This document shows, in pieces, positions 1-64,000 of a stretch of 64,000 bases of DNA (positions within the stretch are counted from its first letter, which is position 1; the number at the start of each line of letters is the position of its first letter). The DNA comes from Roseicella sp. DB1501 (GTDB lineage Bacteria > Pseudomonadota > Alphaproteobacteria > Acetobacterales > Acetobacteraceae), in contig NZ_JABFHG010000001.1 of assembly GCF_013112485.1 (NCBI RefSeq), forward strand, positions 310,001-374,000, in the 5' to 3' direction. The notes beneath the pieces were generated by a model. It was given only the letters and a program-made list of their open reading frames with translations. It was not told where the DNA came from and did not search any database. The translations under genes and the position numbers were made by a program.

Positions 1-508
1 GCCGAAGCGCGGTTGCAACCCGCCGCGAGGGAGCGTGCGAGACCCCATCCTGGCCGGTGGCGGTTGCGTATGGACAGCTTGTCGCCGTGCTGCCCTCCGC
101 CTCTCGCGCCGCCAGATCCGCTGCACCCGCCTGGCATTCACTCGCCAGCCCTCGGTGCGCAGCAGCATGACCAGCGCGACACCGGCGCCAGAGCCGAATG
201 GGGACCTCTTGGAGGGGTGACCGGCCTCCCCTATCGGCCACCGATCCAGCGCCCAATCCCAACCCGATTGGAAGCCACCTGCCAGCGGCCTGGCTTCAGG
301 ATCAGCGGCGCGTGCCGAGGATGCTCCCACTGACTGGCGAGCCGGTGCTCTCCAGCCATCCGGCCAAGCCCATCCTGTCCGGCCGGCGATGCAGCCGGGC
401 ACCCATCTTGCAGCGGGCACCCATCTTGCAGTGGATCGTGTCCCATCTGGAAGACTGTGCTGCCGCACATCGTTCTCCCCACGGCGCCATTCAATGTGCC
501 GACGCTGA
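1..508. other. Region without a recognisable gene
   Basis: No reading frame here has a recognisable domain; all open frames are short, proline/arginine-rich shadows of high-GC sequence. A short direct repeat (CACCCATCTTGCAG, twice, near 401-430) is visible. The stretch lies downstream of the minus-strand sugar operon and could hold its terminator, but no convincing hairpin with a T-run was found. Confidence 0.5.
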
Positions 509-1552
509 TCAGGCCATGCTGGCGGGCAAGTACAGCCGGTCCAGCGCCTCGGCGACCTCCACGAGGCGCTCGGCCGCGGGATCGTAGCGCTCTCCCGCCG
601 CCAGGCGCGCCGCCCATGCGACGGCAGCGCGCCCGCCCCAGTCATCCGGCGGGGCAGCCAGCGGCTCCGATCGGGTGCCCTGGTGGCGCTCGGCCCGGAA
701 GTCGTAGAAGGAGCCGTCGATGTTGCGCATCGTCGCGCCGCCTTCCGTGCCATGGACATCGACGCCGATGACGGCGTCGCGGCCGGCCGGCAGGTTCCAG
801 GAACAGGCGAGGCGCACCACCGCGCCGCCCTCCAGGTCCAGCGTGGCCACCGCGTAGTCCTCCACCTGTCCGGCCCGCTCCCGCAGCGGCGCGCCGCCGG
901 CGAAGAGCCGCGCGGCGGCGCCCGTGACGCGGGGGAAGTCCAGCGCCCAGAGGGCGAGGTCCACCAGATGCACGCCGAGATCCATCAGGCAGCCGCCGCC
1001 CGATAGCGCCGGATCGCGGAACCACGGCTTGTCCGGACCGTAGGCGTTGTGGAAGACGAGATCCGCCGCATAGACCCGGCCCAGCGCCCCGGCGCGGATC
1101 AGCTCCCGGATCCGCTGCATGCCGGTGGTGAAGCGGTAGGACAGGTCCACCGCCAGCAGCCGGTCCACCGCGCGCGCGGCCGCCACCACCGCCGCCACCT
1201 CGTCGGCCCGACGCCCCAGCGGCTTCTGGCAGAACACGGCGACACCGTGCTCCAGCGCCTGGATCGCCTGCGCGGCATGCAGCGCGCTGGGCGTGGCGAT
1301 CACCACGCCGTCCAGGCCCGCCGCCAGCATCGCCTCCAGCGACGCCGCGGGGCGGGCGTCGGGGACGAGGCGGAGCGCCTCCTCCATGCAGCCGGGCGAG
1401 GGATCGACGATGACCGCGGCCTCGGCGAGGCCCGAGGCCAGCAGGGCCTGCATACGGTGCCGGCCGATCCAGCCCAGGCCGAGGAAGCCGAGGCGGAGCG
1501 GACGGCGCGAGGCGGGAGGCGGCGCCGCCCCGGCCGGCCTGTCCGGCGTCAC
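509..1552 (-). CDS. Gfo/Idh/MocA family NAD(P)-dependent oxidoreductase
   Basis: This cytoplasmic dehydrogenase (347 aa) should oxidise or reduce a sugar, sugar nucleotide or inositol hydroxyl with NAD(P). A Rossmann motif GFLGLGWIGRH lies near residues 22-32 and the family's lysine motif appears as QKPLGRR near 110. A C-terminal sandwich domain follows, of normal length for the family. The GTG start overlaps the stop of the preceding dehydrogenase gene (GTGA), so it is the last gene of the minus-strand operon. With myo-inositol-3-phosphate synthase nearby, an inositol dehydrogenase-type or UDP-sugar substrate is possible, but the sequence does not settle this. Confidence 0.85.
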   Translation of the reverse strand: MTPDRPAGAAPPPASRRPLRLGFLGLGWIGRHRMQALLASGLAEAAVIVDPSPGCMEEALRLVPDARPAASLEAMLAAGLDGVVIATPSALHAAQAIQALEHGVAVFCQKPLGRRADEVAAVVAAARAVDRLLAVDLSYRFTTGMQRIRELIRAGALGRVYAADLVFHNAYGPDKPWFRDPALSGGGCLMDLGVHLVDLALWALDFPRVTGAAARLFAGGAPLRERAGQVEDYAVATLDLEGGAVVRLACSWNLPAGRDAVIGVDVHGTEGGATMRNIDGSFYDFRAERHQGTRSEPLAAPPDDWGGRAAVAWAARLAAGERYDPAAERLVEVAEALDRLYLPASMA

Positions 1553-2517
1553 GGCACGACCACGGCCTTGAGGAACCCGTCCGGCCGGTCGCGCGTGGCA
1601 TCCAGCGCAGCGCCCAGCCGCTCCAGCGGAAAGCGGTGGGTGACCAGGCGGCCCAGATCGATCCGCCCGGCCGCGACCGCCGCCACGGCCTCGCGCATGC
1701 CGCGCAGATAGACCGCCGGGTCGCGTTCATGGGCGTTGATGACGTCGAGACCGCGCCAGTTCCATAGCCACATGTTCACCTGCCGCGGCCCGTCCTGGTG
1801 GTAGCCCGCCACGATCAGCCGCCCGCGCTCGCGGCACAGCTCTGCGGCGAGGTCGAGCGGCCAGGGCTTGCCCACCGCCTCGATCACCCGCTCGCAGAAG
1901 GCGCCGCCGGTGAGATCCTTCACCCGGGCGACGATGCCGTGATGGTCCTCCATCGGAATGGTCTCGGCCGCGCCCATCGCCCGCGCGAGGTCGAGCGAGA
2001 AGGGTCGGCGGGAGATGGCGATCACGCGCGCCCCGGCCTCGGTGGCCAGCCGCGTCAGAATGGCGCCGAGGAAGCCGATGCCGAGGATCGCCACGGTCTG
2101 CCCCGCGGCGATGTCGCAGCGGCGGAAGATGTTCATGGCGCAGCCCAGCGGCTCGCCCGGGAAGGGCAGCCCTTCCAGCGCCGCCGGCAGCGGCACCACG
2201 GCCGCCGCCTCGGCCAGGTCGTACTCGGCATAGCCGCGATAGGTCAGCGCCGCGACACGGGTGCCGGGCGGGAGGTCGATGACGCCCTCGCCCGGCGCGT
2301 CGACCACGCCCCAGGCCTCGTGGCCGAGATCGCCCGGCGCGGTCGGAAAGCGCATCCAGTCCGGTCCGGCCCAGGGGGTGAGGTTGGAGGCGCAGACGCC
2401 GCAGCCCTCCAGCCGCAGCCGCACCTGGCCCGGCCCGGGCTCGGGGCGCGGCACCTCGGCGATGCGCAGCGCGCCCGGCCCGGTCAGCACGGCCGCCCGC
2501 ATCATCGGCCGGCTCAT
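1549..2517 (-). CDS. Zinc-type (MDR) alcohol dehydrogenase
   Basis: Medium-chain dehydrogenase/reductase of 322 aa. It has an N-terminal GroES-like domain with the metal-site region GCGVCASN, the GHEAWG segment, and a Rossmann domain with the motif AILGIGFLGA. The structural-zinc cysteine lobe usual in horse-liver-type enzymes is not evident, so it resembles sorbitol dehydrogenase/bacterial sugar-type MDRs that keep only the catalytic zinc. The ATG at 2517 was chosen because it overlaps the upstream stop (ATGA); a second ATG 12 bases on is possible. It probably oxidises a hydroxyl on a sugar or polyol intermediate of this operon; the substrate is unknown. Confidence 0.85.
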   Translation of the reverse strand: MSRPMMRAAVLTGPGALRIAEVPRPEPGPGQVRLRLEGCGVCASNLTPWAGPDWMRFPTAPGDLGHEAWGVVDAPGEGVIDLPPGTRVAALTYRGYAEYDLAEAAAVVPLPAALEGLPFPGEPLGCAMNIFRRCDIAAGQTVAILGIGFLGAILTRLATEAGARVIAISRRPFSLDLARAMGAAETIPMEDHHGIVARVKDLTGGAFCERVIEAVGKPWPLDLAAELCRERGRLIVAGYHQDGPRQVNMWLWNWRGLDVINAHERDPAVYLRGMREAVAAVAAGRIDLGRLVTHRFPLERLGAALDATRDRPDGFLKAVVVP

Positions 2518-3434
2518 GCCGGTACTGGCAGGAGGGCGGGCGCCGCGGCGGGGGCGTAGCGGCGGACCATCGCGGCGCAGAACTCCGCGAACTCCTCCGG
2601 CACCAGGGGCGGACTGGTGTGGTGCGGCGCGAGGCCGCGATGCTCCGGCGTGAAGCAGAAGGTCACGGTGACGTCGAACCCGGCCAGCGCCGCCATCTGC
2701 CGGTCGAACCAGTCCAGCGCGTTGGGTCGGAAGCTGTCGGCCCAGGACAGGCCGGTGCGGAGATAGGTGACGCCGAGCCGCTTCATCCAGGCCACGGCTT
2801 CGTCCAGCCGGTGGTCCTCGAAGTGGAACCACTGGCACAGCCCCATGGCGGGCGCATGCCGGGCGAAGCGCTCCAGCGCCGGCTTCGGTGTGCCGTCCTC
2901 GCGCAGCAGCCCCATGTAGAAGTGGCGGTAGTAGGAGGAGCCCTCCGCTTCCCTGTGCCGCGTGGTGGCGCCCCAGGCTTGCGGCAGGTCGTAGAGGCTG
3001 TACCAGTGGATGCGCGGCGCCTGGCCCAGCAGCAGCTCGGCCGTGCGGTCCACGCCCCAGGCCTGCACCTCCTCGGCGCCGAAGGAGGAGACGCCGACCT
3101 CCGAGACCCAGATCGGCTTCTCCGTCACCGAGCGGATCTCGGCGATCTTGGCCGGCCATTCCTGGATCTGCCAAAGGTTCCAGTCGAGCGGGAAGCCGTG
3201 CACCGCAACCGCGTCCACCGCCTCCAGCACGCCGCGCTCGGCCATGTTCACGATGAAGGCGGGATCGATGGGGGAGATGCCGCCCAGCACGCGCGGCAGC
3301 GCCGGATTCGCCGCGCGGATCGCCTGCCCCGCCGCCCTGGCCGTCTCCGCGAACAGCGCCCAGCCCGGATCGAGTTCAGGGTCCCAGTGGGACTTGTTGT
3401 TGGGCTCGTTCCAGATCATCGCGGCCTCGATCAC
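2514..3434 (-). CDS. Clan GH-A glycosidase-like protein with apparently circularly permuted TIM barrel
   Basis: A 306-aa protein similar to beta-xylosidase (GH39-like) enzymes. The acid/base motif WNEPN is at residues 8-12 (E10) and a nucleophile-type segment PIWVSEVG is at 107-114 (E112), giving both clan GH-A carboxylates. In ordinary family members the barrel strands before WNEPN contain a G-V-x-W/Y-x-R segment, an FTP segment and an EFA-x-F-x-x-x-V-x-RY helix. Here these occur after the nucleophile: GVTYLRTGLSW (221-231), CFTPEH (260-265) and EEFAEFCAAMVRRYA (280-294). The order reads strands 4-8 then 1-3. The GTG start overlaps the methyltransferase stop (GTGA), so no hidden N-terminal half fits upstream. 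Function in the cluster could be hydrolysis or transglycosylation of a xyloside-type glycan. Confidence 0.75.
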   Translation of the reverse strand: MIEAAMIWNEPNNKSHWDPELDPGWALFAETARAAGQAIRAANPALPRVLGGISPIDPAFIVNMAERGVLEAVDAVAVHGFPLDWNLWQIQEWPAKIAEIRSVTEKPIWVSEVGVSSFGAEEVQAWGVDRTAELLLGQAPRIHWYSLYDLPQAWGATTRHREAEGSSYYRHFYMGLLREDGTPKPALERFARHAPAMGLCQWFHFEDHRLDEAVAWMKRLGVTYLRTGLSWADSFRPNALDWFDRQMAALAGFDVTVTFCFTPEHRGLAPHHTSPPLVPEEFAEFCAAMVRRYAPAAAPALLPVPA

Positions 3435-4201
3435 CGGCGCGCCTCCTTCGCGGGATAGACCGCGGCCGCGCCCCAAGGGGCCGCGGCGCGGCGGCAGAGA
3501 TAGACCTCCTCCTCCGGGCGGGAGAGGATGGCGAAGCCGGCCGAGCGCAGCATCGCCGCCGAGCAGGCGGCGTTCGGCACCCACCAGTTGGACGGGTCGT
3601 GCGCGTAGCGATGCTCGACGAAATGCAGCTTCGGATAGCCCGGCGCGTCGAACACCGCCGTCTCGGCGAAGCCGTAATCCTCGGCGACCGGCGCCGGCTC
3701 CTTCGCGCCGCGCTGCATGGACTGGAACAGCAGCAGGTCCCCGGCCACGTGTTCGTGGATCAGGTCCAGCGCCAGCAGCGGGTGGCGCAGGTGGTAGAGC
3801 ACGCCCATGAACAGCACGAGGTCGAAGCGCTCGCCGAGCGCGGCGACGTCGTAGACATCCAGCCGGCGGAACTCGATCTCCAGCCCCGTCACCTCGGCTG
3901 CGAAGCGGGCCTGGGCGAGGTAGCGCTCGTCGCTGTCGATGCCGACCACGCGCGCCGCCCCGCGCCGCTTCATCTCCAGCGCGTAGAAGCCGCCGTTGCA
4001 GCCGATATCGAGCACGCTGCGCCCGGACAGGTCGGCCGGGATGGCATGGGCGAAATGCCGGAACTTGTTCGCCGGGTAGTCGTAGAGGAAATGGTCCGGG
4101 GCGGTGCGCACGCCGCCGAGGTCGAGGTTGTGGAACCACGCGCCCAGCGCCTCGGCGCGCCGCCGGACCTCCTCGGCCGGCCGGTTGATGGCGTGCCTCA
4201 T
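3431..4201 (-). CDS. SAM-dependent methyltransferase, CmoB-like (TIGR04290-type)
   Basis: Class I methyltransferase of 256 aa with motif I VLDIGCNGGFYALEM near residues 64-78, an acidic motif II (GIDSDERYL) and a post-motif segment FDLVLFMGVLYHLRHPLLAL. These features are typical of CmoB/tRNA-mo5U methyltransferase relatives. An N-terminal segment with HNLDLGG and a Y-P-A-N-K-F motif precedes the domain. From memory it matches a family (TIGR04290, named after a Ramlibacter locus) that travels with glycosyltransferase cassettes. Neighbours on both sides overlap by 4 bases, so it likely methylates a sugar or glycan intermediate rather than tRNA. Start ATG at 4201 overlaps the upstream stop. Confidence 0.85.
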   Translation of the reverse strand: MRHAINRPAEEVRRRAEALGAWFHNLDLGGVRTAPDHFLYDYPANKFRHFAHAIPADLSGRSVLDIGCNGGFYALEMKRRGAARVVGIDSDERYLAQARFAAEVTGLEIEFRRLDVYDVAALGERFDLVLFMGVLYHLRHPLLALDLIHEHVAGDLLLFQSMQRGAKEPAPVAEDYGFAETAVFDAPGYPKLHFVEHRYAHDPSNWWVPNAACSAAMLRSAGFAILSRPEEEVYLCRRAAAPWGAAAVYPAKEARR

Positions 4202-5322
4202 GGGGCACCCTCCGTCGCTGCATGGAACGATGGCGCTGCGCCCAGCCGCGCCAGGATCGCCAGCAGCTCCGCCGCCCGATGCGCGCAGCTGTGGCGGGCG
4301 CGGATCGTCTCCAGCCCGCTCGTCGCCAGGGCGCGCCGCAGCGCCGGATCCGCGCGCAGCGCCTGGAGATGGCGCGTCATCGCCGCCTCGTCGGCCGCGG
4401 CCAGATAGTCCTGCCCGGTGCGGAACAGCCCCTCGCTGTCCTGCCAAGGCGCGCTGACCAGCGGGATGCCGCAGGCCAGCGCCTCGAACACCCGGATGGT
4501 CGGGATGCCCGGCAGCAGCCGCACATAGAAGCGGCGCGGCACATGCACGGTGGCGAGGTGCCGCGCGAAGACCTCCGGCGCGCGGGCGTTCGGCAGCCAG
4601 CCGCGGTAGCGCGCGCCGTGCCGCGCCAGCAGGGCCAGCGCCTCCTCCGGGTAGCGCACGCCGTGGATGTCGAGCGGCAGGCCGGCGGCCCGGGCGGGAC
4701 GCAGGAGGAAGGCCTCCAGCTCCTCCGTGCGCTCGCCATCGCCCCAATTGCCGATCCAGACCAGGCCCTCGCGCGGCCCCTCCTGCGCCGGCGGGCGGAA
4801 GAGCCGGGTATCCGCCGCCTCGTGCCAGACGAAGACGCGGCCGCCCCAGCCCCAGCGGCGATAGACCTCGGCCAGCGTCGCGCCGAAGGCCAGCACGCCG
4901 TCATAGCCCTCGAGGTCGAACTGCCGGATAGCCTCCGGCTCGCTGACGGCGCGGTGGTGGGTGTCGTGGAACAGCAGGGTGAAGCGGCCGCCGCGCCGGC
5001 GCGCGCGGCCGAGGGCGGCGACCAGCGCCGGGTCGTTCCATTCATGGACGATGACGGCATCGGCCCCCTCCAGCGCCGCCTCGGCCGCCACCGCCCCGCG
5101 GAAGGCGCGCGACGCCAGCGTTGGATAGGCGGCGCGGAAGGCCTCGAGCCCCGCCTCGCCGTGGTCGCGCAGCAGGTTCTCCAGGCTCCAGGCGCCCTCC
5201 GGCTCCATCGCCAGGACATCATGGCCGCGATGCGCCAGCTCGCGCAGCACGCCGCGCAGGAAATGCGCGTTGCCGTGATTCCAGCAGGAGGCGAGGGAAT
5301 GGGTGAAGTAGACGAGTCTCAC
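4198..5322 (-). CDS. CgeB-like glycosyltransferase
   Basis: A GT-B type protein of 374 aa. The N-terminus (SCWNHGNAHFLRGVLRELA, then RGHDV) follows the same pattern as two other proteins in this window (10795-11889 and 11886-12995), so the three appear to be paralogues. The C-terminal half has a nucleotide-sugar binding-type region with FEALACGIPLVSAPW near 303-317, characteristic of CgeB/DUF3880 and GT4-like enzymes. It is cytoplasmic with no signal peptide. The GTG start overlaps the stop of the upstream GT4 gene. Donor and acceptor cannot be read from sequence. Confidence 0.8.
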   Translation of the reverse strand: MRLVYFTHSLASCWNHGNAHFLRGVLRELAHRGHDVLAMEPEGAWSLENLLRDHGEAGLEAFRAAYPTLASRAFRGAVAAEAALEGADAVIVHEWNDPALVAALGRARRRGGRFTLLFHDTHHRAVSEPEAIRQFDLEGYDGVLAFGATLAEVYRRWGWGGRVFVWHEAADTRLFRPPAQEGPREGLVWIGNWGDGERTEELEAFLLRPARAAGLPLDIHGVRYPEEALALLARHGARYRGWLPNARAPEVFARHLATVHVPRRFYVRLLPGIPTIRVFEALACGIPLVSAPWQDSEGLFRTGQDYLAAADEAAMTRHLQALRADPALRRALATSGLETIRARHSCAHRAAELLAILARLGAAPSFHAATEGAP

Positions 5323-6455
5323 GCGAAGGCGGCCTCCCTGCGCGGCCCGGAGCGGGCCAGCAGCGGCTGGATGATGCCGAGCATGCCGGCCGCCATGGCA
5401 TCGGCGCTGTAGCGGCGGGCGCGCTCGCGGGCCAGGGCGCCCATCCGGGCGCTCGCCGCCGGATCGTCCAGCAGATGGGCGAGGGCCTCGGCGGCGCGGC
5501 CCGCCTCCGTCGCCGGCACCAGGAGGGCCGCGCCCTCCCACAGCTCGCGGAAGCTCGGGATGTCGGCGAGCACCAGGGCGCAGCCGGCCTGCGCCGCTTC
5601 CAGCACCGCGAGGCCGAAGGGCTCGTAACGCGCGAGCGAGACGAAGACCGGCGCGGCGCCCATCCAGGCCGACAGCGCCGTCGCGTCGAGCCGGCCGAGC
5701 GGCCGGACATGGCGCGGCGCCGCCTCGGACCCTTCCGGCCCGCGCAGCGGCCCCGCCGCCAGAACCGGCCAGGAAAGGCGCGCCGCCGCCCGGTCGAGGG
5801 TGTCGAGGTTCTTGCCGGCATCCCAGAGCCGGCCGGCGGTCAGGGCGAAGCGCGCCGGCGCCCCGGCGGGTGGCGCCGCCGGCCTGGACGGCGGCCGGCC
5901 GTTCCGCACCACCGCGGGCGGTCGCGCCAGGCCGTAGCACCGGGCCGTGGCCTCGGCGAAGGCGTGGCTCGGCGCGGTCAGCGCGTCGGCGGCGGCGTAG
6001 CCCTGCCGCAGCAGCGCCGTGCGCCAGGTGAAATCCGCCGGCAGCGGCCCGCCCCGCACGGCCTCCCACCAGGTCGCCAGGCAGGAATGGCAGGTGGCGA
6101 CCACGGGGCAGCCGAAGCCGCCCGCCTGCCCGGCCGCCAGGGCCGGGCTGTTCAGATGCAGCAGGTCTACCCCCTCCGCCCGGGCCAGCGCGGCGAGGGC
6201 GGCGCCGGCGGCGAAGACGGCCTCCGGCTTCGTTGCCAGCCAGTCGAGCGGCAATCCGGTCTGCCGCAAGCTCAGCCCGGGCACCGCCGCGGCCTGCGCC
6301 TGCTGGTCGGCGGCAGGCGGCGGACCGAGCACCGCGAGCGCCGTCGTCACGCCGAGCGGCGCCAGGGCGCCGGCCAGGTCGAGCGCATAGGTCCAGACAC
6401 CGCCGACCGCATCGGCCGTCATGAGCAGGCGCATGGGCGCGATGCCGGGCTTCAC
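5319..6455 (-). CDS. Glycosyltransferase family 4 protein
   Basis: GT-B retaining glycosyltransferase (378 aa). The N-terminal domain begins TADAVGGVWTYALDLAGAL, the donor-side domain has TAGRLWDAGKN near 227-237, and the E-x7-E element appears as EPFGLAVLEA, all GT4 hallmarks. A GTG start at 6455 is given; an internal ATG at 6434 (MRLLMTADAVGG) is a strong alternative because it places the Rossmann strand right at the N-terminus. It lies 10 bases downstream of the epimerase gene and overlaps the next glycosyltransferase start by 4 bases. It presumably adds one residue in the assembly of the cluster's glycan. Confidence 0.85.
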   Translation of the reverse strand: MKPGIAPMRLLMTADAVGGVWTYALDLAGALAPLGVTTALAVLGPPPAADQQAQAAAVPGLSLRQTGLPLDWLATKPEAVFAAGAALAALARAEGVDLLHLNSPALAAGQAGGFGCPVVATCHSCLATWWEAVRGGPLPADFTWRTALLRQGYAAADALTAPSHAFAEATARCYGLARPPAVVRNGRPPSRPAAPPAGAPARFALTAGRLWDAGKNLDTLDRAAARLSWPVLAAGPLRGPEGSEAAPRHVRPLGRLDATALSAWMGAAPVFVSLARYEPFGLAVLEAAQAGCALVLADIPSFRELWEGAALLVPATEAGRAAEALAHLLDDPAASARMGALARERARRYSADAMAAGMLGIIQPLLARSGPRREAAFA

Positions 6456-6465
6456 GTCGGCACGC

Positions 6466-7584
6466 TCACGACAAGGCGCCGGCCGCCATCTCCGCCTGCG
6501 GCGATGCGGCGATCGGCCCGTCCGGCGCCTGGCGCAGCCAGCCGGCCAGGGCGGCGAGCCCCTCCCGCCAGGGGCGCGGCGCGGCCAGGCCGAGCGCCTG
6601 CGTGGCGCGGCGCGTGTCGGAGACGTAGTAGCGCTGGTCGCCCGCCCGCCAGTCGGCGTAGCGGGTCTCCACCGGCCGGCCGGTCAGCGCGCCGATGGCG
6701 CCGAGCACCTGGCGCAGGCTGACGGCGTTGTCCGGCCCGCCGCCGAGGTTGAAGGCCTGCCCCCTCACGGCGTCGATCCTCCGCCAGGCAGCGAGATAGG
6801 CGTCCACCGCATCGCCCACATCCAGCACGTCGCGCACCTGGCAGCCGTCGCCGTAGATGCTGACCGGCTCGCCGCGCAGGGCGCGGATCAGGAAATGCGC
6901 CACCCAGCCCTGGTCCTCGGTGCCCATCTGGCGCTGGCCGTAGATGCAGCTCATGCGCAGCACCGCGGTGGGCAGGCCGAAGGAGCGGCTGAAATCCAGC
7001 ACGTACTGGTCGGCCGCGCCCTTGGAGCAGCCATAGGGCGTGTGGAAGTCGAGCGGCCGATCCTCGCCGATGCCACGCGCGCGGACCGACGGGTCACGCG
7101 GCAGGTAGGCATCGCCCAGGCGGTCGAGGGCGACGTCGGCGAGGTCGCCATAGACCTTGTTGGTGCTGGCGAAGATCAGCGGCACCGCCTCGCCGCGGCG
7201 GCGCAGCGCATCGAGCAGGTGGAAGGTGGCGCGCAGGTTGATGTCGAAATCCGCGGCGGGCTCGGCCATGCTGGTCGTCACCGCCACCTGCGCGGCGAGG
7301 TGGAAGACCGCGCTGGCCTCGCCCGCCGCCGCCGCCAGCGTCTCCGCCTCCCGGATATCGGCGATGACGGCGGTGACGCGCTGCGGGTGGCGGCGGCGCA
7401 GCCAGTCGAGGTTGGCGGCCACGCCCGGCCGCAGCAGCGCGTCGTAGACCAGCACGTCGTGCCCCGCCGCCGCGAGCCGGTCGGCGAGGTTGGAGCCGAT
7501 GAAGCCGGCGCCGCCGGTGACCAGGACCGGCCCGGCCGCGGCGCCCCGCAGGGCCGGAGCGGCGAGCGGCGTGCCGAGGCTCAC
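6466..7584 (-). CDS. NAD-dependent sugar-nucleotide epimerase, CDP-paratose/tyvelose 2-epimerase-like
   Basis: Extended short-chain dehydrogenase of 372 aa. The nucleotide motif TGGAGFIGSN lies near residues 18-27 and the catalytic Y-x3-K is in YGCSKGAADQYVLDF. That segment, plus the later DQGWVAHF, closely resembles CDP-paratose 2-epimerases (RfbE type) rather than GalE. The GTG start overlaps the stop of a second epimerase gene (GTGA). It likely makes an epimerised nucleotide sugar that feeds the glycosyltransferases downstream. No CDP-glucose or other dideoxy-sugar genes are in the window, so the true substrate may differ. Confidence 0.82.
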   Translation of the reverse strand: MSLGTPLAAPALRGAAAGPVLVTGGAGFIGSNLADRLAAAGHDVLVYDALLRPGVAANLDWLRRRHPQRVTAVIADIREAETLAAAAGEASAVFHLAAQVAVTTSMAEPAADFDINLRATFHLLDALRRRGEAVPLIFASTNKVYGDLADVALDRLGDAYLPRDPSVRARGIGEDRPLDFHTPYGCSKGAADQYVLDFSRSFGLPTAVLRMSCIYGQRQMGTEDQGWVAHFLIRALRGEPVSIYGDGCQVRDVLDVGDAVDAYLAAWRRIDAVRGQAFNLGGGPDNAVSLRQVLGAIGALTGRPVETRYADWRAGDQRYYVSDTRRATQALGLAAPRPWREGLAALAGWLRQAPDGPIAASPQAEMAAGALS

Positions 7585-8696
7585 GCGACGAGGCCCCGCA
7601 GCTCCAGTTCGCTGCGTGCCTGATGCACGCGGTCGCGCGATTGCTGTCGGGCCACCCATTCGGCCAGCTCCGCCAGGTCGGCGCGGAAGTCGCCGTGCCG
7701 CGCCGCGTAGCCGAGGCGCTCGCGGGCGCGGGTGATGTCGGGGATGTTGTGGCGGATGTCGCCGGCCCGCGCCTTGCCGGAGATCTCCGGCCGCAGCTCC
7801 GGCCGCCCCATGGCGGCGGCGAGCTCGAGCGCCACCTCCTCCACGGTGCGGTCCACGCCGCTGCCGATGTTGAAGACCTCGCCCGCCGCCTCCGGCCGGT
7901 CGAGCGCGAGGAGGAAGGCCTGCGCCACGTCCTCCACATGCACGAAGTCGCGGCGCTGGCGGCCATCCTCGAAGATCATCGGCGGCTGGCCGTTCTGCAG
8001 GCGCGCCGCGAAGATGGCCAGCACGCCGGTATAGGGGTTCGACAGCGCCTGACCGGCGCCGTAGACATTCCACAGCCGCAGCGCCACGCCCTCCCTGCCG
8101 TAGGCCGGCGCGAGGGTCAGAGTCAGCCGCTCCTGCGTGAACTTGGTGATGGCGTAGACCGAGGCGAGGCTCGGCCGCTTCCATTCCGGCGTCGGCACCG
8201 GCACCAATGGCCGGCCATGCGCGTCCAGCGGGTCCCAGGACGCGTCCGGGCCGGGGCGCGGCACGCGCACCGCATCCTCCACCAGCGCGCCCTCGGCGTC
8301 GCGGTACAGCCCCTCGCCGTAGATGCTCATGGAGGAGGCGACGACGACCCGGCGCACCGGGCTCTCGATCATCTGCTGGTACAGCACCGCCGTGCCGTGG
8401 TCGTTGACCGAGACGTAGCGGTCCACCGCATACATGCTCTGCCCGACGCCGACCTCCGCCGCCAGGTGCACTACCTTGTCCGCGCCCTGCAACGCGCGGC
8501 GCACCGCCTCCGGATCACGCACATCGCCGGTGACGATCTCGACATCCGCGTCCAGCCCATCCGCGCCGCGGTCGGCATGCACCTGCTCGATGAAGCTGTC
8601 GAGCACGCGCACATGGTCGCCGCGCGCGAGCAGGGCACGCGAGAGATGCCGGCCGATGAAGCCCGCACCGCCGGTGATCAGAATGGTCTCTGCCAA
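7581..8696 (-). CDS. NAD-dependent sugar-nucleotide epimerase, dTDP-L-rhamnose 4-epimerase (WbiB)-like
   Basis: Extended SDR of 371 aa. It has the TGGAGFIGRH nucleotide motif near the N-terminus, the S/T in SSMSIYGEG, and catalytic Y-x3-K in SVYAITKFTQERL. The segment NVYGAGQALSNPYTGV followed by an EDG-R-RDFVHV element resembles dTDP-L-rhamnose 4-epimerase and related C4 epimerases. The TTG at 8696 was chosen because GGAG lies about 8 bases upstream and the next codons lead straight into the first beta strand; an upstream in-frame start at 8756 would add residues not typical of the family. It is the first gene of the minus-strand operon. Confidence 0.78.
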   Translation of the reverse strand: MAETILITGGAGFIGRHLSRALLARGDHVRVLDSFIEQVHADRGADGLDADVEIVTGDVRDPEAVRRALQGADKVVHLAAEVGVGQSMYAVDRYVSVNDHGTAVLYQQMIESPVRRVVVASSMSIYGEGLYRDAEGALVEDAVRVPRPGPDASWDPLDAHGRPLVPVPTPEWKRPSLASVYAITKFTQERLTLTLAPAYGREGVALRLWNVYGAGQALSNPYTGVLAIFAARLQNGQPPMIFEDGRQRRDFVHVEDVAQAFLLALDRPEAAGEVFNIGSGVDRTVEEVALELAAAMGRPELRPEISGKARAGDIRHNIPDITRARERLGYAARHGDFRADLAELAEWVARQQSRDRVHQARSELELRGLVA

Positions 8697-9055
8697 AGCG
8701 GAGGCTCCGTTATGCTGCCAATCGTCCGGGCTGCAGGAGGTGCTGCCGACCGACACGCCACAGCGTACGCGCGCGGGGCGGATCGGTTGCGCGTCTGGAT
8801 TTGCCTGCCCGGATCGCGCATCGCGGCTTCGAAGCTTCTCATTGTCGCAGCAGGCTTTGAAGTAGCGCGGCCTGCGAAGCGGATCGCGCCGCGTTCACGT
8901 TGCGTTGTGTCGCAACATCGAGGTGCTGGTATGTCAGTTGTGCCGCGCGGCGCTCGGGAACTATGTTGCTGTCAGGCTGTTTCGCCTGCCGGCACGGGGG
9001 AGTGTCATGATGGGGATGAGGGCATGATTGCGGAACGTCATGCTGCAGCAACGGG
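8697..9055. promoter_or_regulatory. Divergent promoter region between the two sugar operons
   Basis: This roughly 360-base gap separates the first genes of the minus and plus operons, so both promoters must lie here or close by. It is visibly less GC-rich than its surroundings. A small inverted repeat GTTGCG-TTGTGT-CGCAAC sits at 8899-8916 and a second, CAGGC-TGTTTC-GCCTG, lies near 8973-8988. Either could be an operator. No clear sigma-70 pair could be assigned by eye. Confidence 0.5.
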
Positions 9056-10177
9056 ATGTTCAGCGTGCCCCTGCTGCGTCTTCCTCGGGACGGCGGCGTG
9101 AGCCGCAGAAAAGTTCGTGTCGCCTTGGTCGGCGTCGGCAACTGCGCGTCTTCCTTCGTGCAGGGACTCACGCATTACGCTGATGCTGCCGCCAACGAGC
9201 CCGTGCCCGGCCTGATGAATGTCGAACTGGGCGGCTACCATGTCAGCGACATCGAACTCGCCGCTGCCTTCGACGTGAACGCCTCGAAGGTCGGCTGTGA
9301 CCTGTCCGAGGCGATCCTCGCCGAGCCGAACAACACCCAGGTCTTCGCCGAGGTGCCGCGCAGCGGCGTCATCGTGCAGCGCGGCCCGACGCTGGACGGC
9401 ATCGGCCGCTATCTGAGCAACCGGGTCACCGAATCGGACGCGCCCATCGTCGATGTCGCGGCGGCGCTGGAGCGTTCGCGCGCCGATGTCCTCGTCTCCT
9501 ACCTGCCGGTCGGATCGCAACGCGCCTCCGAATGGTATGCGGAGCAGGCGCTGAAGGCCGGCTGTGCCTATGTGAACTGCATCCCGGTCTTTCTCGCCTC
9601 CAGCCCGGACTGGCACGCGCGCTTCGAGACGCGCGGCCTGCCCATCATCGGCGACGACATCAAGAGCCAGGTCGGCGCCACCATCATCCACCGCGTGCTG
9701 GCCAACCTGTTCCGCGAGCGCGGCGTGCGGCTCGACCGGACCTACCAGCTCAATTTCGGTGGCAACGCCGATTTCCTCAACATGCTGGAGCGCGAGCGGC
9801 TGGAATCGAAGAAGCTGTCCAAGACCCGGGCAGTGACCAGCGAGCTCGACGTGCCGCTGCCTGCCGAGGACGTGCATATCGGCCCGAGCGACCACGTGCC
9901 CTGGCTGGCCGATCGCAAATGGGCGCAGATCCGGCTGGAGGGCACGGGCTTCGGCGGCCTGCCGCTGAATGTCGAGCTGAAGCTGGAGGTCTGGGATTCG
10001 CCCAACTCCGCCGGCGTCGTCATCGATGCCGTCCGCTGCGCCAAGCTGGCGCTGGACCGCGGCATTGGCGGCGCGCTGGTCGGGCCGTCCAGCTACTTCA
10101 TGAAGTCGCCGCCGCAGCAATTCCACGACGGCGAGGCGCGTGAGCGGACACTGCGCTTCGTGGCGGGCGAGGGGTGA
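9056..10177 (+). CDS. ino1: Inositol-3-phosphate synthase
   Basis: The enzyme converts glucose 6-phosphate to 1L-myo-inositol 3-phosphate with NAD in the cytoplasm. The 373-aa protein has the NAD-binding segment [16 protein letters not shown] near residues 22-37, the [16 protein letters not shown] active-site stretch, and the [11 protein letters not shown] segment, all diagnostic of the short bacterial/archaeal inositol synthase type. The start at ATG 9056 gives a slightly long N-terminus; a GTG at 9101 just before [11 protein letters not shown] is also plausible. It opens the plus-strand operon and is followed 9 bases later by a phosphatase, so the cluster can make free or activated inositol. 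Confidence 0.9.
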
Positions 10178-10186
10178 GGCGCGACC

Positions 10187-10798
10187 TTGGCCGCCACCGT
10201 CTTCCTGGTCCGCCACGCCGTGCATGACCGGGTGGACCATATCCTGTGCGGCCGCATGCCCGGCGTGCGGCTGGGCGAGGCGGGGCGCGCCCAGGCCGCG
10301 GCGCTCGCCGCGCGGCTGGCGACGCAGCGGATCGGGGCAGTCCATGCCAGCCCGCTGGAGCGGGCGCAGGAGACAGCGGCGCCGCTCGCCGCGCGGCTCG
10401 GCCTGCCGCTCCGCACCGAGGCCGCCTTCGCCGAGATCGATGTCGGCGAATGGACCGGCGTCGCCTTCGTTGCCCTGGCGGCGGACCCGCGCTGGCGGCG
10501 CTGGAACGAGGCACGCGGAACGGCGCGCGCGCCGGGCGGGGAAAGCATGGCCGAGGTGCAGGCGCGCGCCGTAGCGGGCATCGAGGATCTGCGGCGCGCA
10601 ATTCCGGACGGGCGCGTCGCCGTTGTCAGCCATGCCGACGTGATCAAGGCGGCGTTGGCCGCCTTCCTGGGCCTCTCCCTCGATGACATCTGGCGGTTCG
10701 AGATCGCCCCCGCCTCCGTCAGCGCGCTGGCGGTCTGGCCGGGGGGCGGCAAGGTGCTCGGTCTGAACGCGTGCGGCACAGAGGCGGTGACGGCATGA
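10187..10798 (+). CDS. Histidine phosphatase (phosphoglycerate mutase-like) family protein
   Basis: A 203-aa phosphatase of the RHG superfamily. The catalytic motif is LVRHAVHD at residues 7-14 (His phospho-acceptor), with arginine and acid residues in ASPLERAQET and the second histidine in VVSHADVIK. A TTG start at 10187 follows a GGGTGAGG ribosome-binding stretch. The stop overlaps the next gene's ATG. Because it directly follows inositol-3-phosphate synthase, dephosphorylation of inositol phosphate or of a sugar phosphate is a reasonable guess, though family members have very varied substrates. Confidence 0.85.
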   Translation: MAATVFLVRHAVHDRVDHILCGRMPGVRLGEAGRAQAAALAARLATQRIGAVHASPLERAQETAAPLAARLGLPLRTEAAFAEIDVGEWTGVAFVALAADPRWRRWNEARGTARAPGGESMAEVQARAVAGIEDLRRAIPDGRVAVVSHADVIKAALAAFLGLSLDDIWRFEIAPASVSALAVWPGGGKVLGLNACGTEAVTA

Positions 10799-11889
10799 GG
10801 ATCGCTTTCTACGGATCGAGCCTGCTGTCCTCCTACTGGAATGGCGCGGCCACCTATTATCGCGGCCTGCTGCGCGACCTTGCCGGCCGCGGCCATGCGA
10901 TCACTTTCTACGAGCCCGACGCCTTCGACCGGCAGCAGCACCGCGACATGGAGCCGCCGGATTGGGCCGAGGTGCGCGTCTACCCGGCGCGCGAGGAGGC
11001 GATGCGCGCGGTGGCCGAGGAGGCGACGCGGGCCGATGTGGTGGTGAAGGCCAGCGGCGTCGGCGTCTTCGACGAAGCGTTGCTGGAGGGCGTCATGGCC
11101 CGGGCACGGCCGGAGGCGGTGCGGATCTTCTGGGATGTCGACGCGCCGGCGACGCTGGCGGAGATCCGGGACGAGCCGGGGCATCCGCTGCGCCGCGCCC
11201 TGCCCTCGCTCGATCTGGTGCTGACCTATGGCGGCGGCCCGCCGGTGATCGCGGCCTATGAGGCGCTCGGCGCCCGGCGCTGCATTCCCATCTACAACGC
11301 CCTGGATCCGGAGACGCACCACCCCGTGCCGGCCGACCGGCGCTTCGCCGCCGACCTCTCCTTCCTCGGCAACCGTCTGCCGGACCGCGAGGCGCGGGTG
11401 GAGCGATTCTTCCTCGATGCCGCCGCGCGTCTGCCGGAGCGGTCCTTCCTGATCGGCGGCAATGGCTGGCAGGACAAGGCGATGCCGCCCAACGTCCGCC
11501 ATATCGGCCATGTCTACACGCGTGACCACAATGCCTTCAACACGTCGCCGCTCGCGGTGCTGAACATTGCGCGCGACAGCATGGCGAGCACCGGCTACTC
11601 GCCGGCGACGCGGGTCTTCGAGGCGGCAGGGGCCGGCGCCTGCCTTATCACCGATGCCTGGATCGGGCTGGAGCTGTTCCTCAAGGAGGGCGAGGAGGTG
11701 CTCGTCGCCCGCGACGGCGCCGAGGTCGCGGCGCATCTGCGGTCGCTGACCCCGGAGCGGGCGCGGACGATCGGCCAGGCCGCGCGCGCCCGCATCCTGG
11801 ACGGGCACACCTATGCCCGGCGCGGCGCCGAGGTGGATGCGCTGCTGCGCCGCGAACGGGCGCGCCGCCTGCAGGGCAGCGCAGCGTGA
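10795..11889 (+). CDS. CgeB-like glycosyltransferase
   Basis: A 364-aa GT-B type protein. The N-terminal YGSSLLSSYWNGAATYYRG and RGHAITFYEPD resemble the CgeB/DUF3880 N-terminal domain. The middle has a YNALDPETH strand-loop. The C-terminal donor region contains STGYSPATRVFEAAGAGA near 256-273, the conserved glycine-rich part used for nucleotide-sugar binding. ATG 10795 overlaps the phosphatase stop (ATGA) and its own stop overlaps the next paralogue (GTGA), so translation is coupled across all three genes. It is cytoplasmic with no membrane segment. Confidence 0.82.
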   Translation: MRIAFYGSSLLSSYWNGAATYYRGLLRDLAGRGHAITFYEPDAFDRQQHRDMEPPDWAEVRVYPAREEAMRAVAEEATRADVVVKASGVGVFDEALLEGVMARARPEAVRIFWDVDAPATLAEIRDEPGHPLRRALPSLDLVLTYGGGPPVIAAYEALGARRCIPIYNALDPETHHPVPADRRFAADLSFLGNRLPDREARVERFFLDAAARLPERSFLIGGNGWQDKAMPPNVRHIGHVYTRDHNAFNTSPLAVLNIARDSMASTGYSPATRVFEAAGAGACLITDAWIGLELFLKEGEEVLVARDGAEVAAHLRSLTPERARTIGQAARARILDGHTYARRGAEVDALLRRERARRLQGSAA

Positions 11890-12995
11890 CGGGCCCGCCG
11901 CTGCGCTTGGTGGTGCTGGGGCTGAGCCTGTCCTCCTCCTGGGGCAACGGCCATGCCACCACCTACCGCGCCCTGCTGCGCGCCTTCGCCGGGCGCGGGC
12001 ACGAGGTGCTGTTCCTGGAGCGCGACATGCCCTGGTACGCCGCGCAGCGCGACCTCCCTGCCCCCGGTTTCTGCCGCCTGGCGCTGTATCCAGACCTCGC
12101 GGCGCTGGCAGGCTGGCGCGAGGTCATCGCCGCGGCGGATGCGGTGATCGTCGGCTCCTACGTCCCCGAGGGCGTGGTGGTCGGCCGGCTGGTGCAGGAC
12201 TGGGCGCGCGGCGTGACCGCCTTCTACGACATCGACACGCCGGTGACGCTCGGCAAGCTGCGGCGTGGCGACGAGGAGTACCTCTCGCCCGCGCTGATCC
12301 CGGGCTACGACCTGTATCTCTCCTTCACCGGCGGCCCGGTTCTGCGGCGGCTCGAGACGGAGTACGGTTCCCCCGCCGCGCGGCAGCTCTACTGCTCCGT
12401 CGACGTCGAGGCCTATCAGCCGCTGGACCTGCCGCCGCGCTGGGATCTCAGCTATCTCGGCACCTACAGCCCCGACCGCCAGCCGGTGCTGGAGCGGCTG
12501 CTGCTGGAGCCGGCGCGACGCGCCCCCGAATTGCGCTTCGTGGTGGCCGGGCCGCAATACCCGACCGACATTGTTTGGCCCGCAAATGTCGAGCGGCTGG
12601 AGCATGTCCCACCGGCCGGCCATGCCGCCTTCTACGCGCAGAGCCGCTTCACCCTAAACGTCACCCGCGCCGACATGGTCGAGGCGGGCTACAGCCCCAG
12701 CGTGCGGCTGTTCGAGGCGGGGGCCTGCGGCGTGCCGATCATCTCCGATATCTGGGATGGCATCGGGACGCTGCTGGCGCCCGGCAAGGAGATCGTGCTG
12801 GCCGACACGCCCGCAGCGGTGCTCGATGCCCTGCTCGGCCTGCCGGAGCCGCGCCGGCTGGCGATGGCCCGCGCGCTGCGCGCCCGCGTTCTGGCGGAGC
12901 ACACCGCCGAGCATCGGGCCGCGTCGTTGGAGACGTATCTCCGGTCCGTGTCCACCCTTCCCTCCCTCCCCGCTGACGCACAGGTGGTCCGTTGA
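11886..12995 (+). CDS. CgeB-like glycosyltransferase
   Basis: A 369-aa paralogue of the preceding gene. The N-terminus reads LGLSLSSSWGNGHATTYR with RGHEVLFLERD, and the donor site region is MVEAGYSPSVRLFEAGACG. GTG 11886 overlaps the upstream stop and the TGA overlaps a downstream TTG start. Two neighbouring CgeB-like genes plus a third on the other strand suggest that a glycan with at least three to four sugars is built, each by a dedicated enzyme. The family was named after a Bacillus spore-crust protein and is now treated as glycosyltransferases. Confidence 0.82.
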   Translation: MTGPPLRLVVLGLSLSSSWGNGHATTYRALLRAFAGRGHEVLFLERDMPWYAAQRDLPAPGFCRLALYPDLAALAGWREVIAAADAVIVGSYVPEGVVVGRLVQDWARGVTAFYDIDTPVTLGKLRRGDEEYLSPALIPGYDLYLSFTGGPVLRRLETEYGSPAARQLYCSVDVEAYQPLDLPPRWDLSYLGTYSPDRQPVLERLLLEPARRAPELRFVVAGPQYPTDIVWPANVERLEHVPPAGHAAFYAQSRFTLNVTRADMVEAGYSPSVRLFEAGACGVPIISDIWDGIGTLLAPGKEIVLADTPAAVLDALLGLPEPRRLAMARALRARVLAEHTAEHRAASLETYLRSVSTLPSLPADAQVVR

Positions 12996-14008
12996 AGAAC
13001 GGCAAGGCAAGACTCGCCATCGTCGCCGGCGGCGCCGGCTTCCTCGGCTCGCATCTCTGCGACGCGCTTCTCGCCTCGGGGCTGGAGGTCGTCTGCCTGG
13101 ACGATCTCAGCACGGGGCGGCGGGAGAACCTGCGGCATCTCGAGGCGAGACCCGGCTTCCGCTTCGTCGAGGCCAATATCGCGGCGCCGCTGCCCGAGGC
13201 GGTGTCGAGGATGCGAAAGCACCCAGACGCGATCTTCAACCTCGCCTGCGCCGCCTCGCCGCCGCACTACCAGGCGGATCCCGAGCACACCATGCTCACC
13301 TGCGTCATGGGCACGCGCAACCTGCTGCGTCTGGCCGAGGAAACGGGAGCGCGCTTCCTCCAGGCCTCCACCAGCGAGGTCTACGGCGATCCCGACGTCC
13401 ATCCGCAGCGGGAGGACTACTGGGGCCATGTCAACCCGACAGGGCCCCGCGCCTGCTACGACGAGGGCAAGCGCGCGGCGGAAGCGCTGATCTTCGACTT
13501 CCGCCGCGCCCGCCGTGCCGATGTCCGGGTGGCGCGCATCTTCAACACCTATGGGCCGCGCATGCGCGCGGATGACGGGCGGGTGGTGTCCAACGTGATC
13601 TGTCAGGCGCTGGCAGGAGAGGACATCACGGTCTATGGCGATGGCAGCCAGACGCGCTCCTTCTGCTATGTGGACGACCTGGTGGACGGGCTGGCACGGC
13701 TGATGGCCTGCGACACCGATCCTGAGGGCGCGGTCAATCTCGGCAATCCGGTGGAGCTGACCGTGGCCGATCTGGTGACGCGGGTGCTGGCCCTGACCGG
13801 GGCCCGCTCCCGCATCCTGCGACTGCCGCTGCCGACGGACGACCCGCGTCGTCGCCGCCCCGATATCGACCGGGCGCAGGCGCTGCTGGGCTGGCACCCG
13901 CGCGTGCCGCTGGAGGAGGGGCTGCGGGCGACGGTCGCCTGGTTCCGCCGCGAGATTGCGCCGGCGCTGCGCAGCCGGCCGGCGCCACTGGACCTGGAGA
14001 CGGGCTGA
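12992..14008 (+). CDS. UDP-glucuronate decarboxylase (UDP-xylose synthase)-like SDR
   Basis: Extended SDR of 338 aa. It has the nucleotide motif AGGAGFLGSHL near residues 12-22, the CLDDLSTGRRENL segment, TSEVYGDP, and the catalytic Y-x3-K in ACYDEGKRAAE. The last motif is typical of UXS enzymes, which oxidise and decarboxylate UDP-glucuronate to UDP-xylose. The C-terminal RRRPDIDRAQALLGW is also typical. The TTG start at 12992 overlaps the upstream stop (TTGA). A UDP-xylose supply fits with the GH39-like xylosidase homologue in the opposite operon. Confidence 0.88.
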   Translation: MKNGKARLAIVAGGAGFLGSHLCDALLASGLEVVCLDDLSTGRRENLRHLEARPGFRFVEANIAAPLPEAVSRMRKHPDAIFNLACAASPPHYQADPEHTMLTCVMGTRNLLRLAEETGARFLQASTSEVYGDPDVHPQREDYWGHVNPTGPRACYDEGKRAAEALIFDFRRARRADVRVARIFNTYGPRMRADDGRVVSNVICQALAGEDITVYGDGSQTRSFCYVDDLVDGLARLMACDTDPEGAVNLGNPVELTVADLVTRVLALTGARSRILRLPLPTDDPRRRRPDIDRAQALLGWHPRVPLEEGLRATVAWFRREIAPALRSRPAPLDLETG

Positions 14009-14078
14009 GGGCGGAATGGACGGTCCGGGCGGCGCGTTGCCGCCGGCACGGCCGATACTCGCCAGCCATGACCGCTAG

Positions 14079-15869
14079 ATGCTGCTTTACGGCGATACGA
14101 CGCGGCTGGAGGCGACACACCCCAAGCGTATGGCGATGGCCAGGGCGCTGCGGCAGGCTTGGTCCCGGCCGTCGGGGCTGGCCCGCCACACGGCGTTGGT
14201 CGGCGCGCTGATCGAGGCAGGGGAACTGGCCCAGGGAGTCGCAGACGCCGCCTTCGCTGCGGAGGGGCACGATGCCCTTGCCCCGTCCGAGACGGCCATC
14301 ATGGCGCTGCTGCTGCGCCTCGCCGGCGCGGTGCGCGCCTCCTGGGAAAGCGGCTTCCTGCAACTGGCGTCCTGGCCGGCGGCGGAGCTGGCAACGGTCC
14401 TGGCCAGCGCCTTGCCGGAGGCCATCCACACCCGGCAGGCAGAGGGCTTCGCCTTCTATGCCCTGTATCCCGAAGCCTATCTGAATGCCGCCGCCGCCCT
14501 GCCGGCGGAGCCGAGGCGGGTTCGCGTCATCGGCCTGCGCAGCATTGGCACCGTGCTGGCGCCGATGGTCGCGGCGGCGCTCGGCACCGCGGCGTGCTGG
14601 ACGTTGCGACCGACCGGCCATCCCTTTCAGCGGAGGCTCGACCTGGCGCCGGCACTGCGCGCCGCCATCCTCGCCGACCCCGCCGCCCGCTTCGCCCTGG
14701 TGGATGAAGGGCCGGGCCTGTCCGGCAGCAGCTTCGCGGCGGGGCTCGACCTGCTGGAGGGCACAGGCATCCCCGCGGCGCGCATTCATTTGCTGCCCGG
14801 CCATGCGGGGCCGCCCGGCGGCCAGGCGAGCCCGACGCTGCGCGCGCGCTGGCCAGGCCTGCAGCGGCACCCGGCACGGTTCGATGACCTGCTGCACTCG
14901 CCCCGCGCCGAGCATCGGCTGGGCCGCTGGGCCGCGGATCTCCTCGGCGTGGCGGAGGCGCCGCTGCAGGATCTCTCCGGCGGCGCCTGGCGGGCGGCGC
15001 GTGGCCTGCCGCACGCCCAATGGCCGCCCATTCATCCCTATATGGAGCGCCGGAAATTCCTGCTGCGCGCCGAGGGCGGGAGCTGGCGACTGAAATTCGC
15101 CGGGCTGGGCCGGGCCGCGACGGCGCGGCTGCGCCGCGCCCAGCTTCTGCACGTCGCGGGCTTCACGCCCGAGCCGGTGGGCCTCTGCCACGGCTTCCTG
15201 GTCGAGCGGCATATCGAGGACGCGGTTCTTCCGGTGCCCGCCGCCTTGCCGCGGGACCGGCTGGTGGAACGGCTGGGCCGGTATCTCGGCTTTCGCGCGC
15301 GGCATTTTCCCGCCCCGGCCGCGGCGGGCGCCTCGCTCGACAGCCTTTGGCAGATGGCGCGCCACAACGCCTCCATGGTTCTGGGCGAGGCGGAGGCCCG
15401 CCCCCTCGACGCGCTGCGCCCGGCCATCCCCGGGCTGGAACGCCAGCGTCGCCCGGTCTGGACCGACAACCGCATGCATGTCTGGGAATGGTTGCTGCGC
15501 CCGGGAGGCGGCCTGCTGAAGACCGACGCGCTGGACCACGCGGACGCGCATGACCTCGTCGGCTGCCAGGACATCGCCTGGGACATCGTCGGCGCCCGCG
15601 TCGAATGGTCGCTCTCGCCAGCGGAGGCGGAGAGCCTCCGCGCGATCGTCGCGCAGGAGGCCGGCGTTGCGCCCCTGCCGGTCTTGATCGCGTTCCTGAC
15701 GCCCTGCTACCTGGCTTTTCAAATGGGCTACTACAGCATGGCGGCTGATGCGTCAGTCTGTCCACAAGACAAGGCACGCGCCGCCGCCGCCGCTCATTGC
15801 TACGAAGCCAGGCTGCGCAGCGTTCTGTCCTCCAGTCTTTGCGCCACGGCGCTTTGGTACCCTGCTTAG
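14079..15869 (+). CDS. Uncharacterised protein with phosphoribosyltransferase-like and kinase-like regions
   Basis: I do not recognise this 596-aa protein as a named family. Residues about 148-235 contain VRVIGLRSIGTVLAP and ALVDEGPGLSGSSF, resembling the hydrophobic strand and PRPP-binding loop (acidic pair, then G-x-S/T-G-x-S/T) of phosphoribosyltransferases. Residues about 327-345 (FLLRAEGGSWRLKFAGLGR) and 461-510 (TDNRMHVWEWL, then CQDIAWDIVGA) resemble the ATP-lysine strand and catalytic loops of aminoglycoside-phosphotransferase-type kinases. The N-terminal 140 residues are helical and alanine-rich. It lies 70 bases after the UXS gene on the same strand, so it may be the last gene of the cluster, but it could have its own promoter. 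Domain assignments are by eye. Confidence 0.6.
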   Translation: MLLYGDTTRLEATHPKRMAMARALRQAWSRPSGLARHTALVGALIEAGELAQGVADAAFAAEGHDALAPSETAIMALLLRLAGAVRASWESGFLQLASWPAAELATVLASALPEAIHTRQAEGFAFYALYPEAYLNAAAALPAEPRRVRVIGLRSIGTVLAPMVAAALGTAACWTLRPTGHPFQRRLDLAPALRAAILADPAARFALVDEGPGLSGSSFAAGLDLLEGTGIPAARIHLLPGHAGPPGGQASPTLRARWPGLQRHPARFDDLLHSPRAEHRLGRWAADLLGVAEAPLQDLSGGAWRAARGLPHAQWPPIHPYMERRKFLLRAEGGSWRLKFAGLGRAATARLRRAQLLHVAGFTPEPVGLCHGFLVERHIEDAVLPVPAALPRDRLVERLGRYLGFRARHFPAPAAAGASLDSLWQMARHNASMVLGEAEARPLDALRPAIPGLERQRRPVWTDNRMHVWEWLLRPGGGLLKTDALDHADAHDLVGCQDIAWDIVGARVEWSLSPAEAESLRAIVAQEAGVAPLPVLIAFLTPCYLAFQMGYYSMAADASVCPQDKARAAAAAHCYEARLRSVLSSSLCATALWYPA

Positions 15870-15881
15870 GATCGCTCGGCC

Positions 15882-15958
15882 TTTGGACCATGATCCAGGC
15901 CGTTGTTTGATCGCGTGATTGACCCTTTTCGGCGTTTCCACCTCAAGCGATCACGCTC
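15882..15958 (+). repeat. Dispersed palindromic repeat, family 2, copy A
   Basis: Starts about a dozen bases after the preceding stop codon. It has a GGACCATGATCC arm, then GATCGCGTGAT, the loop core GGCGTTTCCACC and the arm GCGATCACGC. GCGTGAT and ATCACGC can pair. Related copies are at 34512-34612 (inverted) and 43238-43378. Confidence 0.7.
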
Positions 15959-16200
15959 CAGCAGGCTGCTGAAAAGCCTGCTGCCGCGCGGGAGTGGAGC
16001 GCCTTTTTCTCCTTGAAGCGCGTCATGCGGGCGGTCATCGGGTGTCACGCCGCTGCGCCAGGCAGCCTGAGCAACCGACCAGCTTGTACGCGGCCATGGC
16101 GAGGGTGAACGGCCAGCCGGCCTTGGGCAGGCCGCGGTGCCGGGCCTTGCGCAGCCCGGTGCGGGTCCTGGCCCAGCCGGACGCCTCCCCGCATGCCACG
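15959..16200 (-). pseudogene. Decayed IS1182/IS5-type transposase C-terminus with IS end
   Basis: On the minus strand, codons ending at 16035 encode GLRKARHRGLPKAGWPFTLA and then MAAYKLVG, which matches the C-terminal tail of DDE transposases of the IS1182/IS5 kind. No intact upstream part (catalytic DDE region) is present. About 50 bases beyond the stop, CAGCAGGCT-GCTGAAA-AGCCTGCTG at 15959-15983 forms a perfect 9-base inverted repeat like the terminal sequences of such elements. The remnant therefore is one end of an old insertion. IS family placement is from memory. Confidence 0.6.
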
Positions 16201-16243
16201 GCAACGGCACCCTGCCCGCGGCTCCTGCCCTTGCAGCCAGCTT

Positions 16244-16278
16244 ATCACCATCCATATACCATCCAGTCAGATGGTGAT
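16244..16278. promoter_or_regulatory. Probable operator/promoter of the RHH gene
   Basis: A locally AT-rich patch contains the perfect inverted repeat ATCACCATC (16244-16252) and GATGGTGAT (16270-16278), with a further half-site ACCATCCA between. It ends 13 bases before the ATG of a ribbon-helix-helix regulator. RHH proteins typically bind such repeated half-sites in their own promoters, so autoregulation is likely. CATATA at 16253-16258 could serve as a -10 element. Confidence 0.6.
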
Positions 16279-16291
16279 GGAGTGATAGCGG

Positions 16292-16714
16292 ATGGCGGGC
16301 AATGTGCATGAGCTCCGGCCCAAAACCGGCAGCGACACCGAGAAGATCACCATCAACCTCGGCTATGTCGATCTCGGCCATATCGACCTGTTGGTCCAGG
16401 ACGGCTTCTACTCGAACCGCACCGACTTCATCCGCACCGCCATCCGCAACCAGATCGAACGGCATGCCGATGCCACCCGGCAGGCGGTCGCCCGGAAAAG
16501 CCTGGATCTCGGGCTGCGGCATTTCAGCCGCGCGGATCTCGAGGCGGCGCGCGCGGCGGAGCAGCGGCTCGACATCCGGGTGCTCGGGCTCGCCAGCATC
16601 GCCGCCGATGTCACGCCGGAGCTCGCCCAGGCGACGATCGCCTCGATCTCCGTCCTGGGCACGCTGCAGGCCAGCGCCGCGGTGAAGGCCGCGCTCGCCG
16701 ACCGAACCCGCTGA
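16292..16714 (+). CDS. Ribbon-helix-helix (CopG-type) transcriptional regulator
   Basis: A 140-aa protein with an N-terminal RHH fold. EKITINLGYVDLGHIDLLV (residues 16-34) gives the beta strand and first helix, and YSNRTDFIRTAIRNQIE gives the second helix. The rest (about 60-140) is helical and may mediate oligomerisation. It is longer than antitoxin-type CopG proteins and no toxin gene follows; the next gene, 150 bases on, encodes a PHB-depolymerase-like esterase. An inverted repeat sits right upstream. A role as repressor of itself and perhaps the esterase gene is inferred. Confidence 0.8.
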   Translation: MAGNVHELRPKTGSDTEKITINLGYVDLGHIDLLVQDGFYSNRTDFIRTAIRNQIERHADATRQAVARKSLDLGLRHFSRADLEAARAAEQRLDIRVLGLASIAADVTPELAQATIASISVLGTLQASAAVKAALADRTR

Positions 16715-16864
16715 CCGGACCAGCCCGGACCGTATTCCGCTGACCGCCGGCAACCGGCGGCACGGCGACCATCCGCTTCCATCACCGGCATCCCAGGCGG
16801 GGATGCCGGCCTGGCTCGCTCGCGACCAGGGCAGGCCCCTACCCGCGCATCGAAAGCAGCAGAC

Positions 16865-18118
16865 ATGACCGCGATCCTCCCGGCCTCCATGCTCGAGGCG
16901 ACCCGCCTCACCCGCGACGGCAAGCTGACCGAAGCCACCGCCCTCCTGCAGCGCCTGCTGCAAGGCGAGGTGCCGGCCGGCGCCGCACCGGCCAGCCCGG
17001 GGACCGCGGCGGACCCGGCGCCCGTGCGCCAGCCGCGCATCATCGACATCGATCCCGCGACGGGCGAGGCGTCGGCGCCAGCCGCCACGGCGCCGCGCGC
17101 GGCGGCGTTCCAGCGGCCCGCCGGCGGCGTGGGGACGACCGCTCCGCCGCGAATGCCGGAAGCATTGCGCGGCGTCCTCGACCGGATCCATCAGGGCGGC
17201 CTGGCGCAGGGGGGCATGGCACGGGCCGAGCCGCTGCCGGACGGGGCCAGGTTCCTGGCCGGGCGCTTCACCGGTGAGACCGGGAGCCGTGGCTACAAAC
17301 TCTACATCCCCGGCACGCATCGCGGCGCGGCGGCGCCGCTGGTTGTCATGCTGCACGGCTGCACCCAGTCGCCCGACGACTTCGCCGCCGGCACGCGGAT
17401 GAACGCCCTGGCCGAGGAGCATGGCTGCCTGATCGTCTATCCTGGCCAGACCCAGGCGGCCAATGCGCAGAAATGCTGGAACTGGTTCAGCCCCGGTGAC
17501 CAGCAACGCGACCGGGGCGAACCAGCCCTGATCGCCGGCATCACCCGCCAGGTCATGCGCGACCACGCCGTCGACCCGCGGCGGGTCTACGTCGCCGGGC
17601 TGTCCGCCGGCGGCGCCGCGGCCGCCATCATGGCGCAGGCCTATCCCGATCTCTACGCCGCGGTGGGCGTGCATTCCGGCCTCGCCTGCGGCGCGGCGCA
17701 CGACATGCCCTCGGCCTTCGCCGCCATGCGGCAGGGCGCCGGCGGGCTGCGGCGACCCGGCCAGGGCCCGGCCGCCAACAGCAACCGGCGCATCGTCCCG
17801 ACCATCGTCTTCCATGCGGACCGGGACCACACGGTGAACCCGCGCAACGGCGACCAGGTCATCGCCCAATCCGCAGCGGGCGAGTTGCGGACCACCGTGC
17901 AGCGCGGCCAGGTGCCCGACGGCCATGCCTATACCCGCACCCTCCACCTGGACGCCAACGACCAGCCGGTGCTCGAGCAATGGCTGGTCCATGGCGGCGG
18001 GCATGCCTGGTCCGGCGGCAGCGCCGCCGGGTCCTACACCGATCCGCGCGGCCCGGATGCGTCGCGCGAGATGCTCCGGTTCTTCCTCGAGCATCCACAC
18101 GCCGCCGCCTCGGCATGA
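16865..18118 (+). CDS. PHB depolymerase family esterase
   Basis: An alpha/beta hydrolase of 417 aa. The oxyanion region is VVMLHGCTQSPDDFAAGT, the nucleophile elbow is GLSAGG (Ser near 245), the acid is in FHADRDHTVNP and the histidine is in HGGGHAWSGG. This is the pattern of extracellular or periplasmic poly(3-hydroxybutyrate) depolymerase/feruloyl esterase-type enzymes (Esterase_PHB). No classical signal peptide is visible; the first 110 residues are a low-complexity Ala/Pro linker. Homologues of this N-terminal type are often described as intracellular or exported without a signal. The substrate could be a polyester or an acylated polysaccharide. Confidence 0.85.
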   Translation: MTAILPASMLEATRLTRDGKLTEATALLQRLLQGEVPAGAAPASPGTAADPAPVRQPRIIDIDPATGEASAPAATAPRAAAFQRPAGGVGTTAPPRMPEALRGVLDRIHQGGLAQGGMARAEPLPDGARFLAGRFTGETGSRGYKLYIPGTHRGAAAPLVVMLHGCTQSPDDFAAGTRMNALAEEHGCLIVYPGQTQAANAQKCWNWFSPGDQQRDRGEPALIAGITRQVMRDHAVDPRRVYVAGLSAGGAAAAIMAQAYPDLYAAVGVHSGLACGAAHDMPSAFAAMRQGAGGLRRPGQGPAANSNRRIVPTIVFHADRDHTVNPRNGDQVIAQSAAGELRTTVQRGQVPDGHAYTRTLHLDANDQPVLEQWLVHGGGHAWSGGSAAGSYTDPRGPDASREMLRFFLEHPHAAASA

Positions 18119-18140
18119 TCGGGCCAGGGCAGGCCCGGGC

Positions 18141-18281
18141 GTCTCGATCGGGACGGTGCTGCGCATGATCGGCAATGTGAGGCTGGATGGCCTGATCGGC
18201 GCGACGCCGGTGGCGGGTGTGGTCGGCGACGCGTTCTTCCGGGCCAACCGCCGCCACAACGAAATGCAGGGTTACGTATGA
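18141..18281 (+). pseudogene. C-terminal fragment of a DUF4112 protein
   Basis: The in-frame stretch VLRMIGNVRLDGLIGATPVA followed by GDAFFRANRRHNEMQG matches the conserved end of DUF4112 membrane proteins (LRM-x-N-V-x-x-D-x-x-x-G-x-x-P, then F-x-x-N-x-R-N). The N-terminal two-thirds of such a protein is missing; it is replaced by the end of the esterase gene. This suggests a deletion fused the region, consistent with the transposase remnants nearby. Confidence 0.6.
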
Positions 18282-18416
18282 AGCCGTGTGCTAACGACCC
18301 TGTTGCCGCCGCCGTATCGCCGTGACCACAGCGCCGGCCGTTCACCGCTCCGACACTGCGCCAGCCAGTCCTGCAAGGCTAAAGGGCCGCGACACCGCAG
18401 GGCGCCGGCGCCCGCC

Positions 18417-18629
18417 TCAGAGCGGTGGGTCGGCGACCATGTCGGGGCCCTTGGGATCGTCCTCCGCCTCTATGAACCGGCGCGCCCGCTCCCAGTACTC
18501 GTCTGCCCGCCCATCGGGACGGCCGTCCTCCTCCCAGAGCGCGTAGGCCCGCTCTCGGATCCGCCGCTCAAGATCCTGTTCGGTGTCGGATATGGGTTTT
18601 CCTCTTCCTTCTCGAGCATGGGGACGCAA
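18417..18629 (-). CDS. DUF2934 domain protein
   Basis: A small acidic protein of 70 aa with the DUF2934 signature: RIRERAYALWEEDGRPDGRA followed by EYWERARRFIEAE. The domain is a short helical unit found in many Rhizobiales and Acetobacteraceae proteins; no activity is known. It is on the same strand as, and about 80 bases downstream of, a small secreted protein gene. Confidence 0.75.
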   Translation of the reverse strand: MRPHAREGRGKPISDTEQDLERRIRERAYALWEEDGRPDGRADEYWERARRFIEAEDDPKGPDMVADPPL

Positions 18630-18712
18630 GGAGCGAGCCCGGTTCGTCAGATCTCGCTGCCTCGCCGAGCCCCGCCTCGTCCGAGAGAGGCGGGGCGATG
18701 TCCTGAGTCCGG

Positions 18713-19084
18713 CTATCGTGGGCTGGAGGCGGGTGCCGGAGCCGTCGGCGGCGGCGCACCGCCTGTGGCGGCCGCACCGGCCGAGTTCCTCTGGGCGCCG
18801 CTCATTGCCGCGCCGGAACCCAGATTGCCCTCCGGTCGGTTGCGGGCCGGGGTGTCGCTCGCGTTTGCCGGACGAGGGCTGTGGGTGGCGGGCGCTGGCT
18901 GGGCCGCAGTGCCGGTGCCCGCCGTTCCCGATGACCGCTCCTGCGCCTTACCCATTGCGGCACCGGATTGCAGGTTGCCTTCCGGTGCGCGACCGGCGCC
19001 GCCCTGTTGCGCCTGCGCCAGAGCAGCTGGCGTTACGAGAAGCGGGACGAGCAGCGTCAGACCCGCGATGGTGCTGGACCTCAT
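18713..19084 (-). CDS. Small secreted protein with a duplicated PEGNL motif
   Basis: A 123-aa protein. Residues 1-24 form a Sec signal peptide (MRSST, hydrophobic LLVPLLV, cleavage after ALA). The mature part is disordered and rich in Ala, Gly, Pro and Ser, with two similar 20-residue blocks at 34-53 and 84-103 (PEGNLQSGAAMGKAQ and PEGNLGSGAAMSGAQ). The ATG at 19084 has GGAGG 6 bases upstream, which favours it over earlier in-frame starts. I do not recognise a family. It is likely periplasmic or secreted. Confidence 0.65.
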   Translation of the reverse strand: MRSSTIAGLTLLVPLLVTPAALAQAQQGGAGRAPEGNLQSGAAMGKAQERSSGTAGTGTAAQPAPATHSPRPANASDTPARNRPEGNLGSGAAMSGAQRNSAGAAATGGAPPPTAPAPASSPR

Positions 19085-19247
19085 GCGTTTCCTCCACATC
19101 CACCAGCAAACCCGAACCGGGCGCAGTGGCAGGGTCAGAACGCCAAGCGAGACAGGTGCGTTCGCTGGCGGCATGCGTACGCCGTCGGCAACCCCGCACG
19201 GCGCCGGGCTGTTGTCGCATCGGTCGACCATCACCGTGGAGGTCCCC

Positions 19248-20039
<792 letters not shown>

Positions 20040-20211
20040 GACGGCCGAACCGGCGCGGGAGACATGGATGTCGGCCTTGGCGTGAAGCCCTATCGCCGAC
20101 CTTCTCGACAGCCGCGCAACGCAGGCGGGCATGCGGCTCTGGCCGGCGGGCGTTGGCCGACTGCCTTCAGGCCAGCCTCCGGACATGCAGCCTTTGCCAA
20201 GCCAGCGCATG
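20040..20211. other. Gap between DUF1264 gene and transposase remnant
   Basis: No gene-like frame is visible. The transposase remnant that follows may extend into this stretch in another frame, as would be expected for a frameshifted relic. Confidence 0.4.
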
Positions 20212-20583
20212 TCAGGCCGTGGCGCCGCCTGCCGCGATCCCATTCGGCACGGCCAACGCAATCTCGCCCTTGGCTCGGGCCACCACCTCGTCCTCCGGCA
20301 CGCCGGCGGCCACGCAGCGCTCGGCATCGCTGGTCCATCCCTCGATCGCGGTTCGGGGCACTGCCCTGAACCCGCAGCCCCACGGGACCGGCACCTCCTG
20401 CCCGGCGAGAGTCAGCGAGACCAGCGCCTGGCAACGCGCCCGCTTGCCCGGTTGGCCGCAATACTGCCGCGCCACGCCGATCGAGAGCGCGCCCTTCTTC
20501 GGCAGCGCCGTGTCGTCGGTCACCCGCGCCGCCCGCGGCCTACCCACCAGCCGGTCCGCCTGCGCAGCCAGGAGGCAACGCAC
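20212..20583 (-). pseudogene. IS701-type transposase fragment
   Basis: The minus-strand frame encodes VTDDTALPKKGALSIGVARQ, then GQPGKRARCQALVSLTLAG, EVPVPWG and WTSDAERCVAAGVPED. These are the DDE-domain landmarks of IS701-family transposases (VDDTALPKKG, GVARQYCG, CQ-x-x-V-S). Only this internal segment, with the first catalytic Asp, is left; the remaining acidic residues, N-terminus and terminal repeats are not found. The reading degenerates after EIAL. Confidence 0.7.
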
Positions 20584-20625
20584 CTCATCATACGAAATGC
20601 CCAGGTAGCGATACGCTCCAGGTCC

Positions 20626-21171
20626 CTATGGCGGCCTGCCCTCGCTCTCCGCCCAGCGCGCCATCAGCCGGTTGCTCGGCAGGCTGGTGTCGAGGACCTT
20701 CCGCGCTGTCTCCGCTCCGGCGATGGGCAGGCCAGCGGGATCGAGCAGGCCGATCTGCACCAGCACCGAGGCCTGGTCCCAGTAGATGTGCTCATGCACC
20801 AGCTTCTCGCCCTCGAAGCGCACGATGGCGACCAGCGGCACCTCCACCCGCCGGCCGGTCGGCGGGATGCCGGGCAGCATCCAGTCGATCTCGGTGGTGT
20901 GGGTGAAGGCGAAGATCATCTCGTCGACGAGCTGGTCCTTGCCGATGGTGCGGCTCACCGGCGTCAGGCTGGTGTCGGGCGGATTGCCGCCGACGAAATG
21001 GTACTTGTAGAAGCGCTTGAGCTGGTCGTGCCCGACGCCGCCGGTCAGGGTCGGGATGTGGTTGACATAGGGTTCGGGCACCATGGTCGCCATGGTGGCG
21101 TCGACGTCGCGGGTCTCGAATTCGTGCCGGCAATGCGCCTCCCACAGGGCGGCGAGATCGGGTTCGGCCAT
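20626..21171 (-). CDS. SnoaL/NTF2-like domain protein
   Basis: A 181-aa single-domain protein of the NTF2-like superfamily. The N-terminal helix LAALWEAHCRHEFETRDVDA, then MVPEPYVNHIPTLTGG and the strands VEVPLVAIVRFEGEKLVHEH and IYWDQASVLVQ fit the SnoaL/ester-cyclase-like group. Such proteins are small cone-shaped enzymes or ligand binders; the substrate cannot be inferred. It stands alone, divergent from the RraA-like gene. Confidence 0.75.
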   Translation of the reverse strand: MAEPDLAALWEAHCRHEFETRDVDATMATMVPEPYVNHIPTLTGGVGHDQLKRFYKYHFVGGNPPDTSLTPVSRTIGKDQLVDEMIFAFTHTTEIDWMLPGIPPTGRRVEVPLVAIVRFEGEKLVHEHIYWDQASVLVQIGLLDPAGLPIAGAETARKVLDTSLPSNRLMARWAESEGRPP

Positions 21172-21312
21172 GCAAGCCTCCGCATCCGGGTTGGAACCTG
21201 GATTCTAGGGCGGGCGGCACGACGCGGGAATGCCGGGCGGCGCGCGGGCTGCTCCGTTGCACGCCGCGGCGCGCCAGGCGAAGGTCGCGCCACCATCCAA
21301 GGGAGGACCGCC

Positions 21313-21999
21313 ATGCTCGACAACCCGCCGTTGCTGAAGATCCATCGCGGCCATCGCCGCCCCGATCCGGCGCTGCTGGAACGCTTCCGCGGCGCGCAGA
21401 CCTCGCATCTTGCCGATGCCATGGACGGGCGCGGCGCCATGGACTGGCAGATCAAGCCGCTCGATGCCAACTGCGCCAGCTTCGTCGGCCCGGCGCTCAC
21501 CGCCTTCGCCTATCCCGCCGATGTGGTCGCGGTGATGGGCGCGCTGGGCGAGGCGCAGGCGGGCGACGTCATCGTCGTCGCCAATGACGGCTACCGCACC
21601 ACGGCGGTGATCGGCGACCTCGTCATCGGCATGATGCGCAACAAGGGCGTCGCCGGCTTCGTCACCGATGGCCTCGCGCGCGACCGGGCCGGCATCGTCG
21701 CGACCGGCCTGCCGAGCTTCGCCGCCGGCATCGTCCCCGCCTCGCCGGCGGCGAACGGCCCGGGCGTGGTCGGCGCACCGATCGTCTGCGGCGGCGTACC
21801 GGTGCGGAGCGGCGACATCGTGGTGGGCGATGCGGATGGCGTCGTCGTCGTGCCCATCGAGCAGGCCGAGGCGGTGCTGCGGGCGCTGGATGCGGTGCGC
21901 GCGGCGGAGGCGAAGGCGGTCGCCGCCGTCGAAGCCGGCGCGACGGAGAGCGAGAAGGTGCGCAAGCTGCTGGCCGCGGCGACCATCCTCGAGGGCTGA
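21313..21999 (+). CDS. RraA / HMG-CHA aldolase family protein
   Basis: A 228-aa member of the RraA-like superfamily, which includes class II 4-hydroxy-4-methyl-2-oxoglutarate/4-carboxy-4-hydroxy-2-oxoadipate aldolases and the RNase E regulator RraA. The conserved core is AGDVIVVAND (residues about 88-97), then GDLVIGMMRNKGVAGFVTDG and the metal/substrate R-D pair in LARDR. The C-terminal VRSGDIVVGDADGVVVVP is also standard. GGGAGG precedes the ATG. Lack of the E. coli RraA N-terminal features makes an aldolase or decarboxylase acting on oxo-acids more likely. Confidence 0.8.
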   Translation: MLDNPPLLKIHRGHRRPDPALLERFRGAQTSHLADAMDGRGAMDWQIKPLDANCASFVGPALTAFAYPADVVAVMGALGEAQAGDVIVVANDGYRTTAVIGDLVIGMMRNKGVAGFVTDGLARDRAGIVATGLPSFAAGIVPASPAANGPGVVGAPIVCGGVPVRSGDIVVGDADGVVVVPIEQAEAVLRALDAVRAAEAKAVAAVEAGATESEKVRKLLAAATILEG

Positions 22000-22008
22000 C
22001 CCGGGCCT

Positions 22009-23226
22009 TCAGCCGCAGCGGAGCAGGAACAGCGCGCCGGCGACCGGCGCGCCCCGCTCCTGCCGCAGCACCGCCGCCTGCCGCGCCACCGGGACAAGGC
22101 CGGCCGCCGTGGCCAGCGCCGCGACGTGCGCCGGGTCGTGGCGGTAGCGCAGCGCCTCGCCGAGGGTGAAGGGCGCTCCCTCGCCCGCCTCCCCTTGGGC
22201 CTCCACCGAGAACAGCGCATGCCCGCCCGGCGCCAGCGCCGCGGCGATGCCGGCCAGCGCCGGAGCGAGGTCGCCGAGATAGTTCAGCACATCGGCGGCG
22301 GCGACGAGGTCGAAGCCCGCCGCCTGGCGCGGCAGCCAGTCCAGCAGGTCCGCCTCGTGCAGCGCGTCGTAGAGGCCGCGGCGGCGCGCCTCGGCCAGCA
22401 TGCGCGACGAGAGGTCGAGCCCCTCCAGCCGCCGCGCGAAGGGGGCGAGGGCGGCGCCCGAGAGGCCGGTGCCGCAGCCAAGGTCGAGCACCCGCAGCCG
22501 CCGCTGCGGCGCAATCCCGGCCGCCGGCAGCAGCGCCGCGAGCAGGGCCGGCGTGCGATAGGCGAGCCGCCCGGTCAGCTCCGCCTCGAAGCGCGGCGCG
22601 AACTGGTCGAAGAGGCCCCGCACATAGGCGGCCGGGGCGCGGTCGGGCGCCGGGGCGGCGCCGAGCCCGGCGAGCAGGAAGCGCGCCTGGCCGGCGAGGC
22701 CGGGCCGCGTCCCGGCGCGCTCCAGCGCCGCGCGGGCCGCCTCGGCCGCGCCCGTGGCATCGCCGGCCTCACGCCGGGCATGCGCCAGGGCGAGCAGCGG
22801 CTCCGGCGCCTCGGACTGCAGGGCGGCGGCCTGTTCGAGCACCGGCAGGGCCGCGGCCGGGTCGCCAAGCGCTGCCAGGGCCTGACCGAGATTGCGCAGC
22901 GCCACCGCATCCCCGGGCCGGCGGACAAGCGCGGCGCGAAGCGCGATCACCGCCTCGGCCAGCCGCCCCGCCTCGGCCAGGGCGGCGCCGCGATTGGCAA
23001 GGAAGACCGGCTCCTCCGGCGCCGCCGCCAGGGCGCGCTCGGTATGGCGCAGCGCCCCGGCGACGTCGCCGCGCTGCCGCGCCAGCACGCCGAGGAGGTT
23101 GTGGGCGTTGGGCTCCTGCGGGCGACGCTTCAGCACCTGACGGTAGAGGCGCTCGGCCTCGGCCAGGGCGCCTTCGGCATGGCGTGCGGCGCCGGCCTGC
23201 AGCAGGGCGATCGGGTCCTCGGGCAT
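22009..23226 (-). CDS. TPR-repeat protein with C-terminal methyltransferase domain
   Basis: A 405-aa fusion. Residues about 1-175 are tetratricopeptide repeats (for example YRQVLKRRPQEPNAHNLLGV and GRLAEAVIALRAAL). A linker with YVRGLFDQFAPRFEAEL leads into a class I SAM-methyltransferase domain with motif I LDLGCGTGLSGAAL near 240-253. The linker FD-x-FA-x-x-F-E pattern is typical of a known group of predicted TPR methyltransferases. The ATG at 23226 was preferred because it starts the first repeat helix directly. The target, perhaps a protein or small metabolite, is unknown. Confidence 0.82.
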   Translation of the reverse strand: MPEDPIALLQAGAARHAEGALAEAERLYRQVLKRRPQEPNAHNLLGVLARQRGDVAGALRHTERALAAAPEEPVFLANRGAALAEAGRLAEAVIALRAALVRRPGDAVALRNLGQALAALGDPAAALPVLEQAAALQSEAPEPLLALAHARREAGDATGAAEAARAALERAGTRPGLAGQARFLLAGLGAAPAPDRAPAAYVRGLFDQFAPRFEAELTGRLAYRTPALLAALLPAAGIAPQRRLRVLDLGCGTGLSGAALAPFARRLEGLDLSSRMLAEARRRGLYDALHEADLLDWLPRQAAGFDLVAAADVLNYLGDLAPALAGIAAALAPGGHALFSVEAQGEAGEGAPFTLGEALRYRHDPAHVAALATAAGLVPVARQAAVLRQERGAPVAGALFLLRCG

Positions 23227-23482
23227 GGCGGCACTCTGCCGGCCGCCGGGGCGGCGGTGCAATCCGGGGAGCGATCCGGCGCCGGAGCGGAATGGTGGGA
23301 CCCGGTAACTAATACTTGCTCGAGAAGAGTCGTTTATCTACCATTACGTTCTGCTCGGCCCTCTGGCCGGCACCGGAGCCGCCGCACCGATGGCCGACCC
23401 GAAGCCCATGCCCGGACCCGGCCGATCCCGCCCGGCCATGCCCCGCGCGGAACCTGCGCGCCGGGACGGCATTGGAACGGAT

Positions 23483-23647
23483 ATGCAGAAGACGGCCTCC
23501 CCGCCGCGCCCCGCGGCACCGGCCGATGACGCCGCATTCGATCACTGGCTGCGCCACCACCTCGCGGATCTCCATGCCGATGTGCTGACGGAGCCGCCGC
23601 CGGCGCGCTTCCTGGCGAGCCTCGGCCTGCGGCCCCGCGCGGGATAG
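23483..23647 (+). CDS. Small NepR-like anti-sigma factor candidate
   Basis: A 54-aa protein ending with FDHWLRHHLADLHADVLTEP followed by PPARFLASLGL. This matches the short NepR pattern (a helix with L-x-x-x-Y/H-x-x-V/L, then EP-x-P-x-RF-x-x-L-L) of alphaproteobacterial general-stress anti-sigma factors. A ribosome-binding GGAACGG precedes the ATG at 23483; a longer in-frame start at 23390 is possible. It is encoded convergently with an ECF sigma gene whose stop is 21 bases away, not in the usual nepR-ecfG operon order. No PhyR is visible in the window. Confidence 0.6.
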   Translation: MQKTASPPRPAAPADDAAFDHWLRHHLADLHADVLTEPPPARFLASLGLRPRAG

Positions 23648-23668
23648 CGCTCCCATCACCTCCTGCCT

Positions 23669-24199
23669 TCAGGCCTCCTCCACCTCGCCGCCCTCGCGCT
23701 CATCGAGGCCAACGCTGCGCCGCAGCGCCTCGCGGGCGCGGGAGAGACGCGAGCGCAGGGTGCCCGCCGGCACGCCGAGCACCGTCGCCGCCTCGGCATA
23801 GTCCAGCCCCTCCACCACCACGACCCAGAGCGCCTCGCGATGGATGGGCGGCAGGCGGCGGAAGGCGGCGATGACATCGCGCATCGCCTGCCGCTCCTCC
23901 TGCCCGCCGGAGATCGCTGCCTCCGGCATTGTGTCGGGCGAGAGGAAGGGGCTGCGCGCGGCGCGCCGCAGCGCCGCAGCGCGGGCATGCCGCAGGATCG
24001 TGAAAAGCCAAGCACGCAGGTTGGTGCCGTCGTGGAACTGCGCGCGCGCGCCGATGGCGCGCACCAACGTCTCCTGCACAAGGTCGTCGGCGGCGTCGCC
24101 ATTCTTCACCAGCACGCGCGCGAAGCGGCGCAACCGTGGGATCTCGGCGGCAACAGCGTTCGCGAAGGCGTCCGCCTCGGGCGCCCTGTCTTCCTGCAT
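23669..24199 (-). CDS. ECF-type RNA polymerase sigma factor
   Basis: A 176-aa sigma-70 family protein. Region 2 is RLRRFARVLVKNGDAADDLV with RAWLFTILRH, and region 4 is LPPIHREALWVVVVEGLDYA with LGVPAGTLRSRLSRAREALR. The two-domain layout is that of ECF sigma factors; similarity to the EcfG general-stress group is suggested by the adjacent NepR-like gene. The ATG at 24199 was chosen since the first helix follows quickly. A perfect inverted repeat lies 25 bases upstream of the start, implying transcriptional control of this gene. Confidence 0.85.
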   Translation of the reverse strand: MQEDRAPEADAFANAVAAEIPRLRRFARVLVKNGDAADDLVQETLVRAIGARAQFHDGTNLRAWLFTILRHARAAALRRAARSPFLSPDTMPEAAISGGQEERQAMRDVIAAFRRLPPIHREALWVVVVEGLDYAEAATVLGVPAGTLRSRLSRAREALRRSVGLDEREGGEVEEA

Positions 24200-24224
24200 G
24201 CGAAACAGCGGCCCCCTCTCGCAC

Positions 24225-24251
24225 GATAATCTCGTCGGAAGCGAGATTATC
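24225..24251. promoter_or_regulatory. Perfect inverted repeat upstream of the sigma gene
   Basis: GATAATCTCG (24225-24234) and CGAGATTATC (24242-24251) form a perfect 10-base inverted repeat with a 7-base spacer, in an AT-rich patch just upstream of the sigma factor start. Spacing and symmetry suit a dimeric DNA-binding protein. The identity of the regulator is not evident. The rest of 24252-24504 shows no gene. Confidence 0.6.
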
Positions 24252-24504
24252 CGATGACTGAGGCGCATTGCGTAACGATCGGCACACCCTTGCGTGTGAC
24301 CGGCTTTATTGCGGTGCACGCTTCCGTGGGGCGGTCATCACTCTGCGAAAACGGCAGCGGCCGCACCGGGGAAACCGGAACCCCTGCGCATCGCGTCGCG
24401 CGATCCCCTGACACAGGCGCTACGCATCCGGCGCACAACCCGGCGTTTCACAACCATAACGCGCGCAAGACGCAGAATACTTTCGCAAGAGCTGCACCGC
24501 CGCG

Positions 24505-26175
24505 TCAGAACAGCCCCTCGATCCGTCCGGCCGAATCGAGGCCGATCCCTTCCGCCGCCGGGTGCCGCGGCAGGCCTGGCATGGTCATGATGTCGCCGCA
24601 GACCGCGACGACGAAGCCCGCCCCGGCGGAAAGCCGCACCTCGCGCACCGGCAGCACATGGCCCGAGGGCGCGCCCATGCGGCCGGCATCGGCGCTGAAG
24701 CTGTACTGCGTCTTCGCCACGCAGACCGGCACATGGCCGAAGCCCATCTCCTCGAAGCGGGCGAGGCGCGTGGCGATGGCGGGCGGGATTTGCACCTCGG
24801 CGGCGTGGTATATCTCGCGCGCGATGGTGCGCAGCTTCTCGGCCAGCGGCAGCTCGGGCGCGTAGAGCGGGCGGTATTTCGCATGCCCCTCCTCGAGCAG
24901 CTGCCGCGCCCGCCGCGCCAGCTCGGCCGCGCCCGCCGCCCCATCGCCCCAATGCGTGCAGAGGACCGCCTCGGCGCCGATGCGCGCCATGGCGTGCCGC
25001 ACCGCCTCGATCTCCGCCTCGGTATCCGAGGTGAAGTGGTTCAGCGCCACCAGCACCGGCAGGCCGAATTTCCGCATGTTCTCGACATGCCGCTCGAGAT
25101 TCACCACGCCGCGCTCGACGGCCGCCACGTCCTCGGCACCGAGCGCCGATTTCGCCACGCCACCATGCATCTTCAGCGCCCGCACGGTCGCGACCACGAC
25201 GGCGAGATCGGGCGCCAGGCCGGCGCTTGGGCATTTGATGTCGAGGAACTTCTCGGCGCCGAGATCGGCGCCGAAGCCGGCCTCGGTCACCACCACATCG
25301 GCGAGGCCGAGGCCGAGCGTCGTCGCCATGACGCTGTTGCAGCCATGCGCGATATTGGCGAAGGGGCCGCCATGCACGAGGGCCGGCGAGCCCTCCAGCG
25401 TCTGCACCAGGTTCGGCTGCAGCGCGTCCCGCAGCAGCGCCGCCATGGCGCCGTCCGCCTTCACGTCGTGGGCGGTGATGCTGCGCCCATCGCGCGTCTG
25501 GCCGATGATGATGCGGCCGAGCCGCGCCTGCAGGTCGGCGAGGTCGCGGGCGAGGCAGAAGATCGCCATCACCTCGCTCGCCACCGTGATGTCGAACCCG
25601 TCCTCCCGCGGCACGCCCTGGGCCGCGCCGCCGAGGCCGAGCACCAGGTTGCGCAGGTTGCGGTCGTTCATGTCCATGGCGCGCCGCCAGGTGACGCGGC
25701 GCGGGTCGAGGCCGAGCCCGTTGCCCCAGTAGAGATGGTTGTCGACCATCGCCGAGAGCAGGTTGTTGGCGCTGGTGATGGCGTGGAAGTCGCCGGTGAA
25801 GTGGAGGTTGATCTCCTCCATCGGCGCCACCTGCGCCCGGCCGCCGCCGGTTGCCCCGCCCTTCACCCCGAAGCAGGGGCCGAGCGAGGGCTCGCGCAGG
25901 CAGATCATGGTCCGGGTGCCGAGCGCGTTCAGCGCATCGCCGAGGCCGATGGTGGTGGTGGTCTTGCCCTCCCCCGCCGCGGTGGGGCTGATGCCGGTGA
26001 CGAGGACCAGCTTGCCCCGAGGCCGCGCCGCCTGGGCGGCGATGAAGTCGAAGTCGATCTTCGCCTTGGTCCGGCCATGGGGGATCAGCGCCGTCTCGGG
26101 GATGCCGGCGCGGGCGGCGATCTCGGCGATCGGTTGCAGGGTCGCGGCGCGCGCGATCTCGAGGTCGGTGGCCAT
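24505..26175 (-). CDS. fhs: Formate--tetrahydrofolate ligase
   Basis: The enzyme makes 10-formyl-THF from formate, THF and ATP in the cytoplasm. The 556-aa protein, normal for the family, has the ATP-binding loop [15 protein letters not shown]-like segment (here [20 protein letters not shown]), the [19 protein letters not shown] block, [21 protein letters not shown] and the C-terminal [23 protein letters not shown] lies 6 bases before the ATG at 26175. It is a lone gene here; no folD or other C1 genes lie beside it. It can feed formyl groups to purine synthesis or help formate detoxification. Confidence 0.95.
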
Positions 26176-26271
26176 CGCAATCCTCCCGGTCGGGCCCTCG
26201 CGCTTATCGCCCCCGTGCCATGGGGGCAAGGCGCCCTTGCAACCGGACGGGCCCTGTGGCTTCTGGCAGGC

Positions 26272-26517
26272 ATGGCCAGCCCCTGCATCGATGTCTGCCG
26301 CTATGACGAGGCCACCGGCTGGTGCCTCGGCTGCGGCATGACCCGCAAGGACAAGAAGCACTGGAAGAAGGAGAAGGAGCGCCGGCCGGAGATCCGCGCC
26401 GTGCTCCCGGGCCGGCTGGCCGAGCTCGCGATGGCCGGGGAGGTCACCGGCAAGGCGGCGGGCAAGAAAAAGAAGAAGCACAGGCAGGAAGCAGCTACGC
26501 CCGACCCGGTGGGTTAG
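26272..26517 (+). CDS. DUF1289 domain protein
   Basis: An 81-aa protein. The first 30 residues hold the DUF1289 cysteine pattern [20 protein letters not shown], i.e. C-x3-C-x9-C-x2-C, probably binding a metal or Fe-S cluster. The C-terminal half is very lysine-rich ([12 protein letters not shown]), which suggests nucleic-acid contact. Divergent from fhs with about 95 bases between starts. Function of the family is unknown. Confidence 0.85.
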
Positions 26518-26677
26518 GGCGGCACCTCTGTCCCTCCCCTGCCCCTGTGGCCGGAATGCCACGCCGAGGCGGGGCGAGCCGCATCCGCGGGGCGGTTGAT
26601 CCGTCGCAAATCCAGGCCGGGCGCGGGCGCCTATGCCCCTCCGTGGCGGCTTTGCTGCCCTGGATGGATTGAGAGAC

Positions 26678-27328
26678 ATGCGCAAGAGCTTTGGACTTCT
26701 GGCGGGCGCCCTGGCCCTGAGCGCCGCCGTCGCGACCGGCGCCGCGGCGCAGACGGCGCCCCGCGGCAAGCAGGCGGGGGATTTCCTCATCGGCCTCGGC
26801 GCCATCGGCGTGCTGCCGAACAACGGCGGCTCGACCAGCATCGGCGGCACGCCGGAGGCAAGCAATGCCGCGACGGCCCAGCTCGACTTCACCTACTTCC
26901 TCTCGCCGATGCTGTCGCTGAACCTGATCGCCGCCACCACGCAGCATGACGTGAGCGCCAAGGGCACGGCGCTTGGCGACGTGAAGCTCGGCCATGTCTG
27001 GGTGCTGCCGCCAACCCTGACGGCGCAGATCCACCCCTTCCCGGCGGCACGGTTCAGCCCCTATGTCGGCGCCGGCCTGAACTGGACCTTCTTCTATGGC
27101 TATGGCGGCGACAAGACGGCGCCGGTCTCGCGGGTGCGGATCGACAACAGCCCGGCCTTCGCGATGAATGTCGGCCTGGATTACGAGCTGGCGCCGAACT
27201 GGCTGCTCAATGTCGATGCCAAGAAGATCATGCTGCGGACCGATGTCAGCCTGAACTCCGGCACGGTGACGGCGCGCGCCAACCTGGAGCCCTGGGTGGT
27301 CGGGGCCAGCGTGCGGTACCGGTTCTAG
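26678..27328 (+). CDS. ompW: OmpW family outer-membrane protein
   Basis: A 216-aa eight-stranded beta-barrel protein. The signal peptide ([20 protein letters not shown], cleavage after AAA) is followed by [16 protein letters not shown]. The family motifs include [13 protein letters not shown], the [19 protein letters not shown] segment and the final RYRF with C-terminal phenylalanine needed for BAM-dependent insertion. OmpW forms a small hydrophobic channel in the outer membrane. A triplicated hairpin element begins 4 bases after the stop and may end the transcript. Confidence 0.9.
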
Positions 27329-27332
27329 CATC

Positions 27333-27510
27333 CCCCACGACGTCGCTGCGCGACGCCGCGGGGACGCCTTCATCCCCACGACGTCGCTGCGCGACGCCGC
27401 GGGGACGCCTTCATCCCCACGACGTCGCTGCGCGACGCCGCGGGGGCCCCGGGATTCGCTCCTGATCCGAGGCGCGTCACAGCCTGCCGAGGCGAAGCCT
27501 CGGCAGGGCA
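27333..27510 (+). repeat. Composite 3' element: three tandem hairpins plus a second hairpin (family 1)
   Basis: A 41-base unit beginning CCCCACGACGTCG and containing CGACGCCGCGGGG starts at 27333, 27374 and 27415; each unit is an imperfect hairpin. It is followed by CCTGCCGAGGC-GAA-GCCTCGGCAGG at 27483-27507, a perfect 11-base stem. The block lies between convergent genes (ompW and an aminotransferase) and could terminate transcription from both sides. Related elements are at 33080, 36334, 39524 and, degenerate, 42161. Confidence 0.75.
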
Positions 27511-27522
27511 ACGGGTGGGGGC

Positions 27523-28641
27523 TCAGAGGGCCGGGACGCGCTCCTTGACGCCCAGTTCGTCGAGCGCTTCGCCGATCGCCGCCACCGCGCGGCGCATGTC
27601 GTCCGGCGTGATGGCGCCGATGCAGCCGATGCGGAAGGTGGGCGTGCGGGTGTTCCAGAAATTGCTGATCAGCACCCCGCGGCGCTTCAGCGCATCGACG
27701 AAGGGCTGCAGCGCGAAAGCCGGGTCGGCGGGCTGGTGGATGGTGACGATCACCGGCCCCTGGTGCCGCCATTCCAGATAGGGCGAGAGGCCGAGGCCGC
27801 GCACCCCCTCATAGAGCACCCGCATGGTCTCGCGGTAGCGGGCGAGCCGCGCCGGCTGCCCGCCCTCGGCGGCGTAGAGGTCGAGCGCCACGGCGAAGGC
27901 GGCGAGCGCCTGCACCGGCGGGGTGAAGCGGAAGCTGCCCCAGCCGGCCCGCAGCGCGTGCTGGTAGACATCGGCGAGGTCGAAGGCCCAGGAGCCGGCA
28001 TTGCCCGCCGCCGCGAGAAGGCTCTCGATCCGCGCCACCGCGAAGCCGATGCCTGGCAGCCCCTCGAGGCATTTGCCGCTGGTGAAGATCACCGCATCGC
28101 ATTCCGGATGGTCGGCGAGGCAGAAGGGCAGCGCACCGAAGCCGGAGACGGAATCGAGGATCAGCCGCCGCCCGGCCGCGCGCACCACCGGCCCGATCGC
28201 CTCCGGATCGTTGACGATGCCGCTGCCCGTCTCATTGTGGATCATCGCCACATGCGAGATGGCGGGATCGGCGGCGAGCGCCGCGGCGATCTCCTCCGGC
28301 GCCACCGGCCGCGTATCCGGCCCGGCCAACGCCACCACCTGTCGCCCAGCCTCGCTTGCCAGCCGCACCGCGCGGTCGGCATAGGCGCCGTTCTGCGGGA
28401 TCAGCACCTTCCCGCCGGCGGGGATGAAGGTGCGGAGCGCCGCCTCCATCGTGAAATGCCCGCAGCCCTGCAGCGCCAGGGTGGCGTGCTCGCCCTCCCG
28501 GCCGCCGGCGATGGCCCGCACCCGCTCGCGGATGCCGGCATAGACCGGGCGGAAGTCGTTGTCCCAGGGGGCGATGTCCTGCGCCATGGCGGCGCGGGTT
28601 TCGGGTCGGGTCTGCACCGGCCCCGGGATGAGCAACAGCAT
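27523..28641 (-). CDS. Class V aminotransferase, 2-aminoethylphosphonate:pyruvate transaminase-like
   Basis: PLP-dependent fold-type I enzyme of 372 aa. It begins LLLIPGPVQTRPETRAAM and has WDNDFRPVY, the HNETGSG loop, LDSVSGFGALPF with the cofactor aspartate, and the PLP lysine in FTSGKCLEGLPG. This pattern fits PhnW and the related serine-glyoxylate/alanine-glyoxylate group. No other phosphonate genes are near, so an amino acid:oxo-acid transaminase is an alternative. ATG at 28641 begins the conserved PGP strand. Confidence 0.82.
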   Translation of the reverse strand: MLLLIPGPVQTRPETRAAMAQDIAPWDNDFRPVYAGIRERVRAIAGGREGEHATLALQGCGHFTMEAALRTFIPAGGKVLIPQNGAYADRAVRLASEAGRQVVALAGPDTRPVAPEEIAAALAADPAISHVAMIHNETGSGIVNDPEAIGPVVRAAGRRLILDSVSGFGALPFCLADHPECDAVIFTSGKCLEGLPGIGFAVARIESLLAAAGNAGSWAFDLADVYQHALRAGWGSFRFTPPVQALAAFAVALDLYAAEGGQPARLARYRETMRVLYEGVRGLGLSPYLEWRHQGPVIVTIHQPADPAFALQPFVDALKRRGVLISNFWNTRTPTFRIGCIGAITPDDMRRAVAAIGEALDELGVKERVPAL

Positions 28642-28740
28642 CGCAACTCCGCTCGGCTCTCGACGATCCAGGCCATCCTGGCGCCGGCAAGATGGCGCGA
28701 AAATGCATAGCCCGCCACGCCTGGCCCCGCCCCGGGCCAT

Positions 28741-29424
28741 TCAGACGGAAGGCGCGCCGGCGATGTTCCCCGCGGCCAGCAGCGGCGCGCCGATCTCCCG
28801 GCCCAGCTTGGCGCGGATCGCCGCGGCGAAGGCGGCATAGTCCGGGCAGTCCATGGCGAAGCAGCCCGGCCCGCCGATCACCTCGGCCCGGTAATGCTCC
28901 AGCAGGTCCGGCTCCTCGTTCAGCACGGCGAGGCCGTTGATGGTGACGCCGGCCGCGACGCCGGCATCGCGCACCAGGCCGGGCGGCGGCCCCTGGTTGT
29001 GCCGCCCGTCGCCCGAGACATCGAGGACGAGCCGCGCCGCCTCGGCCGGGCAGCGCGCCAGCAGGGCGAGGCCGGCCGCCATGCCCTCGCCGAGCGCCGT
29101 CGCGCCGGGCTGCGGCAGGCGCGGCGCCGCCTCGATCGCCGCCGCCAGCGCCTCCGCCGGCTCCGCCCCCGCCACCCGCATCCAGGGCACCGCCAGCTCC
29201 GGCACCGCCGTCCGCCGCATGCTGGGCCAGGTGCCGGACCAGAACAGCATGGCCACGGCGATGGCGCCGCGCGGCCCGGCGGTGCAGGCGGCGACCAGGG
29301 CGGGATCGCGGAAGGCCGCGGCATAGCCGCCGATCATCAGGCCGAATTCGTCGAAATCGACGCTGGCCGAGACATCGACGGCGAGGCAGAGGGCGAGATC
29401 GACGGGCTGCATCGCCGCCAGCAT
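28741..29424 (-). CDS. DUF1194 (von Willebrand A-like) protein
   Basis: A 227-aa protein of the DUF1194 family. The fold is VWA-like: LALCLAVDVSASVDFDEF holds a MIDAS-type D-x-S-x-S, and LVLDVSGDGRHNQG gives the second acidic strand. Family members usually carry a signal peptide; the start at 29424 lacks one, and a longer in-frame start (an Ala/Leu-rich stretch GAALAALGAGLSLGA upstream) would supply one but would overlap the divergent endonuclease gene. The true start is therefore uncertain. No function is known beyond probable metal-dependent binding. Confidence 0.75.
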   Translation of the reverse strand: MLAAMQPVDLALCLAVDVSASVDFDEFGLMIGGYAAAFRDPALVAACTAGPRGAIAVAMLFWSGTWPSMRRTAVPELAVPWMRVAGAEPAEALAAAIEAAPRLPQPGATALGEGMAAGLALLARCPAEAARLVLDVSGDGRHNQGPPPGLVRDAGVAAGVTINGLAVLNEEPDLLEHYRAEVIGGPGCFAMDCPDYAAFAAAIRAKLGREIGAPLLAAGNIAGAPSV

Positions 29425-29531
29425 GGACCATGGCCGGGCCGGCGCCGAGCGCCGAGCGCCGAGGGATAGACCGGCGCCGAGCGCCGCGAGGGCCGCACCG
29501 AACCGGCGGGCGCCGGCCCCGTTGGAAGGCG

Positions 29532-30314
29532 ATGCCCCTCCCCCGCCGCGTCGCGCCCACCCCGCCCCCGCCGCTGCCCGGCCTCGGGGCCGCACCGCCG
29601 CCGCCCGCCGCGCCGGATGCGGACCGGCGCGAGCTCGCCCTCACCGTGCATCGCCGGCTCTGCGGGGAATACGGCTGCCCGATCGACTACTTCCACGCCC
29701 TGGCGCCGCTGGACGAGCTGGTCTCCTCGCTGCTCTCCCACCGCACCCGCAACCGGGACAGCCACCGCGCCTATGAGAGCCTGCGCGCCGCCTTCCCCGA
29801 CTGGGCGGCGGTGCGGGACGCGCCGGTCGCGGAGGTGGAACGGGCGATCGCCGGCGTCACCTGGCCGGAGGCGAAGGCGCCGGCGCTGCAGCGGGTGCTG
29901 CGGACCATCACCGAGCGGCGCGGCGCGCTCGACCTGTCGCACCTGGCGACGCTGCCGGCGGCGGAGGCGGAGGCCTGGCTGGCCGCCCTGCCCGGCGTCG
30001 GGCCGAAGACGGTGGCGGCGGTGCTCTCCTTCAGCACGCTGCGGCGGCGGGCGCTGCCGGTCGACAGCCACCACCACCGGGTGGCGCAGCGGCTCGGCCT
30101 CATCCCGGCGAGCTGCGCCGTCGGCCCGTCCCATGCCCGGCTGCTCGCCCTGCTGCCGGAGGCGTGGGACGCGCAGCAGGTCTATGACAACCACCAGGTC
30201 ATGATGCGGCACGGCCAGCGCTGCTGCTTCTTCCGCAACCCGGCCTGCGCCCGCTGCGTGCTGCTCGATCTTTGCCCCACGGGCCGGGCGCGCACCGGGG
30301 CGCCGCCGCCGTGA
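29532..30314 (+). CDS. Endonuclease III family DNA glycosylase/lyase
   Basis: A 260-aa helix-hairpin-helix glycosylase. The HhH motif is LPGVGPKTVAAVLSF, with the catalytic Lys in GPKT; the catalytic Asp is in VDSHHHRVAQRLGL; and the Fe-S cluster is set by C-x6-C-x2-C-x5-C at the end (CFFRNPACARCVLLDLC). So both lyase and glycosylase residues are present. Compared with E. coli Nth it has about 45 extra N-terminal residues, rich in proline, and a variant SLLSHRTRNRDSHRAYESL in place of LSAQTTD. It may thus have a different base preference from classical Nth. Confidence 0.88.
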   Translation: MPLPRRVAPTPPPPLPGLGAAPPPPAAPDADRRELALTVHRRLCGEYGCPIDYFHALAPLDELVSSLLSHRTRNRDSHRAYESLRAAFPDWAAVRDAPVAEVERAIAGVTWPEAKAPALQRVLRTITERRGALDLSHLATLPAAEAEAWLAALPGVGPKTVAAVLSFSTLRRRALPVDSHHHRVAQRLGLIPASCAVGPSHARLLALLPEAWDAQQVYDNHQVMMRHGQRCCFFRNPACARCVLLDLCPTGRARTGAPPP

Positions 30315-30321
30315 CGCGGCG

Positions 30322-31629
30322 TCACGGGTTGCGCAGGTTGTCGCGCAGCGTGGCGCCGCGATACTCGGTGCGGAACAGCCCGCGCCGCTGCAGCTCCGGC
30401 ACGACGAGGCGGCAGAATTCCTCGAACATGCGCGGGAAGACCGTCGGCCAGATGATGAAGCCGTCGCAGGCGCCCGAGGTGAAGTAGTCCTCGAGCTGGT
30501 CGGCGACGGTCCCGGGGCTGCCGATCAGCAGGCCGCGCGGCTTGGTCGCCGCCTCGGCGAAGCTGATCCCCTCCTGCTGCATGAGCTGCAGCACCCGGTC
30601 CACCGAGCCGGTGATGCCCTGGTTGCCCTGCGCCGCCGCCATCGCCTCCGGCGTCCGGTGGCGCGAGAGATCGGCGCCAAGCAGGGAGGAGTTCAGCATG
30701 AGCTGCGCCTCGGGGTCGATCAGCGATTGCAAATACTCGTAGCGCTCCTGCGCGATGGCGTCGGTCTCGGCCACGACCACGGCGAAGGAGGGCAGCACCT
30801 TGCAGGCCTCCAGCGTCCGGCCGTGGCGCGCCATGCGGGACTTGATGTCGTCGTGGAAGGCGATGGTATCGGCCTTGCTGTGCGGGGTGCAGAAGACCAT
30901 CTCCGCCCAGCGCGCGGCGAATTCCCGGCCGCGTTCCGAGGCGCCGGCCTGCAGGAAGACCGGCCGCACCTGCGGCGTGCGCGGCATGGCGAGCGGGCCG
31001 CGGGTCTTCACCCATTTTCCCTCGAACTCCGCGTAGCGCACCTTCGCCGGGTCGACGAAGACGCCCCGCTCGCGGTCGGCGATGACCGCATCCTCGTCCC
31101 AACAGTCCCAGAGCGCGTTGCAGGCCTCCAGCACCTCGTCGGCGCGGTCGTAGCGGAGATGCTTGGGCGGGATGCCGTCGAGGCCGAAATTGCGCGCCTC
31201 GAGATCGGTCGCCGAGGTGACGACGTTCCAGGCGGCGCGCCCGCCCGTCAGCAGGTCGAGCGAGGCGAGGGTGCGCGCCAGGTAATAGGGCGGGAAGAAG
31301 GTGGTGGAGAGGGTGGCGCCGAGGCCGAGATGCCGCGTCACCCGCGCCATCACCGGCAGGATGGCGAGCGGGTCGATATAGGAGATCTGGCCGCCGAGCC
31401 GCAGATAGGCGTCGAAATTCCCGCCATGGATGTCGGGAATGCCGAAGGTGTCGGCATAGAAGCAGGCATCGAAGCGCCCCGCCTCCAGCACCCGCGCGAT
31501 GTGCTCGTAGCGCTCGGGTGCGAAGAGGTCGTCGAGCGGCGCTTCCGGATGGCGCCAGGCGCCCGGATGGTTCGCGGTGGGGCCCGTCTTCAGATAGGCG
31601 ACGAGATGCATCCGGCGCGGCGCGCTCAT
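30322..31629 (-). CDS. LLM-class flavin-dependent monooxygenase (NtaA/SnaA/DszA type)
   Basis: A 435-aa FMN-dependent luciferase-like enzyme of the nitrilotriacetate/alkanesulfonate monooxygenase group. It has GPTANHPGAWRHPEAP, FDACFYADTFGI, the long SLDLLTGGRAAWNVVTS block with the flavin-binding NVVTS, and RPVFLQAGASERGREFAA. Such enzymes oxidise xenobiotics, sulfonates or long alkanes with FMNH2 from a partner reductase. No reductase lies next to it, so it must use a remote one. Its stop is convergent with the endonuclease III gene, 7 bases apart. Confidence 0.88.
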   Translation of the reverse strand: MSAPRRMHLVAYLKTGPTANHPGAWRHPEAPLDDLFAPERYEHIARVLEAGRFDACFYADTFGIPDIHGGNFDAYLRLGGQISYIDPLAILPVMARVTRHLGLGATLSTTFFPPYYLARTLASLDLLTGGRAAWNVVTSATDLEARNFGLDGIPPKHLRYDRADEVLEACNALWDCWDEDAVIADRERGVFVDPAKVRYAEFEGKWVKTRGPLAMPRTPQVRPVFLQAGASERGREFAARWAEMVFCTPHSKADTIAFHDDIKSRMARHGRTLEACKVLPSFAVVVAETDAIAQERYEYLQSLIDPEAQLMLNSSLLGADLSRHRTPEAMAAAQGNQGITGSVDRVLQLMQQEGISFAEAATKPRGLLIGSPGTVADQLEDYFTSGACDGFIIWPTVFPRMFEEFCRLVVPELQRRGLFRTEYRGATLRDNLRNP

Positions 31630-31838
31630 CGGCGGCGGGCCTCGCGGGCGAGGCGGCGATGGCTAGGCATGGGCAATCCCCGGCTGGTGGCCAGCATGGC
31701 CGTGCCGCCTGGCATCCTTCCCTTCGCGCCGCACTATGCGGAGCCCGCCCGGGCCGCGCAATCCGGGGCGCCCATCGGCCACAACTTGCGAAGGACCCCT
31801 CCCTTGCCGCAGGCTGGCTTCATCGAGAAGGAGCGGCG

Positions 31839-32255
31839 ATGTCGCGCCCGGTGCCCCTCGCATCCAGCATCCAGGCGGAGAGCGCGCGGCTCGCCGCGGC
31901 CTGCACCGCCTGCGGCGCCTGCGTCGAGGCCTGCCCGATGCCGGATTTCGCCGGCCTCGCTCCTGCCGCGCCGACGGCTGTCGCCGCCGGCATGCGGGCG
32001 GCGCTGCGTGGCGAGCCGGTCTCGCCCGAGGGCCTCGCCTGGGTCGGCGCCTGCACCCGCAGCGGCCAGTGCAACGCCGCCTGCCCCGAGGCGCTCGACG
32101 TCGCCCTCATGCTGCGCCTCGCCGGCATGCGGCTGAAAGGCGCGCTGGGCGAGCCGCCGCGCCTCCCGGTGCCGGGCGATGCCGGCTGGGCGGCGCGGGT
32201 GAAGGCCTTCGCCCGCATGACGCTGACCGAGGAGGAGCAGACGCGATGGCTCTGA
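31839..32255 (+). CDS. 4Fe-4S ferredoxin-type protein, HdrC-like
   Basis: A 138-aa soluble protein with two cysteine sets: CTACGACVEACPMP (C-x2-C-x2-C-x3-CP, near residues 22-35) and CTRSGQCNAACPE (near 73-85). This arrangement is typical of HdrC/GlpC-type two-cluster subunits. It overlaps the next gene by 10 bases, which encodes a CCG-domain protein like HdrB, so the pair likely forms an electron-transfer module. The partner dehydrogenase is not in the window. GGAG-type ribosome site precedes ATG 31839. Confidence 0.82.
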   Translation: MSRPVPLASSIQAESARLAAACTACGACVEACPMPDFAGLAPAAPTAVAAGMRAALRGEPVSPEGLAWVGACTRSGQCNAACPEALDVALMLRLAGMRLKGALGEPPRLPVPGDAGWAARVKAFARMTLTEEEQTRWL

Positions 32256-33073
32256 CCTTCTGGTACGGCTGCAACATGACCCGGCATGGCGAGGTGATCC
32301 GCCTCGCCATGCGTCTTCTGGACGCGGTCGGGATCGAGGCCGAGGCGACCGGCGGCCCGGCGAGCTGCTGCGGCTCGCCGAAGGAGGCGGATGCGCGCAT
32401 CAGCGGCGGCATGGCCGAGCGCACGGTGGCGAAGTTCAACGCCAGCGGCACGCCGCAGGTCGCCACCTGGTGCCCCTCCTGCCACATGAACATGCAGGAC
32501 TGGATGGCGCCGGGGATGCCGCGCAATTTCGAGACGCTGCACCTCACCGAGGTGCTGCATGCCCGCCGCGCGGCGCTGCGGCCGCTGCTCGTGCATCCGG
32601 TGCCGGCGCGGGTGCTGCTGCACCGGCATCTCGGCTTCGGCGGGCGGGTGCCGGTGAACCGCATGGTGGCCGGGCTGCTGGCGCTGGTGCCGGGGCTGAC
32701 GCTGGTCGAGCATCCGCTCGCCGTGCCGGGGCATATGTGCTCGAGCCTCGCCACCGTGCCGGGCGCCCTCGCCCGTGCCCAGCGCGCGACGCTGGAGGCG
32801 ATGGCGGCGAGCGGCGCCGACACGCTCTGCACCATCTTCCATAGCTGCCACCGAGATGCGGTGACGCTCGAGCGCGGGCGCCCGATCCGCGTGCTCAACT
32901 GGGTGCATCTGCTGGCCATGGCGGCAGGCTGGCCGGCCGAGGATGGCTACAAGGCTTGGCGCAACGCGGCCGATCCCCGCGCGGCGGTGGGCGAGGCGGG
33001 CCTTGCCGCCGCCGGCGAGGCGGGTTTCGAGCGGCTGGTGGAGCCCGAGCTGCGGCGGCCGCCGCCCGCCTGA
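32246..33073 (+). CDS. CCG-domain (HdrB-like) iron-sulfur protein
   Basis: A 275-aa protein with CCG (cysteine-rich) motifs. The first is GGPASCCGSPKEAD followed after about 33 residues by CPSCHMNM. The second is weaker: HMCSS and then FHSCHRD. CCG domains ligate the non-cubane 4Fe-4S cluster in heterodisulfide reductase HdrB and related lactate/glycolate oxidase subunits. The second set is incomplete, so only one such cluster may form. Start ATG 32246 lies inside the end of the HdrC-like gene, giving translational coupling. A family 1 hairpin element begins 6 bases after the stop. Confidence 0.8.
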   Translation: MALTFWYGCNMTRHGEVIRLAMRLLDAVGIEAEATGGPASCCGSPKEADARISGGMAERTVAKFNASGTPQVATWCPSCHMNMQDWMAPGMPRNFETLHLTEVLHARRAALRPLLVHPVPARVLLHRHLGFGGRVPVNRMVAGLLALVPGLTLVEHPLAVPGHMCSSLATVPGALARAQRATLEAMAASGADTLCTIFHSCHRDAVTLERGRPIRVLNWVHLLAMAAGWPAEDGYKAWRNAADPRAAVGEAGLAAAGEAGFERLVEPELRRPPPA

Positions 33074-33079
33074 TTCTAT

Positions 33080-33178
33080 CCCCACGAAGCCGCTCCGCGT
33101 CTTCGCGGGCCCCCGGGAGTCGCCTCTGATCTTTGATCCGTCACAGCCTGCCGAGGCGAAGCCCCGGCAGGGCAACGG
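33080..33178 (+). repeat. Composite 3' element (family 1)
   Basis: Begins CCCCACGAAGCCGC and pairs with CTTCGCGGG, so the stem differs from the 27333 copies but is still paired (CGAAG with CTTCG instead of CGACG with CGTCG/CGACG). The second hairpin CCTGCCGAGGC-GAA-GCCCCGGCAGG is at 33147-33171. It lies directly after the HdrB-like stop and before the PhyH gene. Confidence 0.75.
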
Positions 33179-33329
33179 AAGACGGCGGTTCCGGCGGGGG
33201 CTGCGGACGCGGAGGCCCGTTCCTTGCCGCAGCCGGGGATACCAGGCAGCGGCGCGGGCCGATTGCGGCTTGCCGGGCGGTGGGCTTCTCGGCGACCATG
33301 CCGCAAAATCCAGGGAAGGAAACCGCGCC

Positions 33330-34511
33330 ATGAACCAGCTGGCCGCGTCCGTGGCGGCGCCGCAACCCCTCTCCCGCGCCGCGCATGCCGCCGGCATGGC
33401 CGCCTACCAGGCCGCTGGCGAGACGCTGGCCGCCGAGATCAACAATCGCGGCCCGCTGCGCCTGACCGCGGACGGGCAGCTGCATCCCGACATCCAGGCC
33501 GCCTATTGGACGCACGGCTACTACATCTTCGAGGGCGTAATCGACGCGGAGGAGGTCGCCGCGCTGCGCGCCGATGCGGGAGAGATGCTGGCCCGCGCCC
33601 CGGTGGGGCCGGAGGCGAAGGTCGATGCGCAGGGCCGCCCGGCGCTCGGCCTCGACTATGCCCGGCTGCCCTACCGCTTCAGCAAGCCGCTCGGCGATCC
33701 GTGGGGCGGCACGCAGCTGCTCAACGGCCGGCACCCGGCGCAGATGTCGCAGCCGGTGCCGGATGCGGGGGCGCCGGAGCACGTGGTCTTCCTGATGTAT
33801 GCGATGTGCCAGGCGATGCCCTCGGGCCTGCGGCTCTACGGGCATCCGAAGCTGCTGGCGGCGGCGCAGTCGATCAACGGGCCGGATTTCGTGCCCTTCA
33901 ACGACGCCATCTTCGTCAAGCAGCCAGGCCTCGGCGGCTCCGTCGCCTGGCACCAGGACGGGGTGACGCATTGGAACAACCCCGCCTGGGACGAGGGCAT
34001 CCACGGCTTCAACTACCAGGTCCAGCTCTATCCGACGACGCCGGCCAATTGCCTCTGGGTGATCCCCGGCACGCACAAGCGCGGCAAGGCCGACATCAAG
34101 GGCATGGTCGCGGCCAATGGCGGCAGCGAGCAGCTCCCGGGCGCGGTGCCGCTGGTCTGCAAGGCCGGCGACGTGACGATGGTGAACCGGCAGACGGTGC
34201 ACGGCTCCTTCGCCAATTCCTCGCCCGACATCCGCATCTCGCTCACCTTCGGCTTCCACCGCCGGCGCTCGGTGCTGGGCCAGCGTGCGGCGCTCTCCAT
34301 CGCCGACACCAACGCCATCTACGATGCGCAGCGCATCTTCGACCGCTCCGCCGTCATCCAGGTGGCGATCGATGCGCGGCACCAGGCCCGCCCGGAGGAG
34401 CCAGCCTTCCGCTACCAGCCCTTCGCCGGGCTGGAGGAGGAGTTCCGCTATACGCCGGAGGTCTTCGACCGGGTGATCCGCGACTACAACACCAAGGATC
34501 TCGCCATCTAG
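33330..34511 (+). CDS. Phytanoyl-CoA dioxygenase (PhyH) family protein
   Basis: A non-haem Fe(II)/2-oxoglutarate dioxygenase of 393 aa. The iron facial triad is seen as WHQDGVTHW (H-x-D) and the distal histidine in RQTVHGSFANSS; the 2-oxoglutarate-binding arginine is probably in PDIRISLTFGFHRRR. The WVIPGTHKRG segment is also a PhyH hallmark. Members hydroxylate lipids, amino acids, ectoine or small acids. Followed on the same strand by an iron alcohol dehydrogenase, suggesting a hydroxylation-then-oxidation sequence, but a repeat separates the two. Confidence 0.88.
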   Translation: MNQLAASVAAPQPLSRAAHAAGMAAYQAAGETLAAEINNRGPLRLTADGQLHPDIQAAYWTHGYYIFEGVIDAEEVAALRADAGEMLARAPVGPEAKVDAQGRPALGLDYARLPYRFSKPLGDPWGGTQLLNGRHPAQMSQPVPDAGAPEHVVFLMYAMCQAMPSGLRLYGHPKLLAAAQSINGPDFVPFNDAIFVKQPGLGGSVAWHQDGVTHWNNPAWDEGIHGFNYQVQLYPTTPANCLWVIPGTHKRGKADIKGMVAANGGSEQLPGAVPLVCKAGDVTMVNRQTVHGSFANSSPDIRISLTFGFHRRRSVLGQRAALSIADTNAIYDAQRIFDRSAVIQVAIDARHQARPEEPAFRYQPFAGLEEEFRYTPEVFDRVIRDYNTKDLAI

Positions 34512-34612
34512 AGCGTGATCGTCTGAGGCGGACTCACCGAAGGCGAGACTCACGCGATCAAACAACGACCGCGACCATGGTCCGTGAACCAGAGTGAACG
34601 GATCATGGTCTA
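34512..34612 (-). repeat. Dispersed palindromic repeat, family 2, copy B
   Basis: Begins on the plus strand with GAGCGTGATCG immediately after the PhyH stop codon and ends with GGATCATGGTCTAG. It is the reverse complement arrangement of copies A (15882) and C (43238). Arms GACCATGATCC/GGACCATGGTC and GATCGCGTGAG/GATCACGC are recognisable. Confidence 0.7.
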
Positions 34613-34629
34613 GGCGGGAGGACCGGGCC

Positions 34630-35805
34630 ATGCCGCAGCAGGGGCGCGTCGTCTTCAGCCGGATGGAGGAGGTGGTCTTCGGCCGCCCCGCGGCCGAGGC
34701 GGTGGCGGAGATCGCGGCGCGCGCCGGCGCCCGCCGCGTCTTCCTCCTCGTCAGCGGCACGCTGAACCGCGAGACCGAGGAGGTCGCCCGGCTCCGCGCC
34801 GCCCTCGACGGCCGGGTCGCCGCGGTCTGCGACCGGATGCCGGCGCACACCCCGCGCGCCGCCGTGGTGGCGGCGGCGGAGATGGCGCGGGAGGCGGGGG
34901 CCGATCTCATCGTCACCCTCGGCGGCGGTTCGGTCACCGATGCCGCCAAGGCGATCCAGCTCTGCCTCGCCAACGACATCCGCAGCCCGGAGGCGATCGC
35001 GGCGCTGCTGCCGGTGGCGCAGGCGGATGGCAGCCTCGGCCCGCCGCCCGGCTGCCGCCCCCCGACGATCCGCCAGGTGGCGGTGCCGACCACCCTCTCG
35101 GCCGGGGAGTTCAGCGCCATCGCCGGCGTCACCGACGAGGCGACGCGGGTGAAGGCGCTGATCCGCCACCCCGCGATCATCCCGAGGGCGGTGGTGCTCG
35201 ACCCCGCCATCACCCGGCACACGCCGGAATGGCTGTTCCTCTCGACCGGCATCCGCGCCGTCGATCATTGCGTCGAGGGCATCTGCTCGGGCGAGGCGCA
35301 TCCCTTCGCCGATGCCCAGGCGCTGCGCGGCCTCGCCCTGCTCGCCGCCGGCCTGCCGCGGGTGAAGGCCGATCCCGCCGACCTCGCGGCGCGGCTCGAT
35401 TGCCAGCTCGGCGCCTGGCTTTCCATGGCGCCGCTCGCCACCGGCGTGCCGATGGGGGCGAGCCATGGCATCGGCTATGTGCTCGGCGCCGCGCATGGCA
35501 TCCCGCACGGCCATACCTCCTGCCTCATGCTGCCGGCGGTGCTGCGCTGGAACCACCCGGTCAATGCCGGGCGGCAGGCGCTGGTGGCGGCGGCGATGGG
35601 GGTGCCGGGGGCCGAGGCGGCCGCCTTGCTGGAGGGGCTGATCGCCGGGCTCGGCATGCCGCGCCGGCTGGCCGATGTCGGGATCGGGGCCGCGCAATTC
35701 GACGCCATCGCCGAGGCCGCCATGGCGACGCCCTGGGTGCCGCGCAACCCGCGGCCGATCGCCGGCCCGGCGGCGGTGCGGGAGATCCTGGCCCTCGCCG
35801 CGTGA
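34630..35805 (+). CDS. Iron-containing alcohol dehydrogenase (group III) family protein
   Basis: A 391-aa enzyme of the Fe-ADH/maleylacetate-reductase superfamily. It has the dinucleotide-binding LGGGSVTDAAKAI, the phosphate loop in VPTTLSAGEFSAI, and metal ligands in GIRAVDHCVEG (Asp, His) with SHGIGYVLGAAHGIPHGHT (two His). The EFS-x-I-A-G-V-T segment is typical of maleylacetate reductases and hydroxyacid-oxoacid transhydrogenase-like members. GGGAGG precedes the ATG at 34630. An upstream in-frame ATG at 34594 lies within repeat B and was rejected as start. Confidence 0.88.
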   Translation: MPQQGRVVFSRMEEVVFGRPAAEAVAEIAARAGARRVFLLVSGTLNRETEEVARLRAALDGRVAAVCDRMPAHTPRAAVVAAAEMAREAGADLIVTLGGGSVTDAAKAIQLCLANDIRSPEAIAALLPVAQADGSLGPPPGCRPPTIRQVAVPTTLSAGEFSAIAGVTDEATRVKALIRHPAIIPRAVVLDPAITRHTPEWLFLSTGIRAVDHCVEGICSGEAHPFADAQALRGLALLAAGLPRVKADPADLAARLDCQLGAWLSMAPLATGVPMGASHGIGYVLGAAHGIPHGHTSCLMLPAVLRWNHPVNAGRQALVAAAMGVPGAEAAALLEGLIAGLGMPRRLADVGIGAAQFDAIAEAAMATPWVPRNPRPIAGPAAVREILALAA

Positions 35806-35908
35806 GGCCGCCCTGGCGCACCCTGGGCGTTGCGGATGATCAAGGCGGCCGGCGGCGCCGCCCGCGATGCTGCCGCAGGCGGCCGCCCGCGGTCGCAGGG
35901 AGGAGAGC

Positions 35909-36331
35909 ATGACCAACCGCCCCATGCATGAGGTGATCACCCGTCGCCAGCCGGTGACGCTGCCGCCGGCGGCGAGCGTGCAGGAGGCCTGCCAGGCGAT
36001 GCGCCAGCACCGCATCGGCGCCGTGCTGGTGACCGACGAGGCGGGGCGGCTGCTCGGCATCTTCACCGGCCGCGACGCCATCGCCCGGGTGCTGGCCGAG
36101 GGCCGCGACGCCGCCACCACCCGGCTGCAGGCGGTGATGACGCCGCAGCCGCATTGCTGCGCGCCGCATCGCCGCGCCATCGAGGCGCTGCGGCTGATGC
36201 GCGACGGCGGCTTCCGCCACATCCCCGTGCTGGAGGGGGAGCGGCTGGTCGGCATCGTCTCGCGCGGCGATTTCCTCGGCGCCGAGCAGGCGCGGATCGA
36301 GGAGGAGACGGCGCTCTGGGAACGGCTCTAG
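35909..36331 (+). CDS. Stand-alone CBS-domain pair protein
   Basis: A 140-aa protein with two CBS domains forming one Bateman module: VTLPPAASVQEACQAMRQHR with GAVLVTDEAGRLLGIFTGRD, and PHRRAIEALRLMRDGGFRHI with PVLEGERLVGIVSRGD. Such modules bind adenosine nucleotides (AMP, ATP, NADH) and act as energy sensors on partner proteins. No catalytic domain is attached. AGGAG precedes the ATG. A perfect hairpin (family 1) begins 2 bases after the stop. Confidence 0.88.
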   Translation: MTNRPMHEVITRRQPVTLPPAASVQEACQAMRQHRIGAVLVTDEAGRLLGIFTGRDAIARVLAEGRDAATTRLQAVMTPQPHCCAPHRRAIEALRLMRDGGFRHIPVLEGERLVGIVSRGDFLGAEQARIEEETALWERL

Positions 36332-36333
36332 AT

Positions 36334-36372
36334 CCCCACGAAGCCGCTGCGCGTCTTCGTGGGCCCCGTGAG
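36334..36372 (+). repeat. Family 1 hairpin after the CBS gene
   Basis: CCCACGAAG (36335-36343) pairs perfectly with CTTCGTGGG (36355-36363). This is the most regular copy and lacks the second hairpin. It begins within 2 bases of the CBS stop codon and probably ends that transcript. The following 128 bases up to the CoA-transferase start are GC-rich without a recognisable feature. Confidence 0.7.
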
Positions 36373-36500
36373 GCGCCCCGGGCCCGGGGGGCTGAGCGGC
36401 CGGCCGGTATCCGGTCCGGCCTTGGGCCCTTGGCGGGCCGCCGGGCGGTTTCGCCCTCCGGCGATCGGTTCTAGTCTCGGCCTCCTGCGCGGAGGAAGCG

Positions 36501-37718
36501 ATGCCCGAGAGCCCGATCGACCCCAAGCTGATGACCGAGACGCGGCTGCCGCTCGCCGGCCTGCGCGTGCTCGACCTCACCCTGGCGCGGGCCGGCCCCA
36601 CCTGCGTCCGCCACCTGGCCGATTGGGGCGCCGATGTCATCCGGGTGGAGCCGCCGAGCAGCACCGACGGGCTGGGCGGGCCGCGCGACGGCTTCGACAG
36701 CGTCAACCTGCACCGCAACAAGCGCGGCATCGCGCTCGACCTCAAGAACCCGGCGGGGCATGCGGCCTTCCTCAAGCTGGCCGCGACCGCCGATGTGCTG
36801 GTCGAGAACATGCGCATGCAGGTGAAGCACCGGCTGAAGATCGCCTATGACGACCTGAAGGCGCTCAATCCGCGGTTGATCTACGCCTCGATCTCCGGCT
36901 TCGGCCAGACCGGTCCCTATTCCAAGCGCGGCGGCGTCGACCAGATCGCCCAGGGCATGGGCGGGCTGATGTCGATCACCGGCGAGAAGGGGCGCGGCCC
37001 GATGCGGGTCGGCATCCCGATCAACGACCTGACGGCGGGCAACCTGCTCGCCCTCGGCATCATGATAAAGCTCTACGACCGCGAGCGCACCGGCCAGGGC
37101 GGCTACGTCCATACCAGCCTGCTGGAGGCGCAGGTCTTCATGCTGGACTTCCAGGCCAGCCGCTACCTGATGGATGGCGAGGTGGCCGGCCAGGCGGGCA
37201 ACGACCACCCGGTGAACATCCCGATGGGCGTCTTCCCGACCGCCGACAAGCCGATCAACATCGCCGCCTCCTCGGGCAAGCTCTGGACCAATTTCTGCAA
37301 GGCCGCGGGCCGCGAGGACTGGCTCGAGGTCGAGGAGTGGAAGACCCTGCAGGGCCGCAGCAAGGACCGCGCCCGGGTGAACGCCACCATCGCCGAGGTG
37401 ACGCGGACCAAGCCCTCCGAATGGTGGATCGAGCGGCTGGAGGAGGCCGGCATCCCCTGCGGCCCGGTGAACGACATCAAGGACGTCTTCGACGACCCGC
37501 AGGTGCAGCATCTCGAGATGGCGATGCCGATGCGCCACCGGACGCGCGGCGACATCCGGATCGTCGCCAGCCCGCTGAACGTCGAGGGCCTCGAGACCGG
37601 CGTCTATCGCGACGTGCCGGAGCTCGGCGAGCACGGGGCGGAGATCCTGGCCGAGGCCGGGCTCTCGCCGGAGGAGATCAGCGAGTTGAAGGCCAAGGGA
37701 GCGCTGGGCGGGGCATGA
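36501..37718 (+). CDS. CaiB/BaiF-type CoA-transferase
   Basis: A class III CoA-transferase of 405 aa. The N-terminal LAGLRVLDLTLARAGPTCVR and HLADWGADVIRVEPP are family hallmarks. VGIPINDLTAGNLLALGIM contains the aspartate that forms the acyl-anhydride intermediate in formyl-CoA transferase. HRNKRGIALDLKNPAGHAAF and GPYSKRGGVDQIAQGMGGLM also match. It moves CoA between carboxylic acids. Its stop overlaps the ATG of a crotonase-fold gene (ATGA), so the two act in one pathway, activation of an acid to its CoA ester and its further conversion. Confidence 0.9.
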   Translation: MPESPIDPKLMTETRLPLAGLRVLDLTLARAGPTCVRHLADWGADVIRVEPPSSTDGLGGPRDGFDSVNLHRNKRGIALDLKNPAGHAAFLKLAATADVLVENMRMQVKHRLKIAYDDLKALNPRLIYASISGFGQTGPYSKRGGVDQIAQGMGGLMSITGEKGRGPMRVGIPINDLTAGNLLALGIMIKLYDRERTGQGGYVHTSLLEAQVFMLDFQASRYLMDGEVAGQAGNDHPVNIPMGVFPTADKPINIAASSGKLWTNFCKAAGREDWLEVEEWKTLQGRSKDRARVNATIAEVTRTKPSEWWIERLEEAGIPCGPVNDIKDVFDDPQVQHLEMAMPMRHRTRGDIRIVASPLNVEGLETGVYRDVPELGEHGAEILAEAGLSPEEISELKAKGALGGA

Positions 37719-38518
37719 GCCAGATGGAATTCGCGGACGGCAAGATCCTCGCCAGCATCGAGAACGGCGTTGGACGGGTGGTGTTCAACCAGCCCGAGAA
37801 GCGCAATGCCATGTCGGTGAACATGTGGGAGGGGATGGGCCAGGCGCTCGACCTCTTCGCCGAGGATGCCTCGGTGCGCTGCGTGGTGCTGCAGGGGGCC
37901 GGTGACAAGGCCTTCGTCTCCGGCGCCGACATCTCGCAATTCGAGAAGAACCGCGCCAATGCCGATGCGCAGCGGGAATACGACAAGCTGACCAGCGCCG
38001 GCCGGGCCAAGCTCGCGGCCTATCGCAAGCCGGTGATCGCGCAGATCCGCGGCTTCTGCATGGGCGGCGGCCTCGGCATCGCGATGAGCACCGATATCCG
38101 CATTGCCTCGGATGACAGCCAGTTCGGCATCCCGGCGGCGAAGCTCGGCATCGCCTATGGCTTCGACATGGTGCGCGCCCTGGTCGACCTGGTCGGCCCG
38201 GCGCATGCCCACATGATCCTGATGACCGGCGAGCGCTTCGACGCGCGCGAGGCGGAGCGGGTCGGGCTGGTGAACAAGGTGGTGCCGGTCGCGGAGCTGG
38301 AGGCGACGGTGGCGAAGCTGACGGCGACGCTCGCCGCCAATGCGCCGCTCTCGCTTACCACCAACAAGCAGACCGTGAAGGCGGTGCTGCAGGACCCGGC
38401 CGACCGCGACATGGGGGCGATCCGCACCGCCATGGCTGCCTGCTTCGACAGCGAGGACTACCGCGAGGGGCGGCGCGCCTTCATGGAGAAGCGCAAGCCG
38501 GCCTTCGCCGGGCGCTGA
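37715..38518 (+). CDS. Crotonase-fold (enoyl-CoA hydratase/isomerase family) protein
   Basis: A 267-aa enzyme. The CoA/oxyanion-hole elements are present: AFVSGADISQF and GFCMGGGLGIAMSTD, with a normal C-terminal helix region. However the two catalytic glutamates of classical enoyl-CoA hydratase are not at their usual places: the GGG-C-E-L-A position reads GGGLGIA and the Q-F-G-x-P-E position reads QFGIPAAKLG. It is thus unlikely to be a plain hydratase and may be an isomerase, decarboxylase, hydrolase or other crotonase-type enzyme. Coupled to the CoA-transferase by a 4-base overlap. Confidence 0.85.
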   Translation: MSQMEFADGKILASIENGVGRVVFNQPEKRNAMSVNMWEGMGQALDLFAEDASVRCVVLQGAGDKAFVSGADISQFEKNRANADAQREYDKLTSAGRAKLAAYRKPVIAQIRGFCMGGGLGIAMSTDIRIASDDSQFGIPAAKLGIAYGFDMVRALVDLVGPAHAHMILMTGERFDAREAERVGLVNKVVPVAELEATVAKLTATLAANAPLSLTTNKQTVKAVLQDPADRDMGAIRTAMAACFDSEDYREGRRAFMEKRKPAFAGR

Positions 38519-38802
38519 TGGGTTCTCCCCCGCGATGCCGCCCCGGCCTCGCGGGGCGCCTGGCCGCGACCGGCCCGGCCGGAGCCCGCCGATGACATGA
38601 TCGTGCCATCGGCGCGGCGGCCCCCGCGCATTGCCGGGAATCCACAGATTCCCGATGCATGCGGCATCGGTTCCGCCTAGGATGCGCCAGCCATGACGGG
38701 CCCGGAAAGAAGGGCCGCAGGCCGAGGCACGAAGCCGGGGCGCACCGCGACCCCGCAGGACGACTGGGCAGGGCGACTGGGACGAGGGGTCTGAGACCGG
38801 GA

Positions 38803-39519
38803 ATGGACGGCAATATCGAGGCGCCGATCGTGGCGGCGCATGCCCATGGCCAATCGCATGCGCAGGACCATGCGCATGGGCATGGTCAGCACGGGCATGG
38901 GCCGCTGGGGCATGGGCAGGAATGCGCCGGCGCGCCGATCTCGCGCATCGTGGCCGAGGTGGCGGCCCGCTTCCCGGGCGAGCGCATCAGCCTCGGCGAC
39001 ATGGCGGAGGCCTTCGGTGACCGCGCCTTCGGCCTGCTGATCCTGCTGCTCCTGCTGCCCTCGCTGCTGCCAGGCATGGCCTCGGTCTTCGGCCTGCCGG
39101 TGCTGATCCTCGGCGTGCAGATGGGGCTCGGCCGGCGGGTGCCCAAGCTGCCGCGCTTCATCGCCCGCCAGAGCATCAAGCGCGACGACCTGCTCCGCCT
39201 CGCCGGCGCCTCCTCGAGCTGGCTGCGCAAGGTGGAGCGCTTCGTCCGGCCGCGGCCGGGCTTCTTCACCTCGCCGGTCGGCGACCGGCTCTTCGGCTGG
39301 CTCACCGCCTATGTGGCGCTGATGCTCATCCTGCCCGGCCCCGGCACCAACGGCCCGCCGGCCTTCGGCAACATCGTCATGGCGCTCGGCCTGGTGGAGC
39401 ATGACAGCCGCGTCACCGGCTGGGGCGCGGCGCTGACCATTGCCGGCTGCGCCATCGCCACCTTCGTCCTCGTCATGGTCTGCTGGCTCGGCCTCAAGGC
39501 CTTTGCCTGGATATTCTAG
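38803..39519 (+). CDS. ExoD-family membrane protein with histidine-rich N-terminus
   Basis: A 238-aa inner-membrane protein of the ExoD (exopolysaccharide synthesis) family. The cytoplasmic/periplasmic N-terminus has nine histidines between residues 13 and 37 (for example HAHGHGQHGHG), then an ExoD domain beginning RISLGDMAEAFGDRAFGLLI with several hydrophobic segments (LLILLLLLPSLLPGMASVF, LTAYVALMLILPGP, final helix). ExoD affects succinoglycan amount and alkali tolerance in Sinorhizobium, mechanism unclear. The His-rich tail suggests metal binding and is unusual for the family. A family 1 element follows 4 bases after the stop. The 284 bases upstream hold no gene that I can see. Confidence 0.82.
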   Translation: MDGNIEAPIVAAHAHGQSHAQDHAHGHGQHGHGPLGHGQECAGAPISRIVAEVAARFPGERISLGDMAEAFGDRAFGLLILLLLLPSLLPGMASVFGLPVLILGVQMGLGRRVPKLPRFIARQSIKRDDLLRLAGASSSWLRKVERFVRPRPGFFTSPVGDRLFGWLTAYVALMLILPGPGTNGPPAFGNIVMALGLVEHDSRVTGWGAALTIAGCAIATFVLVMVCWLGLKAFAWIF

Positions 39520-39523
39520 CGTT

Positions 39524-39668
39524 CCCCACGACGTCGCCGCGCGCCGTCGCGGGGGCCCCGTGAGACCTCCCCACGACGTCGCTGCGCGCCGTCGCGGGGG
39601 GCCCGTGATTGGCCGCATGCCTGGGATCCATCACAGCCTACCGAGGCAAAGCCTCGGCAGGGCAACGG
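39524..39668 (+). repeat. Composite 3' element (family 1), two tandem hairpins plus second hairpin
   Basis: Two copies of CCCCACGACGTCG with GCCGTCGCGGGG start near 39524 and 39569, then CCTACCGAGGC-AAA-GCCTCGGCAGG at 39637-39661 (one mismatch in an 11-base stem). The block starts 4 bases after the exoD-like stop, and the next feature is the B12 riboswitch about 130 bases downstream. Confidence 0.75.
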
Positions 39669-39794
39669 GAAGCGACGGGTTCGAGGGGCGGCTTGATGAT
39701 CGAGGCGGTCTGGTTGGCCGCCGTGTCTGAGGTGCCACAGGGTGTGGCGGATCGGTCGTCCGGGCCTGCCCGTGCTCCTCGCCCTCTGCTACAT

Positions 39795-39950
39795 CGCCGC
39801 CATGCGCCGGTGGCCCGCAAGGGCTGAAACGGGAACGCGTACAGCCGGGCCCCGCCCGGCGAAGCCGCGGCTGCCCCCGCAACTGTAGGCGGTGAGGCCC
39901 TGCCAAAGGCCATTGCATCCGTCCGGATGCGAGAAGGCGGCAGGGGCATG
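39795..39950 (+). promoter_or_regulatory. Cobalamin (AdoCbl) riboswitch
   Basis: The aptamer pattern is plain: CCGGTGGCCCGCAAGGGCTG followed by AACGGGAA, a GC-rich paired region, the B12 box AGCCGCGGCTGCCCCCGCAA directly followed by CTGT (39863-39886), and closing arms GGCCCTGCC (39896-39904) with GGCGGCAGGGGC. It lies upstream of a BtuB-type receptor gene, so high cobalamin should lower receptor expression. About 100 bases later a hairpin GCCCGGC-CAA-GCCGGGC (40048-40064) could be part of the expression platform. Confidence 0.9.
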
Positions 39951-40148
39951 GGACCCATATGGCCCCCACCGCGAGCCAGGAGACCGGCCGGCGCAAAGTT
40001 GTCTCGCGCGTGCCGGGCGGGGTGCACCGGCGCGGCGGCGCACGGGCGCCCGGCCAAGCCGGGCACTTGCCGTCTGCGAGAACGACGCATGTCGTCCCGG
40101 CCGGGCGACCGGTCGGGGCTGGTTCGTCCCTCGCCGCGGAGACACACC

Positions 40149-42155
40149 GTGCGACGCCTCACCCTCGCCCTCACGGGCGGCCTGTCCTTGCTCATCCCTG
40201 CGGGCCAGGCCCGGGCGCAAGCCCAGCCGCCCGCCGTCACCCTCCTGCCCGAGACCGTCGTCACCGCGACGCCCCTCGCCACGCCGCAGGAACGCGTGCC
40301 GGCCGCCACCACCGTCATCACCCGCCGGGAGATCGAGGAGCGCGGCTACCAGACGCTCGCCGAGGCGCTGACCGCCGTGCCCGGGCTGCGCATCGCGCCG
40401 CAGGGCGGCGCCGGGCAGATCGCCAGCGGCTTCCTCCGCGGCACCGGCAGCGCCAACGTGCTGGTGCTGATCGACGGCGTGCCGTCCAACGACGTCTCCG
40501 CCCCGGCCGGCGGCTTCGATTTCGGCCAGGACCTGCTCTTCGACGTCGAGCGGATCGAGGTGGTGCGCGGGCCGCTCTCCTCCCTCTACGGCTCCTCGGC
40601 CATCGGCGGCGTCATCAACCTCGTCACCCGCCGCGCCCCGCCCGACCGTGCCTTCGCCCGCTATGGCGAGCTGGCCGGGGGCACGCAGAACACGCTGCAC
40701 GGCGGCCTCGGCGCCACCGGGACGGTCGGCGCCTTCGACTACCTCCTCTCCGGCTATTCGCAATCGACCCGCGGCTTCAACGCCCTGGCGCCGCGCTTCG
40801 AGAGCAACATCCCCGAGCGCGACGGCTTCCGCGGCGCGACCACCACGACGCGGCTCGGCTGGACCCCGGCCGAGGGCACGCGGATCGAGGGACAGCTCCG
40901 CTGGCGGCAGAACACCTTCGGCCTCGACAACGTGCCGCAGGACGACCCGAACTACACCGGCGAGGACCGCCGCTGGTCCGGCCAGCTCCGCGGCGAGACC
41001 CGGCTGCTGGACGGCGCCTGGACCACCGGCCTGCGCGTCTTCTCGACCGAGCAGCGCCGGACCTACACCAACCTGCCCGACCAGTACGACGCGTTCACCC
41101 AGGAGGCCTCGCGCTTCCGCGGCACCCGCAGCGGGCTCGACTGGGGCAATACGCTGCGCCTGCCTGGCTTCGGCCCGCTCAGCGACGGCGCGCTCGGCTT
41201 CGGCCTGACGCATGCGCTGGAGGAGGCGCGCACCACCCAGAGCTTCCCCTCCGCCTTCGGCGACTTCACCAGCAGCCTCAGGGCGCAGCAGCACACCACC
41301 TCCGGCTGGGGCTCGCTGCAATACCGGCTGCTCGACCGGCTCGACCTCTCGGCCGGGCTGCGGCACGACTCCGTCACCGGCGTCACCGGCGAGACCACCT
41401 GGAAGCTCGGCGCCGTGCTGGCCCTGCCGGAGGTGAACACCCGGCTGCGCCTCGCCCTCGGAACCGCCTTCCGCGCCCCCTCGCTCTTCGAGCGCTTCGG
41501 CATCGGCAATTTCGACGGCTTCGTGGTCTCGACCGGCAATCCCGACCTGAAGCCGGAGCGCAGCTTCGGCTGGGAGATCGGCAGCGACACCGACATCCCG
41601 GGCTTCGGCCGCAACAATTTCGCCACGGCGAGCTGGACCTTCTTCCAGAGCCGGGTGCGCGACCAGATCGTCAGCGTCAGCACCGCCGCCGGGCTCAGCA
41701 CCTATGCCAATGTCAACCGCGCCGATATCCACGGCGCCGAGCTTGGCCTGACGCTGCGCCCGGCGCGCTGGCTGGAAGCGACGGCCGCCTGGACCATCAC
41801 CGAGGCCTTCGACGCCGCGACCGACCGGCGCCTGCCGCGGCGGCCGGAGCATGTGGTGAGCCTCACCGCCCGCCTCGTGCCGCTGCCGAAGCTCGTCATC
41901 GCGCCGACGCTGCTCTTCACCGGCCGCAGCCCGGAGGGGGCCTTCGCTTCCTACGCCAATGACGGCACCGCCTACGCCTATCCCCGCAGCAACCCGGCGG
42001 GGACGGTGGTGAACCTCACCGCCACCTGGCAGGCGATGGACCGCGTGGCGCTGTTCCTCGAGGCGCGCAACCTCGGCAACAGCCGTTGGGAGCCGGTGAA
42101 CGGCTTCATGACGCCGGGCCGCAGCGTGCTGGTCGGCACGCGCTTCGCGCTATAG
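40149..42155 (+). CDS. btuB: TonB-dependent vitamin B12 receptor, BtuB-like
   Basis: A 668-aa outer-membrane receptor. The N-terminus is a signal peptide (VRRLTLALTGGLSLLIPAG, cleavage after ARA). It is followed by a TonB box-like LPETVVTATP, a plug domain with TTVITRREIEERGYQTLAEA, VLVLIDGVPSNDVS and VERIEVVRGPLSSLYGSSAI, and a 22-strand barrel with GTAFRAPSLFERFG and NPDLKPERS. It ends in Leu after RFA. The GTG at 40149 gives a proper signal peptide, unlike the longer open frame that reaches into the riboswitch. The B12 riboswitch upstream supports cobalamin as ligand. A degenerate family 1 arm (CCCCGCGACGTCGC) begins 5 bases after the stop. Confidence 0.92.
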   Translation: MRRLTLALTGGLSLLIPAGQARAQAQPPAVTLLPETVVTATPLATPQERVPAATTVITRREIEERGYQTLAEALTAVPGLRIAPQGGAGQIASGFLRGTGSANVLVLIDGVPSNDVSAPAGGFDFGQDLLFDVERIEVVRGPLSSLYGSSAIGGVINLVTRRAPPDRAFARYGELAGGTQNTLHGGLGATGTVGAFDYLLSGYSQSTRGFNALAPRFESNIPERDGFRGATTTTRLGWTPAEGTRIEGQLRWRQNTFGLDNVPQDDPNYTGEDRRWSGQLRGETRLLDGAWTTGLRVFSTEQRRTYTNLPDQYDAFTQEASRFRGTRSGLDWGNTLRLPGFGPLSDGALGFGLTHALEEARTTQSFPSAFGDFTSSLRAQQHTTSGWGSLQYRLLDRLDLSAGLRHDSVTGVTGETTWKLGAVLALPEVNTRLRLALGTAFRAPSLFERFGIGNFDGFVVSTGNPDLKPERSFGWEIGSDTDIPGFGRNNFATASWTFFQSRVRDQIVSVSTAAGLSTYANVNRADIHGAELGLTLRPARWLEATAAWTITEAFDAATDRRLPRRPEHVVSLTARLVPLPKLVIAPTLLFTGRSPEGAFASYANDGTAYAYPRSNPAGTVVNLTATWQAMDRVALFLEARNLGNSRWEPVNGFMTPGRSVLVGTRFAL

Positions 42156-42193
42156 GAGTTCCCCGCGACGTCGCAGGTCGCCAGGCCGGCGCG

Positions 42194-43135
42194 TCACGCG
42201 GCCGCGCCGCCGGACGGCAGCCGGCGCGGCCGCAGGAAGAGGCGCGTGACCATCGGATGCGTCGCCTCGACCTCGCGGATCAGGGTGGCCGCGGCGCGCT
42301 CCACCTCCTCCCCCGGCAGGTCGTCGCGGAAATCGAGGGTGACGGCGAAGAGCACGTCGCGCGGGCCGAGATGCATGCTGAGCAGTTCCTCCACCGCCGC
42401 GACGCGCGGATCGGCCAGCAGCATGCGCCGCACCGCCTCGACCAGGCGCGGCGCCGCGGCCTCGCCGGTCAGCAGGCTGCGGGTCTCGTTCGCCAGGAAG
42501 CCGGCGGCGAGCACCAGCAGCAGGCCGATGCCGATGGAGGCGACGCCGTCCAGCACCGGCAGGTCCAGCCATTCCGCGAGGCCGAGGCCGACCAGGGCGA
42601 GCAGCAGCCCGGCCAGCGCCGCCGCATCCTCGAGCAGCACGGCGAAGACGCCCGGATCCTTGCTGCGGCGGATCGCCGCCCAGAAGGGCTCGCCGGCATG
42701 GCTGCGGCGGAATTCCCGCAGGGCGACGCGGAAGGAGAGTCCCTCGAACAGCATCGCGGCGCCAAGCACGAGGAAGTTCACCCAGGCGCTGCCGACCGGA
42801 TGCGGCGCGCGGATCTTCTGCCAGCCCTCGTAGATCGCCACCGCGCCGCCGAAGGCGAAGATCATCAGCGCCACCACGAAGGACCAGAAATACAGCTCCA
42901 TGCCATGGCCGAAGGGATGCCGCGGCGTCGGCGGCCGGGCGGCGCGGCGCAGGCCGAGCAGCAGCAGCCCCTGGTTGCCGGTGTCGACGGTCGAATGGAT
43001 CGCCTCGCTCAGCATGGCGGAGGAGCCGGTGTAGAGCGCGGCGGCGAGCTTGGTCACGGCGATCGCCAGGTTGCCCGCCAACGCCGCGTAGATCACCCGG
43101 CGCGACCCGCCATGCCCGCCCTGCTGCGCCGCCAT
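42194..43135 (-). CDS. Cation diffusion facilitator (CDF) transporter
   Basis: A 313-aa inner-membrane exporter with about six helices. Metal-site motifs are in helix 2 (SEAIHSTVDTGNQ, H-x3-D) and helix 5 (AVLLEDAAALAGL, E-D). The loop HPFGHGMELYFWSF is typical of the Zn/Fe/Co/Ni CDF subgroup that has GHG. A C-terminal cytoplasmic domain of the ferredoxin-like type (VEELLSMHLGPRDVLFAVTL) follows. CDF pumps exchange divalent metal for protons. It is convergent with btuB. Confidence 0.88.
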   Translation of the reverse strand: MAAQQGGHGGSRRVIYAALAGNLAIAVTKLAAALYTGSSAMLSEAIHSTVDTGNQGLLLLGLRRAARPPTPRHPFGHGMELYFWSFVVALMIFAFGGAVAIYEGWQKIRAPHPVGSAWVNFLVLGAAMLFEGLSFRVALREFRRSHAGEPFWAAIRRSKDPGVFAVLLEDAAALAGLLLALVGLGLAEWLDLPVLDGVASIGIGLLLVLAAGFLANETRSLLTGEAAAPRLVEAVRRMLLADPRVAAVEELLSMHLGPRDVLFAVTLDFRDDLPGEEVERAAATLIREVEATHPMVTRLFLRPRRLPSGGAAA

Positions 43136-43237
43136 GCTCCGCTCCTCGCCCACCGCCGGCGAGAACGAGGCAGGCGCCGGATGGCTCCGGGCGGCGCGGC
43201 GGCAGGGGACGGCATGGCCGAAGCGCGCCTGTGCCGT

Positions 43238-43378
43238 TGGACCATGATCCGTTCACTCCGGTGCACGGACCATGGTCTGCGTCACTGTTGGATCGCGTGA
43301 TTCGCGCTTTCCGGTGTTTCCACCTCGAGCGATCACGCTCTAGACCAGGGCCGTGACCCTGCGTGAACGGACCCTGGC
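43238..43378 (+). repeat. Dispersed palindromic repeat, family 2, copy C
   Basis: The fullest copy. GGACCATGATCCGTTCAC and CACGGACCATGGTC form one arm, then GATCGCGTGAT, the hairpin core GGTGTTTCCACC, GCGATCACGC, and a third palindrome ACCAGGGCCGTGACCC/GGACCCTGG. It fills the intergenic space between divergent genes (CDF and ynfA), so here it lies at 5' ends rather than 3' ends. Confidence 0.7.
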
Positions 43379-43387
43379 CGGGGCGGC

Positions 43388-43714
43388 ATGACCACCGCCC
43401 TCGCCTATGCCCTCGCCGCCCTCGCCGAGATCGCCGGCTGCTTCGCCGCCTGGGCGGTGCTGCGGCAGGGCGCGCATGCCGCCTGGCTGCTGCCGGGCGC
43501 GCTCAGCCTCGGCCTCTTCGCCTGGGCGCTCACCTGGGTCGAGGCGGATGCCGCCGGCCGCGCCTTCGCCGCCTATGGCGGGGTCTACATCATCGCCTCG
43601 CTCGCCTGGCTCTGGGCGGTGGAGGGCCAGGCGCCGCGGCCGACCGACCTCGCCGGCGCGGCGCTCTGCCTCGCCGGGGCCGGCATCATCCTGGCGGGCG
43701 CCGGCCGCGGCTGA
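43388..43714 (+). CDS. ynfA: YnfA family (UPF0060) small membrane protein
   Basis: A 108-aa protein with four transmembrane helices and the UPF0060 pattern: [49 protein letters not shown] and [15 protein letters not shown]. The conserved AYGG(V/I)YI-x-x-SL-x-W is present. Related to small multidrug-resistance-like folds; its substrate is not known. It is followed immediately by a convergent adenosyltransferase gene, 3 bases between the stops. Confidence 0.9.
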
Positions 43715-43717
43715 GGA

Positions 43718-44296
43718 TCACCTCCCCGCCCCGCCGCCCGGCACCCAGAGCACGTCGCCCGCCCCGTCGCCGTTCAGGTGCCGCGACAGCACGAAGAGAT
43801 GGTCGGAGAGGCGGTTGAGGTAGCGCACCACCTCGGGGTTCAGCGCCTCCGCCGCGGCCAGCGTCACCGCCCGCCGCTCGGCCCGCCGCGCCAGGGTCCG
43901 CGCCAGATGCGCCGCCGCCGCGGCCGGGCTGCCGCTGGGCAGCACGAAGCTCCGCAGCGGCGGCAGCCTTGCGTTCAGCGCCGCGATCTCCTGCTCCAGC
44001 CTGAGGCACTGCGCGGCCGTCACCCGCAGCCTCTCGCCGCCCTCCCTCTCTCCATCACCGGGCATGCAGAGATCGGCGCCGAGATCGAAGAGGTCGTTCT
44101 GGATACGCGCCAGCATCGCATCCGCCTCCGCCAGGCCCGCGGTCTGCAGGCGCAGCAGGCCGAGCGCCGCATTCGCCTCGTCCACCGCGCCGATCGCCTC
44201 GATCCGCGGCGCATCCTTCGGCAGCCGCGTGCCGTCGCCGAGTGAGGTCTCGCCCCGGTCCCCGCCGCGGGTGGTGATGACATCGAGCCGGACCAT
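43718..44296 (-). CDS. ATP:cob(I)alamin adenosyltransferase (PduO type)
   Basis: A 192-aa cytoplasmic enzyme that transfers the 5'-deoxyadenosyl group of ATP to cob(I)alamin to make coenzyme B12. The ATP-binding segment is TTRGGDRGETSLGDGTRL at the N-terminus. IEAIGAVDEANAALG, the conserved FVLPSGSPAAAAAHLARTLARR and the C-terminal YLNRLSDHLFVLSRHLN are diagnostic for the PduO/MMAB family. It lies near btuB and tonB, forming a small B12 uptake and activation set, though it is on the opposite strand and not under the visible riboswitch. Confidence 0.92.
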   Translation of the reverse strand: MVRLDVITTRGGDRGETSLGDGTRLPKDAPRIEAIGAVDEANAALGLLRLQTAGLAEADAMLARIQNDLFDLGADLCMPGDGEREGGERLRVTAAQCLRLEQEIAALNARLPPLRSFVLPSGSPAAAAAHLARTLARRAERRAVTLAAAEALNPEVVRYLNRLSDHLFVLSRHLNGDGAGDVLWVPGGGAGR

Positions 44297-44336
44297 CGCA
44301 TGCTCCCTGAAGCGCTGTCGGCGCGAGTGTGCCGGA

Positions 44337-45134
44337 TCAGCCGCCGAGGCGGAAATGCACGGTGTTGCCGACCGTGCTCGGCACCGCGATGCCGTCCCGC
44401 CGCGCCGGCTGGAAGCGCCAGCCGAGGGCGGCGCGGCGGGCCGATTCGTCGAGCTCGGGATGGCCCGAGCTCTGCGCCACCTCGACGCTCACCACCTCGC
44501 CGGTCGAATCGACATGCAGGATGAGGCGGACCGCCCCCTGATGCCCGAGTTGGCGGCTGAGGGCCGGATAGTCCGGCTCGGCATTGCGGACACCCGGCAG
44601 CACCCCCGGCGGCACCAGCGGGCCGAGGGCGCGGCTGCCGCCCGGCGGCGCGGCCGCCGGTGCCTCCGGGCCGGGCGGCGAGGGTCGGGGTTCGGCGGGC
44701 GGCGCGGCCGGCGGCGGGGCGGCGGCCCCGGGGGGTGCGGGCGGCGGGACGGGCGACGCGGCGTCCTCGCCCGGCGGGGGTGGCGGCGGCGCAGGTGACG
44801 CCGCATCGGCACCGGACGGGGATGGCGGCGGCGCGGGCGGCGGCGGGGCCGAGGGCGCCGCGCCGGGCGGCGGGGCGGCCGGGGGCGGCGCGGGCGCGGC
44901 CGCCTGCGCCTCGACCGGCGTCTCCTCCCAGACGAAGGCGAGGCCGGTCTGCGGTTGCGGCTCGGCCGGCGCCTCCCGCCGCAGCAGCAGGACGACCGCG
45001 CCGAGCGCCGCGGCATGCAGCAGCAGCGACAGGCCGGCGGCGAGCTGCAGGATGCGGGGACCCCGGAGAGACGCCGCGCCCGCGATCCGCCCGCCCGTCG
45101 CCAGCGGCGCCGCCGGGCCGGCCGCGGCGGTCAC
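44337..45134 (-). CDS. tonB: TonB energy-transducing protein
   Basis: A 265-aa periplasm-spanning protein. One N-terminal membrane helix (ILQLAAGLSLLLHAAALGAV, residues 28-47) is followed by a very proline/alanine-rich linker (about 80-170), and a C-terminal TonB domain with VRNAEPDYPALSRQLGHQGA, VRLILHVDSTGEVVSVEVAQ and ALGWRFQPARRDGIAV. It couples the inner-membrane proton gradient to TonB-dependent receptors such as the BtuB nearby. ExbB/ExbD genes are not in the window. The GTG start overlaps the upstream CDF stop. Confidence 0.9.
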   Translation of the reverse strand: MTAAAGPAAPLATGGRIAGAASLRGPRILQLAAGLSLLLHAAALGAVVLLLRREAPAEPQPQTGLAFVWEETPVEAQAAAPAPPPAAPPPGAAPSAPPPPAPPPSPSGADAASPAPPPPPPGEDAASPVPPPAPPGAAAPPPAAPPAEPRPSPPGPEAPAAAPPGGSRALGPLVPPGVLPGVRNAEPDYPALSRQLGHQGAVRLILHVDSTGEVVSVEVAQSSGHPELDESARRAALGWRFQPARRDGIAVPSTVGNTVHFRLGG

Positions 45135-46018
45135 AGCACCAGCACGCCGTGATGCTTGGCCTTGCCCTCCGGCTCGACATGGATGGTGATGGTGGCGCCC
45201 TCGATCTCCGCCTTCAGCGCCGCCTCGATCCGGTCGCAGATCACATGCGCCTCGTCGACGCTCATGCTGCCCGGCACCACCAGGTGGAACTCGATGAAGG
45301 TGAGCCGTCCGGCATGGCGGGTGCGCAGGTCATGCGCCTCGATCGCGCCATCCGCACTGGCCGAGACGGCGCGGCGGATGCGGGCGAGCAGGTCCGGTTC
45401 CACCGCCTCGTCCATCAGCCCGCCGACCGAGTCCCGCACCAGCTTGCTGCCCGACCACAGGATGTTCAGCGCCGTCGCCGCGGCGAGCAGCGGGTCGAGC
45501 CAAAGCCGCCCGGTCGCCGCCACCGCGGCGACGCCGGCCAGCACGCCGAGCGAGGTGACGACATCGGCCATCAGGTGCCGCGCATCGGCCAGCAGCGCCG
45601 GCGAGCGGGCCGCCCGGCCCTCCCGTTGCAGCAGCGTCGCCCAGCCGAAATTGCAGGCCGTGGCAGCGGCCGAGATGAGCAGGCCGAGCGCCGGCTGGTC
45701 CGGCGCGTGCGGCGCCTGGAAGGCGCCCCAGGCCTCCCGCAGGATGGCCAGCGCCGCGACGATGATCAGCGCCCCCTCCAGCACCGCCGAGAAGTATTCC
45801 GCCTTGGCATGGCCATAGGGGTGGTTGGCGTCTGGCGGGATGGCCGAATACCGCACGGCGACGAGCGCCGCCGCGGCGGCGGCGACGTTGACCACGCTCT
45901 CCAGCGCATCGGCGAGCAGCGCCACGCTGCCGGTCAGCCACCAGGCAAGGAGCTTGAGGCCGAGCACCAGGCAGGCCATGGCGAGGCTGCCGATGGCAAG
46001 GCGGAGGACGCGCGTCAT
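45131..46018 (-). CDS. Cation diffusion facilitator (CDF) transporter
   Basis: A 295-aa inner-membrane metal exporter. Helix 2 has LLADALESVVNVAAA where the first metal site reads D-A-L-E-S-V-V-N (as in the Zn/Fe FieF-type, N instead of D at the last position), a HPYGHAKAEYFSAVLEGAL loop, and a second site DARHLMADVVTSLGVL (H-x3-D). The cytoplasmic C-terminal domain is typical (FIEFHLVVPGSMSVDEAH). It differs from the CDF at 42194-43135, so the region has two exporters of different subgroups. First gene of a two-gene unit with tonB. Confidence 0.88.
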   Translation of the reverse strand: MTRVLRLAIGSLAMACLVLGLKLLAWWLTGSVALLADALESVVNVAAAAAALVAVRYSAIPPDANHPYGHAKAEYFSAVLEGALIIVAALAILREAWGAFQAPHAPDQPALGLLISAAATACNFGWATLLQREGRAARSPALLADARHLMADVVTSLGVLAGVAAVAATGRLWLDPLLAAATALNILWSGSKLVRDSVGGLMDEAVEPDLLARIRRAVSASADGAIEAHDLRTRHAGRLTFIEFHLVVPGSMSVDEAHVICDRIEAALKAEIEGATITIHVEPEGKAKHHGVLVL

Positions 46019-46376
46019 CGCAGTCCGGCGGTGGTCGGTTTAGCCAAGGGCACGGGGCTCCAGGATGGAGAGGGTTCATGCCCCGAGGCACGGCGGCGCG
46101 GCAACCCTGGAACTGCGCGCGGGAGCCCTGCGGCGGCACGAGGCCGGCACAACCTATAGGATAATACCCCAGGGAGATTTATCCATAAGAATCATATCAG
46201 TGGCGGATTGATGTCAATTTTGAGCCATTGCCGCAAATTCGAAACGTTCTCTTGCGGACTTCTTAACCAGGCCGACGCAGATTGGCGGTGGGTTGTGAAC
46301 CCCATCCCCTGCCCTCCCGGCGCATCACAAAAAGCCGCGGGCCGCTGACCGATCGCCGCGAAGGACCCGAGGTCGC
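46019..46376. promoter_or_regulatory. AT-rich promoter region before the GH16 gene
   Basis: About 360 bases without a gene. From 46155 to 46265 base composition drops sharply compared with the rest of the window. An inverted repeat CCGCAA (46231-46236) and TTGCGG (46252-46257) flanks ATTCGAAACGTTCTC and could be a regulator site. This gap should contain the promoters for the GH16 gene and for the divergent CDF-tonB unit. Confidence 0.5.
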
Positions 46377-48302
46377 ATGTTGAATGCGCTCGCCATCGAC
46401 TTGAAACCATCGGCCACGCCGAAAACCTGGCTGACCGCTGCCGCCAAGACCACCGTCAACGGCACGGCCGGCGCCGAGGCCTTCTCCGCCCCGAACGGCC
46501 AGGCGACGCTGGCCGGCGGCGCCGGGGACGACACCTACACGGTCTGGCACGACACCGTCCGCATCCTCGAGACCGCCGGCGGCGGCATCGACACGCTGCA
46601 ATCCTATGCCAACGCCATCCTGCTGCCGGACTTCGTCGAGAACCTGCAGCTGATGTGGAGCAACACCGCCGGCCGCGGCAATGCGCTCGACAACATCATC
46701 GCCGGCGGCACCGGCAGCCAGACCATCGACGGCGGCGCGGGCAACGACATCCTCACCGGCGGCGCCGATGCCGATGCCTTCATCATCGCCCGGGGCAGCG
46801 GCACCGACCTGATCACCGACTTCCAGGCCGGCATCGACAAGATCCTGCTGCAGGGCTACGCCCTCTACGACTTCGCCAGCGTGCAGGCAGGGCTGCGCCA
46901 GTCGGGCGCCGACACCATCCTCAGCCTCGGCGGCGGCGAGAGCCTGCTGCTGCGCAACACCCTCGCCAGCAGCCTCACCGCCGGTGACTTCCGCCTGCCG
47001 GTCAACCCCTCGCATCCCGGCATGCGGCTCACCTTCGCCGATGAGTTCAACAGCCTCAGCGCCTCGGCAAGTGGGGGCGGCACCACCTGGAAGACCAGCC
47101 TCAAGATCTTCGACCAGCTGCGCACGCTGACGACCAACCACGAGGCGCAGTACTATTCCGACAGTTCGGTGGGCGTGAACCCCTTCTCGCTGAGCAACGG
47201 CATCCTCGACATCACCGCCGCGCCCGGCGGCAACCCGCTGAATCTCGCCTATACCTCCGGCCTGCTGAGCAGCGCGCATTCCTTCGCGCAGCAATACGGC
47301 TATTTCGAAGTGCGGGCGCAGCTTCCGGCCGGCCAGGGCTTCTGGCCCGCCTTCTGGCTGCTGCCGGCCGATGGTGGCTGGCCGCCCGAGATCGACATCT
47401 TCGAGGTGCTGGGCAACGACCCGACCACTGCCTATTTCAGCCTGCACAGCACCGTCGCCGGCGGCGGCACCAACAAGGTGAGCCTGCTGCCCGATCTCTC
47501 GGGCGGCTTCCACACCTATGGCCTCGACTGGGCGGCGGACACCATCCGCTGGTATGTCGACGGCAACCTCGTCGCCCAGGCGGCGACGCCGGCCGACATG
47601 CACAGGCCGATGTACATGCTGCTCAACCTCGCGGTCGGCGATACCGGGAGCTGGCCTGGGAAATACGATGCCAGCCTGCCGACGGGCCATATGCTGGTGG
47701 ACTACGTGCATGTCTGGCAGACCGGCATCGCCGCGCCGGCGGCGAAGGCCCCGGCCGTCAGCATCGTCACCGGCCCGGACAGCGCGGCAGCCTTGGGCGG
47801 CAGCTACACGCTGCGGCCGGATGGCAGCGACCTCTACGACTTCAGCAAGGCCCGGGCGGGCGTGACGCTCGATGCCGCGACCATGTCCACCAAGGCGACG
47901 CATACCGTCACGGGCAGCAGCTTCGCCGATGAGGTGCATGCCGGGGCCGGACCGCTGAACGCCACGCTCGGCGCCGGGGACGACGTCTTCTTTTTCGGCA
48001 AGGGCCTGTCGCGCGTCGGCGGCGGGGCCGGCAACGACACCTTCGTCCTGACCAAGGGGTCGATCGTCGCCAATGACCACATCATCGACTTCCATCGCGC
48101 GCTGCCGACCGGCGGCGAGCACGACATGCTGCGGTTCGAGGGGTTCTCCGCCGCGGCGCATCTCGACTACAAGAGCAGCTCGGGCGCGCTGCAATACTAT
48201 GTCGTCGTCGATGGCGCGACGACCTCGCCGGTGATCGCGGTCCAGCTCGCCGGCAGCACCGGCACGCTCACCGCGCAGGACTACGTCTTCGTGGCAGCCT
48301 GA
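46377..48302 (+). CDS. Secreted RTX-type GH16 glucanase
   Basis: A 641-aa protein. The centre is a glycoside hydrolase family 16 domain: the catalytic E-x-D-x-x-E motif is PPEIDIFEVLG with E338 and E343, and FWPAFWLLP and GFHTYGLDW are further landmarks. It is flanked on both sides by RTX-type Ca2+-binding nonapeptides (LAGGAGDDTY near 46-55, DGGAGNDILTGGADADAF near 121-138, GGGAGNDTF near 555-563). It lacks a Sec signal, as expected for type I secretion, and ends VFVAA. Similar enzymes (ExsH/EglC types) trim exopolysaccharide. No type I exporter is in the window. Confidence 0.9.
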   Translation: MLNALAIDLKPSATPKTWLTAAAKTTVNGTAGAEAFSAPNGQATLAGGAGDDTYTVWHDTVRILETAGGGIDTLQSYANAILLPDFVENLQLMWSNTAGRGNALDNIIAGGTGSQTIDGGAGNDILTGGADADAFIIARGSGTDLITDFQAGIDKILLQGYALYDFASVQAGLRQSGADTILSLGGGESLLLRNTLASSLTAGDFRLPVNPSHPGMRLTFADEFNSLSASASGGGTTWKTSLKIFDQLRTLTTNHEAQYYSDSSVGVNPFSLSNGILDITAAPGGNPLNLAYTSGLLSSAHSFAQQYGYFEVRAQLPAGQGFWPAFWLLPADGGWPPEIDIFEVLGNDPTTAYFSLHSTVAGGGTNKVSLLPDLSGGFHTYGLDWAADTIRWYVDGNLVAQAATPADMHRPMYMLLNLAVGDTGSWPGKYDASLPTGHMLVDYVHVWQTGIAAPAAKAPAVSIVTGPDSAAALGGSYTLRPDGSDLYDFSKARAGVTLDAATMSTKATHTVTGSSFADEVHAGAGPLNATLGAGDDVFFFGKGLSRVGGGAGNDTFVLTKGSIVANDHIIDFHRALPTGGEHDMLRFEGFSAAAHLDYKSSSGALQYYVVVDGATTSPVIAVQLAGSTGTLTAQDYVFVAA

Positions 48303-48355
48303 GCGATGGCGCGGCGGCGGCGAGCAGCCCCGCCGCCGCCGGCCTCAGCCCCGAT

Positions 48356-48409
48356 ATCAACGGCGTGAATGATCCATTCATGCCGAGCGCCCGAATGGAC
48401 GCCGTTGAT
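48356..48409. terminator. Hairpin between convergent GH16 and atpG genes
   Basis: ATCAACGGCGT (48356-48366) and ACGCCGTTGAT (48399-48409) form a perfect 11-base stem; inside, GAATG-ATC-CATTC makes a smaller hairpin. ATCAACGG recurs at 48418-48425. It lies between the GH16 stop (48302) and the atpG stop (48419), so it can end transcription in both directions. Confidence 0.65.
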
Positions 48410-48418
48410 GTATCACCA

Positions 48419-49285
48419 TCAACGGCCCTCGGTATGAGAACGCTGCGACGCGCTGCGGGCGGCGCTCGCCAGCTCGATCACCTCGGCGGTGATGCTGTCC
48501 TGGCGGATTTGCCGTTCCTCGGCGCCGAGCTCCGCCAGCATCCGGTCGATATTGCTGCGGGCCGAGGCCATGGCCGCGACGCGCGCCTCGTTCTCCGCCG
48601 CGAAGGCGATGGCGACCGCCTCCTGTAACAGGGCATGCACGTATTCCTCGGCGATGCCCTCGACGAGCACCGCGGGGGGAAGGTTGACCAGTGGCGGCTG
48701 CGCCGGGCGCCGGCCGGCGAAGCGGCGGTAGTCCAGCGGCAGCAGGGCGCGGGTCTCGACGCGCAACCCGCGCTCCGGACTCCAATCCGGCAGCATGAGG
48801 TCGATGCGCGCGATGCCACGGTCGCGGATGGCGGCGTAGACGGCCTCGCCCAAGCGGCGCGCCAGGCGCGGCAGCCCATCGACATGCGAGGCCATGGGCG
48901 CGCTCCAGGCGGCCGCCAGGCCGCGCTCGGCCGCACGGGACGTGCCGCGCGTGCCGATCAGGAACAGCAGGCTGCCTCCCGGCCGCGTGGCGAGCGCATC
49001 GAGGACCCTCTCGGTGAAGGCGCCGGCGAAGCCCTGCTCGCCGCAGAAGGCGATGAGCCCCGCCGCGCCGCCGCGCGCCGGCGGCGCCGGGTCGCCCGGC
49101 GGCATCAGCGACAGGCCCTGCGCCATGGCGTCCAGTGCCACCTGCGCATAGGTCCGGATCGCCGGCAGCAGATTGCGGCTCTGCTGGGCGCGGGCGGCCG
49201 CCATGCCGCGCATGGCGCCGACCACCATGCCGAGCTGCCGCACGGTGTCGAGGCGCGTGGAGACCTCCGCCAGCCGCTCCGTCAA
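48419..49285 (-). CDS. atpG: N-ATPase (alternate F1Fo) gamma-like subunit
   Basis: A 288-aa central-stalk subunit, last of the nine-gene operon. The N-terminal helix [20 protein letters not shown] and [15 protein letters not shown] and the C-terminal helix [20 protein letters not shown] match the long coiled-coil that rotates in the alpha3beta3 ring. The middle domain diverges strongly from ordinary gamma subunits, as known for the alternate F1Fo family. Its start overlaps the alpha stop. Few bases separate its stop from the terminator hairpin. Confidence 0.88.
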
Positions 49286-50793
49286 GCCGCGGCCCCGGCC
49301 TGCTGCCCGGCGAGCCGACGCAGCACCGCCAGCAGCGCCTCGCGGCTGGCGGCATCGAGCTGCCGCGTACGGGCGATGACCTCCGCCTGTGCCGGTGCCT
49401 CCGCATCGATCCAGGCGGGCAAGGCCTTGCGGAAGGCGGCGATGCGCTCCGGTGGCAGGCTGTCCAGCACGCCCTCCCGCAGGGCCAGGGCGAGCGCCAC
49501 CTCGTCGACCATCCGCAGCGCGGCGAAGCGCGGCTGGCTCAGCAATTGCCGCATCCGCTCGCCGCGCGCGAGTTGCGCCTTCACCCGCTGGTCGGTGACG
49601 CCGCCGAAGCGGGTGAAGCTCTCCAGCTCGAGGAACTGCGTGTAGTCCAGCCGCAGCGTGCCGGTGACCTGGCGCAGCGCGGCGGCCTGGGTCTTGCCGC
49701 CGACGCGGCTGACGCTGGTGCCGACATCAACGGCCGGCTTCTGGCCGGCATTGAACAGGCCGGCATCGAGCACGATCTGGCCGTCGGTGATGGAGATCAG
49801 GTTGGTCGGGACATAGGCGCTGAGATTGCCGGCCTCGGTCTCGGCGATGGGCAGGGCGGTGAGGGAGCCGCCGCCGAGTTCCGCGGAGAGCTTCCCCGCC
49901 CGTTCGAGCAGCCGGGAATGCAGGTAGAAGATATCGCCGGGAAACGCCTCGCGCCCGGGCGACTGGCCGGTGAGCAGACCGATCTCGCGATGGGTCGCCG
50001 CATGCTTCGTCAGGTCGTCGACCACGATGAGGGCATGCTGGCCGCGGTCGCGGAAATACTCCGCCATGGTGAAGCCGACGAAGGGCGCGATCCATTGCAG
50101 GCCCGGCGCGTCGGCGGCGCCGGCGATCACGAAGATGCAGCGCTCCGGCGCGCCGTGCCGGCGAACAGCGTCGATCACCCGCGCGACCGTCGCCGATTTC
50201 TGCCCGATGGCGACATAGACGCAGATCATGTCGCTGGCACGCTGGGCGATGATCGTATCGATGCCGATCGCGGTCTTGCCGGTGGTGCGGTCGCCGACGA
50301 TCAGCTCGCGCTGGCCGCGGCCGAGGGCGAAGAGCGCGTCCACGACCAGCAGGCCGGTCTGCACCGGCTCGGTCACCAGCTCCCGCTCGATGATGCTCGG
50401 CGCCGGCCGCTCGATGGGCATCCGCTCCACGTCCGCGAGGGCCTCGCCGCCGTCGAGCGGGCGGCCGAGCGGGTCCACCACCCGGCCGAGCAGCGAGGCC
50501 CCGACCGGCACGCGCACGACCTCGCCGGTGCCGCGCACGACATCGCCCGCCTCGATGCCGGTGTCGTCGTCGAGCAGGACGCAGCCGATCCGGTCGGCCT
50601 CGAGGACCTGCGCGAAGCCGAGCTGGCCCTTGTCGAAGCGCAGCAGCTCGGAGAGCCGGGCATGCGGCAGGCCGGAGACGAGGGCGATGCCATCGCCGAC
50701 CCGCTCGACCCGGCCGATCTCCTCGCGCTCCGGCGTCAGGTCGGCGGCCTCGACCCGGCGGCGAGCCTCCTCAAGCCAGCTGCTGGACATCAT
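49282..50793 (-). CDS. atpA: N-ATPase alpha subunit
   Basis: A 503-aa non-catalytic nucleotide-binding subunit. The P-loop is [11 protein letters not shown] near residues 168-178 and the [33 protein letters not shown] and [13 protein letters not shown] segments are all standard. In [12 protein letters not shown]-like region the conserved arginine-finger site reads [13 protein letters not shown] second methionine follows the first. The coding start lies inside the end of atpF (23-base overlap), a sign of tight coupling. Confidence 0.93.
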
Positions 50794-51532
50794 GGACCTG
50801 CGGGGTCAGGGGAAGGGCGCGCGCCAGCCGCTCCAGATCGGCGCGCCAGTTCCGGCGCAGCAGGGTATGCGGCCCGCGCAGCTCCACGCCCGCGATCAGG
50901 GCGGGCTCGTGCTGGAAGGCGAGGCGCGGGCCGGCGCCGAGCAGCTGCGCCAGGCGGTCCCGCCACTCCGCCTGCAGCTCGGAGGGCAGCGGCGTCGCCG
51001 TGGCGATGGTGATGGCACCGGCCGTGGCCAGGTCGTTCCGCGCCGCGTCCGACAACCGCTCCATCTCCGCCGCCAAGCCTTCGAGAAAGGCCGCCGTGAC
51101 CTGCCGCGGCGGCAGGAGGTCGAGCAGGCGACGGGCCATGGCCAATGCGAGCTCGGCAGCCTGGGCCTCGAGCGTCCGGCGCTGCGCCTCGCGCTCGCGG
51201 CCGAGCACCTCGCGCGCCTCGGCGACGATGCGGCCCGCCTCCGCGCGCGCCTGGTCGAGCATGGCACCGCGTTCCGCGCTGGCCTGCGCATGCGCCTCGG
51301 CGAGGATCTTCTCGCCTTCCGCGGTGAAGTCGCGCCGCCTCGCCTCGAGCGCCGCCAGCTCCGCTTTGGCGGCCGTGCGAAGGGCTTCGGCCTCCTCCGT
51401 GATCCGCGCCGCGGCGGCGCGGCGCGCCTCGATCACCGCCTTGATCGGCTGGAAGAAGAAATGCCGCAGCAGCCAGACGAGTATCAGGACATTGATGGTC
51501 TGGAGACCCAGGGTCCACCAGTCGATATGCAT
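50771..51532 (-). CDS. atpF: N-ATPase b-type peripheral stalk subunit (fused b/delta-like)
   Basis: A 253-aa protein. One N-terminal membrane helix ([17 protein letters not shown]) leads to a long charged coiled-coil of [20 protein letters not shown] type up to about residue 150, and a C-terminal globular part ending with [20 protein letters not shown]. The C-terminal part takes the place of the delta subunit, which is absent from N-ATPase operons as a separate gene. Length fits the alternate F1Fo family. It links Fo to the top of F1. Confidence 0.88.
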
Positions 51533-51536
51533 GGGC

Positions 51537-51782
51537 CTAGCCCCGGAAGGGGTTGGCGAAGAGCAGCAGCAGGGCGATGACCAGGCAGTAGATCGCGCAG
51601 GTCTCGATCATGGCAAGGCCGACGAAGAGCGTGCGCGAGATGATGTTCGCCGATTCCGGCTGCCGCGCGATGGCGTCCATGGCGGCCGCGATCGACCGGC
51701 CCTGGCCGAGCGCCGGCCCGATGGCGCCGATCCCGACCGCGAAGGCCGCGCCGAGGATGCTTGCGACTTCGATCAGGTTCAT
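51537..51782 (-). CDS. atpE: N-ATPase c subunit (rotor ring)
   Basis: An 81-aa hairpin of two membrane helices. The loop ARQPES (39-44) contacts the central stalk. The ion site is E60 in AMIETCAIYCLV. The residues that coordinate Na+ in the Ilyobacter tartaricus ring (Gln32, Glu65, Ser66, Tyr70) correspond here to Q27 (GQGRS), E60, T61 and Y65, so a sodium-translocating rotor is predicted. The ATG overlaps atpB's stop. It is closely linked to a-subunit and followed by the b subunit gene. Confidence 0.93.
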   Translation of the reverse strand: MNLIEVASILGAAFAVGIGAIGPALGQGRSIAAAMDAIARQPESANIISRTLFVGLAMIETCAIYCLVIALLLLFANPFRG

Positions 51783-52468
51783 GCGTCTTTCCTTTCCCGC
51801 GCGTTGCCGCCCTCCCCCTCGACGGCGCCGCCGATGAAGACCATGGCCAGGACGCTGAAGATGTAGGCCTGCACGGCGCCGGTCAGGAGCTCCAGCGCCA
51901 TCAGCGGAACCGGCACCAGGAAGCCCACCAAGGACAGCACGATGCCGATGACGAAGACCCCGCTCATGACGTTGCCGAACAGGCGGACCATCAGGGCGAA
52001 GGTCCGGGTGAAATTCTCGATCAGGTTCAAGGGCAGCATGATGATGTTGGGATAGAGGAAGCTGCCGAGATAGCCCCGCCATCCCCGCACGCGCAAACCG
52101 TAGAGGATGACGGCGACGAAGACGATCAGGGCGAGCGCGGCATCCGTCTCGATGCTCGCCGTCGGCGGCTCGATCCCGGGGATGAGGGAGGACCAGTTGG
52201 CGGTCAACACGAAGAGGAAGAAGGTGCCGATCAGCGCCAGATAGGGGCGCGGCTCGACTCGCATCGTCTCGCGGATCTGCTGCTCGACCGCCTCGACGAC
52301 CAGCTCCATCGCCGCCTGCGCCCTGCCCGGCCTTAGCGCGAGCCGCCGTGTCAGCAGCCAGCTTCCGCCGGCGAGGACGAGCATGAGGCCCCAGGTGACG
52401 AGGACCGGCATGGAGAGGGGCACCGGGCCGAGCTGCCAAACGGGATGCGTTTCCAGGGGCGAGGTCAT
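51779..52468 (-). CDS. atpB: N-ATPase a subunit
   Basis: A 229-aa stator membrane protein with about five to six helices. The essential arginine is in NFTRTFALMVRLFGNVMSG, next to the conserved LFGN. PYLALIGTFFLFVLTANWSSLIPG and the TGAVQAYIFSVLAMVFIG end are typical of family ATP-synt_A (alternate type). It forms the two half-channels with the c ring. The ATG at 52468 overlaps atpR's stop (ATGA). Confidence 0.92.
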   Translation of the reverse strand: MTSPLETHPVWQLGPVPLSMPVLVTWGLMLVLAGGSWLLTRRLALRPGRAQAAMELVVEAVEQQIRETMRVEPRPYLALIGTFFLFVLTANWSSLIPGIEPPTASIETDAALALIVFVAVILYGLRVRGWRGYLGSFLYPNIIMLPLNLIENFTRTFALMVRLFGNVMSGVFVIGIVLSLVGFLVPVPLMALELLTGAVQAYIFSVLAMVFIGGAVEGEGGNARERKDA

Positions 52469-52767
52469 CGCGGCTGCTTCCCGAGCGGTGGCCCAAGGGG
52501 CGGCCCAAGGGACGGAGGGGGCGGGCGCACGAGCAGCAGCCGGGCGAGCAGGAAGCCCGCCGAGGTCGCCAGCAGCGGCCAGGCGCCTTGCAAGGCGGCC
52601 GCCACCAGGGCGCAAGCGGTCACCGCCATGCGCAGACCCTGAAGCGCCAGGCCCGGTCCGGTCCGGCCATGGGCATAGAGATCGGCATTGCGCTCCAGGC
52701 CGCGGAAATGCAGCAGCCCGAGCAGCAGGCCTGGCAGCAGCCAGAGGGCCTGACAGGCGAGGCTCAT
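52465..52767 (-). CDS. atpR: N-ATPase accessory membrane protein AtpR
   Basis: A 100-aa hydrophobic protein with three helices: ALWLLPGLLLGLLHFRGLER, GLRMAVTACALVAAALQ and AWPLLATSAGFLLARLLLV. Family members keep an arginine in the membrane near the c-ring, which here could be R22 or R25 region. In N-ATPases AtpR and AtpQ are marker subunits probably needed for ring assembly. The C-terminus is proline-rich and may be cytoplasmic. Confidence 0.82.
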   Translation of the reverse strand: MSLACQALWLLPGLLLGLLHFRGLERNADLYAHGRTGPGLALQGLRMAVTACALVAAALQGAWPLLATSAGFLLARLLLVRPPPPSLGPPLGPPLGKQPR

Positions 52768-53047
52768 TGCTTCTGCATCCAGCGCCAGCCGGACCAGCAG
52801 CCGAGCCCGACGCCCAGCATCAGCAGGGGCGCGCTCCAGAAGATGCCGGTGCCGAAGCTGCGGTCGATCCAGCGGCCGATGAAAAGCCCGATCAGCGCCG
52901 GCACGACGATCATCCAGCCGAGCGTGCCGATCTGCGCCAGGTAGCGCGCGGTGCTGGGCGGCCCTTCCCGCCGCGCCCGCCGCTCGCGCGCCGCGCGCAA
53001 CTGCACCGAGCGGAGCAGCGGATCCTCCCCTGCCTCATCAGGTCCGG

Positions 53048-53051
<4 letters not shown>
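52764..53051 (-). CDS. atpQ: N-ATPase accessory membrane protein AtpQ
   Basis: A 95-aa protein resembling AtpI/F-ATPase gene 1. The charged N-terminus (LRAARERRARREGP) precedes two helices (IGTLGWMIVVPALIGLFIGR and SAPLLMLGVGLGCWSGWRW). The GRWIDRSFGTGIFW loop is the AtpQ/AtpI marker. Placed between atpC and atpR with 4-base overlaps on both sides, exactly where the N-ATPase operon has it. Confidence 0.85.
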
Positions 53052-54933
<1,882 letters not shown>

Positions 54934-55052
54934 TCACCCGTGACTCGAGCAGTTGCACATCGGGCGAGCGTATCGCCTTCGCCGCGTCAGCGTCGAGGCG
55001 AAATGCCGTATCGTTGCGGATGCGCGGCGAAGCGCGGCATCATAAAGATGAA

Positions 55053-55084
55053 GGGCGCCTGGATGCGTCGCTTCCCAGGCGCCC
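55053..55084 (-). terminator. Terminator hairpin after the TRAP large permease gene
   Basis: On the minus strand GGGCGCCTGG pairs perfectly with CCAGGCGCCC over a 12-base loop, followed by TTCATCTTTAT. It lies 25 bases after the DctM stop and before atpD, so it likely separates the catabolic operon from the ATPase operon. Confidence 0.75.
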
Positions 55085-55108
55085 GATCAATGGGTCGGGT
55101 CCGCGCGG

Positions 55109-56371
55109 TCAGAACCGGATGGTGAGGGCAGGCACGTAGCTGATCAGCGCCAGCAGGCCGATCGCCACCCAGAAGAATGGCCACAGCGCCCGGGTCGTCT
55201 CCGCCATCGAACTCCCGGCGATGGTCGAGGAGATGAACAGCGTCGTGCCGACCGGCGGAGTGTAGAGCCCGATGCCGAGATTGATCACCATGATCAGGCC
55301 GAGCTGCAGCGTATCCAGCCCGATCGTCTGCGCCAACGGCACGAAGATCGGCGCCAGCAGCAGGATCGCCGGGGCCAGGTCCAGCGGTCCGCCGATCGCC
55401 AGCATGATCAGGTTCATCGCCAGGATCACCAGCCAGGGCGCATGCAGCGTCGTCGAGACCCAGTCGGCGAAGCGCTGCGGCACCTCGTCATAGGTCAGGA
55501 TCCAGCTCGCCGCCGCGCTGCCCATGATGACCATCATGACGATGCCGGTGGCGATGCCGGCATCGATCATCGCCTTGCGGAAGCGCGCCCAGGACATGTC
55601 GCGGTACAGCGCCAGGCTGGCAACCAGCGCGTAGAGCACCGCCATGACGGCGATCTCGGTCGGGGTGGCGAAGCCGAAGCGCAGCGCGACCAGGATCAGC
55701 ACCGGCAGGATCAGCGCAGGCAGGGCATAGAGGCCGAGCCGCAACAGCCGGCCGAGATCGAGCGGCGGCGCCTCGGATGCGACGTTCAGCCGCCGCGCCT
55801 GCCACCAGCAGACGGCGACGAAGCCGCCGGCCATCATGATCCCCGGCAGCACGCCGGCCATGAACAGGTCGCCGATCGAGACGCCGCTGACGACGGCATA
55901 GAGGATCATCGGGATGGAGGGCGGGATCAGGATATCGATCACCGCCGAGGTCGCGTTGTTGGCGGCGCAGAGGCCGGCCGGATAGCCCTGGCGCTTCTGC
56001 CAGGGGATCAGCACCGAGCCGAGGGCGCTGGCATTGGCGACCGCGCTGCCCGAGACGCCGCCGAACACGACCGAGCCGACGACGGTCGTGGACAGCGCGC
56101 CGCCCTTCAGCCGCTGCATGATCTCGCCCGAGAAGCGCAGCAGCTCCTCGCCGAGCTTGCCTTCCATGATCAGCGTGCCAGCGAGGATGAAGAAGGGCAG
56201 CGCCAGCATGGGGAAGGATTGCGTCTGCTGGAACATCTGCTGCGCCACCAGCATCAGTGGCATGTTGCCGTCCCAGAGCAGCGCCGCGCCCGATGCGATG
56301 ACCAGGGCATGCGCCACCGGGACCACCGCCACCATGAGCACGGTGAAGGAGAGGATGAGGGCGAGGCTCAT
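55109..56371 (-). CDS. dctM: TRAP transporter large permease (DctM)
   Basis: A 420-aa inner-membrane protein with about 12 helices. It has FPMLALPFFILAGTLIMEGK near the N-terminus, STTVVGSVVFGGVSGSAVAN (ion/substrate region), the LIPPSIPMILYAVVSGVSIG motif, and GLYTPPVGTTLFISSTIAGS near the end. These are the DctM hallmarks. It carries out Na+-driven uptake of a carboxylate-type solute bound by DctP. Its ATG overlaps the DctQ stop (ATGA). Confidence 0.93.
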   Translation of the reverse strand: MSLALILSFTVLMVAVVPVAHALVIASGAALLWDGNMPLMLVAQQMFQQTQSFPMLALPFFILAGTLIMEGKLGEELLRFSGEIMQRLKGGALSTTVVGSVVFGGVSGSAVANASALGSVLIPWQKRQGYPAGLCAANNATSAVIDILIPPSIPMILYAVVSGVSIGDLFMAGVLPGIMMAGGFVAVCWWQARRLNVASEAPPLDLGRLLRLGLYALPALILPVLILVALRFGFATPTEIAVMAVLYALVASLALYRDMSWARFRKAMIDAGIATGIVMMVIMGSAAASWILTYDEVPQRFADWVSTTLHAPWLVILAMNLIMLAIGGPLDLAPAILLLAPIFVPLAQTIGLDTLQLGLIMVINLGIGLYTPPVGTTLFISSTIAGSSMAETTRALWPFFWVAIGLLALISYVPALTIRF

Positions 56372-56967
56372 GTCGGTTGCTCCTCCGGCACGGGTTGCGG
56401 CAGGGCCTCTGGCCCCAGGACAGCGATGCGCAGCAGGATCGTCAGCGTGCCGAGCGCCAGCAGGGCGCAGCCCGCGGCGATCGCCCAGTAGCCATAGGAT
56501 CCGGGCAGGCCGAGGGCGGGGCTGCGCTCGATGGCGACGATCTCCGCCACCTCCAGCGCCTCGCGGCACAGCGCCAGATAGGCCAGGATGACCAGCGCAT
56601 GGCCCGCCAGCAGCAACACGCGCTTGCCACCGCGGCCGAGCTTGCCCAGCAGCCACTCGACGGCGATATGGCCGCCGCGCTGCACCGCCAGCGCAACGCC
56701 GGCCATAATGAACCAGGGGAAGATCTGCTGCGGAACCTCCTCGGCCCAGTCGAAGCCGCCCGTCGCCAGCACGTAGCGGGCGATGACATTGGCGGTCAGC
56801 ACCGTCATCAGCGCCGTGCCCGCCAGCAGCAGCACGCCCTGGCAGAGCAGGGCGATGGCGCGGTCGACCGCCTCGGTCGCCGCGATCAGGCCACCCTTCG
56901 GCGCGACGCCGCCGGATGCCATGGCCGAGTCGGCGGCGGCGGCCTCGGCTTCCTCGGGTCTTGCCAT
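56368..56967 (-). CDS. dctQ: TRAP transporter small permease (DctQ)
   Basis: A 199-aa four-helix membrane protein. It begins with a charged, Ala/Glu-rich N-terminal tail of about 30 residues, then LLCQGVLLLAGTALMTVLTA and VIARYVLATGGFDWAEEVPQ, the typical R-Y-x-L-x-x...W-x-E-E motif of DctQ. Needed with DctM for transport. One base separates it from the DctP gene. The Ala-rich N-terminus may be over-extended; a later Met is possible. Confidence 0.88.
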   Translation of the reverse strand: MARPEEAEAAAADSAMASGGVAPKGGLIAATEAVDRAIALLCQGVLLLAGTALMTVLTANVIARYVLATGGFDWAEEVPQQIFPWFIMAGVALAVQRGGHIAVEWLLGKLGRGGKRVLLLAGHALVILAYLALCREALEVAEIVAIERSPALGLPGSYGYWAIAAGCALLALGTLTILLRIAVLGPEALPQPVPEEQPT

Positions 56968-56968
56968 G

Positions 56969-57964
56969 TCACGCCGCCGCGGCCGCGCGCAGGCGCTTCA
57001 CGAAATCGCCGAAGGGCTTGGCTTCCCAGCGGTCGGCGACCGTGGCGGTTGCGGCGCGGAAGGGTCCCTGATCGACTTGGTTCACCGCCAGCGCGGCATT
57101 GGCGCGGAACTCCGCCAGCAGCTTGCGGTCGATCTCCTGCGACAGGCCGCGCTGATAGGTCGTGGCCTCCCGCGCGGTCTCCTGCAGGAGCTTGCGATCC
57201 TCCGGCTTCAGCCGGCCCCAGGCGATGCGCGAGACCAGGACCGGGTTGCACTCCCACTTGTGGCCGGTCAGGGAGATGTACTTGTTCACCTCGAACAACT
57301 TGGAGGACTGGATGTTCGCCAGCGGATTCTCCTGCCCGTCCACCACGCCCTGCTGCAGGGCGACGTAGAGCTCGCCGAAATTGATCTGCTGGGTGGCGGC
57401 GCCGAGCGACTGGAAGATGTCGATCGTCATCGGATCGGGCGGCGTCCGGATCTTCAGCCCCTTCAGGTCGGCGGGCTGGGCGATGGGGCGCTTGCTGTTG
57501 GTGGTGTGGCGGATGCCGTTGTCCCAGAAGCCGAGCGAGATCAGCCCGACGCCCTCGAAGCGCTTGGCCAGCTCCTCGCCGATCGCCCCGTCGACCACGC
57601 CATAGGCCGCCGTCGCATCGGCGAAGAGGAAGGGCAGGCCGAGCGCGGCGAGCTCCGGCAGCACCGCCGAGGCGGCGCCCTGGCTGTTCACCGACAGGTC
57701 GAGCGTGCCTGTGCGCAGCGCCGTCAGCATCGCCGCATCGTCGCCGAGCTGGGCGGAGCCGGCGACCCGCAGCTCGATCCGGCCGTTGCTGCGCTCCTTC
57801 AGCAGCGCCGCCATGCGCTCGGCCGCGAGGCTGCGCGGATTGCCCGGCGCGGCGCCATGGCCGAGGGTGAGCTTGAGCTGGCCCTGCGCCCGCAGCAGGC
57901 CGGGCATGGCGAGCAGGCCCGCGGCGCCGAGCAGCACCGCGCGGCGGGTGGTCGGGATGTTCAT
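56969..57964 (-). CDS. dctP: TRAP transporter substrate-binding protein (DctP)
   Basis: A 331-aa periplasmic protein. It has a signal peptide with a twin-arginine (TTRRAVLLGAAGLLAMPG, cleavage after LRA), then LKLTLGHGAAPGNPRSLAAE, LPFLFADATAAYGVVDG, the GLKIRTPPDPMTIDIFQSLG segment with the conserved arginine that binds carboxylates, and GVVDGQENPLANIQSSK. This is the DctP family; the arginine suggests an organic-acid ligand. RBS GGAGG is 8 bases before the ATG. It is the first transporter gene after the split transketolase. Confidence 0.92.
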   Translation of the reverse strand: MNIPTTRRAVLLGAAGLLAMPGLLRAQGQLKLTLGHGAAPGNPRSLAAERMAALLKERSNGRIELRVAGSAQLGDDAAMLTALRTGTLDLSVNSQGAASAVLPELAALGLPFLFADATAAYGVVDGAIGEELAKRFEGVGLISLGFWDNGIRHTTNSKRPIAQPADLKGLKIRTPPDPMTIDIFQSLGAATQQINFGELYVALQQGVVDGQENPLANIQSSKLFEVNKYISLTGHKWECNPVLVSRIAWGRLKPEDRKLLQETAREATTYQRGLSQEIDRKLLAEFRANAALAVNQVDQGPFRAATATVADRWEAKPFGDFVKRLRAAAAA

Positions 57965-57992
57965 GGTCGTTTCCTCCATTTTTGTGGGTGCT

Positions 57993-58088
57993 GGAGCATT
58001 TCCCACTCACCTGCGCGTTCGCGGCAAATGCTCCAGCCTGTTGTTCTCAGAGCATCTTCACCCGTTCGGGTGTTTCCACTCGAACGGG
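57993..58088. repeat. Double hairpin element between transketolase and TRAP genes
   Basis: Two perfect stems: GGAGCATTT (57993-58001) with AAATGCTCC (58026-58034), and CCCGTTCG (58061-58068) with CGAACGGG (58081-58088) around the loop GGTGTTTCCACT. The loop matches the core of the dispersed family 2 elements (GGTGTTTCCACC at copy C), though the stems differ. It follows 6 bases after the split-transketolase C-subunit stop on the minus strand and could partly stop or stabilise the mRNA before dctP. Confidence 0.7.
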
Positions 58089-58094
58089 GTCTGC

Positions 58095-59138
58095 CTAGCC
58101 AAGCCAGCCCTTGATGTTGGCGGACATCGCCTCGGCGGATATGCCGTAGCGGTCGTGCAGCGTCGGCAGCGCGCCGGCGTCGAGGAAGGCATCGGGCAGC
58201 GCCACCTGGCGGAAGCGCGGCGGGACTACGCCGTTCCGCAGCAGCAGCGTCGCCACGGCCTCGCCGAGACCGCCGATGACGCTGTGATTCTCGGCGACGA
58301 CCACCATGCGCCCGCTGCGACCGGCTTCGGCGAGGATGGTCGCCTCGTCCAGCGGCTTGATGGTCGGGACATGCAGGACGGCAGCGCCGATCCGGTCGGC
58401 CTCGAGCCGCTTCGCCACCTCCAGCGCCCGCATGGTCATGAAGCCGGAGGAGATGATCAGCACCTCGGCGCCGTCGCGCAGGCGCTTCGCCTTGCCCAGC
58501 TCGAAGCGGTAGTCGTACTCGTCCAGCACCAGCGGCACGTTGCCGCGCAGCAGGCGCATGTAGACCGGGCCGTCATGCGCGGCGATCGCGGGCACCGCCT
58601 GCTCGATGTCGAGCGCGTCGCAGGGGTCGACGATGGTCAGGTCCGGCATGCCGCGGAAGATCGCGACATCCTCGGTCGCCTGGTGGCTGGGGCCGTAGCC
58701 GGTCGTCAGGCCCGGCAGGGCGCAGCAGATCTTCACCGGCAGGCCTTCCTCGGCGATGCCCTGGCTGATGAAGTCGAAGGTGCGGCGGGAGGCGAAGGCG
58801 GCGTAGGTCGTGACGAAGGGCACGAAGCCCTCATGCGCGAGGCCGGCCGCGGCCAGCATCAGCAGCTGCTCCGCCATGCCCATCTGGTAGAAGCGGTCCG
58901 GATGGGCCTGGGCGAAGATGTGCAGGTCGGTGTACTTCGCCAGGTCGGCGGTCAGGCCCAGCACCTCGGGGCGCGTCCTGCCGAGCTCGACCAGGGCCCG
59001 GCCGAAGGGCGCGGGGCTGGTGCGCTGATCGGCGCCCGCCAGCGAGGCGATCATCGCCGAGGTCGTCAGGCGCGGCTTCGATGGGTCCTGCGGCGTGGCC
59101 GGGAGGCCGCGCCAGGGGCGGCGCTGCGTGCGGGTCAT
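58095..59138 (-). CDS. Transketolase C-terminal subunit (split transketolase)
   Basis: A 347-aa protein covering the pyrimidine-binding and C-terminal domains. It has DLAKYTDLHIFAQAHPDRFY and MGMAEQLLMLAAAGLAHEG (catalytic Glu in MAEQ), FASRRTFDFISQGIA, GPSHQATEDVAIFRGMPDLT, and a C-terminal domain with VVVAENHSVIGGLGEAVA. It must pair with the N-subunit encoded upstream, whose stop overlaps its ATG. Such split enzymes of two genes with TRAP and SDR genes appear in specialised ketose or sulfo-sugar pathways. Substrate is unknown. Confidence 0.92.
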   Translation of the reverse strand: MTRTQRRPWRGLPATPQDPSKPRLTTSAMIASLAGADQRTSPAPFGRALVELGRTRPEVLGLTADLAKYTDLHIFAQAHPDRFYQMGMAEQLLMLAAAGLAHEGFVPFVTTYAAFASRRTFDFISQGIAEEGLPVKICCALPGLTTGYGPSHQATEDVAIFRGMPDLTIVDPCDALDIEQAVPAIAAHDGPVYMRLLRGNVPLVLDEYDYRFELGKAKRLRDGAEVLIISSGFMTMRALEVAKRLEADRIGAAVLHVPTIKPLDEATILAEAGRSGRMVVVAENHSVIGGLGEAVATLLLRNGVVPPRFRQVALPDAFLDAGALPTLHDRYGISAEAMSANIKGWLG

Positions 59139-59986
59139 GCTGTCCTCCCGTCGTCCAGGGCCTTGATGGCCTCTGCCCATTCATGCGCCTCGACGCGCAG
59201 GAAGTGCGATTTCTCCCGCGCCTCCAGGAAGGGCACGCCCTTCGCCATCCTGGTGTCGCAGATGATGACGCGCGGCTGCGGGGCGGCATGCCGGCGCGCG
59301 GCATCGAAGGCCGCGACCAGCGCCGCGGTGTCGTTGCCGTCCACGCGCTGCGCGAACCAGCCGAAGGCCTGCCACTTCTCGGGCAGCGGCTCGAAATTCA
59401 GCACGCCGGTCGAGACGCCGTCGGCCTGCATCCGGTTCACGTCGACGATGCAGATCAGGTTGTCGAGCCTGTGGTGGCCGGCGGACATCGCGGCCTCCCA
59501 GATCGGGCCCTCGTCCAGCTCGCCATCCGACATCAGGTTGTAGACGAAGCGGTCGGAACGCTTCCGCTTCAGGCCCAGCGCCATGCCGACGGCGATGCCG
59601 AGCCCGATGCCGAGCGAGCCGCCGCTGATCTCCATGCCCGGCGTGTAGCTCGCCATGCCCGACATCGGCAGGCGGCTGTCATCGGTGCCATAGGTCTCGA
59701 GCTCCGCCTCCGGGATCACCCCGGCCTCGATCAGCACGGCATAGAGCGCGATGGCGTAATGACCGATGGACAGCAGGAAGCGGTCGCGGCCCTCCCAATG
59801 CGGGTCCTCCGGCCGGTAGCGCAGGGCGTGGAAATAGGACACCGCCAGCACGTCGGCGATGCCGAGCGCCTGGGCGATGTAGCCCTGGCCCTGGACCTCG
59901 CCCATCCGCAGCGCGTTGCGGCGGATGCGATAGGCACGCTCCTCCAGGCTCGGTGCGTTGGCACGCACCGCCGATGGCGCTTCCAT
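59135..59986 (-). CDS. Transketolase N-terminal subunit (split transketolase)
   Basis: A 283-aa protein with the thiamine-diphosphate-binding domain. It has DRFLLSIGHYAIALYAVLIE (His of the active site), SGMASYTPGMEISGGSLGIG, and the TPP motif SDGELDEGPIWEAAMSAGHH to IVDVNRMQADG (the usual GDG...N/D-N reads SDG...D-V-N). The first G of GDG being Ser is a common variant in split N-subunits. It also has REKSHFLRVEAHEWAEAIKA near the end. Overlaps the C-subunit gene by 4 bases. Confidence 0.92.
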   Translation of the reverse strand: MEAPSAVRANAPSLEERAYRIRRNALRMGEVQGQGYIAQALGIADVLAVSYFHALRYRPEDPHWEGRDRFLLSIGHYAIALYAVLIEAGVIPEAELETYGTDDSRLPMSGMASYTPGMEISGGSLGIGLGIAVGMALGLKRKRSDRFVYNLMSDGELDEGPIWEAAMSAGHHRLDNLICIVDVNRMQADGVSTGVLNFEPLPEKWQAFGWFAQRVDGNDTAALVAAFDAARRHAAPQPRVIICDTRMAKGVPFLEAREKSHFLRVEAHEWAEAIKALDDGRTA

Positions 59987-60044
59987 GGCGCGCTTCCTCC
60001 TGATGTTTCGTGGAAAAGGCCGCGACAGCCGCCGCGGCCCGGCA

Positions 60045-60794
60045 TCAATGGATCAGCATGCCGCCATTGACGTCGATGACGGCGCCGGTGACATAGGCCG
60101 AGAGGTCGGAGGCGAGGAACAGATAGATCCGCGCCACGTCGATCGCGTCGCCGAGCCGGTTCAGCGGGATGCCCTTCAGGATCTCCGCCTTCATCTCGGG
60201 CGTCAGCTTGCCGCCGGTGATGTCGGTCTGGATCAGGCCGGGCGTGACCATGTTCACGCGGATGCCGTCCGGCCCGAGTTCCCGCGCCATGGCCTTGCCC
60301 AGGCCCAGCACGCCCGCCTTCGCCGCGGAGTAGTGGGGGCCGCCGAAGATGCCGCCGCCGCGCTGCGCGGAAACCGAGGACATGCAGGCGATGGCGCCCT
60401 GCTTGCGGGCCCGCATGTGCGGGATGAAGGCCTGGCTGAGATAGAGCACGCCGGTCATGTTGACGTCGACGACGCGCTGCCAGTCCTCCGGCGTGATCTC
60501 CATGGTCTTCACGGGCTGGGAGATGCCGGCGTTGTTGATGAGGACGTCGATCTTGCCGAAGGCGGCGATGGCCTGCTCCGCGGCCTGGCGGCAGCTGCCG
60601 AGATCGGCGACGTTGCAGCCGATGCCGACATGCCCCTCGCCGAGCTCGGCAGCGGCCTTGCGCGCGCCCTCGGCATCGAGGTCGAGGATGGCGACGCGCG
60701 CGCCGTGCTCGGCGAACAGCGTCGCGGTGGCGCGGCCGATCCCGCGGGCGCTGGCGGCGCCAGAAATCACGGCGGTCTTGTTGGCGAGCAGCAT
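60045..60794 (-). CDS. SDR family oxidoreductase
   Basis: A 249-aa classical short-chain dehydrogenase. The cofactor motif is SGAASARGIGRATA (G-x3-G-x-G variant), an acidic residue after the second strand (AILDLDAEGA) favours NAD(H), NNAG is present as LINNAGISQ, and the active site is S (MSSVSAQRGG) with Y-x3-K in PHYSAAKAG. C-terminal VNGGMLIH completes the fold. It probably oxidises the transported polyol or hydroxy acid to a ketose used by the transketolase. It lies 58 bases upstream of the transketolase N-subunit gene. Confidence 0.9.
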   Translation of the reverse strand: MLLANKTAVISGAASARGIGRATATLFAEHGARVAILDLDAEGARKAAAELGEGHVGIGCNVADLGSCRQAAEQAIAAFGKIDVLINNAGISQPVKTMEITPEDWQRVVDVNMTGVLYLSQAFIPHMRARKQGAIACMSSVSAQRGGGIFGGPHYSAAKAGVLGLGKAMARELGPDGIRVNMVTPGLIQTDITGGKLTPEMKAEILKGIPLNRLGDAIDVARIYLFLASDLSAYVTGAVIDVNGGMLIH

Positions 60795-60917
60795 GGGCGA
60801 CGTCCTCCTTGTTTCTTCCCGGAGGAATGCCGCAGCAGCCGGTTCACCAGCAAACGAGAAATTTGCGCCGACCGGTGACTTTGATTCATCAACCAGCAGG
60901 TTGCGCCCGGGCGGGTG

Positions 60918-61892
60918 TCATCCGGCAACCCCTGGTCGCCCCCCTGCCCGCTCGCGCTCGCCCGCGATCCGCTCCAGCTCGTCGAGATGGATGTCGAGGC
61001 GCAGCTCCTTCGCCAGCCAGCCGAGGAACAGCACCATGGACCGGGCATAGCGCTTGGCGCGCGGCGCCAGCAGCCAGTGTCCCGTATAGACCACATCCTC
61101 CGCGATGCTCCGCAGCGGCTGCACCAGCCGGCCGGAGTCCAGCTCCCGCTCCGCCAGCAGCGTCGATTCCAGCGCGACGCCGAGCCCGTCCGCCGCGGCG
61201 CTGAGCGAGATGAAGCTGCGATCGAAGCGCGGCCCGCGCGGCGGTGGCGCCGCCAGGCCGTTGGCGGCGAACCAGGCCGGCCAGCGCACGCGCTTGTTGT
61301 CGCTCTCGATCAGCGGCTGCCCGAAGAGGTCGCGGGGCGTGCGGATCGCCGCGGCCAGGCCGGGGGAGCAGAGCGGCGTGACGGTCTCCGTCCCCAGGGG
61401 CAGCACCAGCATGCCGGGATGGCCGGCGGCGCCGAAGAACTCGGCCGGCGGGGCGCCGTAGACGATGTCGGCGTCGAATTCGTCGGCGAGGAATTTCGTG
61501 TAGTCGGTGCCGGCGGCGATGCGCAATTCCAGCCCCGGGCAGTCCTGCAGCAGCCGCCCGAGCCGCGGCACCAGCCATTGCGCCGCGAAGCTCGGCGCGC
61601 TGTGCAGCTTCAGGAGCTGCGGCCGGCGGGAGGCGACGCTGCCGATGCCGAGCTGCAGCTCGCCGAAGCCGCGCTCCACATGGCGCATCAGGGTCTCGCC
61701 CTCCGGCGTCAGGCGGATCGAGCGTCCCTCGCGCTCGAACAGCAGCGCGCCGAGATCGCGTTCGAGGCCGCGGATGGCATGGCTGACGGCGCTCGGCGTC
61801 AGGCCGAGATCATCGGCGGCCAGCCGGAAGGAGCCGGTGCGCCCCGCGGCCTCGAAGGCGCGCAGCGCGGTCAGGGGCAGGTGCGGAGCCAT
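60918..61892 (-). CDS. LysR family transcriptional regulator
   Basis: A 324-aa regulator. The winged HTH lies at residues about 4-62 (LTALRAFEAAGRTGSFRLAA and LGLTPSAVSHAIRGLERDLG), and the C-terminal effector domain begins at about 90 (LLKLHSAPSFAAQWLVPRLG). The HTH pattern and the PSFAAQWLVPRL motif resemble the GcvA/AmpR-type subgroup. It sits divergent from the full-length transketolase with 97 bases between, and upstream of the SDR on the same strand, so it probably controls both sides. ATG at 61892 is preferred over in-frame starts that would run into the divergent gene. Confidence 0.9.
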   Translation of the reverse strand: MAPHLPLTALRAFEAAGRTGSFRLAADDLGLTPSAVSHAIRGLERDLGALLFEREGRSIRLTPEGETLMRHVERGFGELQLGIGSVASRRPQLLKLHSAPSFAAQWLVPRLGRLLQDCPGLELRIAAGTDYTKFLADEFDADIVYGAPPAEFFGAAGHPGMLVLPLGTETVTPLCSPGLAAAIRTPRDLFGQPLIESDNKRVRWPAWFAANGLAAPPPRGPRFDRSFISLSAAADGLGVALESTLLAERELDSGRLVQPLRSIAEDVVYTGHWLLAPRAKRYARSMVLFLGWLAKELRLDIHLDELERIAGERERAGGRPGVAG

Positions 61893-61989
61893 GGCCAAGC
61901 ATGAACCCTGCTCACCGATGCACGCAATCTTTTCGCTTGTCGGTGAAACCGATGCGGGGGCACATCCCGGCCAAAACCCGGAGGAATCC
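61893..61989. promoter_or_regulatory. Divergent lysR/transketolase control region
   Basis: Contains the perfect inverted repeat TCACCGA (61912-61918) and TCGGTGA (61940-61946) with 21 bases between, and a direct repeat ACCGATGC (61915 and 61949). These positions suit a LysR tetramer binding site that overlaps the LysR promoter. GGAGG lies just before the transketolase ATG. Confidence 0.6.
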
Positions 61990-63972
61990 ATGTCCGTCGA
62001 TCCCCGCCGCCTGGCCCATGCCATCCGCTTCCTCGCCATGGATGCCTGCGAACGCGTCGGGGAGGGCCATCCGGGCACGCCGCTGGGCGCCGCGGACATC
62101 GCGACGGCGCTGTTCACCCGACACCTGAAATTCAACCCTGCCGATCCGCTCTGGTTCGATCGCGACCGCTTCGTGCTCTCCGCGGGCCATGGCTCGATGC
62201 TGCTCTACGCGCTGCTGCACCTCACCGGCTATGCCAGCATGCCGATCGAGGCGATCCGCAGCTTCCGCGAGCTCGGCTCGGCCTGCGAGGGGCATCCGGA
62301 ATACTGCCCGGCGCATGGCATCGAGGCGACGACGGGGCCGCTCGGCCAGGGCGTCGCCAATGCCGCCGGCATGGCGGTCGCCGAAGCCTTCCTCGCCGCG
62401 CAGCTCGGCCCCGGGATCGTCGACCACCGCAGCTACGCCATCCTCGGGGATGGCTGCCTGCAGGAGGGCGTGGCGCAGGAGGTCACCTCCCTGGCGGGGC
62501 ATCTGCGCCTCGGCAAGCTGTGCTGGCTGTGGGACGACAACCACATGACCGATGACGGCGCCATCGGCATCGCGCAGAGCGAGGACCTGCCCGCGCGCTT
62601 CCGCGCCGCCCATTGGCAGGTGCTGGAGGTGGACGGCCACGATATCGACGCGGTGGATGCCGCGCTCAGCCTGGCGCGGCGCGACCCGCGGCCGAGCCTC
62701 ATCGCCTGCCGCACCGTCATCGGCCGCGGCCTGCCGGGCGTCGAGGGCACCAGGGCGGCGCATAGCGGCAAGCTCACGCGGGCGCTGACGGATGCGGCGC
62801 GCCGGGCGCTGGACTGGCCCCATCCCGCCTTCGAGATCCCCGCCGAGATCGCCGCCGCCTGGCGCGAGGCCGGACGGCGCAGCCTGCCCGACTACGACGC
62901 CTGGCGGGGCCGCGTGGCCGCGCTCCCGGTCGAGAAGCGCCGCCTGCTGGACCGGCTGCGGGAGGGCCGCCTGCCGGCGGGCTGGGCGGACGGGCTGCGC
63001 GCCTATGCCGGCCGCGCCGCGGCGGAGGGCCTGACCCAGCATGGCTGGAAGACCTGCGGCGAGCTGGTCGATCTCGCCGCCGCGGCGATCCCCGAGATGC
63101 TCGCCGGCGCGCCGGACCTGGAGGCGGCGACGCAGCACAAGCGCCGGCTCCACGCCTTCACCGCCAAGGACCGCGCGGGCCGCTACCTGCATTACGGCGT
63201 GCGCGAGCATGCGATGGGATCGATGCTGAACGGCATCGCCGCGCATGGCGGCGTGGTGCCCTCCGGCGTGACCTATCTGGTCTTCTCGGATTACGAGCGG
63301 CCGGCCTTCCGCATGGCGGCGATGATGGGCCTGCCGGTCCTGTTCGCCTTCACCCATGACAGCATCGGCATCGGCCGCAACGGGCCGACGCACCAGCCTG
63401 TCGAATACCTGGCCTCGCTGCGCGCCATCCCGAACCTGCTGGTCTTCCGCCCCGCCGATGCCGTGGAGGCGGCGGAATGCTGGGAGCTGGCGATCGGCCA
63501 TCGCGGCGGCCCGTCCTGCCTGATCTTCGCCCGCCAGCCGCAGATGGCGGTGCGGCGAGAGGCCGGCGAGAACCGCAGCGCCCGCGGCGCCTATGTCATC
63601 GCCGAGGCGGAGGGTGGGCCGCGCGCCGCGACCATCCTGGCGACCGGCACGGAGGTCGCGCTGGCGCTGCAGGCGCGTGCGCTCCTGGCCGCCGAGGGGC
63701 TGTCCGTCGCCGTCGTCTCCATGCCCTGCTGGGAGCTGTTCGAGCAGCAGCCGCGGGACTACCGCGCCGCGGTGCTCGGCGAAGCGCCGCGCATCGGGGT
63801 GGAGGCGGCGGTGAGGCTCGGCTGGGACCGCTGGATCGGAGCCGAGGGGCCGTTCATCGGCATGTCCGGCTTCGGGGCCTCGGGCGCGGAGGAGGATCTC
63901 TGGCGCCATTTCGGCATCACCGCGGAGGCGGTTGCCGCGGCGGTCAGGGCGCGGGTGGCGGGGCCGGCGTGA
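61990..63972 (+). CDS. tkt: Transketolase, full length
   Basis: A 660-aa TPP enzyme of the pentose phosphate/Calvin type. It has GEGHPGTPLGAADIATALFT at the start, SAGHGSMLLYALLHLTG (active His), GPLGQGVANAAGMAVAE, the TPP motif GDGCLQEGVAQE followed by DDNHMTDDG, HYGVREHAMGSMLNG (catalytic Glu), FTHDSIGIGRNGPTHQPVEY and a C-terminal domain with GMSGFGASG. All key residues are present. It stands divergent from lysR and about 2 kb from the split transketolase, so two different transketolases are encoded in one locus. Confidence 0.93.
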   Translation: MSVDPRRLAHAIRFLAMDACERVGEGHPGTPLGAADIATALFTRHLKFNPADPLWFDRDRFVLSAGHGSMLLYALLHLTGYASMPIEAIRSFRELGSACEGHPEYCPAHGIEATTGPLGQGVANAAGMAVAEAFLAAQLGPGIVDHRSYAILGDGCLQEGVAQEVTSLAGHLRLGKLCWLWDDNHMTDDGAIGIAQSEDLPARFRAAHWQVLEVDGHDIDAVDAALSLARRDPRPSLIACRTVIGRGLPGVEGTRAAHSGKLTRALTDAARRALDWPHPAFEIPAEIAAAWREAGRRSLPDYDAWRGRVAALPVEKRRLLDRLREGRLPAGWADGLRAYAGRAAAEGLTQHGWKTCGELVDLAAAAIPEMLAGAPDLEAATQHKRRLHAFTAKDRAGRYLHYGVREHAMGSMLNGIAAHGGVVPSGVTYLVFSDYERPAFRMAAMMGLPVLFAFTHDSIGIGRNGPTHQPVEYLASLRAIPNLLVFRPADAVEAAECWELAIGHRGGPSCLIFARQPQMAVRREAGENRSARGAYVIAEAEGGPRAATILATGTEVALALQARALLAAEGLSVAVVSMPCWELFEQQPRDYRAAVLGEAPRIGVEAAVRLGWDRWIGAEGPFIGMSGFGASGAEEDLWRHFGITAEAVAAAVRARVAGPA

Positions 63973-64000
63973 CGCCCCCCGCCGATCCCGGCGCGGCATC

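Follow-up and report, generated by a model that had tools for sequence, protein, structure and literature searches.

Clan GH-A glycosidases share a (β/α)8 barrel in which the acid/base glutamate lies on strand 4 (within an Asn-Glu motif) and the nucleophile glutamate on strand 7. To our knowledge, few catalytic barrels are known to be circularly permuted in nature, and the most familiar case among glycosidases, the GH70 family, comes with large domain rearrangements. The barrel of GH70 glucansucrases is naturally permuted relative to that of GH13 amylases, with the cut between strands 3 and 4 (PMC4919382), and a natural circular permutation between TIM barrels has also been described for transaldolase and class I aldolase (PMC2213659). 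Normal strand order is kept in PslG, which is described as an intracellular hydrolase belonging to a polysaccharide biosynthesis cluster, with E165 and E276 as its key residues and a location mainly at the inner membrane and partly in the periplasm (PMC9075953).

Here, we describe a gene (pGH) from the window, the whole 64,000-nucleotide stretch of Roseicella sp. DB1501 DNA that was analyzed, which very probably encodes a natural circular permutant of a PslG/GH39-like clan GH-A barrel within a saccharide gene cluster. The chain would begin just before barrel strand 4, pass through strands 4–8 and a short new linker, and end after helix 3. The features of the gene are as follows:

2514–3434, minus strand: pGH, predicted circularly permuted PslG/GH39-like (β/α)8 glycosidase (306 a.a., GTG start; both ends overlap the neighboring genes)
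2862–3434, minus strand: residues 1–191, barrel strands 4–8 and helices 4–8, normally the C-terminal part (matches canonical profile 106–283 and PslG 132–322)
2844–2861, minus strand: residues 192–197, new linker that connects helix 8 (the former C-terminus) with strand 1 (the former N-terminus), at the boundary between the two matched segments
2550–2843, minus strand: residues 198–295, barrel strands 1–3 and helices 1–3, normally the N-terminal part (matches canonical profile 1–99 and PslG 25–130)
3399–3413, minus strand: WNEPN motif; E10 (3405–3407) is the predicted acid/base, aligned with the PslG WNEPN glutamate
3099–3101, minus strand: E112, the putative nucleophile, which aligns with the other catalytic glutamate of PslG
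3431–3434, minus strand: GTGA overlap of the pGH start and the stop of the upstream methyltransferase gene, read from the sequence

The 306 residues, read on the minus strand from 3434 to 2514, open with VIEAAMIWNEPNN, and the nucleophile lies within the motif WVSEVG. The initial annotation had placed WNEPN at residues 8–12 and E112 after it, with GVTYLRTGLSW, CFTPEH, and EEFAEFCAAMVRRYA downstream of both, and translation of the minus-strand open reading frame bears this out. The gene is also complete, as had been claimed, with start and stop codons that overlap the neighboring genes by 4 bp on each side (GTGA, and ATGA at 2517–2514, where the pGH stop meets the start of the downstream dehydrogenase). 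The cut point of the permutation is in the loop that connects helix 3 to strand 4.

The evidence for permutation rests on a profile of ten normal-order homologs from alphaproteobacterial genomes (the canonical family), which we scored on every third rotation of pGH. The rotated alignment is continuous and better than the native one, with 155.0 bits after rotation by 195 residues vs. 107.4 bits in native order, a gain of ~48 bits obtained within one alignment. A permutation-aware alignment, which the initial annotation had put forward as the check on its reading of strands 4–8 followed by 1–3, gave the same picture, in that the doubled pGH sequence returned a single match running across the join at residue 306 (profile 1–283 on residues 198–491). 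Given the best of 200 shuffles reached 3.8 bits against this profile, the order of the segments is not due to chance. Scored by segment, the strand 4–8 part gave 108 bits and the strand 1–3 part 46 bits. PslG was matched twice and in swapped order by a plain search of PDB sequences, and a 33-homolog profile returned it as the sole PDB sequence match below 1e-3 (E = 8e-8), with pGH residues 3–187 on PslG 132–322 and residues 200–295 on PslG 25–130. pGH has the permuted order, both of its segments are homologous to one normal-order family, its two catalytic glutamates are conserved, and it keeps a stable place in a saccharide cluster. The gene also shows how permuted enzymes hide: Pfam returned a partial, sub-threshold match to PF11790 (18.6 bits, cut-off 21) and no GH39 match, NCBIfam returned no match, and members of the family are labeled "hypothetical" or "beta-xylosidase" in databases.

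The AlphaFold2 model of pGH, built with 33 homologs (pTM 0.85, mean pLDDT 83.5), contains eight strands (residues 4–8, 48–50, 75–80, 108–113, 142–145, 198–200, 224–230, and 254–260) alternating with helices, and its strand order reads 4-5-6-7-8-1-2-3. E10 lies at the end of the first strand and E112 at that of the fourth, strands that correspond by homology to barrel strands 4 and 7, as the initial annotation had proposed; two loops near the active site (residues 11–15 and 155–167) have pLDDT below 50. A canonical relative was modeled (pTM 0.82) with identical elements in 1–8 order. From the model and from conservation, the catalytic glutamates of pGH are predicted to occupy the positions characteristic of clan GH-A, with strands numbered by homology to the canonical model. 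Foldseek aligns structures in the order of the chain; it placed PslG and another GH39 structure at the top for the canonical model (E ~1e-10, ~330–350 columns) and returned partial clan GH-A matches of ~190 columns together with generic barrels for the pGH model.

Searches by sequence and by fold both lead to PslG and clan GH-A rather than to GH13 or GH70, and we therefore rejected pGH as a GH70-type permuted glucansucrase. Like pGH, the GH70 enzymes have a glycosidase barrel that is naturally permuted and cut between strands 3 and 4, but they belong to another clan, are large multidomain makers of alpha-glucans, and arose by an independent event. The transaldolase/aldolase pair differs further, with a shift by two units, a distant relationship, and no glycosidase. 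PslG of Pseudomonas aeruginosa (clan GH-A, GH39-related) has the same two catalytic glutamates by alignment and a saccharide-type cluster but differs from pGH in its normal strand order and in its inner-membrane and partly periplasmic location, and we know of no epimerase, INO1, or TIGR04290 partner of PslG.

Relatives of pGH are encoded by at least 575 stretches found via a pattern scan of the genome collection, and the best 80 of these are 78–86% identical and occur in Roseomonas, Microvirga, Methylobacterium, Mesorhizobium, Bradyrhizobium, and others; the family is widespread in alphaproteobacteria, hundreds of which carry a member. We extracted 92 permuted homologs for start-codon and motif counts. 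All share the position of the start codon and carry WNEPN, while the nucleophile motif WV[ST]E[VL]G is present in 91 of them, and E112 is invariant among 33 aligned homologs. The termini are likewise conserved at the permuted positions, and pGH is a complete gene. At the 68 named pGH loci with a detected methyltransferase gene, the overlap of its stop with the pGH start is 4 bp in 54 and 8 bp in 11 (65/68 in total), the L093 locus has a stop codon immediately before the pGH start, and several homologs stop right after helix 3, at ..RRYA. Compared with six close relatives, pGH shows a dN of 0.07–0.10 and a dS of 0.37–0.55 (dN/dS ~0.2).

In the window, pGH belongs to a cluster of saccharide-type genes, in which INO1, the phosphatase, GTc, GTd, and epi3 are divergent from the genes on the pGH side:

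509–1552, minus strand: Gfo/Idh/MocA oxidoreductase (nearest curated model inositol 2-dehydrogenase, with a score far under its cut-off)
1549–2517, minus strand: zinc-type (MDR) dehydrogenase (PF00107 and PF08240)
3431–4201, minus strand: TIGR04290 family methyltransferase, the usual upstream neighbor of pGH (378.9 bits, cut-off 300)
4198–5322, minus strand: GTb, glycosyltransferase (PF13524), conserved in both cluster types
5319–6455, minus strand: GTa, glycosyltransferase family 4 (PF13439)
6466–7584, minus strand: epi2, NAD-dependent sugar epimerase/dehydratase, stand-alone here; in canonical clusters, part of a fusion with the normal-order barrel
7581–8756, minus strand: epi1, NAD-dependent sugar epimerase/dehydratase
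9056–10177, plus strand: INO1, inositol-3-phosphate synthase (PF01658, 118.5 bits, cut-off 27; TIGR03450, 533 bits, under its cut-off of 638)
10187–10798, plus strand: histidine-superfamily phosphatase beside INO1 (PF00300)
10771–14008, plus strand: glycosyltransferases GTc (10771–11889) and GTd (11886–12995) and epimerase epi3 (12992–14008), homologous to canonical-cluster genes

Among the 80 named pGH loci, the TIGR04290 methyltransferase was found in 71, and INO1 together with the histidine phosphatase lies near pGH in 57.

The closest barrel homologs of pGH are the canonical fusions (e.g., L102, L103, and L105), which share 36–39% identity with it over strands 4–8; canonical and permuted barrels are ~39% identical. 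The canonical clusters contain homologs of most window-cluster genes, including epi1, epi2, the glycosyltransferase, and usually the TIGR04290 methyltransferase, but they differ in that the barrel runs in 1–8 order and is fused to the N-terminus of epi2, INO1 is absent from the 12 canonical-type genomes tested, and a TIGR04295 B12/radical-SAM neighbor is present in most. When nine canonical regions were read over 16–20 kb, a TIGR04295 homolog was noted in eight and a methyltransferase in six. Across the searched genomes, the intact canonical domain occurs in 12 and the permuted form in 66, with the permuted form in none of the 12, and the families f1, f50, f91, and f169 each contain both types. 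A second match in the genome G053, seemingly another partial barrel, was judged by eye to be an unrelated GH1-like beta-glucosidase and set aside.

Five genomes of one genus (G390, G820, G825, G830, and G809; loci L169 and L227–L230) carry an intact pGH together with a canonical fusion to epi2 in which the barrel is degenerate. In all five fusions, AAAPG or AATPA stands in place of WNEPNN; four have G or A at the nucleophile position, and one retains E. In the genome G254, pGH occurs alongside part of a canonical fusion that lies at a contig edge and has an intact nucleophile (L200 on contig C108 and L201 on contig C54), so the two forms are not strictly exclusive; this genome possibly represents an intermediate state with both. 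A genome-wide search found INO1 in 16 of 16 permuted-type and 0 of 12 canonical-type genomes, a small set of 28 counted regardless of relatedness, which was fixed before this search yet after INO1 had been noticed beside pGH at some loci. This link suggests that the two forms may not do the same job, and both G254 and the INO1 difference make it less likely that the permuted form simply took the place of the canonical one, gene for gene.

In a barrel tree of rotated permuted, canonical, and normal-order outgroup sequences, the permuted barrels form one group (support 84/87) and the canonical and degenerate barrels another (support 100/99). Given PslG, GH39, and the other outgroups are all in normal order, we take the permuted order as derived. 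In the epi2 tree, most stand-alone copies branch from within the fused ones, with moderate support, which is consistent with a fusion older than the stand-alone form, the direction of change being suggestive. Trees of strands 1–3 and strands 4–8 built separately placed neither segment inside a particular canonical lineage, and in the former (106 columns) long branches drew the outgroup into the permuted rows, making it uninformative on the root. The window's own genome also encodes, on contig C23 (L106), two neighboring PslG/GH39-like proteins of normal order, one of which carries C-terminal repeats; this pair was used as an outgroup only.

A gene truncated or frameshifted so as to lose its normal N-terminal half, with a C-terminal segment that is an unrelated add-on or a chance likeness, could be suspected from the Pfam result, since without a permutation-aware search only part of one weak domain, PF11790, is seen. 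The C-terminal segment, however, matches strands 1–3 of both the canonical family and PslG, and the start codon and full length common to 92 homologs, together with the continuous match of the doubled sequence, rule this origin out, leaving it a negligible probability. No homolog with a normal N-terminal half lost by frameshift was found, in line with the initial annotation, which had argued against truncation. It is hardly more credible that segments of different barrels recombined, as opposed to one gene being permuted. The unequal profile scores of the two segments would fit such a chimera, and the separate strand 1–3 tree is too short for reliable outgroup placement, but the strand 4–8 segment is twice as long and carries the catalytic motifs, and the lower-scoring segment nevertheless retrieves the same canonical family (G872, 40% over residues 190–292). 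The rotation gain within one alignment and the placement of the segments outside any particular canonical lineage likewise speak for the permutation of a single gene.

A pseudoenzyme or structural partner in place of a working glycosidase is also improbable, if somewhat less so. The activity of pGH is predicted from sequence and its cluster is biosynthetic, which would leave room for such a role; against it stand the near-complete conservation of both catalytic motifs in the 92 homologs and the low dN/dS. By contrast, the canonical domains that visibly lost the catalytic motif in five pGH genomes show what release from catalysis looks like in this barrel family. A functional variant of the circular-permutant reading deserves more weight, though still somewhat less than even chances: pGH would work in an inositol module (INO1, phosphatase, methyltransferase, and pGH) on an inositol glycoside, and the canonical domain in an inositol-free version of the pathway. 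The split of INO1 between the two genome types, its presence with the phosphatase near most pGH loci, and the retention of both pGH and a canonical fragment in G254 argue for different jobs, but the remaining gene set is common to both cluster types, and the decay of the canonical barrel in five pGH genomes fits replacement by an equivalent enzyme.

As a circular permutant, pGH would fold as a closed barrel and act by a retaining mechanism as a glycosidase or transglycosidase, E10 being the acid/base and E112 the nucleophile. The enzyme would act in the cytoplasm, given that its chain opens at a barrel strand, with no room for a signal peptide, and that its normal-order homolog is fused to a nucleotide-sugar epimerase. 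There, its task would be to trim or transfer a sugar on a pathway intermediate, the pathway leading to an oligosaccharide or glycoside, and the permuted-type clusters would also make inositol phosphate; given the INO1 link, the substrate of the permuted type may be an inositol glycoside. A precedent is PslG, a hydrolase whose gene belongs to a polysaccharide cluster and whose intracellular role has been studied. The permutation itself likely arose when the barrel gene was duplicated and the outer halves were then lost. Tentatively, it may have accompanied a change of partner and substrate, in which the barrel left its epimerase fusion, was recut between strands 3 and 4, and joined an inositol-phosphate/methyltransferase module; the fused barrel left behind would then have degenerated into a pseudoenzyme in one lineage or more.

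In the open-access literature, with most subscription journals outside the scope of our search, we found no report of a circular permutation in clan GH-A or GH39 and no paper on TIGR04290, TIGR04295, or Rta_06860. pGH is a compact, single-domain permutant that is widespread and strongly conserved, and its normal-order homolog survives in a similar cluster. Together, the permuted and normal-order forms offer an unusually clean natural case of a protein cut and re-joined in the course of evolution, and with both surviving and decaying normal-order copies at hand, the route and consequences of the permutation are directly testable. The tie to INO1 further provides a handle on an uncharacterized alphaproteobacterial saccharide pathway.

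Two further observations concern the surroundings of the permuted gene. On pSymB of Sinorhizobium meliloti ml47 (L239), the permuted gene, U8C43_14330, is annotated as a beta-xylosidase and adjoins INO1 and the histidine phosphatase without the methyltransferase, and a polysaccharide pyruvyl transferase gene lies nearby. In the window, positions 14079–15869 encode a 596-residue protein with no Pfam match, homologs of which occur in 12 of the 80 pGH loci.

Follow-up and report, generated by a model that had tools for sequence, protein, structure and literature searches.

The DNA analyzed here, a 64,000-nucleotide stretch of the Roseicella sp. DB1501 genome (the window), contains some 14 genes that form a conserved cluster, among them four glycosyltransferases and two epimerases, arranged in two divergent runs. 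The plus-strand run encodes inositol-3-phosphate synthase (positions 9056 to 10177), a histidine phosphatase (10187 to 10798), two glycosyltransferases of the Glyco_trans_1_2 type (a, 10771 to 11889, which served as the cluster marker, and b, 11886 to 12995) and, judged by homology, an SDR resembling UDP-glucuronate decarboxylase, i.e., UDP-xylose synthase-like (12992 to 14008). It ends with a gene for a 596-residue protein (14079 to 15869), termed PRTK for PRTase-kinase. The minus-strand run extends from two NAD-dependent epimerases/dehydratases (b, 7581 to 8756, given as the longest reading frame, whose true start may be internal, and a, 6520 to 7530) through a GT4-type glycosyltransferase (5343 to 6422), glycosyltransferase c (4234 to 5322), a TIGR04290-family methyltransferase (3443 to 4174), a protein elsewhere annotated as a beta-xylosidase or glycosyl hydrolase (2556 to 3434) and a zinc-binding dehydrogenase (1558 to 2514) to a Gfo/Idh/MocA oxidoreductase (509 to 1552). 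The extents of epimerase a, the GT4-type enzyme, glycosyltransferase c, the methyltransferase and the zinc-binding dehydrogenase are those of tblastn matches, with the Roseomonas copy in the case of epimerase a and the methyltransferase.

The gene upstream of PRTK is an NAD-dependent epimerase/dehydratase whose best single NCBIfam score is to dTDP-glucose 4,6-dehydratase, below the model cut-off; a homologue appears in public records as "UDP-glucuronic acid decarboxylase," so that the earlier note's placing of PRTK behind a UDP-xylose synthase gene is reasonable. The Gfo/Idh/MocA homologue of Sinorhizobium meliloti scores best as an inositol 2-dehydrogenase, also below cut-off. A shuffled set of the same genes surrounds PRTK in Roseomonas, Azospirillum brasilense, Ensifer adhaerens, S. 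meliloti and many further genomes, and certain clusters add genes for TIGR04295 (B12_rSAM_oligo), a polysaccharide pyruvyl transferase or an F420-dehydrogenase-like protein. TIGR04295, a B12-binding radical SAM family labeled "oligo," is present in part of the clusters (L013 at 5722 to 7050, L048, L072, L074 and L092); no mention of it or of TIGR04290 was found in the open literature. An extra glycosyltransferase and/or sugar nucleotidyltransferase occurs in L048 (13843 to 14553), L055 (13719 to 14429), L071 (1 to 765) and L093 (3422 to 4231), and from such genes the product of the cluster probably varies between lineages.

PRTK is a genuine open reading frame: its ATG start lines up with the MLVYGD start of its homologues, and it has the third-position GC bias typical of coding genes. 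No second full copy was found in its own genome. Searches with the sequence alone retrieved neither a PRTase nor a kinase family, yielding no Pfam or NCBIfam model at an E of ≤1, no PDB chain at an E of ≤10 and a single PHROG match (E of 0.56), and a profile of 17 homologues likewise found no chain in the PDB. The earlier note knew of no named family holding both parts of the protein, and these searches agree: PRTK is a domain pairing without a named family, each half of which belongs to a known fold. No description of the protein or of its domain pairing was found in the openly accessible literature searched.

The 28 homologues aligned with the window protein (29 sequences in all) come from Acetobacteraceae, Azospirillum and Rhizobiales and are 36 to 56% identical to it. 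Because the mean column identity of this alignment is only about 51%, the invariance of key residues described below is far above chance. Full-length relatives were detected by tblastn on plasmids of Roseomonas, Azospirillum, Sinorhizobium, Rhizobium, Ensifer and Ciceribacter, where they are annotated as hypothetical proteins or no gene is listed, and whole-genome searches added relatives from Acetobacteraceae and other alphaproteobacteria. S. meliloti 1021 carries its homologue on pSymB, at about 253.4 to 255.1 kb.

The first half of the protein, residues 1 to 300 (14079 to 14978; this and all further PRTK coordinates are on the plus strand), is predicted to comprise an N-terminal helical region and a type I phosphoribosyltransferase (PRTase)-like domain. 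AlphaFold2, run with an 18-sequence alignment, modeled the whole protein with a pLDDT of 90.6 and a pTM of 0.90, and residues 1 to 300 alone with values of 90.3 and 0.90. In a Foldseek comparison of residues 1 to 300 with the PDB, the first 17 matches were all PRTases (uracil, adenine, xanthine-guanine and orotate PRTases) at probabilities of 0.92 to 1.00, with the best E value at 1.5e-3 and none below. The consistency of these matches, together with the invariant loops, indicates that the model of this region contains the Rossmann-like core of a PRTase.

The candidate PRPP-binding loop, D209 to S218 (DEGPGLSGSS; 14703 to 14732), lies in the motif VDEGPGLSGSS, and D209, E210 and each residue from G211 to S218 are invariant in all 29 sequences. 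It follows the usual pattern of four hydrophobic residues, two acidic residues and T/S-G-x-T/S, with one extra residue: relative to D[DE]xxxTGxT it is longer by one, the addition falling before the SG. A second invariant segment (29/29), R154-S155-I156-G157 (14538 to 14549), is a candidate pyrophosphate-binding loop by analogy with PRTase anatomy, and E122, R177, P178 and G180 are also identical in the 29 sequences. Thus, residues ~110 to 290 resemble type I PRTases in predicted fold, in the D-E...SGSS loop and in the candidate pyrophosphate loop but differ from them in the extra loop residue, the long N-terminal helical region, the fused kinase, the lack of a match at the sequence level and a setting in a glycan cluster instead of a nucleotide pathway.

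The remainder of PRTK, residues ~296 to 596 (14964 to 15866), is predicted to adopt the choline kinase/aminoglycoside phosphotransferase (APH) fold. With the whole model as the query, Foldseek matched the choline kinase LicA (PDB 4r7b) at an E of 3e-7 and a probability of 1.00, and further matches, again to small-molecule kinases, included a Mesorhizobium choline/ethanolamine kinase, APH(9)-Ia, macrolide 2'-phosphotransferase, human choline kinase and NahK. Two choline-kinase-like proteins encoded in other genomes also gave weak matches to the PRTK profile (E of 6.7e-5 and 6.1e-4 per genome), which supports the assignment independently. A candidate ATP-binding lysine, K339 (15093 to 15095), lies on a strand of the AlphaFold2 model (residues 334 to 340) and is lysine in 27 and arginine in 2 of the 29 sequences. 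D463 to E470 (15465 to 15488) form the putative catalytic loop, in which both named residues are conserved in 28 of 28 sequences, and D483 to H487 (15525 to 15539) are, by conservation, a candidate metal-binding segment. D463, E470, K481, D483, D486, H487 and D502 are invariant in all 28 sequences that extend over these positions.

Features shared with the LicA/APH superfamily are therefore the predicted fold and the candidate ATP lysine, catalytic aspartate and metal aspartate; unlike that superfamily, PRTK lacks the HxD histidine, the Brenner asparagine and a Pfam match, and a long inserted segment separates the first two strands of its N lobe, as placed from the modeled strands. Its loop, TDNRLHxWEWL, has no histidine at position -2 and no asparagine at D+5, and so departs from the HxDxxxxN arrangement; judged from the sequence, the invariant E470 at D+7 may stand in for the missing asparagine. 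Pfam models of APH and choline kinases matched neither the window protein nor the 17 members scanned. The two missing residues, along with the ability of choline kinase folds to bind small polar acceptors, would suit a protein in which activity is confined to the PRTase domain, with a pseudokinase-like C-terminal domain serving in acceptor binding or structure. Decayed active sites usually drift, however, and the candidate lysine, aspartate, glutamate and metal aspartate are invariant or nearly so across divergent homologues, which makes an inactive kinase quite unlikely.

Most of what the earlier note read from the letters is borne out by these comparisons. The motifs that it quoted are present and conserved in the alignment; the resemblance to a PRPP-binding loop is upheld by the invariant motif and the PRTase fold predicted for residues 1 to 300; and fold searches, which it had proposed for each part and which were run on residues 1 to 300 and on the whole model, point to both a PRTase core and a kinase fold. 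The residues that it singled out for conservation (D209, E210, S215 and D463) are invariant wherever they are covered. Its likening of the second half to a small-molecule kinase stands for the fold, K339 and D463, and falls short at the unorthodox catalytic loop.

Several known systems invite comparison. In the BtrL/BtrP-type O-ribosylation of butirosin and ribostamycin biosynthesis, an aminocyclitol glycoside is ribosylated with PRPP and then dephosphorylated; PRTK is likened to it, by description only, through its proposed PRPP-dependent ribosylation, and no aminotransferase was recognized among the genes of its cluster. PRTase_2 proteins (PF15609) of tellurite and stress clusters carry a TRSP-type C terminus. 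They share with PRTK the PRTase fold and a matching pattern of conserved loops, and a profile-profile alignment paired the PRPP loops and the pyrophosphate-loop regions of the two (E of 3.5e-4 for a single comparison, probability of 37%), as would be expected if PRTK belonged to a Ter-type system making a nucleoside-like metabolite. PRTK differs in its PRPP loop, where four residues, as against three in the aligned PRTase_2 loop, separate the acidic pair from the SG, and in its gene context. It has no TRSP domain, its neighbors are glycan biosynthesis rather than ter genes, and PF15609 matches neither the protein nor its genome, so that membership in PRTase_2 was rejected and a role in a Ter-type system is highly improbable. 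A precedent for PRPP-dependent glycan ribosylation comes from the gPRT-PRP enzymes, which are cytoplasmic, have two domains and ribosylate bacterial polysaccharides with PRPP (PMC11127046). The logic proposed for PRTK is similar, except that its second domain is kinase-like and not a HAD phosphatase. No gPRT structure occurred among the 50 Foldseek matches listed for residues 1 to 300, where canonical PRTases appear instead; with no HAD phosphatase, PRTK is not a member of the gPRT-PRP group, and its predicted PRTase fold appears to be of the canonical type.

The two-domain architecture is constant, with both domains present in every homologue for which the DNA is complete; one homologue (L014) is interrupted by Ns. 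Profiles of the N- and C-terminal domains found no stand-alone form of either one. An apparent two-gene form (L046, genome G088) was discounted, as frameshifts there break PRTK and two neighbors, three cluster genes in all, probably through sequencing error or decay. A seemingly separate kinase paralogue on the opposite strand (L015, genome G219, contig 589) repeats the sequence of the gene beside it, and this inverted partial duplicate of the 3' part of PRTK looks like an assembly artifact. A viral origin was likewise set aside, in that searches of phages and of viral contigs yielded no relatives and the best BFVD matches, to choline/ethanolamine kinases, concern one half only; so was a role as a defense system, for which PADLOC returned one weak match (RNaseH_pPIWI_RE, E of 1.3e-3) in one member.

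PRTK co-occurs strongly with the gene cluster. In a single fixed draw of 398 genomes from the phylum, with the cluster scored by its marker glycosyltransferase at an E of ≤1e-100, PRTK was present in 8 genomes and the cluster in 14, and every genome with PRTK also had the cluster (P = 2e-13, Fisher exact test, with related genomes counted as independent). A direct test of 19 genomes showed both in 18, and the remaining one is a 76%-complete assembly. PRTK lies inside or linked to the cluster at most loci; in Azospirillum ramasamyi and A. lipoferum the two are on different plasmids, and in two further genomes (G112 and G673) on different contigs, so that the link holds in trans. Clusters without PRTK occur in Paracoccus, Rhizobium and Bradyrhizobium, on the replicons examined, and N- and C-domain profiles found no unfused PRTase and kinase genes standing in for PRTK there. 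Since 6 of the 14 cluster genomes lack it, PRTK is dispensable for the core product and is an accessory step of the pathway.

Clusters without PRTK also bear on the histidine phosphatase, which was considered as a dedicated partner of PRTK that would remove a ribose 5-phosphate. It tracks instead with inositol synthase: Paracoccus keeps both genes with no PRTK nearby. As a separate observation, histidine phosphatase and inositol-3-phosphate synthase occur together in the PRTK-less clusters L066, L067 and L091. Because it is paired with inositol synthase where PRTK is lacking, the enzyme is more likely an inositol-phosphate phosphatase.

A phosphopentomutase gene lies inside three PRTK-less Bradyrhizobium-type clusters (L070, 15949 to 17151; L071, 2470 to 3672; L093, 5930 to 7132), scoring above the NCBIfam equivalog cut-offs in both copies scanned; it is absent from every stretch that holds PRTK and from the remaining PRTK-less clusters. 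Its presence hints at a ribose phosphate in the pathway, while other clusters have neither gene. Such a gene would accord with a scheme in which the two PRTK domains jointly produce or modify an activated form of ribose to supply the glycosyltransferases; the kinase might, for instance, form a ribose bisphosphate or an analogue of PRPP that then moves to the PRTase-fold site. The scheme also draws on the folds themselves, given that APH-fold enzymes include sugar-1-kinases (NahK being among the fold matches) and 5-methylthioribose kinase, and that PRPP synthetases share the PRTase fold. Against this, PRTK lacks the PRPP synthetase signature and the other PRTK-less clusters lack a phosphopentomutase, and we consider the scheme improbable.

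The cluster appears to be regulated by stress. An EcfG-type promoter motif, GGAAC-N17-GTT (8957 to 8981, plus strand), lies 75 nt before the inositol-3-phosphate synthase reading frame, although it is not rare on its own in the 64-kb window (1 found versus 1.35 expected). Over 31 loci, the 200 nt upstream of the gene contain GGAAC-N16/17-GTT for 26 of 108 operon-first genes as opposed to 2 of 241 internal genes, against a background expectation of about 1.4 in 108, with related loci and shared divergent regions counted as independent. Cluster operons with such motifs are those of L011, L022 to L026, L048, L052 to L055, L066, L068, L069 and the window. DUF1003 and other stress-type genes neighbor cluster loci, which, with the motif enrichment, fits control of the cluster by EcfG/RpoE2.

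Stress regulation, and the standing of PRTK as an accessory gene that may lie apart from the cluster, would also be compatible with a division of labor in which a single domain is catalytic: the kinase would phosphorylate one of the pathway's inositols or sugars, with the PRTase domain as a sensor of PRPP or ppGpp, or as a scaffold. PRTase folds do serve as PRPP/ppGpp sensors, as in PurR repressors, and Bacillus subtilis PurR bound to ppGpp is among the fold matches, at ranks 45 and 50. The top-ranking matches are catalytic enzymes, however, and the PRPP loop and R154-S155-I156-G157 are fully invariant and PRTase-like, so that we judge a sensory or scaffolding domain unlikely.

PRTK probably finishes or activates the product of the sugar-and-inositol cluster. 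The reading that we prefer, at a probability of roughly 0.42, is that it is a bifunctional enzyme, combining phosphoribosyl transfer from PRPP with a kinase activity, in the oligosaccharide/cyclitol pathway specified by the cluster. The protein, probably cytoplasmic, would bind PRPP through its DEGPGLSGSS loop and attach ribosyl-5-phosphate to a hydroxyl group on an acceptor that the cluster produces, either an inositol derivative or a xylose-containing oligosaccharide; the kinase domain, with ATP and using K339, D463, E470 and D483, would phosphorylate this acceptor molecule as well, or else its precursor, and the 5-phosphate might later be removed by the histidine phosphatase. The predicted folds, the invariant key residues, the constant architecture and the co-occurrence with the cluster argue for this bifunctional reading, and from them we infer the activity of both sites, the acceptor and the order of the steps. 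The weak E values of the N-terminal Foldseek matches (best, 1.5e-3) and the missing HxD histidine and Brenner asparagine argue against it. The suggestion in the earlier note that the protein adds an activated ribosyl or phosphate group in the same pathway as UDP-xylose synthase is sustained insofar as PRTK co-occurs with the cluster, and the transfer of either group belongs to the model.

A more specific version, in which a PRPP-dependent ribosyltransferase/kinase decorates an inositol- and xylose-containing oligosaccharide within the alphaproteobacterial EcfG general stress response, is doubtful at present; if true, the makers of such an oligosaccharide would include nodulating rhizobia, Azospirillum and Roseomonas. 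PRTK marks a cluster with over a dozen genes, and one homologue resides in a genetic model, S. meliloti 1021. If the bifunctional reading is true, the protein would represent another, independent route by which ribose from PRPP enters glycans, and it would aid the identification of a stress-linked glycan, surface-bound or soluble, in plant-associated bacteria.
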